NCBI GenBank assembly: GCA_027422505.1
Contig: JAPQWV010000051.1
Coordinates: 1,827,501-1,891,500, forward strand
DNA: 64,000 nucleotides
Reading direction: 5' to 3'
From: Craterostigma plantagineum
Lineage: Eukaryota; Streptophyta; Magnoliopsida; Lamiales; Linderniaceae
Shown here: positions 1-64,000 of the stretch, one piece after another
Layout of the letters: each line of letters starts with the position of its first letter
Position numbering within the stretch: the first letter of the stretch is position 1
The notes under the pieces: generated by a model
What the model was told of the DNA's origin: nothing
The model's input: only the letters and a program-made list of their open reading frames with translations
Databases searched by the model: none
Translations under genes and position numbers: made by a program

Positions 1-2249
1 GATCTGGTTCATTCTGGTCTGTTGAACTCGTAGCAGGATCATCTGAAGGATCTTTGTTGATCTCGAGCTCCACCTCGCTGTGTACACTATCCTTCTTTTC
101 TTGACTAAAAGTTTTAGTAGACTCTTTTGAAGGATGTAACATAGAAGACTCGTCAAATGTAACATCTCTGCTGATTATAAATTTGGGTGACTTGGGATCA
201 GGATTATATAGTCTATATCCTTTCACCCCTGAAGCGTAACCGAGGAAATACATTTCTTAGCTCTAGGCTCTAACTTTCCCTCGCTTACGTGCATATAAGC
301 TGGGCACCCAAATATTCTTAAGTTGGAGTAATCAACAGGAGTACCTGACCATACTTCCTCAGGAGTTTTGAAGTTGATCGGTGAACACGGTGAGCGGTTG
401 ACAATGTAACATGCTGCGGCGATAGCTTCAGCCCAAAAATCATTTGTCAACCCAGCGTTGGAGATCATACATCGAGCTCTCTCTAAAAGCGTCCGGTTCA
501 TGCGCTCGGCAACACCATTTTGTTGAGGCGTCATTCGAACAGTGTGATGTCGAGCAATTCCTTCGTTTTTGCAGAACTCATTGAACTCGCTTCCGCAAAA
601 TTCTAAGCCATTATCTGTCCGCAACCGCTTGATCTGTTTTCCTGTCTGCTTTTCAATCAAAGCCTTCCACTGTTTAAACGTTAGGAAAACATCACTTTTC
701 TGCTTAAGAAAATAGACCCAAACTTTCCTCGAAAAATCATCGATGAAAGTCAACATATATCTTGCACCACCTTTGGACGGAACACGAGAAGGACCCCATA
801 CATCAGAATGAATATAGTCCAAAGTACCTTTCGTCCTGTGGACTGCTGGCGAATTGAAGCTGACTCGTTTCTGCTTCCCAAAATACAGTGTTCGCAAAAG
901 TCCATCTTACCTGTACTTGGACCGCAAAGTAGGCCCCACTTGCTTAAAATCGTCAAGCCTTTTTCTCCCATGTGTCCAAGACGCATATACCATAATCTCG
1001 TGGTATCAACCTCCGGGGATGTCGAAACTGCAGCGGAACCTGTAACTGTAGTTCCCTGCAAAATATATAAATTTCCAGACCTGCAAGCTTTCATCACGAC
1101 AAGGGCACCTCTTGCAATCTTCAAAACTCCACCTTCACCTGAGAACCTGCACCCTTGAGATTCAAGTGTGCCTAAAGAGACAAGATTTCTCTTCATATCT
1201 GGAACGTGTCTGACTTCTGTGAGCGTTCGGATGATTCCGTCGAACATCTTGATCCTAACTGTGCCTTTACCAACAACTTTACACGGAGCATCATTTCCCA
1301 TTAAGACATATCCACCATCGAATTTTTCATATGTGGAAAAACAATCTCTACTCCGACTTATGTGGTAAGAACAACCCGAATCTAAGATCCACTCATTATC
1401 AGACCTAACAACATTTGCAGTTGCTACAAAAATAGTTCCATCGCTCTCATCAGCAGCTAAACTAGCTTCGGCGGGTTTATTAAATTGCTGATTATTTTTC
1501 TCCTTATTTTTTAATTTAAAACAATCAGCTTTAATGTGACCCTTTTTCTTGCAAAAATTACAGACTTTAATTCTGTACCTGGATTTTGACCTTTCTTTAG
1601 ATCTGCTACTTTCAGCATCTCTACGTTCTGGTCTTCCCCGTGTAAACAGGCCTTCTGCCTGGCTACCACTCGTTTCTCCCGTAATATCCCTGTCTATCTG
1701 TTCTTTCGATTGTAAAGCGGATTTGACACTAGAATATGATATCGTGTCTTTTCCGTATATAATCGTGTCACGAAAATGTTTTAAAGACGAGGGAAGGGAA
1801 CACAACAATATTATGGCCTGATCTTCGTCCGTCACTTTGACTTCTACGTTCGCCAAATCAATAATGATAGAATCGAATTTATCGAGATGCGAAAGAATAG
1901 AAGTACCTTCCGTCATTTTCATACTGTATAGCTTCTGCTTTAAATAAAGCCGATTCTCCTTAGTCTTCTTCATGTAGATAGCTTTTAACGCATCCCACAT
2001 ACCCATGGCCGTCGTCTCCGTGGCAACTTCTTGTAAAACCTCGTAAGAGAGATTTAATATAATAGCCGATCTGGCTTTCTTGTCCAATTCACTAAATTGA
2101 TCGTCATTCATTTCGGTCGGTTTCTTCTTTGCGCCTTCAAGCGCCACCTCGCAACCGTCTTGAATGAGTATGGCCTCCATCTTGAGACTCCACATTGCAA
2201 AGTTGACATTTCTGTCGAACTTTTCAACTGACATTTTTGTTATCGTCAT
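1..2249 (-). pseudogene. copia gag-pol, two frameshifts, truncated by window
   Basis: From the ATG at 2249 the minus strand encodes a UBN2-type gag (motifs NFAMWSLKMEAIL, LDKFDSIIIDL), a CCHC zinc knuckle starting CNFCKKKGH, the aspartic protease motif WILDSGCSYHIS, a pre-integrase zinc domain (RLGHMGEKG, CEHCILG), then the integrase core with D(D)E residues visible in DVWGPS, IDDFSRK and the region after RTDNGLEF, plus TPQQNGVAERMNRT. Near 875-880 one base is missing and the frame changes; a second one-base loss lies near 252, after RAKKC. Reverse transcriptase and RNase H are beyond the left edge. This is a decayed structural/enzymatic polyprotein of a non-autonomous copy. Confidence 0.92.
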
Positions 2250-2272
2250 GGTGGCTAAAATAAATCGGGTTG

Positions 2273-2284
2273 GCTCTGATACCA
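2273..2284 (-). other. Primer binding site, initiator tRNA-Met type
   Basis: TGGTATCAGAGC on the minus strand, the usual primer binding site of plant copia elements. It begins 4 bases inside the LTR edge and fixes the orientation of the element. Confidence 0.9.
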
Positions 2285-2288
2285 ATTT

Positions 2289-2792
2289 GTTAGGATATGC
2301 GGAAATCCCCGATAATTATTTTGCCCAAAAAATGACGATAATAAATAATAGAGACGAAAAATAAATTTGGACAGTGACACGAGATTTACGTGGTTCGGTC
2401 AGAATGACCTACGTCCACGGGCCGGGGGGTAGAACTTCTTTATTATGTGGAGAGATTACAAACACGTACACTGACGTGGTACAAAAGCACTACAACAATA
2501 TTAGGAGTAGGCTACAGAAAATAACAGAGGAGAAGAACGAAGATCTGTGTGTTGTGTTCTCTCTTCATCGCATAAGGCCTATTTATAGGCTAAAGTTTGC
2601 CTCGTTGTTCCATGTGAAGAGAAGAAGAAAAGTCAGCACACCTTTTAAATTTCAACTGCGTAGCCTCATCACCAAAAAGCTTTCATATTGCATTTTCTTT
2701 TCATGTGGGCGTTGGCTTTTGTTGAATGGTAATAGAAGCAGCTTCATTGACTACTGCATTTGGATGGTTCCTACCAAAAGTCACGCTCAACA
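2289..2792 (-). repeat. 5' LTR of the copia element
   Basis: The segment starts TGTTAGG and ends CTCAACA on the plus strand, giving the TG...CA ends expected of an LTR on either strand. Its inner edge lies 4 bases from the primer binding site. A TATA box reads TATAAATAGG on the minus strand at 2578-2587. The outer edge is inferred from the terminal motif; the matching 3' LTR is outside the window, so length (about 504 bp) and target duplication cannot be confirmed. Confidence 0.75.
2578..2587 (-). promoter_or_regulatory. TATA box of the copia LTR
   Basis: TATAAATAGG on the minus strand, inside the LTR about 295 bp upstream of the primer binding site, where the U3/R transcription start of a copia LTR is expected. 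Confidence 0.6.
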
Positions 2793-3400
2793 CCCTAATT
2801 ATCCCAACTCTAATTCCATCCCAGTCAACACCGGCCATGTTTCCGACGACGATGTGAACATCAATGTTAACCCCCAATTTCCCCCATTTCCATACCCCTA
2901 ACCCTAATTTCAACGCCATCGACATGAATAGTAGCAAAACCCCAAGGCCAAGGAAGAGGAATCTCAACTGCTATGAAATTCGAGGAGATACCTCAACCAC
3001 AGCCAATTCACGCAGTTCCCGGTTATAACAATAACTAGCACACCGACAACGTCAATACTAGTCAGCAAATTCCAATGGGTATGGCTGCTTCTAGTGTAGT
3101 CGAGGAGACAGTGAGGAACTGTTTAATGCCCGTGTTGAAGGAGTTATTGGGCAGCACAATGGGTTTAAATGGTGTCTGTTTCGGACATGGGCTAGGAGGA
3201 TTAGGGGGCGGCGTAATGCCGCCGTTTGGCTTCCTCGGTGGAGACAAGGCCATGAACGACGAGAGGTGGAAGAAACAGCATATATTGGAATTGGAGGTCA
3301 TGTCCAAGAGGCTGGAACTTGTCCATGATCAGATCAAAGAGCAGCTGAACAAGCTTAGGTCGACCAAACACATCAGACGTCATTATTTAATCCTATCAAC
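2793..3400 (+). pseudogene. Trihelix-like transcription factor remnant (C-terminal part)
   Basis: Only a short open stretch (3075-3400) is readable. It has a helix with VVEETVRNCLMPVLKELL, a glycine-rich linker, and an ERWKKQHILELEVMSKRLEL helix followed by VHDQIKEQLNKLRS. A WRKQ-ILELEV-SKRLELV-DQI coiled helix is what I recall from the C-terminus of one subgroup of plant trihelix proteins. The upstream Pro/Asn-rich stretch (2793-3060) has several stops. No DNA-binding trihelix is present and the copia LTR abuts the fragment, so I call it a remnant. Family assignment is by memory of motif style and is only moderately sure. Confidence 0.4.
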
Positions 3401-3459
3401 CAAACACCAGAAAAAACTCATACTCTCATTATATAAACCCAACTTAAACTAATATCACC

Positions 3460-3984
3460 TAAACCTATCCCTTCAAACAAACGGGACCTAGACAGCAACA
3501 TTTTAGGAACATATAAATTTTGAAATTGTAGAATTTGAAGACATTTCCTAACTAAGAACAATAAGTTTAAATATTCAAGCAATTTGATAACATTAAATTT
3601 CAAATTTTAGGTATTCGTTGGAGTCAAAATACTCAAAAACATCCATTTTATTTTACCTTTGGGTGTGCAACGGCTTTAAAACACAACCCGCACCACACTG
3701 CACCAATTACGGCGCCTAAACTATGGTTTAATTTTAACTATGTTACCGTAGGAACGCAAAAAAAAAACTTCGCTCTTTTAAATTTAGTCTCCACCTTGGC
3801 ACCTTCTCTCTAAACAAACCCAAGATCTAAGAACTTCTCATCCCCCTTCCTCCAATAATGGAGGTTGATGGTGCTCATTTTTTTTCATTTCTTCTTTTTT
3901 GTTCCTTAATGTTGTGTTTTTCATTTTCTCCCCTTGTTGGAGCATGTGTCTCCCATTTTCTTCCCTTTTTGGGGCTGCTTTTCC
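3460..3984. other. AT-rich intergenic sequence, nothing recognised
   Basis: No convincing coding signal. A T-rich ORF at 3858-4106 is low-complexity and overlaps the eS1 remnant on the other strand, so it is not called. Confidence 0.5.
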
Positions 3985-4699
3985 CTTTTTGGGGCTCGGG
4001 TACAAGCTGCAGTAGTCTTGACATCAACATGAGCGGCTACCATTTTCCAACAAGTGATCTCTGTTTGTTTGTGGTGAAGTCTATGCCATGCAAAATCCCG
4101 GCATAGTGAAGCAGTTGCTCGTGTTGAACTTTGAGAATGAAAGCTTTTGTTGGAAAATAGTTTCATTTCCAAAGAAAGTGTTTTTCACATACGTTGAACA
4201 GTACAAATCGCAATATATATATATAGAACACCTTTTAATGGCTAATTATTTAACTAACCGACTAATAAAGCCGTCACTAGCTGCTATTACTCAATGAACT
4301 GAACAAAAACGCTATACCAATTTCAACACTTCAAGAAGCATCAAAATGGCTCAGCTCGAAGTCGAACATGCTACTTCATGTCATCAACTCATGCTCGTTC
4401 CTGGTTTTCTTCCTTTGATTTCAACAAGAAGTTAGTGAGGTCATTCTTTCCGTGAACATCCTCGCGCCTCAGGCGTATATTTACGAAGGCGTGATCCTCG
4501 TCGTCTTGAAGATCGGCCAGGGACACTTAAAAAACACGATGCTAATTGAGACCCTCAGAGGCAATCTGTGAACACATTAATCAACTGAAAAAAACCTCCA
4601 TCAAATACAACAGTAAAAAGAATACATTTGCAAGAATCAGTGAAAATATACGCTAGATCATGTACGCTACCATGACTACGAGAAACTAAGGTCTCTTCC

Positions 4700-4867
4700 T
4701 GTAGAGATTTTTTCAGAACAAATTCCAGCCCAAACCCAACCCGGTATAAACTTGAGGGGTCCCTTTCTAAAACCAATTGGCAATAGAGGGAGTGAACCCA
4801 CAAGCTTATAAACCACTCTAATTCTCTTTAATTAGTCGGTGTGGGAGTCTTCTGTTTGCACCCAACA
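4700..4867 (-). repeat. TRIM 3' LTR
   Basis: 168 bp, near-identical to 5085-5252 with a handful of substitutions; preceded on the minus strand by the polypurine tract. Confidence 0.87.
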
Positions 4868-5084
4868 AACCTCCCCTCAAACTCAAGACCACACACCGGG
4901 CTTCCCCTACGACGATTATCTGCATCAGCGCTTCTATCGCAATCATTGCACCAAGCGCTTCTCACCGCAGATTCACCAATCGTCCTTACAAGGGGCCGGA
5001 GACACACCACCCACACCGTATCCGGGCTAGAATTTTTTTCCGTTTGAAGGCACCCTCACGCCTTCCTCCACGCTCACCACACCA

Positions 5085-5252
5085 TGTAGAGATTTTTTCA
5101 GACCCAATTCCAGCCCAAACCCAACCCGGTATAAACTTGTGGGGTTCCTCTCTAAAACCAATTGACAATAGAGGGAGTGAACCCACAAGCTCATAAACCA
5201 CTCTAATTCTCTTTAATTAATCGGTGTGGGAGTCTTCTGTTTACACCCAACA
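5085..5252 (-). repeat. TRIM 5' LTR
   Basis: 168 bp partner of 4700-4867, same length, followed on the plus strand by the CTTCC duplication. Confidence 0.87.
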
Positions 5253-5494
5253 CTTCCCAACGGTCCTTGTATTGAAATTTGAAGGTTGATGCAGCTTTAA
5301 CATCATAACAATCCTTCTTGGCAAATGGATCAACCTTGTGCAAGTAACTATATAGACCAATCATCAGCTTCAAATTATCATAGTTACGACAAACATAAGC
5401 CTGCCTATATGAGGGATAGAAAGAGTATTATATTCACAAGAAAAAAGGTATAAAAAACAACCACTTTCTTCTTGCATCATTTCTCACCCTCAGA

Positions 5495-5498
<4 letters not shown>

Positions 5499-5556
<58 letters not shown>
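5499..5556. repeat. (CT)29 microsatellite
   Basis: Uninterrupted CT dinucleotide run of 58 bp. A GA run of similar length lies about 410 bp downstream in inverted sense. Confidence 0.97.
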
Positions 5557-5559
<3 letters not shown>

Positions 5560-5963
5560 CTGTGACAAATTGATTAACCATTTCACAATAAGCAAAGAAA
5601 AGATCGTAACTATTATGTTTGAATAAGTCTCTGGTTTTCAAGTCTGTATTATTTGTTCGTTAGTTGTTAATTAATAGCATACTGAAGTTCTCATTTTTAG
5701 TCTTTTTTTGTTTACATATTTCATATAACACATGGAACAAACTTACGTTGGTATTTTCTTCAACAATACCTCGAACAATAATAACTTTGCTTTATAATAT
5801 GGTATATCAGAGAAAATTCCGTAGGCCTGATAAAGCATAGCTGCAACCAGCTTGGAGAGACAAAAATGATGGCAACAAAAATACTTTTGTGCAACCTGCT
5901 ATTCTTAAGTCCGATATTCACTATGATCATTGGGTAATGTTGATGTAGAATTTTCTGCATTAT

Positions 5964-5964
<1 letters not shown>
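5557..5964. other. Intergenic spacer between CT and GA runs
   Basis: AT-rich sequence without coding signal. It would form the loop if the two flanking dinucleotide runs paired. Confidence 0.5.

Positions 5965-6036
<72 letters not shown>
5965..6036. repeat. (AG)n microsatellite
   Basis: About 72 bp of AG repeats with one phase slip near 6022. Confidence 0.97.
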
Positions 6037-6431
6037 CTTTCTACCAAAATTTCCCAACTCAACTTACTATTCCGAAACGAGATAGCCCCAAGCAAAAAGC
6101 AAATAATGATAGGGAGCTCCCAACCTTATTAATGGAGGTGTGGGAGGAGGGATTAACGGTTTTTGGTATTAGGAATGTATGAAATGATTTGGGATATCAA
6201 GGTTTTTGGTGAATTTAGATTGCCAAATCTCATAAATGTCATGGCGGATAATGCTACATACAGATATATGCCATGAACCAGTGGCGGATCAACCTTATCG
6301 AGCACCTCTCCTGCCGTTATATATGTAAATGTCTGGTAATAAGTCCACATAGTCCACAATAATTAAAGAATCAAAATGTGATCGAACCTTTAGCGATATA
6401 CGAAGATATCAGATCAACTTGAGCTATCCCT

Positions 6432-6505
6432 TTGAGTATTGCTCTATTGTACTCTTGTGTTCATTTGGATCTATGAATGAAATCATTTTCTTCAAAAAAA
6501 AAAAA
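6432..6505 (+). mobile_element. 5'-truncated LINE-like insertion with poly(A) tail and 15-bp TSD
   Basis: A 74-bp segment ending in a run of A is flanked by a perfect 15-bp direct repeat (ACTTGAGCTATCCCT at 6417-6431 and 6506-6520). A poly(A) tail plus a long target duplication is the mark of target-primed reverse transcription. The body is too short to assign a family; a retroposed transcript end is the alternative. Confidence 0.75.
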
Positions 6506-6520
6506 ACTTGAGCTATCCCT

Positions 6521-7117
6521 AAAGATATCTCAAAGAAGTACAAAGACATTTCGTTTTTCGATCTTACCATGATAATTAGCTGGTATTGCATGAAAATTAT
6601 GTCGAAGTTAATTTTTTTGAAAATAAAAAGAAGAAAGTCACGGAAATGACGAAACTCAAACCCCAAGAACTCGTCTTATTGCCCGTTAAAAGTGCTGCAA
6701 AAATCAATCCCGTAATTCCAACACCAACATAACATCGTAGCTCAACCATGTCATCGTAATCCTAAAGCACATATATTTAACATAAGATATAAAATAACTT
6801 AGTATTATTTTATTTTATTTTCCTTCTCTCTTGTTTGTCGAGTGGTTCGATTTTAGTGTTTTTAAACAACTGGAGAGCCAAAATCCAATTCTATTTCCCG
6901 TTTTAGATGTCATACTTCATACAATGCAATACTATGTATTCTTCATTGAAGTTCCAAACTAGAATTGATTAAGTACAGAGCAATGCATTTTATATGTTAG
7001 TCACGTTTACATGTTTTATTCAATTTGTGATGACAAATATCAAAATCAAAGCATTCCTATGGTATTGTTAGACAAAATGCAAAGACGCACGCTACACGCA
7101 TAATAAGTCGATACATA
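6521..7117. other. AT-rich intergenic sequence, nothing recognised
   Basis: No coding or repeat structure seen beyond scattered short ORFs. Confidence 0.5.
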
Positions 7118-7356
7118 CCCCATCCGATTCTATTTACATGTCGTTTTAGCTCTTTAATTTTGTTTCTAATTAGTTGCCTTTTACGGATTTCAAGACAAAT
7201 ATTTATCAGATTTCCACTTTTACCCTTTTAAATATTATTAAATGGAATATATTAAATAGTCTTAAGCAATTAATTAGGGGTATATGAGACATTTTATTTT
7301 ATTTTTTAATATGAGTGCAAAAACCTTAAATGACACCTAAAAAAAATCGGAGGGAG
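7118..7356. mobile_element. Stowaway-type MITE (Tc1/Mariner)
   Basis: About 239 bp bounded by TA dinucleotides. Left end CCCCATCCGATTC and right end AATCGGAGGGAG are imperfect inverted repeats of the CTCCCTCCGATT type typical of plant Stowaway MITEs. AT-rich interior, no coding capacity. Confidence 0.8.
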
Positions 7357-7517
7357 TATATTCGATCTTCGATTTTCACAATAAAAAAAGTCGAATCACC
7401 TATACATGACTGCTGACATGGAACTGCCATGTAAGATTTCCAACTTGTTCGTTAAAAACCTAACTGAAGTTAGGCGTAATTTTATAACCATCAAATATAT
7501 AACTCAAATTTATATTT

Positions 7518-8556
7518 GGGTAAATTCCTTATCAGACCCTATCAGAAACTAAACTTCCTTATCAATACCCCTACGAAAAATTTTTCCTGTTCAGTACCCA
7601 TCTGCAAAAAGTTGTGTGTTTAATACCCCCAAACAGTGATCAGACGGAAATACTCTTTCCTGAAATTAAGTTGGACATCATACCAACTGATTTGATTATT
7701 ATACCAACTGTTATCCTAATTATACCAACTTTATCATTATTATACCAACCGGTATAGTGTACAATTCTGTTGGTATAATTACGACAACAGTTGGTATAAT
7801 TTCTACAATTTCTGGTATAATTTCAAAATCAGTTGGTATAAATGTCCAATTTCGTTGTATAAAACTGTAAAACGTTATTTTTTGGTACGATAAGCAAAAC
7901 AGATGGTATAATTTCTACAATTTCTGGTATAATTTCAAAATCACTTGGTATAAATGTCCAATTTCGCTGTATAAAATTATAATAACGTTAATTAACCAAC
8001 TGCTTCGATTATTATACCAACTATCATTCTAATTATACCAACTTTTATCATTATAATACCAACTGGTATAGTGTACAATTACGTTGGTATTATTACGACA
8101 ACAGTTGGTATAATTTCTACAATTTCTGGTATAATTTCAAAATCAGTTGGTATAAATGTCCAATTTCACGATATAAAATTATAATAACGTTATTTACCGG
8201 TACAATAACCACAACATATGGTATAATTTCGGTAATTTCGGGTATAATTTCAAAATCAGTTGGTATAAATGTCCAATTTCGCTGTATAAAATCATAATAA
8301 CGTTATTTACTGGTACGATGACCAAAACAGATGGTATAATTTTTACAATTTCTGGTATATTTTCAAAATCAGTTGGTATAAATGTCAAATTTGAAGTGTG
8401 AGACAGGGGTATTTTCGACTTATTAACCCTGAAAAGACCTTTTTAAGTACTGAACAGGAAGAAATTTTCAAATGGGTAGTTATAAGGAAGAAATAATTCG
8501 AGGGGTATTTAAGAGTAATTTGAAAACTCAAAAGGTACTGTTAAGGAATTAACCCC
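7518..8556. mobile_element. hAT-like non-autonomous TIR element with internal tandem repeats
   Basis: Long imperfect inverted ends (left GGGTAAATTCCTTA, right end inverted GGGGTTAATTCCTTA), with similarity continuing for over 100 bp, are flanked by a perfect 8-bp duplication TTATATTT (7510-7517 and 8557-8564), the hAT length. The centre holds about five copies of a 113-118-bp unit, rich in TTGGTATAA motifs. No transposase is encoded. Confidence 0.82.
7692..8396. repeat. Internal tandem repeats of the hAT-like element
   Basis: Units start near 7786, 7905, 8096, 8212 and 8327, each with the order TGGTATAATTTCTACAATTT, then TTTCAAAATCA, then TTGGTATAAATGTCCAATTT. A spacer of inverted TATACCAAC motifs occurs at 7692-7785 and again at about 8000-8095, giving a higher-order period of roughly 308 bp. 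Confidence 0.85.
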
Positions 8557-8564
8557 TTATATTT

Positions 8565-9282
8565 TTTCCTATATGGACAAATAAGATAAAGTAAGAATGA
8601 TCAAAACTGTTCAAAATCACGTTGATCGATAAAGAAATAGTCAACATTTATCTGGAAATAATCAAATAAAATAAATAAAAACGCGCACTACACATTCATT
8701 GTTTGTATCGACGTCCCACCGACCGTACGATGAGTTTAAGCTATGAAACGAATGTAATTTACGTTAAAGCGAATTGGGAGAGTCAATTCAAACATGCAAA
8801 AAGGATATGGATATCTATTTGCTTACATGAATTTGTGTGACTCATGCATTTAATATAACTCTGTTTTTTCTACTTTCGACATTTAGGGTTTCATTATCCG
8901 TCGGGATAATAGGTCGGTCAAACAACAAAATTTCGATATCAAGATCCTCAAAAGTAAAATCTTCAAGCAAGATTACATACACTCGATATATTAAAATATA
9001 TTTCTTTTATATAGTCGTGTATTCGCATTCATTACATGTTTCGTGTAGTAGTAGATAGTCTCCATGAAACCCATCCCATAAGATAAGACGACGTGTGTGT
9101 CTTCAATTAGGTTTGAAACTTCTTCCTCCCACTTTTCGAACACTCCCACAAAGAGAGAATTTTCGTGTAAATCCCCGCATAGCCTTTTCAAACGACACGA
9201 ACATATCACACAGTTACACACACACAAACAGTATACACATATATAACCAATCTCTACAAACTGTCACCGCAAAGCCACCGTG
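8565..9282. other. Upstream region of the EPF-like gene
   Basis: No coding signal. A TATA-like ATATATAA lies at about 9239-9246, only some 40 bp before the start codon, so either the leader is very short or the real TATA box lies further up. Confidence 0.4.
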
Positions 9283-10180
9283 ATGGAGACACTCAGTCGC
9301 CGCCGCTTTCAACAGTTTAAACTGATAATCATTGCAATATATCTTCTTGCTTCGACTACGGCGGCCATTGCGTTAAACCCATCTCCCCATTTCGGTGAGT
9401 TATTCTTTCTTATTCTACGTAGGGTTAAAGGAATTTTAATTGAATTTAAACTCACATAAGAAGGTAATTCTCCTAAAATTAAGTTTCCAACCAATATATT
9501 CTCCACCATAATTATTTTAGTAGTAATAGTGTATAGTTCGGATTTTTTTATACAAAAGAAAAAAGAAAGAAAACGAAGAAGAATCGCTACGAGCTTCTCC
9601 ATAGTCTTCCCTTTATGAATATCTAAAATTGTATGACTAAGTTTCATCTTTAAGATTAATGCAACACTAAATAACGTCTTTTTTTTCATAGTTATACTTA
9701 ACTAGTATATATTTTCTTTTTTTTCTTTCAAACTGTTGAGTAAATCTGAAACTAGCTTTATTACATAATTATCATTGATGTTCTTGTTATTGTTATTGTT
9801 ATTGTGATGATGCTGGTGATGAGGACGACGAATATTATGATTTTTCAGGATAATGTGTTTAATAATCAAATTAGGATATATTCATGACACAATCAATTGT
9901 AAAGTAATTATAAGGAAAACGTTATAATTGTTTAAGCGAAATATTTCGTAGTTGATACAATTATGCCATGAAAATTACAAAAGCAAAGGTGTTTGTTGAG
10001 GAACGTCGTCGCCTCGGTGCTCCAGGGTCATCCCCGCCGACATGCTGGTGGAGATGTGGGTGGTGTTGGCCATGCGAAGCCGTTCTAACTACGGTTGAAC
10101 CCGGGTTTAGACCTAACGACGAAGAGTACTATCCCGAGGTTTGGAGGTGCAAGTGTGGGGACAAGCTCTATGTGCCTTAA
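9283..10180 (+). CDS. EPIDERMAL PATTERNING FACTOR-like secreted peptide
   Basis: Two exons, 9283-9394 and 9984-10180, joined by a GT-AG intron (GTGAGT donor; AAAAG acceptor) give 102 residues. Residues about 12-30 form a hydrophobic signal peptide (KLIIIAIYLLASTTAAIA). The mature part begins VFVEERRRLGAPGSSPPTC and ends EEYYPEVWRCKCGDKLYVP. Six cysteines and the terminal W-[RK]-C-[KR]-C-G signature match the EPF/EPFL family, apoplastic ligands for ERECTA-family receptor kinases and TOO MANY MOUTHS in stomatal and organ patterning. The short loop and YYPE-WRCKCG resemble the EPFL4-6 type, but the subgroup is inference. The segment between the first cysteines is unusually Trp-rich. Start chosen because it opens the signal peptide. 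Appears intact. Confidence 0.85.
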
Positions 10181-10495
10181 ATATAGCCTTCTTCGTTTTC
10201 ACTTATCACTAATATCACTATTTTTATGATTATATAGAATATGGCTAAATGTTACCTACTAATTGAGTTATTCATAGGATGATGCAATGTTGTAATATTT
10301 CTGCTGCATTTTGATCACTCTTTTACTATGTGGTCATGAAGAAATGTGTGGTGTTTCAGACTTTCAAATCACTATGGTAGTATATTATGTGTGGTTGAGA
10401 TTGGTTATGGTGCCCACCTACCGTGAGCAACATAAACAAATCTCTCAATCTTTTGCATTTTTTCGATTCCCAACGTCGCCAACACCTCCGTAGTA
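10181..10495. other. 3' flank of the EPF-like gene
   Basis: AT-rich, no coding signal; presumed 3' UTR and spacer before the CACTA-type subterminal repeats. Confidence 0.4.
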
Positions 10496-10524
10496 GCACA
10501 AAACAACTAATCAACGTCGGTTGT

Positions 10525-10740
10525 TTTGGACTATAGGCGTCGGTTATCAGGAGACGCTAAACTCACCGACGCTGATAATTTACGTAACAACCGACGCAGA
10601 ATCGGAAATATAGGCGTCGGTTGTTTTAACAACCGTCGCCTTTTGTTTGTTAAGGGCATCGGTTATTGAGGACAACCGACGCCGGTTGTTCGTAGGCGTC
10701 GGTTATTTCTTTGCTAACAACCGACACAAGTTTGCTTATT
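10525..10740. repeat. CACTA subterminal repeat array (left)
   Basis: About nine direct and inverted copies of a (G)GCGTCGGTT core and its complement AACCGACGC, many forming short palindromes. Such arrays bind the TNPA-type protein in En/Spm elements. Confidence 0.75.
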
Positions 10741-10841
10741 TTTTTATATATTTTTTTTCATTCAATATAAAATAAACCTGTAATTATAAATTTGGGACCC
10801 AACATATTCAATCATATTTCATTAATATTATCAATCCAATA

Positions 10842-11102
10842 ATTACATCGTCAAAAAGAGTTTTGCAAATCAATCAAGCAGTAGCCTGCCTATCTTCAGC
10901 ACATTCTTCGCAAAAAGAGTTTAGCGAATCAAAAAGATTACATCGTCAAAAAGAGTTTTGCGAACCAATCAAGCAGTAGCCAGCCTATCTTCAGCACATT
11001 GCTTCGCAAAAAGAGTTTAGCGAACCAAAAAGATTACATCATCAAAAAGAGTTTAGCGAATCAATTAAGCAGTAGCCTGCCTATCTTCAGCACATTTCTT
11101 CT
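10842..11102. repeat. Tandem repeat, about 95-bp unit, 2.7 copies
   Basis: Units begin ATTACATC at 10842, 10937 and 11033 (periods 95 and 96) and contain AAAAAGAGTTTTGC, AAGCAGTAGCC and CTATCTTCAGCACATT. Inside the CACTA element; function unknown. Confidence 0.88.
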
Positions 11103-11514
11103 CCCGTGTCCCTGAAAGAAACGACATAATGAAACGAATATTTGAACAAGCTGCACTTCCTTAAAAGAATCACCGCGTCGATCTTACCTTTGACGAGCTA
11201 AAGGTGTTTGCTGCTCAGTTTCTTTGTTCCAATTTAGCTTAGCAGCTGCTTCATCTTGCACGAAGTACTTCTGTTATATATCAAAGAAACAGTAAGCACA
11301 AAATCCGACATAAAAAAGAAAAGAGTTTTAAAAGGAAACTTTGCATCCAAGGCAAGGCTGGAAGATTCTTTCTCTACAGAGACAAAACTGCACTTTTTTC
11401 CATTTGTGAACCTATAAAGAGAACACCAACGGGAAAGGAAAAAACCAAAGAACCTGAGAAAAGATTAACTGACTGTGAAAAGTACGAACACAAAGGCACA
11501 CATGCTAATTATAC

Positions 11515-12525
11515 GTGTACCTCGAGTTTCTGAACGAGTTCTTTGGGGTTAGGGGCAGATACAAAAATGTGACGCTGAGAAGGCTTAACGAAACCATCAT
11601 CTGCAGTTTTATCGATGAAGTTGAGGAGATAGTTGCAGTAACCATCAACGTTGAGCAAACCAACCTAGACCTCGTATTCAGATACACTACGAATGAATTA
11701 CAGTAAAGGGAAAAAAGAACATGAAATATGGATATACTTACATTTGTCATGGATGCCAAGCTACGCCCATGTTATCACTTCTAATAGTTCGTCAAGAGTT
11801 CCATAGCCACTTGATAAACATGACATGAGTAACCATGGATAGTCATTTTAGATATGGTCAAAAGAAATGGTGAAAATGGATAAAGGCCAACTCTCATCTT
11901 ATGATACAATACCTGGCAAAGCTAGGAAGCAGTCAGAATGGCGAGCCATCTCAGCTTTCCTCTGGTGCATATTAGCCACGATTGTAACTTGGCCAATTGC
12001 CTCACCAGTTTTCTGAACCATCTCAAACACATATAAATGAGAATTTTCAGAATCAGGGAAGTTATTATCATCTGCTACCGATGTAATGTAAACACATGAA
12101 GAGAGGTAAAAAAGGAGAGATAATAAGACAGAAACCTCTTTTCCGGTCAAAGGTCCAGGTAAGATCCCGCAATAATGTTGCATAAACAGATTTTATAATC
12201 GAAACGATGAATTAGTGAGGAAAAGTAATGGAAAGCGCTTTAGTTAAAACCAAGAACATGTCCGTCGCCGCTATGAACAGCTTGCGCCACTATACCCATC
12301 AGCCCAATGCTTTCGCCATACACAAAGTTCAATCTTTTTGCAACCTTCATACATGCAATTATGAAACATTAAAGATAAAATTCTGTGGTAGTTCAAGAAA
12401 GGAAATTGAAAAGGCTAGCTTGGTTGTCGATTAATTACCAACTCATGTCTAGCTCGTTCTTTATAACAATCCCTTTTACCAGAGCTGCTCCCACAGAAAA
12501 TACACACAGTCTTGAATCTTGATTT
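11515..12525 (-). pseudogene. LOG-type cytokinin-activating phosphoribohydrolase pseudogene
   Basis: Minus-strand exon pieces match LOG (cytokinin riboside 5'-monophosphate phosphoribohydrolase) in order: KSRFKTVCIFCGSSSGK (about 12,520-12,460), FVYGESIGLMG and AQAVHSG (about 12,330-12,240), [12 protein letters not shown] (about 12,180-12,135), [20 protein letters not shown] (about 11,975-11,915), GYGTLDELLEVITWA then a stop, LGIHDK (about 11,810-11,750), and LLNVDGYCNYLLNFIDK to HIFVSAPNPKELVQKLE (11,670-11,520). The stop replaces the expected Gln after ITWA, and the acceptor before GYGT looks damaged, so no active enzyme is expected. It lies between two blocks of CACTA subterminal repeats and was probably captured by, or inserted into, that element. 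Confidence 0.85.
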
Positions 12526-13261
12526 CCCATGATTCTCTTTCGTCGTCTTGTTTGGTGAGGAACCAAGCCTCGTTTATGCTCCAAGGTTCAAAGGGTACTC
12601 ATTCAAGTGATAAATGAACAAAATAACATACTCACGATTAGACAACAAGTGCCAAACAATCAACTCATGGCCTGCAGCCTGCTACCTCATCACGCAAACA
12701 TGCCCAGATATAAAAATCACAAGAAATTAACCAAAAAACAACCAATTTCCAAAATACATAAAATTAACAAGCCGGGTTTGGCCCGCGGCCCGTCGGGTTT
12801 TTTGGCCTGCAGGCCGGATTTGGCCCGCAGCCCGCCAGGTATTCAATCAACCAATTCACTATGTGACTTCGTATCAAGCAATGCATGAGCACATCAATCA
12901 AGCAAAAACAATAATAACAATAAAGACTAGTGTTTTTTCTCTTCTCACATGTGAGCTCTCATGCCATACGTACGCACGATGTTGGCAGAAGTTATAAAAA
13001 CGAAAACTGTCTTTGAGAAACACAAGACCAAATGAAACCCCAAGGAATTATACGTAGAAGAAGAGAGAATAAAAAAATCAAGAATCTTTAATACCTATAG
13101 CAAGAAAAGAATAACTATCTTCAATGAAATCATAGAAAGATTTACGTTAGCTGCTGATGCGAGGGAGAACTTGATACCTATCGCCGAAGTGATCGACGCC
13201 GTCACTCGAAGATACGAAAAGAAGTGAAGAAAAAAAATGGGATCTCGGGTTAAGTAAGACT
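12526..13261. other. Non-coding CACTA interior
   Basis: No coding signal. A short GC-rich patch at 12,775-12,845 with repeated GGCCCGC motifs resembles the GC-rich repeats seen at 48,603 and 50,040. Confidence 0.4.
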
Positions 13262-13345
13262 ATAGGCGTCGGTTGTTTAAACCGACGCTTTTTAGTTTCT
13301 GGTTAACAGCATCGGTTCTTGTTAACAACCGACGCTGTTTCATTT
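13262..13345. repeat. CACTA subterminal repeat cluster (inner)
   Basis: Four copies of the GCGTCGGTT / AACCGACGC core in 80 bp, the same motif as at 10,525-10,740. Confidence 0.7.
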
Positions 13346-13520
13346 TTTTATGTTAATTCCTCTGTACAACCCAAACCAAACACCAAAATAATCCACGATC
13401 ATGTAATAATAAATATCATACGTAAATATCCAACTAATCCAATATCCACTAATCAAACATAAAGAATCCAACTACACTCATGTCGAGATAATAAACAAAT
13501 AAAACTACAACAATCACATC

Positions 13521-14540
13521 ACCGGACAAATTTCTTTGAAAAATTCTGCCCACAACTCACGAATTTCTTCAACTGTTGCGTCGTTGTAAACGGTATCTTC
13601 TAATACCTATAATATTGGCCAACAATAAACGCATTAAACATAAAAACAGACTAAGACAATTGTTTGAAAATCTACAAAGAGGACGCAAATCTTCATACCT
13701 TTACCAAATTGTTTCGATCTTGTCCGACGATTCGTAAGATATCAAACATATATCGCATGACATAGAAGCACACAATTCACTATTGTACGGTTATCTAGGG
13801 CACTGAATTTCGAAAAATAACCAAATAAAAAACTACTTTTAAATTGTAGAATTAATGTGTACCTTGCATGCTTTCCAACTGATTAGGGATGCCTTCTTAC
13901 TTTGAACCGCACCAACGAACGTTGCCGTCTTGCCCTGAAAATAAGATATTATGTTATATGATAATTAAAATAAACGACGAAGAAACTATAAAAACTAGAA
14001 CTTTTCATAAATTACGCATTCAGCCGTTCACGAATAGCTAACGTTCGTAGGCCCACCTTTTGTGCCAAAGGGTCGAACACAAATACGGTGTTCGCAGCAA
14101 AGTCGATCACCAACAACACCCAATGACTCCTAAAACTCGTAAAAACGTAAATTTGATCACATATGAAGTAGAGCACTACGATATATGACATACAAGATAA
14201 GTAGAGTGTTCTCACCCTTCACAGTAAGGCGCAAGAAAATAATTACATGACTGGTACAAATTTTTGAACGCCTCAGCCATGTAGTCAATCTCCCCATCGA
14301 CATTGTTATCACTAGCCATCAAGCTTAAGCGGCTCCGACTGAAGCAATGGAACTCCGATGACTCTTGACGAAGATACCTATAACGATTACATAAATTTAA
14401 TAAATCCCGTGTATGAAAATCTTATAGAAACTATTAGCTTCAACGAAAATAAAGATACCTCAAGAATAGCCGAATCACCGACGAATCCAAATTCACGAGC
14501 TTCAATAAGTCCAAGATATCCTTGATACCGATACACATCA
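13521..14540 (-). pseudogene. Ulp1-like (C48) cysteine protease exons of the CACTA element
   Basis: Minus-strand exon pieces: GIKDILDLLKLVNLDSSVIRL (about 14,530-14,459); YLRQESSEF to YFLAPYCEG (14,377-14,216); SHWVLLVIDFAANTVFVFDPL with the catalytic His (14,129-14,016); TATFVGAVQSKKASLISW (13,934-13,863); CFYVMRYMFDILRIVG with the presumed catalytic Cys (about 13,790-13,692); VLEDTVYNDATVEEIRELW to the stop (13,608-13,521). His-Asp-Cys order matches Ulp1-like SUMO protease domains often carried by plant CACTA elements. Two stops just before the Cys region and a phase mismatch between exons suggest decay. Upstream exons are interrupted by the hAT insertion at 14,659. Confidence 0.7.
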
Positions 14541-14658
14541 TGAGGTCATCACGTCTCGGATTATACATTGGTCATGTCGACTACGAACGAACATGTCAGC
14601 CGATCTCCACGAGACAAAATTACGTCGACCATATAAAGGCATCGCCAAGACGTGCAAG

Positions 14659-15434
14659 TAGGGGTGGTTCAGTACGGTATACCGTACCAAAACTGTGATA
14701 CCGTATACCGTACCAAAATTTCGGTATCGAAAAAAAATCATACAAATACCATACCAAAATTTCGGTATACCTTAAATTTCGATATGGTATCATACCAAAA
14801 TTTCGGTATGGTAGCGGTATCATACCTTCTATACCATTCACACGGAGGGTTTTTTACCATGCGTGTCTCGTAACTCGCTAATTCGTTGTTTTCGAATTTT
14901 TAGCCAATTCTCCTTAGGTCCCAACAAAATGGATTATTAATACCGAATTTTCCAACCTTAGATGATTTACATATTTTAGTTAGTCTCCTTAGTAAGACAA
15001 AGAACTTTACATAACCACAAAATACAACTTTACATACAGATTATTAAAACGAAACGGCTATTTTGTATTTCATTTTGTTTTTTTAATGTAAGTAAAACAT
15101 GGTGGACCTCAATAATCTTAGAAAGTTGGGTATAGTTAATAATGGGCTAAATAAATTTACAAAGATCCTTACCATATTTTTATCCATTTTATATTTTCTT
15201 GAAATAATAATGTGTAGGTGTGTGTATATATATAATATTACAAATTTTATTTCGATATTCCGTATAATCGGTATACCTTATTTTTAAAATTTTCATACCA
15301 TTACGTACAGAAAATTTTCGGTACGGTTTCATATCTTACCAAAAACATCGGTATGCCAAAATTTCGATATTTTTGGTACGTTTCGATACGATAAGGACGG
15401 TATCTCGGCATTTCGGTATATTTCCCCAGCCCTA
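14659..15434. mobile_element. hAT-type MITE nested in the CACTA element, 8-bp TSD
   Basis: Ends TAGGGGTGG...CCAGCCCTA are imperfect terminal inverted repeats, flanked by a perfect 8-bp duplication CGTGCAAG (14,651-14,658 and 15,435-15,442). Both arms are rich in palindromic GGTATACC and ATTTCGGTAT motifs. 776 bp, no coding capacity. It must be younger than the CACTA copy it interrupts. Confidence 0.9.
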
Positions 15435-15599
15435 CGTGCAAGTACTTCCCGGTCTAATTTTGCGATATCATTGGTACTATTTCGCTTTAATGGCGCGCGA
15501 GTAAATCTTTATTGTAGAGGGAAGTGCCTGCATATTCAATTACAAAAGTTAGTGAAAATATTATCGAAACATGAATATATTGCTTTTCTTACCTGATCC

Positions 15600-15835
15600 G
15601 GCTAAAGTACTAACTCTCTTGGCCACTGTACAAAACTATTGCATGCTTCCCCCAACGTCGCAAGTTCCCCGGTTGGTATGGAAGAATGACTCCTTGCTTT
15701 CCAGAAGCAGTGATATCGATGGAGACCATGACGTTCTTTGTGGACACTGGGACACTATGTATAGTAGTACGTCCCTCAACAACCGTCCCAATAGCGACGA
15801 CCTCTAATGCTCCAACGATGTTGATCATCAGTCGT
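15600..15835 (-). pseudogene. DUF8039-like domain of the CACTA element
   Basis: Minus strand reads RLMINIVGALEVVAIGTVVEG, then TIHSVPVSTKNVMVSIDI. The pattern (hydrophobic strand, VA-GTV, then a V-V-[ST]-DI strand) resembles DUF8039-type domains found beside transposases in CACTA-related plant proteins. A single exon-like piece; assignment is moderate. Confidence 0.45.
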
Positions 15836-16099
15836 ACTTTAGGATACTATATATTTAAAATGAATAAAGGTTAATATAAAATAAGATGAACATGATATTA
15901 AATAAAATAATACTTACTGTCAAGTCCATCGACGAGGGAAATGGATCAATGGCTGATCCATGAGAACTCCGAATTTAGTAAAATAATTGATTAATATTTA
16001 CATGAAACTGGGCGCTCCCCTTATATTCCCTCCATGCAACTACCCCGCACGATCTATGTGATCATAGTCGTCATCCAAACTTGACCCTTTCACCCTTAA

Positions 16100-16320
16100 T
16101 TTCTGAGTGAATTGTCTTCCAATTTTTCCGCAGCTCTCCTGCCTTTTTAAGAACCTTTGCCTTGATGGAAGGATCATCGAGCAAGTTCCACGCACCCTGC
16201 AAAATCATATGGATCAGCATCTAATCGCTTTCGTAAAGATTTCATATTGTATGGCCCTCTTGTACGCCTCTTCGACCCGCTCGAGTCGGTCAACCTGAAG
16301 TAGGATATATACTTAATACC
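16100..16320 (-). pseudogene. Short helical piece of a CACTA accessory protein
   Basis: Reads VDRLERVEEAYKRAIQYE upstream and LLDDPSIKAKVLKKAGELRKNWKT downstream with a probable intron between. The second part resembles plant transposase (Ptta/En/Spm) or TNPA-like accessory proteins. Weak call. Confidence 0.4.
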
Positions 16321-16423
16321 TGTATTATTCAAAACTAAAAACAATTAATAACAAATATTAGTAATCGCACCAAACATTAGATAAAAAACATTGAAAAGAT
16401 ATAATATACACTTACAATAATTT

Positions 16424-17092
16424 TCAGCAATATAGTCCTTCATTGTGACTTGAAATAGTGTATCGACGACAAGTTACATCGTCTTCCACAATTGTAACTA
16501 GTTCTACACCAGTAGGTAAAGGAAACGTGTTATCGCTTTCATCGTATTCTTCTTCATCCTCGATATTGCCAATGCTAAGAACACTCCTTTTGCCTTGAAG
16601 GACAATACGCCAATTAGTATTAGTAGGATCTCGAACGTAGAACACTTGTCTAGCTTGTGTTGCAAGAATAAATGGGTCATCAACATACCCCACCTTATGT
16701 AAGTCAACTATTGTGAATCCAAACTCAGGATCAATCGAACGCCTCGTCTGTTATCCACCCACTGGCATCGCAGTAAAATAAATTTGACGTCATTTTTGTA
16801 CGCAAGTTTAATGATTTCTTCAACAAACCCATAATATGATTTCTCATTACTCGTAACTTGGACATCTTTTCCACGAGAAACCTCCCTAGACAACGCAACC
16901 AATGCGACCCCGCTATTCTGTGAGGCGCTCTTATCGTCTCGGTTCTTGGTGTAAAATGTATAACCATTAATGTCGTACCCCTCATATGTCGCAACGTTCC
17001 ATTCAGGTCCCCAAGCCATCCACTTAATCATTTCACTGCAACTCGAACCGTATTCTGCATACAGTGCCCTCTGTCTGAACCACCCTAAGCTA
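16424..17092 (-). pseudogene. CACTA transposase (TNP2-like) C-terminus with DUF4216, frameshifted
   Basis: Reads WFRQRALYAEYGSS, IKWMAWGPEWNV, GYDINGYTFYTKNRDDK, SQNSGV, then WVDNRRGV; after a one-base shift near 16,738 it resumes PEFGFTIVDLHKVGYVDDPF, QVFYVRDP and WRIVLQGK. This is the DUF4216 block at the C-terminus of TNP2/TNPD-type transposases. The catalytic transposase core, which should lie upstream, is gone: copia sequence begins at about 17,100. Cannot encode an active transposase. Confidence 0.85.
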
Positions 17093-17111
17093 CAACGTCA
17101 CTTTCCACGAA

Positions 17112-19176
17112 GTGGCAGAAATGGCTCATGCACTCCTCAGTTCAGGACCCGTGCCAAAGCCGATGGCTTCTGAATACGACAGTTTAGAACCCGTATACAC
17201 TGGTGTATTGGCACAAAACCAACAGAAGATGGCAACAACTCCAGATTCAACGTCTGAAGAAGCACTGAAACTTGCGTTGGAAGATTTGGACTCTCTCTTT
17301 GAGCCCGTATATCGGCCAGAAAACATTTCCCCACTCGACGAGGCCCAGAGAAATGTCCATACCTCATCCGATTCAGAATCACCACAGATCAATGATGAAC
17401 CTACAACAGTAAATGAGGAAGTCTCATCAGAATCACTCAATCCAAATGCAGAATCTGACTTACCTCAAACTCATGAACAATCTGAAATCATTGGAAATCT
17501 CACTCCGCAAATGACCGATGCGTCTAGCTCTGCACTAACTCATGAGTGAAGGTGGACTCGAGCACATCCGGTTGATCAGATTATTGGTGATCCTTCGCGT
17601 GGAGTACAGACACGGCATCAACATAGTTTATTCAGCTGCTTCTTAAGCCAAAATGAGCCAACTAAAGTAGCAGACGGACTAAAAGACCCGGACTGGGTAA
17701 TAGCAATGCAAGATGAAATCAACCAATTTGAGCGTCTTCAAGTGTGGACCCTAGTATCCCGTCCGCATGGGAAAACAATCATTGGAACGAAATGGGTATT
17801 TAAGAACAAAAAGAATGAAGATGGCGAAGTGATTAGGAATAAAGCTAGATTGGTTGTGAAGGGCTATAACCAACAGGAAGGAATTGACTACGACGAGACA
17901 TATGATCCTGTTGCCCGAATCGAAGCCATTCGTCTCTTCCTAGCTTATGAGGCTCATAAAGACTTCAAAGTCTACCAACTGGATATAAAGACCGCCTTTC
18001 TTAATGGTGTGCTAAAAGAGGAAGTCTACATCCCTCAGCCAGAAGGCTTCGTTGATCAAAAGCATCCCGATCACGTCTATTGATTGGACAAAGCTCTCTA
18101 CGGACTGAAACAAGCTCCACACGCTTGGTATGACGTCTTGAGCGATTTCCTCGTAAAATCTGGATTTATCCGAGGAACGATCGATACGACCCTCTTCATA
18201 AAATGGCAAGACAAATATTTGATGGTCGTCCAAGTCTATGTAGACGACATCATATTCGGATCTACAAATCCGCGGCTATGCAAGAGATTTGGAGAATTGA
18301 TGAAGAGCAATGAAATGAGCCACATGGGAGAGATGCAGTTCTTCTTAGGACTTCAAGTAAGGCAGCTCGATGATGGGATATTCATCAGTAAGACTAAATA
18401 CATCAAGGACATCTTGAAGAAATTCCATCAAGATCATAGCAAGCCTATAAGCACTCACATGTCCACAAGCTGCAAGTTGGATGCCGATCCCACAGCAAAA
18501 GCTATCGACATTACATTATATCGCAGCATCATCGGCTCACTTCTTTATCTCACCTCGAGCCGGCCAGACATCATGTTTGCCACATGTCTATGTGCCCGTT
18601 TCCAAGCTGATCTCAAAGAATCTCACATGCTTGCGGTGAAGCGAATTCTGCGTTACCATAGGGCACCTCCACTTTAGGACTATGGTATCCTAAAGGAACA
18701 AATTTTTAATTAATTGGCTATTATGACGCTGATTACGCAGGTTGCCGAATGGACAAGAAAAGCAATCTGGTGGCGCTCAATTTTTAGGTGAAAAACTAGT
18801 CTGCTGGTCATCCAAAAAGCATAACTGCGTCTCAACATCGACGGCCGAGGCAGAATACGTCGCGGCTGCCAGCTGTTGCTCGCAAATGCTATGGATGCGG
18901 ACCCAGCTTCGCGATTATGGGTACAATCTAAATAATATACCTATTTATAGCGATAGTCAAAGTGCCATTGCAATTACATGTAATCCTGTTCACCACTCAC
19001 GCACAAAATACATAGACATACGATATCACTTCATCAAAGATCATGTAGAAAAAGGCACGATTGACATGTATTTTGTGGACACGGAATATCAACTAGCCGA
19101 CATTTTCACCAAGGCTTTGGATGAAAAACGGTTCCAATTCCTGGTCGGAAAATTAGGCATGTTGAACCTTCCGTGA
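17112..19176 (+). pseudogene. copia pol: reverse transcriptase and RNase H, with stops
   Basis: Acidic linker (17,112-17,546), then the [77 protein letters not shown] and the catalytic YVDDIIFGST. RNase H follows with EAEYVAAASCC, SDSQSAI and HHSRTKYIDIRYHFI, ending LGMLNLP. In-frame TGA codons at 17,547 and 18,081 and a frame change near 18,655-18,740 break it. The 18,081 TGA replaces an expected Arg before LDKALYGLK, as a C-to-T change at CpG would give. Confidence 0.92.
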
Positions 19177-22100
19177 TTTGTGCATAATGTTATCCTATGT
19201 GCTTTCACGTATTCTATGCTACGTGTTTTCTATACTTAAAAAATGTTGTATCTTTAGGGGTACGACGATATCTTTAGGATGCTCGATCTACGTCATGATT
19301 AGAAGTCACTGATTTGAGACTGATATTGCTTAAATTTTGTCAGTATAAGTCGCATTCTTGTGTCTTTTAGGTATTCAGTTTGTTCCACTAAGACACAAAA
19401 CCACTTCATATAAGTGAAGTTTCTAGCCTTTTCATTACTCTCGCCGGATCTATTCTTGAGTGAGTCACACATTAATTGCTTGTCATTAACTTGTGATTCT
19501 CGGCCTCATACTTGCCGTGTAATAGATCGTTCCGAAAATGATTAGGGCACTTAGGAAATTGCTCACTTGGCCAAATCTAAATTTTCATTCCTTTAACATT
19601 GCCTTTAGTCATCCATTTTTGAGCCTTCTCCAAATTCATTCTTCAATTGAAACCCCCTTTATGACGGAATATTCAATCAAGAAAAGGAGGGGGATAATAA
19701 CTCGACGACAGAGAAAAAGATGACAAAAGAAGGAGAAAAACGCACACGAGGAATGCTCAACGCACAACAAACAGATCAAAAGAACCTGCCTTCTCAACTA
19801 TGACACTCTCAAAACATTAAGACGAAGGCATGGATCTTGCTGTGAACTTCTCCATCGATAATCTCGTAAACTCGTCAGAACGGCTGGAAAGAGGAGCGCC
19901 TAGAAGTGAACTTCTCCAACGATAATTCAGTCTTATATCGAGACAGTGAGAAGAGAAGCACGGCCTTGGGTTCGAATTCCATAACATGAACTTCTTCAAA
20001 TTGATAATCTCTGAAACCTCTCTAGGAATAAGAGAAAAGGAGCATGGTATCGGCCCGAGAACGAACAAGAAGAACTTCGCCTTAGATAATCTCTCAGCCT
20101 CGAAGAGAAGTGAAGCGAAGCTTGAGCAAGTGCAGACGAATATGAAAAATAAAGGATGAGAATGAAAAGACGAAAGAGAAAAATGCCGGAGAAAAGGAGA
20201 ACGACAAAGAAACGGAAGATGACATAAAGCTTATTTTTCCCAAACAGTATCCATCCCTTCAAAGTCAGAGCCAAATTAAAATCCCTCAAAGTCCCATTGA
20301 TTCCAGATCGACGGTCTCTTGCAAAGGCAAAATGATTAAATGCGCCTCGATCACAGGTATTTTGACTTAATATGACATGTGTTGACTTGAGCGATATAAA
20401 TATAAAATTCCTAGTCAAAGAAATTAGATGAGTGCTAGAGCGAACCTAGTGAGAGTTGTCGAAATGGATCATTCTTTGAACCTAGGACTTTAGTTTTCTG
20501 ACATGACTTGACGACATTAAATCTTTCAACTGCTCATGAATTTTAGGCGTAACAATGATCGTAGCAAAATAATCTGACCCCATAGTATTAATAATATTAA
20601 TATCCATACGAAAAAAATAATAATAATATAGTTTTAAAAGCACATTCATGACATGCAATATAAATTTGCATTTGAATTGAAATGATAAAAACACGAATAT
20701 TTGTTCTTGCTCATACCCTTGCGCGAATTACAGTTACATTTATAGGGGAACATGTATCTAGGCTAATCTTGATATCGCGTGTTTTTAGTAAGTGTCTCTT
20801 TGATTGATTTATATACTTACTTGATGAATCATTTGAAAATGCACTATTTGAGGGGGAGCATTTACAAAAGTTATGCCTTGAACTCCAACTTATTTTGATG
20901 ATCTTTTTCTAAGTATTGCAGACACACTGAGGAAGACTTCACGAGGTTATCTCGATTTGGAGTGCACGGCAGTGGTTTAAATGTTGGTTGATTAAATATT
21001 TGGATCGTCAACGTGTTTTATGAATTTGAGTTTAACCAATTTATCTCAAAAAAATTTTCAAGGGGAATCAACTAAAATAAAAATAATTGCTTCCAAAATT
21101 AACTCTAATATTTTCGACATGTGTTGCTTTAAGCCTTGCAGATTTATAAAATGTGAAGACGGAGCCAGATGTCCAGAATTACATGGAGTTAATTGCATTT
21201 ATTTCATACATAGGGGGAGCAATTATGTGATTTACCCGAAAACTTAGAATCAATCTGAAAACACAGAAAAATTGCTATCGAGAAATTTGCGCAAATTTCG
21301 TAATTTTCATTTATAGATTCTCGAGCGAAAATTTATTTGGGACCAAGTGGTAATTTTCGTTTGCATACTGACGAGCGACAATTAAACAGGAACCAAATGA
21401 AAATTCTCGATCGGAGTTTGTCGCGTGAAAATTAAATAGTAACCATAGGAAATTTCTCGATCGTAAGTTTCTCGACCGTAAACAGTAATGGGCCTAGAAA
21501 TTGTTAAGTGTCGAAAATGTCTAAGCAGCCCATAAAAGTAATTAATGGTTAAAGTTGATAATTCAACAGTCAAATTTTTCGTGCGACAACCCTTCAAATC
21601 TTTCTATTTTTCCTCTGATTTTCGTCTTTAGAAGGTAGATTTGACTTTTTTAGGGATTATCGTGTGTTTAAACTTCATTTTGACAACATTTCGCTTGATT
21701 CTGTGTTCATTTCTCGACCATTATTCTGAGAACTCGAATGCTTGTTTGCAGTATTTTAGGCCAATATCTAAGTATAATCTAGGTTAAAATCTGCATATTA
21801 AGATAGTTTCGAAGTCTCTTGATCGTTTTATGGTATATTGTGTTAATTCTCTGCGTTGAGTTCGCTTGAAAGAACGACTAAAACTGGGATGTTACCATTT
21901 GAACGCGTCGAAGAACTTTTTCGCTCGCAAACATTGTCAATTGAATTTCAATTGTTCTACTGTTTGCACTGTAAAAGTTTTTCGATCGATAAATTTTTTT
22001 AAGAAAGATAACGTAGATTGAAAAATAATTACAATCGAGAATTTGAATTCGGATTTTATGCGAGCGAAATGATTACTGAACGAAATTGATTAGAAACACA

Positions 22101-22377
22101 ATTGAAATTTCAATTTTGCGTGCGAAAAACTTCACGGAGTGAACAGTGGTATTAAAACACTTAGTAAGATTTTCGAATAAACCTTCATATGACTTATATA
22201 CATATGTCGAAATGTTATTATTCTCTTTAATATTCACTCTCATATATCTATGTGCCAATTCATATATTCTTCAAGTTAATTTCGACTTAATTTAAATCCT
22301 GAACTAATGGTTTACATTACTAATTTGATTTTCAGATTGATCACTATCCTACATACAATCATATCTACGAGAAGGCC
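19177..22377 (+). other. Non-coding spacer between pol and env-like ORF
   Basis: 3.2 kb without coding signal. It contains GAGGGGGAGCA at about 20,850 and TAGGGGGAGCA at about 21,211, like the extra polypurine motifs of Sireviruses, and a TCTCGATCG-rich stretch at 21,270-21,480. The segment near 19,310-19,480 recurs inverted at 26,755-26,900. Confidence 0.55.
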
Positions 22378-25300
22378 ATGTACCGCAGTGTACAAGACAC
22401 TAATTTCCAGCTCGACATGACCTCCTTTCGGTGTCCTGACGAGATTATGGTGTCTATACTACAAGGCCATCCCCTGTGGCATGCTCTGACGGTGATGGCC
22501 TCAGTGTCTATGGTCTACCTTCAACAGTTTTGGGGGATGATCAAGAGCCACGTCATTGAAGGGGCGTACAGCTTTACAACGGTGATAGGGATGAGGCACG
22601 TAAATATGAACAAGAATGACTTAGGTCTTATCCTCGACCTCCCCAACAACCCGAACTACGACCCCCTTCCAACTGATGCGGAGCTAGTGCGTGACTTCCT
22701 TCAGCTGAGATACCGTCAGCTGCTCACCAAACTCGCACAAATGCATAGCAACTGGATTCCTCATCCGTGGAAGACATTGTTTGGAATCATCAACAAATGT
22801 CTATCCCCAAAGCACGCTGGCTTCGACAAAGGCAGTGGCAACATTCTGAGGATTTTCCATGGAATCGTCTTCTCGCGAAATTACGATTTCGCTCAACTGA
22901 TCTGGAATGATCTAGCCGAGCAGAACAGACAGAAGGAAAATAACCGCTCGAAGAATGTACCGTATGCCCGGTGGTTCTCCGTCATCATCCGACAATACAT
23001 GGAGTTGCACGAGCAGAACATCCTTCATCTACCTCCTGGAGGGAATTACCAACCACCGCGGCTGAAATTTTTCCACCACCCAAAACTAACGGACTTGGAC
23101 CAGCCGTCAATGGCCATACCGTTCGAGTTGCTACGTCTCGCCGACCCCTCGGGAGATGTATACCAACTTTACTACCAGGAGAATCATATGACGGAACATA
23201 TGATCAGAGGGCCTCCGACAGATTTCGCAGTCAGCCCTCACCAACAACAAAGCCCTGAGGACACGATGATTGATGCAGTGGCTCAGGAGCTTGAACAGGA
23301 GCCGTCAGTACAGGAAGCTCAGCAACCAGATCCTGAGGTCATGATGATTGATGAAATAGCCCTTGAAATGGAAGTCGAAGAACAGAATCAGGAGCTCAAA
23401 TGGAAGTGCCCGTCCATGTAGACGTGCTCGAAGAGTGCATTGAGGAGGTTCTTCAACAAGAAGCACTGCCCGAGGCAGAAATGGGACAAAGCTCACTTCC
23501 ACTAGTGACGGAACAGGCTCGTGAGGACGTTGTACGTGAATCATCCCCTCACACAGCCACCTCATCCGACACGGAGTCCGATGAGGAAATCAGACTTATA
23601 AGAAGGACACCAAGGCGATTAAGTATACAACTTTAGTCCCTTTTTCCCACGGTCACCACCACATCAAATACCGCTCAGGTCATCTCTTCAAGTGCTGTGG
23701 CCACTTCTTCGCTCAATCTTGAGCCGCACCACAACCTATCGAAACACCCATAGAGGAGAATCTTCATGATTCGACTCAAAGATTGGGTGGAAGTCTCCAA
23801 CAGTCACAACCTCAAGTGACTGCGAGCCAACCTGAGGAGCCGGTGTCTGCTCAAATGTTGTCAACAGGCAACATCAGTCGACCTGGTCCTTCCACAATGG
23901 AGACGTCCGTCCAGTTCGTGACCAAAGACCGACTTCAGGCAGCTCTCTCAGAAGCTTTAAAATCCTTTCAAGAGAAACTTATGGAGAGCGTGCGTACAGC
24001 AATTGAGACGTGCCGCCAAGATCGTGGGAAAGCAGCCGTCTTCATCACAACTGATCCTCACACCACCTCAACCCACACAACCCACACCCTTCGCTACACC
24101 CATCCTCACACACAACCTCATCAACCTAGCCACCATACCCATCAGCGACCTCCACTCAATCCTAGTCGCCCGCCTACTAGAGCTGGCTACTCGAATGTCG
24201 GAAGAAGAAGACCTCTTTCGCCGTCTCGCCGACCGCCCTGACCCGACCGAAACTTGTCAAGGTCACGACTCCCGAACCAAACGACGACATGACGACCCTG
24301 ATGATCAGGATCATCATGAGGGGGAGAAGAGACCGAGGCTAATGACTAGAAGTCAAGGACAAAGCTGGGGCGCAACACAGACAAGCGCTGGAGCTGCTGA
24401 AACCTCACAACCCATTACCAAAACAACCACCACCACAGACAAGCGCTGGAGCCGCTGAAACCTCACAACCAATTACCAAAACAACCACCGCCATGCACCG
24501 CACCACTCATACGACCCAAATCGACCCAATCAACCCACCATCCTTTCATTTAAGGACGCCTCCGCCCACACCAACGACACTCACAAGCCCCTTGCCTCCG
24601 GAAGAAGAAACAAATGCATCCATGCTCGTAGCTATGGCGCAAACCCAAGCTACTCCCTCTGTAGCTCCAGACCAATCGGACCCTTCAGGATATGGCGTCA
24701 ATCCACATGAGTTCCTCGACAAATACATATTCGAAGGACAGTGGGAGACCCATTACATGCCCGAGGAGCATCAAGTACAACTGCTCAAGGAAGTTCGACA
24801 AGGTCACGGCTCTCGATCCAAACGACGACATGACGACCCTGATGATCAGGATCATCATGAGGGGGAGAAGAGACCGAGGCTAATGACTAGAATTCAAGGA
24901 CAAAGCTCGGGCGCGACACAGACAAGCGCTGGAGCCGCTAAAACCTCACAACCAAAACAACCACCACCACAGACAAGCGCTGGAGCCGCTGAAACCTCAC
25001 AACCAATTACCAAAACAACCACCACCATGCACCGCACCACTCATACGACCCAATCGACCCAATCAACCCACCATCCTTTCATCTAAGGACGCCTCCGCCC
25101 ACACCAACGACACTCACAAGCCCCTTGCCTCCGGAAGAAGAAACAAGTGCATCTATGCTCGTAGCTCTGGCGCAAACCCAAGCTACTCCCTCTGTAGCTC
25201 CGGACCAACCGGACCCTTCAGGACATGGCGTCAATCCACATGAGTTCCTCGACAAATACATATTCGAAGGACAGTGGGAGACCCATTACATGCCCGAGGA

Positions 25301-26418
25301 GCATCAAGTACAATTGCTCAAGGAAGTTCGACAAATCTTGCAACAAGCTTCGGTGGACCTCGTGTTGATAGAAGACGACGAACTTCAGGAAGGTGCAGAT
25401 CATGAACAAGATCCCACTGGGCTTCCAGAACTGATCGCGCAACGTGCGGTTTCCCCCACAAGACAAATGCCAGGGACCGTTCGGATTGACACACCGTGGG
25501 AAAACATTCGAATTGAGATACCCTTCCTTGAAGAAGTCCGTGAAAATATTTGGAGATCACCGGACAGAGTCAAGAAGTTGAACGAATTTGAGCTAAGAGG
25601 AATTTCTCACTGGGATCAGCAAAAGAGAATGATGTATCTTTGGATGCTGACCCATCTCGAACCAGATGTGAGGATGAAGATGACTAAAGCGCAAGCAAGG
25701 AACCACTATAAGAGTCTATCTCCCATCTGCCAGCTACTAAGCGTCTACTGCGCCAAAGGAGGACTTCCTACGCCGTTTTATGTAATTGAGAGAGTAGACA
25801 GAACTTGAGACGAACTCAGCAAGAGCGACCTACCCTACCTTCCTTACGAGGAGGTGTACCGTCTCTACCAATTCTACGTAGAGAAGTACAGGGTCCTCAA
25901 GGCTTCATCAAGAAAGAAGGACTCGAGGGACTCTACCGGTTCATGATGCGACATGTCAAATACTTTGCCGCACACGACCTTCAGATGGCTCTGGGGAGCA
26001 ACATGAAGAAGGTCAACATGACCGCTCCGCTCAACAAAGGACCTGAGGTCGAAGGGCTTCCCAACAATCACTTGCACATCAGCTCAGTCATAGGCATCAC
26101 CTACCATAATCCTATTGCAAAGAAGACTAGGATGATGTTGAAGATTGAGATTCATAAGTTCAGTGATGGGATGCTCAAGGTCATCAGGAAAAACATAGGG
26201 AAGAGGCTAGAAGAGATCAACCGAGAGACGAAGCTGAGGATACATCGGTTCGTAAGAGAACAACCTCTGATGCTGGAACTCCTTGATGATATCGAGGAGC
26301 GTCTGGAGCTGCGAAGTACTCTGAGGAATTTTGAGCATGCACTGGGCTCGCACAGGTCGTATTACGCCCGACGAGGACAGACAGCTCGGAAGTGGTATCA
26401 AGCACAAAGGGGGAGATT
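22378..26418 (+). pseudogene. Env-like / plant transposon protein ORF, fragmented
   Basis: The first part (22,378-23,421) is open for 347 codons: FRCPDEIMVSILQGHPLW, YLQQFWGMIKSHV, DLGLILDLPNNPNYDPLP, WKTLFGIINKCLSPKHAGFD, then an acidic Glu/Gln-rich tail. Similar ORFs sit after pol in asterid copia elements; their product has no proven function, and env-like is a positional name. After 23,421 frames shift repeatedly. The middle (24,000-25,100) is Pro/Thr/His-rich and tandemly duplicated; the last part (25,125-26,418) has HEFLDKYIFEGQWETHYMP, helical basic stretches and YYARRGQTARKW just before the polypurine tract. Confidence 0.7.
24261..25335. repeat. Tandem segmental duplication of about 0.54 kb in the env-like ORF
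   Basis: 24,261-24,801 and 24,802 to about 25,335 are near-identical: both begin GGTCACG, contain the GATCAGGATCATCATGAGGG block, the AGACAAGCGCTGGAGC motif and end with AAGGAAGTTCGACA. Offset 541 at the start and slightly less at the end, so small indels have occurred since. Confidence 0.88.
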
Positions 26419-26751
26419 GTAGAATACGATTTTAATTGTGCATTGATTTAATTAGCTATCTTCGTAGATTGGAGCTTTTATTGTATTTGTCCTTAGTTTA
26501 GGACTTACTTGCTATATATACCAAGTATGTTTGGTATAAATATTGTACAAACATTGAGCTAATAGAGAAGATTTTAGAAATTGATCCGGAAGATTTGCAA
26601 TTCGATTTCTAGAGAGAGAAATCTCACTACATGACATTCTCTCTAGAGCTCTCCAAGAAGGTTCTCGATCGAAATCTCAATCTCCACAGTTCTTATCGAT
26701 TCCTTTAGAATTCATGCCTAGGATCATAGAGTTAATTAATTAGGACCTAAC
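26419..26751 (+). repeat. 3' LTR of the copia element
   Basis: Starts TGTAGAATACG after the polypurine tract, ends GGACCTAACA, about 333 bp. Contains a TATA-like GGTATAAATATTG. A related copy is at 29,155-29,500. Confidence 0.8.
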
Positions 26752-27236
26752 AGAATCAATGTGTGGCTCGAGAATAGATCCAAGGAAAAAGGTGAAAAGG
26801 CTAGAATCCTCACATATGTAAAGTGTCTTTGTGTAGTGGAGCAAACTAATGACTTTTAGACACGAGAAAGCGACTTAGACTGACAAAATTAAGCAATAAA
26901 TCAGTCGCTTATCGGGGAAACTTATTTGTGACTTAGATCAAAGCATCCTATGGGATATCTTCATTCCCCTCTATTAAAATATATGTATAATATTTTTGGA
27001 TTTTTATTTTATTAATATTCGCAAAATCTATCATGTAAGTACTCAAAACACATAGAATAGAACATTGGAAAGCACATTGTATCACATAAAGCACATATTA
27101 CGGGAGGTTCAACATGCCTAATTTTCCGACAAGAAATTGAAATCGTTTTTCATCCAATGCCTTGGTGAAAATGTCAGCTAGTTGATACTCCGTGTTCACG
27201 AAATACATGTCAATCGTGCCTTTTTCTACGTGTTTC
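26752..27236 (-). mobile_element. Inverted fragment: pol 3' end plus downstream spacer
   Basis: On the minus strand this reads the end of RNase H (KGTIDMYFVNTEYQLADIF, then FTKALDEKRFQF and LGMLNLP) and then a spacer matching 19,200-19,480 of the plus-strand element. It therefore represents a related copy in opposite orientation, joined on its right to plus-strand env-like sequence within a few bases of 27,236. Confidence 0.85.
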
Positions 27237-29152
27237 GAAGAGAAAATCATGGAGAGTGTGCATACGACTATCGAGACGTCCCGTCATGATAGAAGGAAAG
27301 CACCCGTCTCTGAGTCCACTTTAGCACAAGCCGACCTCCCAACCTCACAACTCACACCCACCGACCCTCTACAAAATTCATCCATCCTCATCAACCCATA
27401 CACCATACCCATAACCGAGCTCCACGACATCCTACTCACCCGTCTGATCGGCCTCTCCATTCGGTCGCCTCAAGAAGAGTCTCTTTATAGGCGATTGATG
27501 GATCATCCTGAGCCACCTACTGAAACTTGCCGAGGCCAAAGCTCCCACTCAGGATGCAGACATGATGATCCTGACAATCAGGACCCTCATGAGGGGGAGA
27601 AGAGGCCACGGACATCTACGAGTGGCCAAGGACAAGGCTCGGGCTCAACGCAAACAAGCGCTGGAGCAGGTGAAACCCAACCCCAAACCCAAACACAAAC
27701 CACCCACACCACTACTCTAACCCATATCGACCCACCAACCTTTCACCTCCGGACGCCTCCGCCCACACCACAGATTCTGACAAGCCCATTGCTTCTGGAA
27801 GAAGAAGCAAGTGCCGCGATGCTCGTAGCCCTAGCAGCTACCCAAGCTACTCCCTCGGTCGCTCCAGACCAACTGGGACCATCAGGACATGGCGTCAATC
27901 CACATGAAGTTCTAGACAAATACATCTTCGAAGGACAGTGGATGACCCATTCCATGCCCGAGGAGCATCAAAAAAGACAACGGCTTCAGGACGTTCCGCA
28001 TTTCCTACAACAAGCTTCCGTAGACCTCGTAATCATAGAAGACGACGAACTTCAGGTGAAGACTACCAGCGAGATATCCCAAGGCTACCAGAGTTAGTCG
28101 CGCAACGAGTGGCTTCCCCCATAAGACAAATGCCAGAGACCGTTCGGATCGACACGCCGTGGGAGAATATCCGAATAGAGATACCCTTTCTTGAAGAAGT
28201 CCGTGAAAATATTTGGAGGTCACCGGACAGAGTTAAGAAGCCGAATGAATTCGAGCTGAGAGGGATCTCTCATTGGGATCAGTAGAAGATGATGACTCAC
28301 CGGACAGAGTTAAGAAGCCGAACGAATTCGAGCTGAGATGGATCTCTCATTGGGATCAGCAGAAGAGGATGACCTACCTCTGGATGCTGACTCAACTAGG
28401 ACCTGACGCAAGGCTGGGGATGACTAAAGGACAAGTCAAGAGCCACTATAAGAGTCTATCCCCAATATGCCAACTCCTCAGCGTCTGCAAATTGATGACT
28501 TCCAACACCTCACTATGTCATCGAGCGAGTGGACAGAACCCGAGAGGAACTAAGCGAGAGCGACCTACCATACCTCCCTGCCGACGAGGTATACCACCTC
28601 TATCAGCTGTACGTGGAGAAGTACAAAGGTCCTCAAGGCTTCATCAAAAAGGAAGGCCTCGAAGGGCTCTACCGGTTCATGATGCGCCAAATCAAATACT
28701 TTGCTGTGCATAACCTTCAGATGGCTCGTGAGAGCAACATGAAGAAGGTCAACATGGTCGAACCGCTCAACAAAGGACCTGAGATCGAAGGGCTTCCAAG
28801 CAATCATGTGCACATCAGCTCAGTCATCAGCATCACCTACCACAATCAAATTGCCAAGAAGACTAGGATGATGCTGAAGTAAGGGATTCATAAGTTTTGC
28901 GACGGAACGCTCAAGGTCATCAAGAGGAATATCGAGCAGAGGTTGGAAGAAATCAACCGAGAGACAATGTTGAGGATCCACAGGTTCGTGAGAGAACAGC
29001 CGCTCCTGATGGAATTACTAGATGACATCGATGAGCGCCTGCAGCTGAGGGAAACAATAAGGGATTATGAGCATGCGCTGGGCTTGCGCAGATCATACTA
29101 TGCCCGACGAGGACAAACAGCACGGAAACGCAATCAAGCACAAAGGGTGAGA
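27237..29152 (+). pseudogene. Second copy of the env-like ORF, 3' part
   Basis: Starts EEKIMESVHTTIETSRHDRRKA, matching EEKL/MESVRTAIETCRQDRGKA in the first copy, and continues colinearly to YYARRGQTARKRNQAQR at the end. Stops and frame changes at 28,097, 28,283 and 28,881. A 60-bp direct repeat (28,223 and 28,300, offset 77) adds a local duplication. Confidence 0.8.
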
Positions 29153-29154
29153 TT

Positions 29155-29503
29155 GTAGAGTATACATTTTAGATTGTGCTTGATTTCATTAGTGTCCTTG
29201 TAATTTAGTGTTTCTTATATTTGTCCTAATATTAGGACTAGCTTGATATTTATACCAAGTTTGTTTGGTATAAATAGCATTGTAAACATTGAGCTTAACA
29301 GAGAAAGTTTTGGAAATTGATCCGAAAGTCTTGCAATTCAACTTCTAGAGAGAGAAACAATAGTAACTTTCTCACTCTACTCGAATTCTCTCTCTTGTTC
29401 TTCGTTTGAGTTTTTCGATCGAATCTTAATGTCAATCATTATCATCGAATAACTTGGAATTCATGCCTAGGATCATAAAGTTGTTAATCGTAGGACCTAA
29501 CTT
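29155..29503 (+). repeat. Second copy of the copia LTR
   Basis: TGTAGAGTATAC... to GGACCTAAC, about 346 bp, related throughout to 26,419-26,751; the terminal CA is changed to CT. Confidence 0.75.
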
Positions 29504-29739
29504 ATTCGTTTTCGCAATTCTCGTATTCTGGAAAAACAATTATCACTACCTTCCTGAAATCATTACTTCTTGATTTTCAGCTTTCTCCTGTTACTTAATT
29601 TAATTGGGTTGAACCACTAGACAAAATATTTATATTATCTTACAGTACAAAATATTACCGCTACTAGGATCCCAAGTTTCACAAAATAAGGGCATCATAT
29701 CTTACATTTTTGGTTCTACCCTAGGTGTTCCTCATCTTC

Positions 29740-30213
29740 TTCAGCAGTGAGGGTATATACCTAGCAGACACCCTCGGAGGTTGGTTTTGCGCAGGTTGTT
29801 GATTCTGTGCAGGGGTAACCGGCGTATTCTCACGACAAAATCACGAGATATGGCCCGCCCTTTCCACAGTTGAAGCACTTGATACTAGGATTAGGACCAA
29901 AGCAGACGCCGACATGTTGACATCCACACAGTTGGCAAGTCGGCATGAGTTGCTTGGCCAGAGCATTGTTAGGTCTCGCATCTGGCCTTTGTTCCCATCT
30001 GGGTTCGTTTGGCCTCCCACGGTTTGGTTGATTAGGAGTTTGGACGACAATTTGTTTCTTCTCGTTGCCTTCGCGGCCATGTTGTCCCTGCTCCATTTTT
30101 TTCTTTGCCTCCCGGTCTTTAAAAAGTCTCAACTCGGCTTCTTCGGCCACCAAAGCTCGTTCGATGGGACAAGTTAATGACGTGAATTTTCCCTCAACCT
30201 TAAGCAACTTCAT
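29740..30213 (-). pseudogene. Ty3/gypsy gag C-terminal remnant with zinc knuckles
   Basis: Minus strand reads a Gln/Lys/Glu-rich linker, then CQLCGCQHVGVC and CFNCGKGG, the paired zinc knuckle at the end of gypsy gag, followed by a Pro/Gln-rich linker. The second knuckle lacks its His and last Cys. No protease or RT follows. Confidence 0.65.
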
Positions 30214-30234
30214 TTCAATATTTATCTTAGAGTG

Positions 30235-30604
30235 AACTCTATCTTCTTTGTGTTAGTTGACCTAAGTCGCACCCTGACTGCTGGGGTGGGGCTCGGCCTC
30301 CGAACCGTACGTGGGACGAGTTTCTGCCTCATACAGCTCGGGCCAAAAACCGGGGGAAGTTTAGGAGAGATGGGGAAAGCTAGCAGCTACTGTCGGGCCG
30401 AGGATAGCTTGCTTCTTCACAAGCTTATCCCCCACAAAAAAACCGACCATGTTGTCCCTCACTATTACTACTGTTATAAACTTGGCTAACCTACGACATG
30501 GTTCTAGGCCTGTCCTCATAGCCCGGCATGGCTTAATAGTGGTATACAGATTCCTCTGTTGGTGGTCCGCTTACTGTGCTATTTCAATGTGGGCCTAGGT
30601 TAGA
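30235..30604 (-). other. Mitochondrial group II intron fragment (numt)
   Basis: On the minus strand, GAGCTGTATGAGGCAGAAAC followed by ACGTACGGTTCGGAGG has the form of group II intron domain V with its neighbours (GAGC-GTATG...GTACGGTTC), ending with a domain VI-like hairpin and GCGACTTAGGTC at the 3' end. Domain V of this kind is characteristic of plant mitochondrial introns. Base composition (GC-rich, GGG runs) differs from the AT-rich neighbours. Which mitochondrial gene it comes from I cannot say. Confidence 0.65.
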
Positions 30605-31189
30605 AACTAAATATAACCCAGTTATGAATATAGCCCAAATTTTATTCTCTGTTATTATTTTTGCTTGATTAACTTCTGGAATATTCTCGAGACTATTTTA
30701 GTATTTTAGTTTCACCTGAATTTCCTTTAATAAATATATATTAGGAATTTTCCTAATATTTTTTTCCGCTAATAATCTAAATCTCCTATCGTAATCCGGC
30801 TTTAAGTTTTGCGGGTTACACGGACCTTGCCACACATTATATCTATTAGGTGTGGAGATGCAACACCGCCATAATTAGTCACTATTTGCTCGATTTTGTT
30901 AACATTCTTCAACATAACCCTATTTTATTAACACCGAAAATAAAATGCTCTCTTTTAATTAATGTGTGTGCTCTAACATATAATATTACTGGCTTGAGTT
31001 ATTTGTAACTTATAATATTTGAAATATGAAATTATGATTTGAAAACTAATTATCTATTATTTTATTTATCTAAAAATTACTTATGATGATATGATTAGAA
31101 TAAATTAAATCAAAAAATGATGGTTGAGTAATAATTTGTAAATAAAATAAATTAACTTAAATGGTAAAATAGTGATTTTGCTTGTAATA
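30605..31189. other. AT-rich intergenic sequence, nothing recognised
   Basis: No coding or repeat signal. Confidence 0.5.
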
Positions 31190-31710
31190 AAAGCTAAATG
31201 GCACAGAAATTATGTCTGACACTTTGATAAATATTAGTGTTACCATTTCAGTTTGAAAATCGGATTCAGACCCATGTCAGAAATGTTTAGTTTCAAGGAC
31301 CCGATTTCTACAGTACCACTTCACTGTTCTGCAGTACCACTTCATTGTACTACAGTACCAATGCAGTAACACTTTATTGTACTGCAGTACCACTTCATTA
31401 TTCTACAGTACCACTTAATTGTTACTGCAAAATAATGAAGTGGTACTGCAGAACAATGAAGTGGTACTGCAGTACAATGAAGTGGTAGTGCAGAATAATG
31501 AAGTGGTACTGAAGAACAATGAAGTGGTAGTGCAGAACAATGAAGTGGTACTGCAGAACAATGAAGTGGTAGTGCAGAACAATGAAGTGGTGCTGCAGAA
31601 CAATGAAGTGGTACTGCAAAAATCGGATCCTTAAAACTAAAAATTTTCTGATAGGGGTCTGAAACATAAATAAAACTTATGTTGGGGTCTGACATCAAAT
31701 TGCCCCTAAT
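31190..31710. mobile_element. Fold-back element built on a 21-bp minisatellite
   Basis: Imperfect long inverted arms (left includes TTCAGACCCATGTCAGAAAT and AAGGACCCGATTTC; right includes the complements GGATCC and TGATAGGGGTCTGAA) flank two opposed arrays of a 21-bp unit. The right array (31,437-31,625) has nine units GAAGTGGTACTGCAGAACAAT in exact 21-bp register; the left array (about 31,310-31,420) has five or six decayed units on the opposite strand. ORFs here are by-products of a 7-codon period. No target duplication identified. Confidence 0.75.
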
Positions 31711-32261
31711 TATTAAGAGACCTTGTGCATTATATAGTGTATATTATTGTGGTTGATGGTTTCCAATAACATGAATTTGCAAGTGCTAAAGAAAAAGAAA
31801 TTCATATGATTGGAGCATTAAAAAGAAAAACTAGTCTCGGCACGGGTGAAGCAAACAATACCAATGTAATCTTGGAACCATTTCATTTGTTGTTAAAGCT
31901 AAAGCACATCAAATATTGAGATGAGAACAAGCTTGATCATCCCTATTTTGCTAGTTATTTTATATAGTTAAAACATTTCGCAACGCTTTAAAAAATTTCT
32001 CGTCAAATGATATGATTAACGTGAATCCATCGCACTAGCAGCAGCATACATATTTGCTCCAACTTTATCTCCACTCGATGCCTACCACTCCGTTGTTAAG
32101 ACTCAAGACAAATAACTTCTTTCCCGTAGAACAAATCTACGGATTAATATAAATGCAAGAAAAAAACAGCCACTACATGCGTCCAAATAAAACCGAACAC
32201 TTACACTTCTCTTGCTTCAACTATCAATTACCATCATCCCATCGCCATACAAAAAAAAAAT
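31711..32261. other. Intergenic sequence, nothing recognised
   Basis: No coding signal on either strand; immediately 3' of the TBL remnant. Confidence 0.45.
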
Positions 32262-32727
32262 TCAAATTCGATCAATCAATATTTCGTTCCACGTGTCAGG
32301 AACGCCCGGCAAGCACCTCGATATATGCCCCTCGTCCCTCAACTCAGACAAAGCCGTAACGTCCAACAGCCCAACTCCCGCCCCCCTAACAGCCGCCTCG
32401 GCAAGTAAATCGCTCGACTCGTCTTTCTCCACCTCTTTCCCACCAGACAAAGGCTTAGTATTATCGCAAGTCCCGCCCGTGTTCCAATCCCCGTTGAAGA
32501 AATGCCTCGGCGATATCGAGCGGTAGAACGCCTTCAGTCGGGGGTACAACGGTAATTGCGTATCCACCCACTTCACAACGCTGTGAACGGTCAGATTCCT
32601 CGCGCCCGAAATATCCGCAATCCTTCGGTCCTTGTTGGGAGCTCCGTTGACGTACATGACCCACTTGTTGGCTTGGATTTTCCCGCGGTTCCAATGGTGG
32701 CCCGTGTTGAGGACGAGGACGTCGAAC
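32262..32727 (-). pseudogene. TBL-type polysaccharide O-acetyltransferase, last exon, catalytic segment lost
   Basis: The exon begins after an acceptor-like ATTAAG and reads [25 protein letters not shown], then [40 protein letters not shown] and a stop. This is the C-terminal half of the TRICHOME BIREFRINGENCE-LIKE / PC-esterase family, Golgi enzymes that acetylate cell-wall polysaccharides. In the family, HIS is followed by some 20 residues ending in DC-HW, which hold the catalytic Asp and His, before CLPG. Here HISR runs straight into CLPG, so that part is deleted in frame. Upstream exons with the GDS motif were not found. Best read as a truncated, non-catalytic relic; TBL14-16 resemblance is inference. 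Confidence 0.75.
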
Positions 32728-33279
32728 CTTAATAACACATACCAAAAGTTACCCAACAACCTGTTCTTCTAATAGCTCTATTGTTGTTGAACTGGCCAAA
32801 CTTTAAGGCGCTCAAAACATCTGGAAATATACACGTATATAGTAGTTTCATGAATGAATTGTGTTTGCTGCACCCTTGAAAACTATCGAAGATGCATGCA
32901 TGCAATCCTCACATGTTTATCAAACAAACTCAAGTTTCCTTTCTCTGATGAATTTACAACCGCACAAGCACTTGAGTGTATCATCCCAACACGAGCAAGA
33001 CAGAGATGAATCACTCGTTAAGGACAATTATCTCGAAGCTAGGCCATTGGCAATGTGCCAAGATGAATGAAGCCACTGCGTTTTTTTTTTTATTAAGAGA
33101 GAGCATCGGGCTCTAGCCATGCTCACAATGTGCCACGGCGCGCTTGAACTACTATTATACCAATACTAAATAGCTTGCGCTTATGGTGGCCGATATACTA
33201 AGTAGTGTAGTGTTTTACGGTCTCTACGAGTAAAGTCATGCGATAATGACAATTGCCCACGTAGATCACGGATTTAAAA
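32728..33279. other. Upstream of the TBL remnant, no exons found
   Basis: No TBL-like coding sequence could be seen; a short ORF at 32,861-33,070 is not recognised and not supported. Confidence 0.45.
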
Positions 33280-33635
33280 ATTCAGCTCCATCCCCGCCCC
33301 GCCATTTTCTTTTACAAAAATAATATTTATGCTATAATATATAAATAAAATATATTATTTCTATTATATTTTAATATGATTTATGTTAAAATAATATAAG
33401 TTGGGTATAATAAATATAGTGGTATAAATTATATTAATAATATAAGCTATTTTTTGTTTGTTTATATAAATTGTATATAACAAATAAACAATATAATAGT
33501 AACGGGGGCGGGGCAGGGGCGAGGCGGGGATCCCCGCGGGACGATCATGCCCCGTCCCCGCCCCGCGGGGATAAAATATCGGGGATTCCCCGCCTCGTTC
33601 GGGGGGAATCCCTGCCCCATTGCCAAGCCTAATTT
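33280..33635. repeat. GC-rich-ended AT-cored repeat, MITE-like
   Basis: Left CATCCCCGCCCCGCC and right GGGGCGGGG / GGGATTCCCCGCC blocks flank an AT-rich core. The right end CAATGGGG...GCCAAGCCTA style is common in plant hAT MITEs, but no matching target duplication was found. Confidence 0.5.
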
Positions 33636-33753
33636 GGATCCATTGATTCTCGGACGTGAAAGGCGGACTAAGAGAATTCATCTTGTTGGAAGTCGAAATT
33701 GTCTCGGTCGACGGTCAGATTCAATTTTCGATTCAACTGAAATTAGTCGGAGT

Positions 33754-34939
33754 GTTGCATTGTGTGAGGAGGATACCACTGCTCTAACAAAAAAAAAAGG
33801 GTCACAGTTTTGTCAAATTGCCTTGACTCCAAGAATTGCATGATCCCGTGTCGTCGAAAGCTTACAACATCAGCAGTCCTCTCCACCCTTATTACCCTCT
33901 GGCTAAAGTGAGGCCACATCTCCTCATTAAACAGGGCATAGAACCTCCCACTTGGCAGTGGAGTCTCCCAGTCCGACTCAGATGTGGGGTCAACATCTTC
34001 GCCAACATCTTCATTGTCGCTGGAAATTGGTGATAGGGCTTGACTGCTTGGAACTGGCAGAGGGGATTCGGCTCGTCTTGATCTCTTCGGGGGTCTGTCC
34101 TCTGAGATCGTAGGCCTTTTTCCTGCCTTCTTCCTCAGTTTGTGCTTCCAAGTGGCAAGGGTTTCAGCACCATCAAATTCATCCTCGCCTTCGCTCTCAG
34201 CGGCAGAGGAACTTGGGTCCGTAGATGGTGTGCCTCCCCCTGGACTCACAGCCTCAGTATCCAACCCATCATAGGTTGTGGAGTCGATAATCTCGTCTGT
34301 CGAAGCACTGGACGGTGAAGACGGCGGAGTAGGAGCTCGTTCATGGACAGGGCTATGTACCTGTGCTTCAGTAGCACTGGGCTCCCCCTGAATTGGGACT
34401 TCAGCAGCAGCGTGAGAGGGCGCATCCTATGAGGTTTCTGTTGCGGTTTCAGATGAGGAACTGGAGAGTTGAATAGGCTTATCTGCCGTTGATTTTGGAC
34501 CCTTGGAGGCTCGGGATTGCCGGATTCTGTTGCTTTGGTGTTGCTTTGAAACAGAGCTGCTCACAGGTTTAGGAGGTTGAGGTCGATATTTCTTCTTCTT
34601 AGAGGCGCTTTTCTTCTTCGCCGGCACTCTCTGAGACACCATTGGGGTCACTGTGGCGGGAATTGGGTCTGGGACTGGGTCTCCTCCTGCAGCCACGGCA
34701 AAAACAGGGGTTCCTGTGTTAATAGCACCTCCAACCACTCTAGTTTGGATCGGGGGTCTAACTCCGCCACTCGTGCCGGCTGTCTGCTCACGACGAGTCT
34801 GACAGAGCACACTCGGAGTGACATCATCCACATCTTCAATCGGCACTGGAATGGTTTGAATTGGAGGCACATCGTAGACTGTTTCGTGAGATGTTGGGTT
34901 GTCATCCTGGGTTTCTACGCGATCGGGTGAAGTCGACAT
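33754..34939 (-). pseudogene. Sirevirus-type env-like ORF fragment
   Basis: From ATG 34,939: MSTSPDRVETQDDNP, a long Pro/Ser/Lys-rich region (AKKKSASKKKKYRPQ), a TAG near 34,429, then Ser/Glu/Asp-rich sequence with KRSRRAESPLP and a folded-looking end (GRFYALFNEEMWPHF, RHGIMQFLESRQFDKTV). Composition and start resemble the env-like ORF at 46,152 in the complete element. No pol is adjacent. Function unproven. Confidence 0.55.
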
Positions 34940-35099
34940 TTCCAGAGATAAGATCAAAGAAATTTGACCGAAAATTTTGGGTGTAGAAATCGCAAGTTAG
35001 CACAGAGACGCAGAGAACAATTCTAGAGAGAGAGGATGGACTTAGAAGTTAGGGTTTGTGAATAGTGCGACTCGATCAATCAAGTCACGTATTTTTAAG

Positions 35100-36399
35100 C
35101 AGGTTTCAACGGTTACATAGCACTCACTCAACTCAGTAATCATAGCAAGTAGTGGAGTAAATGGGATGTGAAAAGTAACCGTTGGACAGATAAAAATATT
35201 TAGGCATATTGATATAAATTTGAAATAAGTTTAAACAAACTTGCCTAAACAACGTGGAGCTAATAATAGTAAATGAACTTAGACATCATGTGGCATACAA
35301 GAGCAAATTGGGGACTCAGTCATGCGAGTAAACAGAGCAGTTTAGACCATGATTCAAACAAAAATACCAAGTCAAAAATCAATATAGAGTCGAGCGATAC
35401 TAACCGTTAGAGTGACGCTGATGACCATTGAGACACATGTAACAAGCTGTCCTTAGAGAATTTTAATGCAATTCTGAGAGATTTCTAGACTAGACACACA
35501 TAACTAACTAATGCAGTATTAAAGACAGACACAGATAAAACGAAAGCATAAAATGTGATTATGTGATTTACGTGGCTTATGTGATTTACATGTTTTACCT
35601 GTTTTACTTACGTTGTACGTGGATCATGCTTTATGAAATTTCATTTATATGCATAGCGCATGCATACCACGTTAGGGAGAGAGATGGTTATACCGTATTG
35701 AGACGGTGATATGAGATATTGACGTACGGGGTAGAATGAGATGCTTGTGATTGGTGACTCTTAGAGGAGTCGAGGTTTGGCTCACTGGGCACCTGGCGGA
35801 GACAACTTTAGCATACGTCCACGGATGAACCGAGCTTCGCCTTGTATTACTCATAGCACGAAAAGTACAGACTACTCAGCCCTCTACAAGTTTCGTGTTT
35901 TGGCCTCTCAGAGATTCTCACTCTACAAGACGCTACAAGCCCACAAAATCATTCGTCGAACTGATATGAAGAACTTTATATAGCTGAAATAACTAAGTGT
36001 CGAACATTTTGAGCCTTTGATTTCATCTTGATCGAACACCCCAGATCGTGCCACGTCGTACATGCTTTAAGCATGACCCAATGTAAATCGCGTGACGTTT
36101 TTGTAAGTGAAATGCTGCGTTAATTTTCCACCGTCCGATCTTGATCAAGCGGTCGAGATTCGACATCACTCAGATCGAATCTCGTTTAATCTCGGCCATC
36201 GATCTCCTTCGCGCGCCATCCGACGATCCACGTTCAAATCGCAACTTTGAATCATAGCCTTCATATCACGCGCGCACAGAATCGGACGGCTACTGAACTT
36301 CGACCCCATCTTCAGCTCTTCTGATCTTCAGTTCGTCCGACCGGCTTCTCCGGCGATTTCCGGCGGTTCCGGCGAGGTCCAGGCTCGCATTCCTTAACA
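35100..36399 (-). mobile_element. Probable Sirevirus LTR / 5' region remnant
   Basis: Minus strand starts TGTTAAGGAATGCG at 36,399, is CCGG-rich at first and later has TATATAAAG and a ATGAGTAATACA stretch, as in long LTRs. A possible inner edge is near 35,655-35,665. No target duplication or good primer site was found, so the boundaries are weak. Confidence 0.4.
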
Positions 36400-36961
36400 G
36401 AATTAATACAACAAAATATAATACCATGCTTAAGAGTGGTCATAAAAAATTAAGACTGATTTTGATCATGAGCCCTCGGTTCGAACCATAGCGGTGACCG
36501 GTGAGAAATCCTAAGATGGGTTGTTAAACCGACCCGTAAGTGTAACCCGTGAATCCTTTGTTCACCTTTTAATTAATATGGTCAAAACCATAATTCTAAA
36601 ATTATGAACGAAATGTAAGTACTAAAATAGGACAACTTACAATACATGCCTCAAAATCGTGAGACCGACGAAATTAAATGCGACACAACTAAGTGACGAG
36701 TGTCTTTATTAATTCAATATAACGAATAAATATTTTAAACATTAAATCTTATTTATTATGAGATAGTAAAAGAAAACTCTATTCGTTTTCGCATCTGTGC
36801 TGCGCTCGTCTCCCTTCGACTTCAGGCGCTTTCTAGGGTTTTATCACTTGGACCTTCTCACGAGGATTTCCCTCAGCCGTACATTTTACGTATCGATCGC
36901 TACCATTGTAAGTGTGTGGGGGAACTTTATTGGGCAGCACGCGGTTAATATATTCGGTGTT
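36400..36961. other. Upstream region of the CCCH/KH gene
   Basis: No repeats or coding signal recognised. In-frame codons run open from 36,797 to the chosen ATG at 36,962, so a longer N-terminus cannot be excluded, but this part has no family-like motif and is probably 5' UTR. Confidence 0.45.
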
Positions 36962-38755
36962 ATGGAGCTGAAGAGAAGCAGGCCCGAAGATGAGGTGAAT
37001 GGCGAATCTGGTTTCAAGAAATTCAAGCAAGGTACCCCTTTTAATGATTTTCATGTTGTTTTTTGGGGTTATTTTGGTGTTTCTTTAGCTCGTTTGATTT
37101 TCTGGTTGGCTGAATCTTGGGATTTATGTACATGTCTACTCGATGCTTCTAGATTAGTCATGTATTCATATTTGCAATGTTATTAGTGTTTCTGATATAT
37201 ATGGCGCTGGATTTTGGAAGTGGAAGTGTAGAGTTAGGTCTGTGAAAAACAATTGTTCTGTGCCATTTGTTATGCTGGGTTCTATGTTGCCTTTCTGTGT
37301 GATTTTTTTTTGGCAATAATGATGGTAGAAGCTCACTGAACATTCAAGAATTGATTGTTGGTACTTGTGAGTTGTTTTTTGAAGTGTTTAATTGTTGAAA
37401 ACGGTAGCTTGAAGATGGTTTATAGAAGATTGGAGATTAATCACTTTGATAAACTTGTAACTGAGGGAAACCATTAATTTTCTGCAACAGAAATGGGGTC
37501 CGGTATAGGAAGCAAATTGAAGCCATGCACAAAATTTTTCAGGTTCTAATCATAAACTTATCTAAAATCAGAATCTGTAAGTGGATCGTTTTATACATCG
37601 ATTGTGGAACTGAAGCCACGACTGTTGTTTATCCTGAAGAATTCATATTTCGAACTAATGTATTGGGTATCTAAAGCTGTGCAGCAGGTTATACACTTCA
37701 CGAACGAATATGATAAATTACAGCAATTGAATGGCAATGGGTGAATGAGTAACTGAATGAACATCTCGCTCGGAGAAATGCAACACCTACTGAAAGGAAT
37801 TGCTCACTAATGATGCAGTGTTGAATGATCTGCACAGTTTGATAGAAATAAAGAACCATCTTCCGTTTTCTTTGGAACTGTCTAATGTTTCTTTCCAATT
37901 ACTTTTGAGTCATCCGTGTTGCTTTCCAATTGCAGTCCCTCGGGTTGCCCTTACGGAGAAGGCTGCCACTTCTTACACTACGTCCCAGGTGGTCTCAAAG
38001 CAGTGACTCAAATCCTCGGCAACAACCCAGCCATGCCCTCCACGCCCAAGACCAACCACATGGGCCCACCGCCACCACCTCAATTCCCCGAGGGCTCCTC
38101 CCCATTCATCAAATCCCGCCTATGCACCAAATACAAAACCGCCGAGGGCTGCAAATTCGGCGACAAGTGCAGATTCGCCCACGGCGAGTGGGAGCTGGGC
38201 AAGCCCGCCGTCCCATCCCACGAAGACCCACGAGCCATGGGCCGGTTCGGAGGTGGAGCCAGCGGTGGCTACATGGACCCGGCCCACGCCCACCCCAACC
38301 CAGGCCCGTCGGCTGGGTTCGGGGCAACGGCTACAGCCAAGATAAGCATCGATGCTTCCATGGCTGGAGCAGTGATAGGCAAAGGCGGGTCGAATTCGAA
38401 GCAGATTTCGAGAATGACTGGTGCTAAGCTATCGGTTAGGGACCATGAGTCTGACCCTGGCTCGAGGAATATCGAGCTCGAGGGAACGTTCGATCAGATA
38501 AAGCAAGCTAGTCAGATGGTTCAGGAGCTTATAATGAACTTGGCTGCTGCATCTTCGGGCAAGGGCCCGATGAGGGGCCGTGGCGGTGGTGGGCGGTTTG
38601 GCCCGTCGGGCCCGGGGGGCCCGGGCGGGGGGTACAAGGCGAGTAATTTCAAGACGAAGATTTGTGAGAACTTTGCAAAGGGGACTTGTACTTTTGGGGA
38701 TAGGTGCCACTTCGCTCACGGGACCGAAGAATTGCGAGAGGGCGGCAGCGTCTGA
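36962..38755 (+). CDS. CCCH zinc finger and KH domain RNA-binding protein
   Basis: Three exons (36,962-37,031; 37,491-37,542; 37,936-38,755) with GT-AG introns give 313 residues. N-terminus MELKRSRPEDEVNGESGFKK has the basic GFKK motif of the family. Three CCCH fingers: CTKFFSPSGCPYGEGCHFLH (C-x8-C-x5-C-x3-H, assembled across two exons), CTKYKTAEGCKFGDKCRFAH (same spacing) and CENFAKGTCTFGDRCHFAH (C-x7-C-x5-C-x3-H). A KH domain with the GxxG loop (GAVIGKGGSNSKQI) lies between fingers 2 and 3, and a Gly-rich linker precedes finger 3. This order matches a small plant family of CCCH/KH proteins thought to bind mRNA. All metal ligands are present; gene looks intact. Confidence 0.92.
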
Positions 38756-39090
38756 GATTTTTGTGGCTCGGTTTTCGATTTGTTTGTGGTTTCGATTTTG
38801 TTTTGTTGTGGTGTTTGTTCTTTGTGTTGCTTTGGGGTTGCATTCTTGGTTTGCCATAGATGAGAGTATGCTTCTGTTGAAGAGTATGTTGCAGGCTTTT
38901 TTGTAGCTTCGACTTTTCTACGCTTGTTTTTCGTTTGAAATTGTTTTTTTTTGTTTGATTTTGATTATGTGCGGAACAATTTAGAAAAATAAAATTAATG
39001 ATGAAAAAGCCTATTTGTGTTTGCTTATGATATCGAATAGCGTCGAATTCTATTTGTGTTTGCTTATGATATCGAATATATCTTTATTTG
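38756..39090 (+). other. 3' UTR and flank of the CCCH/KH gene, with a 29-bp direct repeat
   Basis: T/G-rich 3' UTR. The 29-bp stretch beginning CTATTTGTGTTTGC occurs at 39,011-39,039 and again at 39,050-39,078 (offset 39). The Sirevirus LTR starts at 39,091. Confidence 0.6.
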
Positions 39091-40824
39091 TGTTGACCTT
39101 TTTGGTCCATGTGTGTTAGAGAGTTTTGATGGACAATGTAATTGTAATAACGTTAGATCTATAAATTAAGCAATTCGATCTATGATCAATATAATGTCTA
39201 AGTATATGAAAATATTCACACATGCATTGATTATGAGCTATAGATTGATTAAAGTGTTGAATATTTGATTCGCATATGATTTGGTGATTAATTGATGAGA
39301 CTAGGTGAACGCATGTTATAGACATCCCATGAGATAGGATATATCGTACTGTGCTATATATGGAAATAATGCATGAGATATCCTACTGAGTTATATATGG
39401 AAAATATGCTGTTTATATATGGAAAGTGATATACCCGTTGATACTTGATTATTCCTGGACGAGAATCACATATACGATCTATGCATAACTTCCACGGAAT
39501 TTAATGTGCAATATTGAATTAATATGTTTCCTTATGCTGATTGGAATATTATATTTAGGGAAGATTTGATTTGATTGACTTTGTGGATAAGATGCTATTA
39601 TATGGTGTGTGCTATAAACGGATGTGATCTCTGAAATAAGGAAAGTTCCGCCATGATTTGATAAATCGAATTAAGTGTGTTCTGATCTGATTTGCGTGCT
39701 AAACATGCTAATTATATTGATCTAATACTATGAGTTGTACATGGAAAACGTGCTGATATGATGCTATCTTGTGTGTTATATTTGGAAATTAATTTGGATC
39801 GACTTACACTAGAAACATATAGCAGGGAATCACTTATGGAATGTCCTGATATGGTAAATATATGCGAGGTAATTGAATATGCATGAGAACAAATTTGGAT
39901 CTTTATATGGAATATATTCATGCTTAAATGAGCTCTTATATGGAAAAATCATGCTTTAATGTGCCATGACCGTTGTGATGATTTATTAAAAAGCATGATT
40001 TTATATGGCATGTTGACTTCGAAACTTCATAGAAACTATGCTTGATTGTGTGATTATTATATGATATGATTTTCCATGTGAAGTGCGAATTGAAAGGTTT
40101 ATATACATGCTACACTTCATAATCTCAACGACTAAGAATTTGCGAATATAAGCCTACGAGAGATATTTGAGCAGAAAGATACTAAGAGATTCCTGAGCCT
40201 TCCATTTGCGATAGCTTTCTGCCTTACTGAGCGTTAACTTGCGATTCCATCACTGAGCGAGTGATTCATCTGATATTCCATCATCCCCTCCATATATTCT
40301 GTTTTCGGACGTGTTGTCTTCGGACGTGAGCAATACCAAGGAGGCAAGGTCGACGTTTACGCACACGTGAAGGGAAGGACGAGTTCCGGGGGCCCTTCGG
40401 TAGCGAGCTGTGTCTGTCGGGATCGAGGAGATTCCGAGGAACGAAACTCGGCGTGTGGTAACCTAGTAGTGACTAGTGCACGACTTGTTTCGGTTGTGTA
40501 TTGGGCTAACCAATCAGTTTTGTAACCAGCTACGGTGCATTATAGTGATTGGTTAAACTCTTGGGAAGCAAATCCCAAGGAGAGGAGTAAACCCCAGTTG
40601 GTGATATAACCTCTATAAAAATCCTGTCTCGCATTTACTTTTCGGTTATTCCTTTATCGTTGTACAGACCCGACACACATCCGACGGTACTAGGATATAT
40701 CAGGCATACTCACCACCAACGTTAGTAGGCATATCTAAGTTACTACACTTAGAATTTGTGAAAAGAAGCATAAAACCTTTATAAGCCTAATTCACCCCCC
40801 CTCTTAGGCACATTTATATCTTCA
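39091..40824 (+). repeat. 5' LTR, 1734 bp
   Basis: Starts TGTTGACCTT, ends TATCTTCA just before the primer site. Has many TATATGGAAA motifs. Shares its first about 420 bp and last about 290 bp with the 3' LTR; the 1.04 kb between is absent there. Confidence 0.93.
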
Positions 40825-40826
40825 TT

Positions 40827-40838
40827 TGGTATCAGAGC
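40827..40838 (+). other. Primer binding site, tRNA-Met type
   Basis: TGGTATCAGAGC two bases inside the 5' LTR edge. Confidence 0.95.
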
Positions 40839-40883
40839 GGTTTACTCAAACGACGGGCCTAACATGCCTGAGTTAAAGATCTA

Positions 40884-42465
40884 ATGGCTTCTTCGAGATT
40901 TGATTTTTTGCAGAGGGACAATCCCATTCCAGGCCACCACTCTTCGACGGAACCAACTACGCCATATGGAAAAACCAGATGAAGGAATTTCTGCTTGCCA
41001 CTGACTATGATCTGTGGGATATCATCACTACTGGACCTTACACTCCTAAGAAGGTGGATGGAACTCCAAAGAAAGGTTCTGACTACGATTCAACAGATAA
41101 GCGAGGAATCTCAATGAATGCCAAAGCAAAGAACATGATCGCCTGCGCGCTTACGAGAGAAGAATACAATCGTGTGAGTGCATGCGAATCTGCCAAAGAC
41201 ATGTGGGACATGCTTCAAGTTACGCATGAGGGAACCACTCGAGTTGTACAAGAAAGAATAGCCCTTCTAACCCACCATACGATCTGTTCAAAATGGAGGA
41301 CAACGAGACCATAAGCCACATGTACGCCAGATTCATGAATATCATCAATCAAATGTTCTCATTGGGAAAGAAAATATCGGATGGTGAAAAGGTGCGAAAA
41401 ATACTGAGATCTCTCCCAAGAGAATGGAATCCCAAAGTAACTGTCATCTACGAACCAAAGGACTTGGACGAACTCTCCGTCTCAGAACTGATCGGATCCC
41501 TAACCACCTACGAGATGACTCAGATCTCTATCAAAGAAAAACCACCAGCTCGAAACCAACCAAATATTGCCTTCAACACGGAACAAGACAATGATTCTGA
41601 TGGAGAAGAAGAAACTGAGGAATACTTGCTGGAGCAGATTGCCATGCTAACTAGGAGGTTCGAAAAATCTCGACTGAGAAGGAAGTTCAAAGGAAACTCC
41701 AAGTTCCAACCTAGGAACAAGGGAATATCGTCATCAGGGAACAATGTGCAGAAATGCTTCAAGTGCAACAAGCCAGGCCACTTCGCCTCAAACTGCCCGA
41801 TGGAAAATGGTGACAAAAAGATAAAGAAGCAGAAAGCCATGGTCACCAACTGGGAAGAGGCTGAAAGTGAAGAAGAGGAAGATCTCGCCTACATGGTCAA
41901 TGATAATGATCAGGTATCTTCTTCATCCATTATTAAGAAAATACTCTTTCTAAATGAATTATATGATAGGCAAGATGAATCTCATGATAACGTTTCCTCA
42001 GTTCCTGAAGTAGATGAAAAGGAGAAGATGTTTGAAATAATTCAAAACGCAGAAAGAAGGATTAAGACGCTCAACTCACAAGTGAAGAGTCTGATTAGGC
42101 AAAGAGATGACATAGCTAGAGAGAAACATCAAACACATCTAGAAAATGAGCGCCTGAAAGCCGAGCTAGAAACTCTTAAGGAAGAGAAAGTCTTGTGTAA
42201 TTGCGAAAAGCTTAGGAAGCAAGAAAACATATCTAGAGACATGTCCATTCGTAACGATTTCTTAGAAGAAAAATCTCGTACTAATGACAGACTTCTTGTA
42301 GGACAACAAAATCTCAACATGATACTTAGTCTTCCTAGACCTGTTGGAAAAATAGGGATAGGATATTCCACAACACCTAAGCATGCTGCATCCTCACAAG
42401 ATTTTAGAAAGCCTAATTGTTTTTCATGTGGCCATCACGGTCATTATGCTAACAACTGTTTTTGA
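40884..42465 (+). pseudogene. Sirevirus gag, frameshifted
   Basis: From ATG 40,884 (MASSRFDF), a one-base shift near 40,935 precedes PPLFDGTNYAIWKNQMKEF; UBN2-type gag continues with DLWDII, AKAKNMIACALTREEYNRV and, after another shift near 41,275, FKMEDNETISHMYARFMNI. A CCHC knuckle CFKCNKPGHFASNC lies at about 41,757, an acidic and coiled-coil region follows, and a second CCHC CFSCGHHGHYANNC ends the ORF. Two knuckles around a long coiled coil fits Sirevirus gag. Confidence 0.9.
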
Positions 42466-45400
42466 AGAAAGCTGATAAAACTAGATATATCTGGAGGCCA
42501 AAGCAGATTCCTAAGAATCAAAGTTCTAACACTGGCCCGCCTGTGTTTGTGAGATCACAGTCTATGACAGATGATATATCATGTGTTAACAGGAGTTATT
42601 TTGCCACTAACCTTTTAGGACCCAATCGAAGTTGGGCACCTCAGAAAAGAACTGATTCATGCAGGTACAAAGAAGAAAATCCAGCAAGAAAAACAAGTGG
42701 TACCTCGACAGTGGGTGTTCCCACCATATGACAGGTGATATCAGTAAGTTTGTGTCGGTGAAAGCATATGACGGAGGATATGTCTCCTATGCCGACAATA
42801 CAAAAGCTAAGATTATTGGAGTTGGAACTGTTGGTAACACTTTACATACTACTAGAGATGACGTATGGTTGGTTAAGAATCTAGAACATAACCTCATTAG
42901 CATTAGTCAATTATGCGATAAGGGTCATAAAGTTACTTTTGAAAATGATAAGTGTGTAGTTAGAAATGATTCTTTTCAGTGCATCTAGGGATGGAAATAT
43001 CTATTGCATAACTCTTGATGATATCACTGACCAAAATGTCAAGTGTTTAGCAGTTACACAGGATAACACCTGGTTATGGCACAGACGCCTAGGACATGCC
43101 AATATGGAATTACTGTCTCATATCACAAGCAATGCACTAGTACGAGGTGTTCCTGACATAAAGTTCGTCAAGGACAAAACATGCAAGGCGTGCCAAATGG
43201 GCAAGCAGACCAAGATATCGTTCAAAGCAAAGAATGTGATATCTACATCCAGACCTCTGGAATTACTGCATCTCGACCTTTTTGGTCCTGTTCAAACGAT
43301 GTCTCTGCGAGGTAAACGATATGCCTTCGTCATTGTTGATGATTATTCCAGGTACACTTGGGGGATATTCCTTGCACATAAGAATGGGGCACTAGATAAC
43401 TTTGCATCACTGGTGAAGAGACTAGAAAATGGAAAAGAAATGAATCTGTGTAGGATACGTAGTGATAACGGACTGGAATTTGATAGTAAGTCATTTGCAT
43501 CATTCTGTGATCAGTACGGATATAGTCATAACTTCTTTGCCCCTATAACTCCCCAACAGAATGGCGTAGTTTAACGTAAAAATAGGGTATTACAAGAAAT
43601 GGCTAGATCTATGTTACATGAGTATGATATTCCTAAACAGTTCTGGACGGAAGCTGTTAGTACAGCTTGTTATGTGTCTAACCGTGTCTTCCTTAGGCCG
43701 ATATTAAAGAAGACTTCTTATGAAATCTGGCATGGTAGAACTCCAAATATAAGTTACTTTCATGTGTTTAGATGCAAATGTTTTATCATGAACGCTAGAG
43801 ATAAGAGAGGAAAATTTGACTCTAAGGTTGATGAAGGGATATTCCTTGGTTACAGTCTTCACTCTAAGGCTTATCCCGTTTATAATAAGAGGAAGCTGAC
43901 TGTTCAGGAATCCATACATGTTACTTTTGATTAGATACCTAACGCAGATGCTACTGATGAGGAAGGTATAGATTTGCCCTGTGCAGAATTACATGTTACT
44001 AAAGACGGTGAGGACGATATTCCAGAACACGAAAATTTTGAAACACTGGAACCAGAGGCTGATGAGCTGCAACCTAGAAAATGGAAGCATGCTTCCAGTC
44101 ATCCAACAGATCAAGTAATATGGAACATCAGATCTGGAATCAAACTCGAGCGACTGCACGAAATCAGGATACAGTGGAATCCCATGATGTACTGCTCTCC
44201 ATGATGGAACCTAAGATAGTCCATGAAGTCCTGGACGATATCTCCTGGGTCTCTGCCATGGAGGATGAGCTATTTCAGTTTGAAAAGAGCCATGTGTGGA
44301 CACTCGTAGAGAGACCAGATGAAAAATCCATCATAGGAACCAAATGGGTCTTCCGCAACAAACTCGACGAACACGGATAAGTCACTAGAAACAAAGCGAG
44401 GTTAGTTGCAAAAGGTTATTCCCAGGAGGAAGGTATTGATTTCGATGAAACTTTTGCTCCGGTAGCTAGATTAGAGTCTATATGTGTCTTACTTGCATAT
44501 GCATGCTTTAAACGCTTTAAACTTTTTCAAATGGACGTAAAAAGTGCATTTTTAAATGGTTTTATAAATGAAGAGGTTTATGTAGAACAACCACCGGGCT
44601 TTGCTAGGGAAGATTTTCCAAATCATGTTTTAAATTGAATAAAGATTTATATGGTTTAAAGCAGGCTCCTAGGGCATGGTATGAAAGGCTAAGTAAGTTC
44701 TTGATTGACATAGGATTTTCAACTGGAACTATTGATAATACACTGTATATTAAGTACGAAGGTGATCACATGATACTGGTCCAAATCTACGTTGATGATA
44801 TCATATTGGAAGTACTAATATCCTTCTTTGCGAGGAATTCTCTAAGTATATCCAATGCAATTTCCACCCATATGCATCAGACCACCAAAACAGACTGTGA
44901 TGAATCAGGTACACCAGTTGATCAAACAGAATATCGAGGTATGATCGGAAGCCTTCTTTACTTAACTACTAGTCGCCCTGATATTATGTTTGTTGTTGGT
45001 ATGTGTTTGAGATATCAGTCTGACCCTAGGGAATCTCACTTGACAGCAGTCAAGCGTATACTTAGATATATCAAGGGTACTGTGAATTTTGGTCTATGGT
45101 ATTCATATTCGGATGAATTCACATTAATGGGATATTCCGATGCCAACTATGCCGGCTGTAGGGAAGATAGGAAAAGTACTAGTGGAACTTGCCAATTACT
45201 TGGAAATTCCCTGGTAACTTGGTCTAGTAGAAAGCAAAATGCTGTCGTCCTCTCCACAACCGAAGCTGAATATATCGCCTTAGGAAATTGTTGTCAACAA
45301 GTTCTTTGGATGAAACAAACCGTTAGTGATTTCGGGCTAGGTTATGATAAAATTCCTATTCTGTGTGATAGCACTAGTGCCATTAGTATTACTAAGAATC

Positions 45401-45609
45401 CCGTGCATCATCCTCGTACTAAGCATATCGAGGTTAAACATCATTTTATACGAGACCATGTTCAGAAGGGGAATATCAGTGTGGAATTCGTAGGAACAAA
45501 TGATCAGCTTGCTGATATCTTTACGAAGCCCCTAATTGAGGCAAGATTCTGCAGCATCCGTGATCGATTGGGAATTATCGAGCTAAATAAGGTTAGTAAA
45601 TCTGTCTAA
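42466..45609 (+). pseudogene. Sirevirus pol: protease, integrase, RT, RNase H; several lesions
   Basis: Protease KWYLDSGCSHHMTGD (about 42,690); pre-integrase WLWHRRLGHANMELL and CKACQMGKQ; integrase with LDLFGP, IVDDYSRY, IRSDNGLEF and TPQQNGV followed by a TAA at 43,572; further stop at 43,932 (TAG) and 44,378 (TAA). RT motifs [32 protein letters not shown] and YVDDII are present, but right after YVDDII a base is missing and roughly 60 residues of RT are lost before ESGTPVDQTEYRGMIG. RNase H is readable: SDANYAGC, STTEAEYIALG, CDSTSAI, HHPRTKHIEV, ending LGIIELN. Not functional. Confidence 0.92.
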
Positions 45610-46151
45610 TTCTATCATTTGCTCTAGGTTAATTTATTTTAGGTAGAAATTCATAGTTATCCTATCTTAATACATTCATTCAGCCCTATCTTAAGACATT
45701 CATTCGTAGTTTTCCTTAAGTGTGGCCTTCATATTTTAAGAAAAGATTTGTAGTTATCCCATTCAAAGACATTCTTTCAGCTATCTAGACTATTTTAGGA
45801 ATATTCGATCTTCTGGATCTGTGTTTTAAATGTGATTAGGTTATTCTAGGAAGGAACTCATAGATATCTTTCCAGCCGTTCAGTTATTTTAGGGAACTCA
45901 TTTAATTAAAATATATTCCTATCCAACCCAGTCAAATCCCTTCCATAATTATGAGATCCCGTCAAATCAGTCTGATACTTCTGACAGTTTTCTTCACCTC
46001 CTTTTGAAATTTCAAATTTCAAATTTTAAATTCCATCCTTATCTCTTCCAAACATAAACCGACCCATCTCCTTCAAAAATCAGAACCGTCCTTCAACTCT
46101 CATCATTCATTCATCTTCTCCAAATTTCCTACCAAACCCTAATCTCTGAAA
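45610..46151 (+). other. Spacer between pol and env-like ORF
   Basis: T-rich non-coding; contains two to three degenerate copies of a CCTATCTTAA-GACATTCATTC motif at 45,660-45,775. Confidence 0.5.
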
Positions 46152-47677
46152 ATGGCCAAAACATCCACACCCAAAGCAGCCACTAAGGAATCCTCTAGCC
46201 GAAAACGCAAGGAACCCACCTCGGATGAATCCCCGCTTGAATCTTCTCCCAAATCACCGGAACAAGCCTCAGCCTCATCACCCTCTGTCCGAAAAACCCG
46301 TTCCAAAGCCAAGACAGTTGAGAAAGTTACATCCCCTTCTAAAGTTCACAGGAAGAAGAAGGAGAAAGGCAAGAAGTCCAGTCTCACTCCCACTTAAACC
46401 CCTGTCAAATCGCCGGAACCTGAAAAGTCTGCCTCTAGCCAAGAAGTCCCTGTTCATGAGGAAACCCAGAAAACGCCTCCGCAATCCCCAACTCCTGAAA
46501 CAACCCAGAAATCCCCTTCTCCACTTGAAAAGGCTTCGCCGTCTCCACAGCCGACCCCAAAGCCTTCTAATACCCCGTCTGTTGATCTGTCCAAGCCAAA
46601 CGAGATCCCAGTCGAACTGCTGTTTCTGCAAGAGAGCAACCGCACCAACTACTAAAGCTTCAGCAAAAGAGATATCGCTCGGGGTCGTGGAGTTGCTTCC
46701 GACAACTTGCCTGAAGGAACGGTTATCACATGATTGAAAGATTTCGGCTGGGAGCAATTTCTCAGTATCAACACGCCCTACTTTCCTGAAGCTGTCAAGC
46801 TTTTCTATGCCAACTTCGATTATGAAGAGTTCGAAGGGCACATCACCATTCACTCTTATGTTCTAGGCCGAAAAATAGAATGGACCACTAAGACTATGAA
46901 TGCCATGCTTGGGGTTGCTGATGAAGTCCTCTGTCATTACGACATGAGCGACTGGTGTCATGCTGATGAGTTTGACCTCAGTGATGTCCTTCGTACACTC
47001 TGGAATACCCGCACCAAACCTCGGTTTTCTGACGGAGAGGCCCTGAACCAGCTCCTTATCGACTTTTTCTTCCTACACAAACTGCTCAACATGACCCTCT
47101 AGAGTGCGAAAATAGGCAGTGGCGGCCACTCGACGACCATGAACTTCATGAGCACCTTCGCGGTCTACATGATATCCCAGAACCGCAGATTTAACTTAGG
47201 ATATATCGTCATGAAGCACATGATTCAGGCCATCGAGAGCAAGGACAAGGCACTGCCCTATGGAATGCTGCTCACTCATCTTTTCGAGAGTGAGGGTATT
47301 ATTATGCCGCCGGCTTGGGAGATAAGGTTGTCCATGTAGTGGAAATTGTGACCCTAAAGCGCGTGGGAATTCAACACTCCAAGAGCCAAGGTTGGTTCAA
47401 GGCAAAGGAGAACAGGTCCGTCGACAGTGCTCAGAAACGGTCTGCTGCGAAGGGAAAAGCGAAGGTCAAAAGCGACGAGGACGACGACTATGAGGATGAG
47501 CTCAGTGTAGGGAAGGAAGGATCTCAGTGTTGCGCCACGATATCTCAGATATCAAGGCTGATAATCAGAAGCGCTTCCGCAAGCTGGTCAAGAAATCCCT
47601 TCCTAAACCCGCCGATTCTGAAACATCTTCAAGCCAGTAGGCTGCCCCGCATGATCCATGTTCTTATTTGCTCCTAG
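46152..47677 (+). pseudogene. Env-like ORF with a putative plant transposon protein domain
   Basis: ATG 46,152 opens MAKTSTPKAATKESSSRKRK, a Ser/Pro/Lys-rich low-complexity region with a TAA at 46,395. The folded part (46,734-47,102) reads FLSINTPYFPEAVKLFYANF, EGHITIHSYVLGRKIEW, TMNAMLGVADEVLCHY, then a TAG; it continues at 47,139 with MNFMSTFAVYMI and LTHLFESEGIIMPP. The SP-F-E-V-FYAN ... V-G-IE pattern matches the domain annotated as putative plant transposon protein. Position after pol gives the name env-like; no envelope role is shown. Confidence 0.75.
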
Positions 47678-47991
47678 GAACTTCCGCTCTGTTACCGTTT
47701 TTAGCTCTTAAGTGTGCCTCCCGCCTTTTTGATGATGAAGGCGGAGTAGTAAGGTAAGAACTAGGCGATTAAGATCTAGGTATTTTGGTAGTTGGTGTTT
47801 AGGGAAGTTCGTTGAACCCTTATCTATATAATATTTGCTTTTACGATATATCCTTGATACTTCTATGCGTTCTCAATATTTTACTCTGATCTCCGGATAT
47901 ATCTGTGCTGATTTCTAACTGTGAAAATTGACTTGTGTGAGATTTCTTGGCTGATATGATTATATGATTGCATGAATCATGCTTGGAAAAT

Positions 47992-48308
47992 GCACTTAGG
48001 CAGGGGGAGCTCAATCACGGGTAAATTTCGAAATTTTTGTACTCAGGATATAACGTAAAAATGACATGATATATCTGCACTTAGACACGGGGAGCAAAAT
48101 TATTCACGATATATCTTTGCATGTCATATAGATAAATGCACTTAGGTAGGGGGAGCAAATATGTATCATATGTGATTAGAAAATATCATATGCTCTGTTT
48201 TGCAAATTGTTGAACACTTAGATATATGCGCTAGCACTTGTGAAATTGAATATGCTTACATGCTTATGTGCTGCATCAATTACATGTCATCATCAAAAAG
48301 GGGGAGAA
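47992..48308 (+). other. Multiple polypurine-tract-like motifs before the 3' LTR
   Basis: The motif GCACTTAGG-AGGGGGAGC occurs at 47,992-48,010, 48,077-48,095 and 48,138-48,156, and the final AAAAGGGGGAGAA abuts the LTR at 48,308. Only the last is positioned to prime plus-strand synthesis; repeated tracts are a described Sirevirus trait. Confidence 0.8.
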
Positions 48309-49746
48309 TGTTGACCTTTTTGGTCCATGTGTGTTAGAGAGTTTTGATGGACAATGTAATTGTAATAACGTTAGATCTATAAATTAAGCAATTCGATTTA
48401 TGATCAATATAATGTCCATATGAAAATATTCACACATGCATTGATATGAGCTATAGATTGATTAAAGTGTTGAATACTTGATTCGCATATGATTTGGTGA
48501 TTAGTTAATGAGACTAGGTGATCGCATGTTATAGACAGCCCATGAGATAGGATATATCGTACTGTGCTATATATGGAAATAATGCATGAGATATCCTACT
48601 GATAGAGCTGTCAAAATGGTGGGCCGGGCCGGGTTGGCCCGCCGCCCGCCAAAGCCCGCCACTTGGCGGGGCGGGGCGGGCTGGCCCGCCATCTGGTGGG
48701 CCTCAAAATGGGGGACCGGCCCGCCCCGCGGCGGGCCGCGGGCTGGACGGGCCAGGCCCGCCCGCCTATGTATATTATTTGTATTTTTATTTTTATTTTA
48801 GAAAATTAGTTTTAGTTAATTAAGGTATTTAATAATAAATTATGGATAAACAACATATTAATTATATCTTATATAAGAATAGAAATGTAGGAGTGCTCTC
48901 ATTGCGACACGTGTCAAATATAATTACTTATAATAAATAAAATATAAACAATAAAAACTACCCATTATCCCATGTTATACAATAACTATCCACTCTAAAT
49001 ATATAATTTAATATTTCCACCATTAAATGATAATTATATAATTTAATACCGTGCATCTGCACGGGTAAAAAAACTTTTATTTATAAATATATATGTTATT
49101 AATTATGGTATAATTAATGAATCATTAACTATTAAATTAATATATTTAAACATAATATATAATATAAAATATATATAATTTTATTAAACTGCCGGGCCAG
49201 CTCGTGGGCCAGCCCGCCCCGCCCCGTCAAGCCCGCGACCCGCGCGGGCTAGCCCGCGGGCCTTAAAAAACCCAGCCCAGCCCGCCCCATATACAGGGCG
49301 GGGCGGGCCGGGCCGCGGGCCATTTTGACTGCTCTACCTACTGAGTTATATATGGAAAATATGCTGTTTATATATGGAAAGTGATATACCCGTTGATACT
49401 TGATTATTCCTGGACGAGAATTACATATACGATCTAAGCATGCCTTCCACGGAATTTAATGTGCAATATAGTGATTGGTTAAACTCTTGGGAAGCAAATC
49501 CCAAGGATAGGAGTAAACCCCAGTTGGGGATATAACCTCTATAAAAATCCTGTCTCGCATTTACTTTTCGGTTATTCCTTTATCGCTGTGAGACAGATCC
49601 GACACACATCCGACGGTACAATGATATATCAGGCATACTCACCATAGTAGGCATATCTAAGTTACTACACTTAGAATTTGTGAAAAGAAGCATAAAACTT
49701 TTATAAGCCTAATTCACCCCCCCTCCCATGCACATTTATATCCTCA
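48309..49746 (+). repeat. 3' LTR, internally deleted and carrying a MITE
   Basis: Starts TGTTGACCTT and ends TATCCTCA. Without the 734-bp MITE and its 8-bp duplication it is only 696 bp, because a segment matching about 39,511-40,545 of the 5' LTR is missing; the junction is GTGCAATAT|AGTGATTGG. Confidence 0.93.
48603..49336. mobile_element. hAT-type MITE inside the 3' LTR, 8-bp TSD, empty site known
   Basis: Ends TAGAGCTGTCAAAATGG...CCATTTTGACTGCTCTA are inverted repeats extending into GC-rich GGGCCGGGC-type sequence; flanked by CCTACTGA on both sides (48,595-48,602 and 49,337-49,344). The 5' LTR at about 39,385-39,395 shows the uninterrupted target with one CCTACTGA, proving insertion. Confidence 0.95.
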
Positions 49747-50039
49747 ATTTGTATTTGACTTCAATTTTGAATCCTAAAATCGATATGAAGGGTCCTACTT
49801 TCACACCTCCGTACATCTCCCCAGTACCACTCATTACACTCCAAACACTTGATTTTTGTAGTAATAATTTTAAATAATCACTTGATTCAACAAAAAATAT
49901 TTTATTAACTTATTTTCCACTAAATCAATAATATTAATTACATGGAGTATTAAACAATTATTAATTAAGTCATTTTAACCTATGACACATTTAGAACTAG
50001 CAAAAATGCTCGTGGTCCGTGGAACCGCCCGCCCCACCC
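49747..50039. other. Flank of the Sirevirus insertion, nothing recognised
   Basis: AT-rich; begins with the ATTTG duplication, continuing the sequence interrupted at 39,090. Confidence 0.5.
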
Positions 50040-51085
50040 CTAGTACTGTCAATTGGGACCGCGGGCCAGCCCAAGTGACCGGGCTGATTTCTCAGGCCCG
50101 CCAGAGGACGGGCCTATGCGGGTAGCCAGCGCGGGCCGCGGGCAGGCCCACAAAAATTATATAATATTTTTTTAAAAAACAATTATTATATAAATGAATT
50201 ATATAGGTTTTTCATATTTTTTGAGATCCAATTTTTAATTAATCAAATATTAACATAAATAAATTCTTATATAAAGATTTTAAATTTGATTAGGAATAAT
50301 TCAACTTCATTCATTATTTTAATGTTTTTTATTTTTTTATATAATTTTTTTCATTTTTATTTCTTTAGGACGGGCGGGCCCACCAGGCCCGCTACCCGCG
50401 AGTAGGGGGTGGCGGACTGCCATTTCTCAGGCCCGCCGGAGGGTGGGCCTATGCAGGTAAGTCAGCGCGGGCCACGGGCAGACCCGCCTAAATTAGAAAA
50501 TATTTTTTTAAAAAATTATTATCGTAATAAAATTATATAGTTTTTTTTATATTTCTTGAGATCCAATTTTAAATTAATCAAATGTAATAACCTAAGTAAA
50601 TTTTTGTTGAAGAATTTAAATTTGATTAGGAGTAATTCAACTTCATTACTTTATTTTAATGTTTTTTATTTTTTTATAAATTTTTTTAATTTTATTTCTT
50701 TAGGACTGGACGGGCCCAACAGACCCGCTACCCGCAAGTAGGGCGTGGCGGACTGCCATTTCTGAGGCCTGCCAGAGAGTAGGCTTATGCGGTAAGCCCG
50801 CACGAAAATAATTGTTTTTAGAAAAACTTTATATATAAATGAATACAGATTTGTTATGTTTTTTAGACCAGTTTTTAATTTAATCAAATTTAGTAATAAA
50901 ATAAATTCTTATTAAAGAATTTAAATTTGATTAGGAGTAATTCAACTTCATTAATTTAGTTTAATGTTTTTTCCTTTTTTGTATAATTTTTTTGTTTTTG
51001 TTTTTTTTTTTGGACGGGCCGGGCCAACCAAGCCCGCTACCCACGAGTAGGGCGGCGCAGGACTTCATTACCATGCCCGCTAGAT
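50040..51085. repeat. Three tandem GC/AT mosaic units of about 315-335 bp
   Basis: Each unit has a GC-rich block (GGACGGGC..., AGGCCCGCCAGAGG-type, CTACCCGCGAGTAGGG) followed by about 220 bp AT-rich sequence with TTTGATTAGGAGTAATTCAA and CTTCATT. GGAC blocks begin near 50,368, 50,702 and 51,012. The left end TAGTACTGTCAATTGGG looks like a hAT-type terminus. Confidence 0.82.
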
Positions 51086-51386
51086 GGGAAGAATTGTCTT
51101 TTTTAATCGGCAAGTATTTGTTTAATATTACTTTACATGTTACTTAAATTATCAACATTAAACTCCTTTTTTCCTTTTTATATGGGGTATGTAATTAATA
51201 AATAATTAATGTTTACTCTACATATTAACTAGGGGGTGCATACAAAAAAAGGGCGGTGCCAATAGAATTATCCGATATGTATTCAATTGTATACCAAATA
51301 TTTTGATTGGAATATCATTACATTGCATCTATTTCTCCTGCGTTAGTTGTAATTGCAACTAGTAGTTTTGCACATCCATACGTGTG

Positions 51387-51599
51387 CAGTGGCGGAGCTA
51401 GGTCATCCTAGTGGAGTCCAAATTAAAACAATAAAATTTATCAAGTTGGGTTTAGATGTAGTAAAATAATTCAGTGGGGTCACTTTACAAATATAATAGA
51501 AATTAGAACTAAAAACAAAATTTTCTACTGCAAATATGAAAGGAAAAAAATTCAGTGGGGTCCATGGACCCCACTGGCCCAGTGGTAGCTTCGCCACTG
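51387..51599. mobile_element. hAT-type MITE of the CAGTGGCGGA family, 8-bp TSD
   Basis: 213 bp with ends CAGTGGCGGAGCTA...TAGCTTCGCCACTG, flanked by TACGTGTG (51,379-51,386 and 51,600-51,607). No coding capacity. Confidence 0.92.
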
Positions 51600-51607
51600 T
51601 ACGTGTG

Positions 51608-52060
51608 TGCTATATAATATGTATATTTAATTATGAAATAATAAGACTAAAAACAGAAGGACAAATTTGGAAATATACAAATATTGTGTAGTGGGTGGTT
51701 TTACATGTAATGTTATTTCTTAAAAATATGCCATGTACAAATTTGATAGGATGTTCAACGTAAGCTATGAAATAGTTAGTGGGTGGTTATGTTTGATTTA
51801 GTTTGAGTTAGTAATTTTATTCCTTAAATTAACCAATTTACTGACCAAATTGAAGGCAGTTTAAGCAAGCCCCGAGGCTTAATAAAATAGAATAGATAAG
51901 ATGCTCATTCGGGGGCATTTACGGGGCATTTGTTTGAAGCAATCCTACATGTGATATAATTTAACTGCTTTTATTTAGTGAAAAATACGTTCTCCGCCGA
52001 CACAAGCAATTACCTACTTCATTCCTTAGGATTTAGTAGGTGACTCTATAGAAAAATACG
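51608..52060. other. AT-rich intergenic sequence, nothing recognised
   Basis: No coding or repeat structure seen. Confidence 0.5.
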
Positions 52061-52089
52061 CAATTGGATGAAAAATTTGCAGTTCAGTA

Positions 52090-52340
52090 CCTCTATCAGA
52101 ATTTTTTTACGAAGTACCTGTTTGACTGGGGGTACTATTTTCCCAGTCTTGACGTACCTTTTATATGTGTATTATGTACCACGTCACACATTTATATGGT
52201 ATCCGTATACGTTTCTATGTAGTAACTTAATGTGTTATATGATGTACCTTTTATCATTGTATTATGTACCACAATACGTTGCTATATAGTACCTAAATGT
52301 GTTATATGACGTACCTTGGGCGGATTATGTACCAATGTGC
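52090..52340. repeat. Degenerate GTACC-rich tandem repeats
   Basis: Units near 52,152, 52,240 and 52,308 share GACGTACCTTTTAT and TGTATTATGTACCAC, with ATGTGTTATATGA between. Irregular period (about 70-90 bp). Confidence 0.6.
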
Positions 52341-52844
52341 AAAAAAATTTATTTTAATAAGTACCTACATATAAAAAATACTGACAGATAACTAATTTGC
52401 AAGTTTTCTTACAAATGAGTAGTTTTCTGTAGATTCCGCGATTTGGTACAAAACAAAAACATATAATCGGATAATAATTTGTTAATGAATGAATTTCATT
52501 AGAAAAAAGAGGAATTATTACTATATACACACTCTACGGAAGTTTTTGTTAAATAGGATTAATTTGTGTGAAATTAGAAAAAATGGATTCTAGGTTTTCT
52601 AATTAAAAAAAAAAGGATTGGGTGTTAAAAAAAATCGAAGTGTTTGATTATCATTTTGATCTGTTCGACTGACATTTCATGTCGAAATAAGATGTTAATC
52701 GATGGGTTCGTGATTCTTACATGTATTAACCCCAAATCTGGGTGAATTTTGGTGTTTTTGAGCCTGAAATCGGCGTTTTCGAACAGAAACCGATGAGTAT
52801 TTTATTCGAACTATTCGAGTGATTCGTATAACATTCAAATAAAA

Positions 52845-53009
52845 AAATAGCACTTATTCGAGTAAAAAAAAATTGAATTAAAAATTCGAATAAATATTTT
52901 TTAATTCGAGTTTTTTTTTACTCGAATTGATTAATTCGAATAAATACGAATTATAAAATATCTATTCGAATTAATTCGAAGTTTTTATGTATTCGAATAA
53001 ATGCTATTT
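52845..53009. repeat. AT-rich palindromic element (hairpin) upstream of RDR6
   Basis: Left AAATAGCACTTATTCGA (52,845-52,861) pairs with right TCGAATAAATGCTATTT (52,993-53,009), 16 of 17 bases; the interior repeats ATTCGAAT motifs in both senses. MITE-like fold-back, no target duplication found. Confidence 0.7.
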
Positions 53010-53777
53010 AAGTTGAGGTATTTCGGTAACTTTCGATCGGTTCCCTTATTTAATAAAAATAGGGATCGCTCTCTAACCAACCCCACACTCTACTCTTATT
53101 AGAAGCTTCCATACCCAAGGATGATGACTGTTAGAGTTCCGACTCACTATGTAGAGTAGCAGCGAATGTAAAGGAAGAGTTGGAACCCTAAGAAATAACC
53201 ATTCGACTCCCAGCCTTCAAATCCACCAATTGGCGTTCTGAAAAAGGTTTATTCTCTATCCTTACTTCCAGCTATGTTCGTTTGATCTATTGGGTTCATT
53301 CGTGACTTAAGAGAGTATTCATAGTTGTGTGCTGAACTGTGGATCGCTGATCGGTGTTCTGTGGAAGATTATTTTCAATTTTTGCGCTTGTGAATCGTCG
53401 TTCATTCGAAAGGATTGGGCGCAATACGGCTCGAAGGAGATGAATTGATGGATGAATTTTCTGATGTTTAGTTTCCGCGCTACGGCGATTTCATCGATTG
53501 GGCACATAAGTGTTTCTCGGAGAGAAACACGAATATGTGTTCATAGTTTTTACGCTAAACCTCTCTCGTATAAATGTTTTGCGTTGGGGCAGAGTTTCTT
53601 TCCCGTGGGTGACTTCGTCGATTTCAATTTCTGATGATTAATTTCTGACTTTCGCGCAGTAGTATGACTATGTGCAGATTTATATATGTCCGCGTTGGCC
53701 ATTGTTTTTCTTTTGTCTAATAGAAAATCATGGTGCAGGATTAAGCTGCCTATACCATCAGCTGGAAAAACGTAACC
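53010..53777 (+). promoter_or_regulatory. Promoter and 5' UTR region of RDR6
   Basis: The 768 bp before the start codon. A possible 5' UTR intron runs from GAAAAAG|GTTTATT (about 53,248) to GTGCAG|GATTAAG (about 53,738), as often seen in plant genes; this is inference. The start codon context is AACCATGGGG. Confidence 0.4.
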
Positions 53778-56700
53778 ATGGGGTCTGAAGCTAGCGATCG
53801 TGATACAGTTGTCACTCAAATTAGCGTTGGTGGGCTTGAAGATTTTGTCACCGCAAAGATCCTTTCAGACTACCTCGAAGACCAAATCGGGATGGTGTGG
53901 AGGTGTCGGTTAAAGACATCCTCAACGCCGCTAGAATCTTATCCAAATTTCGAGGCAGATCCCGAACTTGTAAAGGGTGATAACAACTACATGAAGGTCG
54001 AACCCCATGCTTACGTGCATTTCGCACTTCCCCGTGCTGCAAAAGAAGCATTCGAAGCAGCTGATTGTGGCAAGCTTGTGTTGGGAGGTAAGCCGCTAAA
54101 GGTTAGTTTGGGGCTGGAAAACCCTCGTCGCGTGAACGAAAGAAGGCGTACAACAACACCGTACAAAATGTCTGATATTTTTCTTGAGATTGGAGCCATG
54201 AGGAGCAGAGACGAGTTCGTCGTGGGTTGGAGGAGTCCTCCTAATGGGGTCGATTTTCTCGTGGATCCTTTCAATGGGACGTGCAAGATACTCCTCACGA
54301 AAGATGTTGTCTTCTCTTTTAAAGGGGAAGCTTGTCCGCCCGCTGTAATAAAGTGCAACATCAAGCTCGAGTTCTTGCCGAGGGAAATTAACATAATAAG
54401 GAGTGGCAGAGATTTTTCTTCCCTTATCATCTCATTGCAGCTGGCGTCTTCGCCTTTTGTTTATTACAGAACGGCTGATGATGATATTGAGGAGTCTGTG
54501 CCTTTCGATCTGTTGGACGACGATGATCCATGGATTCGCACTACCGATTTTACTCCCAGTGGAGCCATTGGAAGGTGCAACACGTATAGGATCACTATGA
54601 AGCCTCGTAATGGGCCAAGTCTGAATAGGGCCTTAGACTATTTGAGAAGACGTAGGGTTCCAATTCTCGATGTTGGCGCTAGGCAACCTATTAAGGTTTT
54701 CGATGAGCGTGATTTTGGGTTTCCAATGTCGGACCCCTTTTACTGTGCACAGTACGTGAAGAATGTAACATTCAAGGTTGTGTTTCTGTTAAACGCTGTG
54801 ATCCACAGAGGGGTGATCAATCAGCATCAGCTGTCTGACTCCCTTCTCGATCTTTTGAGAAGTCAATCAGAGGAGCTCAATTTAGTGGCTCTGAAGCATA
54901 TGTGTTCCTACAAGCGGCCCGTGTATGATGCTCCGAAGGCGCTACATTCCGTGCAGAAATGGCTGCTGAACAACCCTAAGCTACTCGAGAGGCGTGAGAT
55001 GGCTGATATCGTCGAAGTACGTAGGCTGATCATAACTCCATCTAGAGCTTACTGTCTTCCGCCCGAAGTAGAGCTGTCGAACAGAGTGCTGAGGCATTAC
55101 AGACATTTAGCTGATCGGTTCTTGAGGGTGACCTTCATGGATGAAGCGATGCAGACCCTTAACAAAGGTGCTCTCACTTACTATCTTGGTCCCATTGTGA
55201 GGAACATCACATCGAACTATGGCCCGCAGAAAACGGTAATGTTCAAGAGGGTGAAAGATATTCTGACCAGTGGGTTTTACTTATGTGGTCGGAGGTACAC
55301 GTTTCTTGCGTTTTCAGCCAATCAGTTAAGAGATCGCTCCGCTTGGTTCTTTGCTGAAGATAGGACCACAACTACTGCTCAAATTAGGAAATGGATGGGA
55401 AGATTTACTGATCGTAATGTCGCGAAATGCGCTGCAAGGATGGGACAGTGTTTCTCCTCAACCTACGCTACCGTTGAAGTCCCCAGCCAAGAAGTCGACG
55501 CCGATCTCCCCGACGTTAGGCGAAACGACTATGTCTTCTCCGATGGTATCGGCATTATTTCGCCAGATCTTGCTAACCAAGTTGCAGAGAAGCTTCAGCT
55601 GAGTCGAAGCCCTCCGTGTGCCTATCAGATCAGATACGCAGGCTTCAAAGGCGTTGTTGCATGTTGGCCCCCTAATAGAGGCGCCGGTATTCGCTTATGC
55701 CTTAGGCCCAGTATGAAGAAGTTTGATTCTCAGCACACGATGCTCGAAATCTGTTCATGGACGAGATTCCAGCCGGGATTTTTGAACCGCCAGATCATCA
55801 CCTTGCTTTCTGCTTTGGAAGTTGACGATGACATATTCTGGAAAATGCAGGAAAACATGGTCTCCAGGCTCGACGGTATGCTCACAGACTCGGACACAGC
55901 GTACGATGTCCTTATTACATCGTGTGGAGATCTTGGCATCACGGCGGCCATCATGCTCAGCGCTGGTTTTACGCCTCAAACCGAGCAGCACTTATTCGGT
56001 ATGTTGAGGAGCATAAGAGCAGCCAAAATTGGCGACCTTAGGGAACGGGCTAGGATATTTGTTCCTTCGGGTAGGTGGTTGATGGGCTGCTTCGATGAGT
56101 CTGGCGTGCTTGAGCAAGGCGAGTGTTTCGTTCAGGTCTCAAGTCCTTCGGTAGCAGAGTGCTTTGTCAGTCATGGGGGGCAGTTTTCTGAGACTAAGAA
56201 AGACTTGCGAGTTATTGAAGGTTTAGTTGCTATTGCGAAGAATCCTTGCCTTCACCCTGGAGATGTGAGGATTCTCAAGGCTATCGATAGGCCTGACTTG
56301 CATCATTTGTACGATTGCTTGGTTTTCCCTCAGAAAGGGGACAGACCGCACACCAACGAGGCGTCGGGCAGTGACCTTGATGGCGATCTCTATTTCGTCA
56401 CTTGGGACGAAAATCTCATCCCTCCGAGCAAGAAAAGCTGGACCCCTATGGAATACGCTCCTGGTGAGGTCAAACAAAATCCGCGAGAAATTAATCAAAG
56501 AGTGAGTTTTTCGGTCAAGCCAATTAAATAGTGCCATATAGCCTGCTGAAACTTGGAAGTAGTAGGGTTTATATTGGGCTGCTGTTTCCTTCCTTTGCTC
56601 TTTCTTAAGGGCTAGGAAGAAAAACATGATTGATACTGATATTTTTGAACTTTTCATTGTTATTCTGCAACAATTTCTAGATTGATTGATTGTTTTTGTT

Positions 56701-57695
56701 CTCGTAAATTATGAGGTTTTACAAGCTGTTGAGAATCCTGGGATTGACTAGTTTGCCGTCGTATTATCAAATCGTAAAGGCTTTCTTCAACGTGATGATA
56801 ATAACACGCTCTTGGCGCAGGACATTATCAACTTCTTCACGCAGAACATGGTGAACGAAAGCCTGGGCTCCATATGCTACGCCCACGTGGTCCATGCTGA
56901 CATCAGCAAACAAGGCGCCTTGGACGAGAAGTGCATCAAGCTAGCCGAGCTCGCAGCGACTGCCGTCGATTTCCCCAAGACGGGCAAAGTAGTTGTGATG
57001 CCCCCGACCTAAAACCCAAAATGTACCCAGATTTCATGGGCAAAGAGGAGTTTCAGACCTATGCATCTACGAAAATTCTGGGCAGGCTCTACCGTAGGGT
57101 AAGAGACGCTACCGTAACTGATTCAACTCCGCCTGAAAACACCATCATAACGTACGATAAAGAGCTCGAAGTTGAAGGCTTCGAGGATTTCATATCAGAG
57201 GCATGGAGCTGCAAGTGTAACTACGATGCGCAGCTAAGCGGGCTTTTGGACCAATACAAGGTTTACAGAGAGGAAGAGTTAGTCACGGGGCACATATGGT
57301 CCATGCCAAAGTACAGCAGCAAGAAACAAGGAGAACTGAAGGAGAGGCTAAGGCATGCTTACAACTCACTCAGAAAAGAATTCAGGAAAGTTTTCGAATC
57401 ATTGGGTGAGATTTACGGTGGGATTTCTGACGAGGAAAAGAATACTGTGTACGAAAGGAAGGCTTCGGCTTGGTATCAGGTAACTTACCATGAGAAGTGG
57501 TTGAACGAGGGTAAGGAGTTAAGGGCTCTCCACGACGAAGATTATGCTCAGAAAAGCAGTGTCATGCTTAGCTTTGCTTGGATAGCTGCTGACTACTTGG
57601 CTCGGGTCAAGATTAGGCATGGAATGTCCGATGAAAACTCAATCTCTGACAAACCTATCGATTCTCTGCGAAGATTCTTAGCTCATCGAATCTGA
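53778..57695 (+). CDS. RDR6: RNA-dependent RNA polymerase 6, with a one-base frameshift in exon 2
   Basis: RDR6 copies aberrant single-stranded RNA into double-stranded RNA, feeding DCL4/DCL2 for trans-acting siRNAs, transgene silencing and antiviral siRNAs. Exon 1 is 53,778-56,501 (908 codons), exon 2 56,821-57,695, GTGAGT donor and GCGCAG acceptor at the position I recall for RDR6. Visible: N-terminal RNA-recognition-like region (VTQISVGGLEDFVTAKIL), DDDDPWIRTTDF, CLPPEVELSNRVLR, YAGFKGVVACWP, and the catalytic DLDGD in ASGSDLDGDLYF. In exon 2 the frame breaks at a run of five C (57,001-57,005): MPP is followed by a stop at 57,010, while the next frame continues KPKMYPDFMGKEEF to the natural end (AHRI, stop 57,693). 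As read, 971 residues instead of about 1199; the catalytic core is kept, about 230 C-terminal residues are lost. A sequencing or assembly error is a real alternative. Confidence 0.95.
56502..56820 (+). other. RDR6 intron
   Basis: 319-bp intron, GTGAGT...GCGCAG, T-rich, between NQR and DIINFF codons; phase 0. Confidence 0.9.
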
Positions 57696-58072
57696 TCCTT
57701 GGTCTGCTCTTTTCGCTGGGCCACTCTGCCGCTTTTGTAAGTCAAATCGACTTATTACCTACTTTTGTGTGCGTATGTTGCGTGTGTGTGTGAAATTGTA
57801 GTGTGATCGTTGATCGATCACGATTGTTAGTAGCTATTATAACTCTGATGTAAAAATTGTGGGATTTTAGTGAGTATGTCACAAAATCAGCGAAAGATTT
57901 CCATTTTCACCGTTGTTTTTGTAGGAACAAGCAGGGCATCACTGCAGTTTTCCAGATACTTTATGAACGTCAAACACGTCTGAAAGATACGATTGAAGCG
58001 ATTGTTTCAAATGTTTATTGGCGAAAATTTAGCGTTGTTTTTTTTTCTTTTAATTGCATCCTCGGACGACGA
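57696..58072. other. Convergent 3' region between RDR6 and the thiolase gene
   Basis: 377 bp separate the two stop codons, which face each other. Both 3' UTRs must lie here and may overlap. No other gene seen. Confidence 0.6.
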
Positions 58073-60715
<2,643 letters not shown>

Positions 60716-61715
60716 TTTCTTTCCCTTTTTTTTCTTTCGTTAAAAGCTGTTATTGCGTTGCAGAAGAGCTTGTGTTAATTGAGCTGAGTTTTAATAAGAG
60801 TGGAGAAAATTTGCTGACACATTCAGAAAGACTTTCTTGGTTCTTTCTCCCTAACTCGCAGGTGCTGTTCCGAATACAGACGAGACCCAACTGCCAATCA
60901 TATTTCGACACGTGTCCACCAAATAATACACGTTTACCATATGGAAAAAAACAACACTTGGGAGGAACTTGTAAGAGTAATTTCCATTACAATTCAGAGG
61001 CATTTATGTGGTCGGTTCCTATGTATGAACAATGAAAAAAAAAAAAATTGTTATTTTTAACAAGAGTTGGTCAACCATGGTAAGTCTACCGACCATTATT
61101 TCTCCATTATTATTATTACTCTGTCAAAGTCAAGTTTTATATGACTTATTGTGATGTATTGAGAAGATTAGATTGAGAACCACTGCATTTATATTTTCCT
61201 ACCTTTCAGTTGTCTCCATTTATTATTAGTTCGTCTCCCTTTTCAAGTTATCTTATATTATCAGGATTATATTATTTGGCATTGGCAAGTTTCATTTGAT
61301 AAAAATGGTGACTTTCCTAATCACTTAATCAAAATATTCATTCAAAATCCTTCCACAACGCCGTTATCTCCACACTATAATTAAATTAAGCTAATCCTAT
61401 AAAAAAAAAATCTGAACATCACCACTGTAAAGTATCTATATAATATATATACACATACATACTCCCAAAAAATTGACTCAGTAACAATATCATCAACAAA
61501 TGAAGTGATTCATATACATATATCAACACCACAACCACAACAAAACTGATACCAGCAAACCACATTAAGACAATAGATAGAAAAAAAAGAACTATGAACA
61601 CCGCAAAAATTCCAACCCCCCAAAACGGCAACACAAATGTACAGCAGCATTTGCCATGGGATGGCATTACACATTATGTAAAAGCATATACATGTAAGAA
61701 AGCAAATCATCCCTC
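60716..61715. other. Spacer between thiolase start and kinase end
   Basis: Thiolase promoter on the right-to-left side and kinase 3' UTR. No further coding sequence; short A-runs at 61,034 and 61,402. Confidence 0.5.
60908..60915. promoter_or_regulatory. G-box / ABRE palindrome upstream of the thiolase gene
   Basis: ACACGTGT, about 195 bp upstream of the thiolase start. CACGTG cores bind bZIP and bHLH factors; ABA- or light-linked control is inference. Confidence 0.4.
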
Positions 61716-64000
61716 TTACCTGAAAATGGATGGCTGGTGAGCTGTGTTCGATAGAGAGGCGAATATTGACCTCAAACGCTCTGTGATCGCCGTAAAGGAA
61801 GGCCTTGCCTCGGGATTGGCCAGCCAACACTGCTCCATAAGTTGTCTCCAATTAGGGTCGCATTGTTCGGGGATACGTGGTCGAAGAGTGTTCTTTACGA
61901 TTCCTCCTACAAGTTCTAATAAGCGTAACTATGTAGTAAAAGCTGATGTAGATTTCCAGTTCTACGATGTTCGACGAACCTATTATTGCCCCACAATGCA
62001 TGTTCGCGTAAGGCTCCTCTCCGGTAAGAATCTCCCACAGTGTTATGCCAAATGAGAACACGTCGACCTGTTGGGAATCGGCGTTCGTATGGTATAGCGA
62101 TTGCTTATGCTGAAAATGGTAGGTGAATTGCAGCCAAAGGAGGGAAGGGACAAAAAAAGTTGAAAAGTTGCTTACTTTTTCAGATACGCGCATTGTACTG
62201 CCATTCAATAATTCGGGAGCCATCCATGGAAGGGTCCCACGAACGCCGCCAGAGACTAAAGTGTTGCGCTTAATTCTTGAAAGTCCAAAGTCTCCGACCT
62301 GAAAAGAATTCGGCAGTGTTTGGTATTTACCGTAATTGTCCGTGACAATAAAATCAACGGTTATCTTTGACAGCATCTATCATTATGGAAAGGGGAGGAT
62401 ATAGATTGCAAACCGTAGCATTTGTTGAAATATCTAAGTTTTGTCATTATAAGGAAAGCTATTACGTGTTTGATACTTCACAACCCAGCCAACCTCCCAA
62501 GAATTATTAATTAGAATGCATGTTTCAAATAAACACTGCATGACAGTTTCGAAAAGAAACTTTAACCTTATATTATCTTTACAAAATGGAGGTACCTTGC
62601 ATATGGGTCTTTGTGGATCTCGGAGATTGACTAAGAGATTATCGCATTTCAGGTCGAAATGTACGACATTTTTCGAGTGCAAGTACTCCATCCCAAAGGC
62701 TGCATCCATTGCGATTATGAGCTTTTTGCGAAAGTCTAGAAGTCTGCACCATGCAAACATTAGAATTCAAGGCATACAAATACTATATGAGAACGTATAT
62801 ATGTAAAAGCCAAGGAAGAAATCGTGTACTTGTCTTTCTTGATTAGGGCATTCCTAAGAGATCCATTTGCCATGAATTCCGTCACAGTAGCCAAAGTCCC
62901 ACCAGCACCATCTGGCACTACGCCGTAAAATGCAACAACATTTGGATGGTGAAGGTTTGATAGAATACGAGCTTCTCTCCAGAAATCTTTTGCCTGAGAA
63001 AGAACAAAAAAACATAACTTTGGAAATGCCCTCTGTGAAAGGGTTTAAAATAAGGTAAAAACACGTGATACAGTGACCAAATAGCGAATGCCTTACCAAT
63101 CTTTCTTGTTCGGACGATCTCCCAGAAAAGCAAGATTTCTTAATTCTCTTGATGGCAACATCCGTTCCTCTCCATTTCCCATAGTATACCGTCCCGTATG
63201 TGCCAGATCCCAATTCACGTACTTCTTCAAGATCCGCATTTTTAATTATCTGTACGACATTGATGATAAAGTAAGTTCGTCTATCCACACACCATCTTAA
63301 AATGCAGAAAAACTTATATCAGAGTATCTATGGTGGGATTTTGTTGTATCTACTAGTCAATTATGTTCTGACAAGAGATTGAAAAGGAACAGCAACAGTC
63401 GAGAAATATTGCATCCAACAATCAGGAACTAAGTTAAATCATGTGACATCAAACAAAAACCATGATTTAGAGGAATAACGAATAATACCTGGAGACCATA
63501 TATGTCCGCCTCCATTTCGGCTATCATTGCATCGCTAAACAAATCATCTTTTTGACCATCGGCATCAGTCTCCTGCATCAATTGGAAAAGGAAACCTTAA
63601 CGCCAGGATATATGCAAAAGATTATAACACATAACATGAGAATGAAATTTAGGCATTACCCCTAAATCCAAATCTTGTAACATGCTCTCAGCTTCTGTTG
63701 CAGATGGAGATAAAACATCCCCATTTTCTGCTTCTCCAATATTAGCAGCTGACCCAGTAAGATCGTTCTTTGGGGCTGCACGAACCGGGTTCTGTTGGTT
63801 TTCATCGATATAATTTGTCACGTCATCATCAATAAGAGAAACTTCCCTCCCCAGGTTAGCAGTAGGCGGGATTTCGCACCACCCAATATTGGCAGGAACC
63901 TTCGTCCCATTCATATCTACATGGCCTTGCACCCAAAGTTCTTGAAAACCAAAATCTCTTGATTCCCGGGGAGACTGAACCTGACATGAAGCTACATCAG
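61716..64000 (-). CDS. Raf-like MAPKKK (group B, PB1-type), C-terminal kinase half; 5' end beyond window
   Basis: Ser/Thr protein kinase of the plant Raf-like group. Exons on the minus strand: beyond 64,000-63,660; 63,572-63,489; 63,249-63,097; 62,993-62,830; 62,743-62,596; 62,298-62,176; 62,067-61,980; 61,906-61,716, all GT-AG and in frame. Visible: acidic linker ([19 protein letters not shown]), glycine loop [17 protein letters not shown] lysine, catalytic loop [58 protein letters not shown] and [12 protein letters not shown]. The HFD in place of HRD and the [13 protein letters not shown] activation segment are typical of the PB1-containing Raf-like subgroup; the PB1 domain itself would be left of these exons in the protein and outside the window. 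The TAA at 61,716-61,718 is the first in-frame stop. Confidence 0.93.

Follow-up and report, generated by a model that had tools for sequence, protein, structure and literature searches.

The window, a 64,000-nucleotide stretch of contig C51 (C51:1827501-1891500), carries a gene that we assign to plant RDR6, followed by two genes on the opposite strand. Its main features, in window coordinates, are:

53778 to 56501, plus strand: RDR6 exon 1, an open frame of 908 codons that includes the DLDGD core
56502 to 56820, plus strand: RDR6 intron, GTGAGT...GCGCAG, phase 0
56821 to 57695, plus strand: RDR6 exon 2, frame broken inside
56821 to 57012, plus strand: in-frame start of exon 2, 63 codons, with a premature TAA at 57010-57012
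57001 to 57005, plus strand: run of five C, which is six C in L002, L003, L004 and L006 and CCTCCC in L005 (copies described below)
57006 to 57695, plus strand: shifted end of RDR6, 229 codons, with the normal stop at 57693-57695
58073 to 60715, minus strand: KAT-type peroxisomal thiolase gene with 14 exons, intact in the window copy
61720 to 64000, minus strand: protein kinase gene, incomplete at the window edge, with open exons and a kinase domain split into two pieces

The assignment of the gene at 53778-57695 to RDR6 is based on its domains and its relatives. A Pfam profile search placed the N-terminal, RDR6-specific domains RBD_RDR6 and RDR6_2nd (PF24572 and PF24577) above the cut-off and matched the RdRP domain (PF05183) at 3.8e-153, and the translation contains GSDLDGD. 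These domains lie in exon 1, with the end of RdRP in the first part of exon 2; the shifted 229-residue part had no match in the Pfam copy used. Protein searches with exon 1 scored only the 7996 candidates sharing most words, and among the best 120 of 416 matches the closest relative was the Sesamum RDR6 (76%). The best match to exon 2 reached 69%, and none of the matches listed was a same-species protein with an intact RDR6 frame. The gene grouped with RDR6 of Lamiales, at a fork supported by 100/99 in a mixture-model tree and at starred forks in a quick tree.

Positions 57000-57012 read G CCCCC GACC TAA. The preliminary description had reported that one C was missing from this run, where six would keep the frame, that RDR6 consequently stopped after 971 residues and that the 229 codons downstream were well preserved in another frame. 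All of this is borne out: sister copies have six C at this place, the 908 codons of exon 1 and 63 further codons lead to the TAA, and a frame of 229 codons opens at 57006. When aligned with 102 full-length relatives (1100-1300 residues, taken from the 120 listed of 416 found), this downstream frame had changes in none of 33 near-invariant columns, and therefore it is not a chance open frame. In exon 1, 4 of 232 near-invariant columns were changed, a level reached by 8 of the 102 relatives. Because the codon column at the shift varies among the relatives (P in 25, S in 22, A in 17 and F in 14 of 102), the window by itself leaves the identity of the lost base ambiguous; the two nearest sister copies, with six C, show that it was a C.

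To place this lesion in its genomic context, we searched the assembly from which the window was taken (1,712,718,254 bases, 1.71 Gb, in 6262 contigs). The search with exon 1 revealed six RDR6 loci:

L001: C51, the window copy, stops at 971 residues
L002: C56, open for 1199 residues
L003: C51, in inverted orientation, open for 1199 residues
L004: C12:23922334-23928057, open for 1199 residues
L005: C7, open for 1199 residues
L006 and L007: C1327, one copy in pieces, L006 being broken at places other than the window lesion

The frames of L002 to L006 were read with the exon structure transferred from the window. L006 has one two-base insertion and two one-base deletions. Other long matches of the exon 1 search, at about 35-46% identity, presumably represent other RDR genes. 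A DNA search with exon 2 found extra RDR6 exon-2 fragments on C3 (C3:13281060-13281892) and on C12, both with six C. A continuous frame of about 1200 codons, absent from the window copy, is thus present in four of the five other copies. The preliminary description had proposed looking for a further RDR6 locus in this genome; there are five, four of them intact, and its suggestion that the plant would have an RDR6 lacking the C-terminal region did not hold.

The window copy is very similar to two of the intact copies. L001 differs from L002 and L003 at 6 and 5 of 2724 bases in exon 1 and at 2 and 2 of 875 bases in exon 2, or about 0.2% over the exons, and neither of these closely related copies has the disabling lesion. 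Since both read six C, the loss of one C is private to L001 in this assembly. L004 has a mosaic structure: its 5' flank (34 of 1489 bases different) and exon 1 (35 of 2724) are near the window copy, whereas its intron is near L006 (7 of 333 different, compared with 69 of 305 relative to the window), as is its exon 2 (6 of 875, compared with 27 of 875). Gene conversion or an assembly join are possible explanations.

We also examined the neighbouring genes across the assembly. For the KAT-type thiolase there are six places, full or nearly so, which share their contigs with the six RDR6 loci; another thiolase type, of about 66% identity, occurs in at least six places (C734, C394, C120, C17, C1 and C57); all of these place counts are lower bounds. 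As both types have six places, the six-fold copy number looks general, and the assembly appears to be about six-fold, either polyploid or with several haplotypes kept apart. Identity of the KAT-type thiolase to the window copy was 98% for the inverted C51 segment, 97% for C56 and 88-89% for C12, C7 and C1327. Thiolase directly adjoins RDR6 on five segments; the arrangement on C12 differs, with a partial thiolase beside L004 and a full thiolase about 20 kb away beside the RDR6 exon-2 fragment (disturbed neighbourhood at C12:23900111-23926557). The thiolase beside L003 (C51:651916-654524, minus strand) has a 1-bp deletion at codon 167 and a 2-bp deletion at codon 251, both outside homopolymers, and the RDR6 of L003 is intact. 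On the C56 segment, RDR6 and thiolase are both open. The two C51 segments thus show reciprocal decay, the window having an intact thiolase and a broken RDR6 and the inverted segment an intact RDR6 and a broken thiolase.

The inverted near-copy on C51 extends over 648-708 kb, matching the window, and 900-904 kb, matching 1.630-1.640 Mb, at about 91-99% identity; no match was found between 1.10-1.11 and 1.43-1.44 Mb. It is either a real inverted duplication or the product of haplotypes joined by the assembler. The same pattern, a segment and its inverted near-copy on one contig, is one that assemblers can create, and it bears on whether L001 as assembled is a real locus at all or a joining of haplotypes or repeats on C51. 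We consider such a joining very unlikely, given that the two segments are 1-5% different along most of their extent and carry different insertions, that no palindrome was found at 1.26-1.28 Mb and that C56 holds a third distinct copy.

We then estimated how old the lesion could be by simulating neutral drift with indels under a simple model. The 5% upper bound on its age was about 0.02-0.03 neutral substitutions per site. The simulated probability that the downstream frame stays open was 0.13 at 0.02 and 0.04 at 0.03 substitutions per site, and that of an open frame that also keeps its invariant codons was 0.03 at 0.02 substitutions per site. Together with the two sister copies that differ by about 0.2% and lack the lesion, this limit agrees with the earlier view of a very recent lesion or an error: the lesion is young or it is not real.

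We favour, with a probability of about 0.63, young and real decay of a redundant RDR6 copy. In the proposed sequence of events, the window would hold one member of a set of six homologous RDR6 copies, the assembly being about six-fold; one C would have been lost from a run of six in L001 only; the resulting frameshift would give a 971-residue product that keeps the catalytic core and lacks the last 229 residues; and, with other copies encoding full-length RDR6, the loss would be tolerated and L001 would be decaying. Three elements of this reading are inferred: a deletion that is real in the plant, expression of the intact copies, and a truncated product without function. The alternative to be weighed against decay is a consensus error, in which the plant has six C in L001 too and one was dropped during assembly. 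This is a reasonable though less probable explanation. Homopolymers are the commonest place for consensus indels, and six C in a row are typical of such sites; in addition, the frame after the lesion is otherwise undamaged, with none of the 33 near-invariant columns changed.

The substitutions of L001 bear on this choice. Pair counts in the RDR6 exons gave private nonsynonymous and synonymous changes of 2 and 0 for L001, 2 and 4 for L002, and 2 and 3 for L003. Both private changes of L001 affect near-invariant residues:

56025 to 56027, plus strand: residue 750, Q to K, with Q in 102 of 102 relatives
56878 to 56880, plus strand: residue 928, N to Y, with N in 100 of 102 relatives

This residue list is confined to codons at which the other five copies agree, which drops some changes, such as D837N in L003. 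Q750K and N928Y count for decay, as an isolated indel error would not explain changes at conserved residues, but two private substitutions are few events. Frameshifts elsewhere also inform the comparison. Six frameshift events were seen in the RDR6 and thiolase copies, in a tally for which we read every RDR6 copy (six), three thiolase copies out of six and part of the kinase gene in two copies. Five of the six lie outside homopolymers and only that of the window lies inside one, which suggests that real loss of redundant copies is common, unless the assembly is error-rich outside homopolymers too.

To compare the window with its two nearest segments, we aligned it with the inverted C51 segment and C56 in 24,576 three-way columns from nine chosen collinear blocks, omitting stretches absent from C56. 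The private changes of the window, the inverted C51 segment and C56 numbered 188, 147 and 165 for substitutions, 29, 20 and 13 for one-base indels (12, 11 and 4 of these in homopolymers of at least 4), and 16 each for longer indels. The somewhat larger one-base indel count of the window points mildly to error or to faster decay. Although the window copy thus has the most one-base indels, as a consensus error would predict, the excess is mild and its private substitutions are also the highest. Within the window, LTR pairs and local duplications contained 2 one-base indels in 1,499 aligned bases, and the exons of the thiolase and kinase genes are intact, which further argues against an error-rich consensus. 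The assembly oddities, namely the inverted duplicate on C51 and the mosaic L004 with its disturbed C12 neighbourhood, weigh on the other side, against decay.

Splicing, or slippage of the ribosome or during transcription, could in principle bypass a real deletion in L001 and still allow full-length protein. Exon 2 contains 78 GT-AG pairs, each of 60 bases or more, that would restore the frame, but each removes conserved coding sequence and none is established as a good splice site. The C run is short for slippage, and the sister copies encode the full frame directly. We regard a bypass as hardly credible. For the favoured reading of decay, the question is what the truncated product would lack. 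The shifted 229 residues match residues 934-1111 of AtRDR2, a solved structure, in the conserved C-terminal part. Because this conserved region is lost, the 971-residue product is most likely non-functional. Decay of the L001 mRNA is possible as well, since the stop in the last coding exon leaves a long tail.

That the plant truly lacks full-length RDR6 is exceedingly improbable: the truncated window copy is the one observation in its favour, and four copies in the same assembly are open for 1199 residues. RDR6 deficiency follows neither from decay nor from a consensus error. The effects on tasiRNAs and antiviral silencing that the preliminary description had raised are likewise not expected, because four copies are intact, provided that at least one is expressed. 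A broken RDR6 copy beside intact ones is an ordinary case, and the plant has not lost the gene. This removes a possible claim of a plant without functional RDR6, and it illustrates that, in a plant genome with several copies of a gene, one frameshifted copy reveals little about function before the others have been counted. If the deletion is real, it provides a small example, open to dating, of how a duplicated silencing gene decays. A more elaborate joint reading, which we consider very improbable, is that the six segments of a fast-evolving polyploid Lamiales plant are in reciprocal fractionation, one having just lost RDR6, its inverted C51 sister having just lost thiolase and a third keeping both, and that the 971-residue product, with its intact catalytic core, may still be produced and may influence how the full-length copies synthesize double-stranded RNA.

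Such a loss of an RDR6 copy is already known, as Nicotiana benthamiana carries an RDR6 pseudogene alongside one functional RDR6 (PMC11186921). In both cases, an RDR6 copy would be lost in a polyploid and another copy would supply the function; here, however, there are six loci, four of them intact, a very young one-base lesion and a Lamiales plant. This pseudogene beside a functional gene is a closer parallel than the natural loss of RDR1 in some Nicotiana, to which the lesion had been likened. The RDR1 loss of the N. benthamiana LAB strain (PMC11186921) also produces a premature stop in a host RDR gene, but it affects another RDR gene, arose by a 72-bp insertion and left no intact copy, whereas intact copies exist here. 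Within Lamiales, a report on Utricularia gibba describes two RDR6 copies and a truncated DCL3 confirmed by RNA-seq and 5' RACE (PMC8333044). That case is likewise a truncated silencing gene checked against assembly mistakes; by comparison, the truncation in the window is read from the assembly, and intact copies exist. Engineered rdr6 N. benthamiana plants are described as sterile with small leaves (PMC12274081), consistent with selection for retaining one copy or more. The Arabidopsis allele rdr6-1, an insertion in exon 2, is described as possibly weak (PMC350667). In the literature examined on RDR6 loss, pseudogenes, truncation and natural variation, we found no natural RDR6 pseudogene besides that of N. 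benthamiana.

The species falls within Lamiales, and the protein matches listed include no close relative of it. In the quick tree, the terminal RDR6 branch of the window had a length of 0.33; other Lamiales rows had 0.05-0.22, and Genlisea had 0.47. The intact thiolase also had a long branch, at 0.20 where the median of all rows was 0.049. A relaxation specific to RDR6 along the entire branch was therefore rejected in favour of a lineage that evolves fast, as both genes have long branches. The share of the window in the tree length was 0.087 for the part after the shift and 0.061 for exon 1; Genlisea, which has a full-length protein record, showed a similar excess (0.117 and 0.089). The quick tree joined the window with Genlisea (SH-aLRT 87). 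The mixture-model tree left this pair open, and an AU test (p 0.41) neither rejected nor showed it, so that kinship with Genlisea (Lentibulariaceae) is possible.

Elsewhere in the window, positions 39091-49754 hold a Copia-type retrotransposon of about 10.7 kb. Its repeated ends are 92-97% alike in three blocks with different spacing, and look as if each carried its own insertion. Tandem arrays were found at four places:

7680 to 8392: periods of 21 and 112-113 bases
10842 to 11101: period of 96 bases
31306 to 31618: period of 21 bases
50087 to 50798: period of 336 bases
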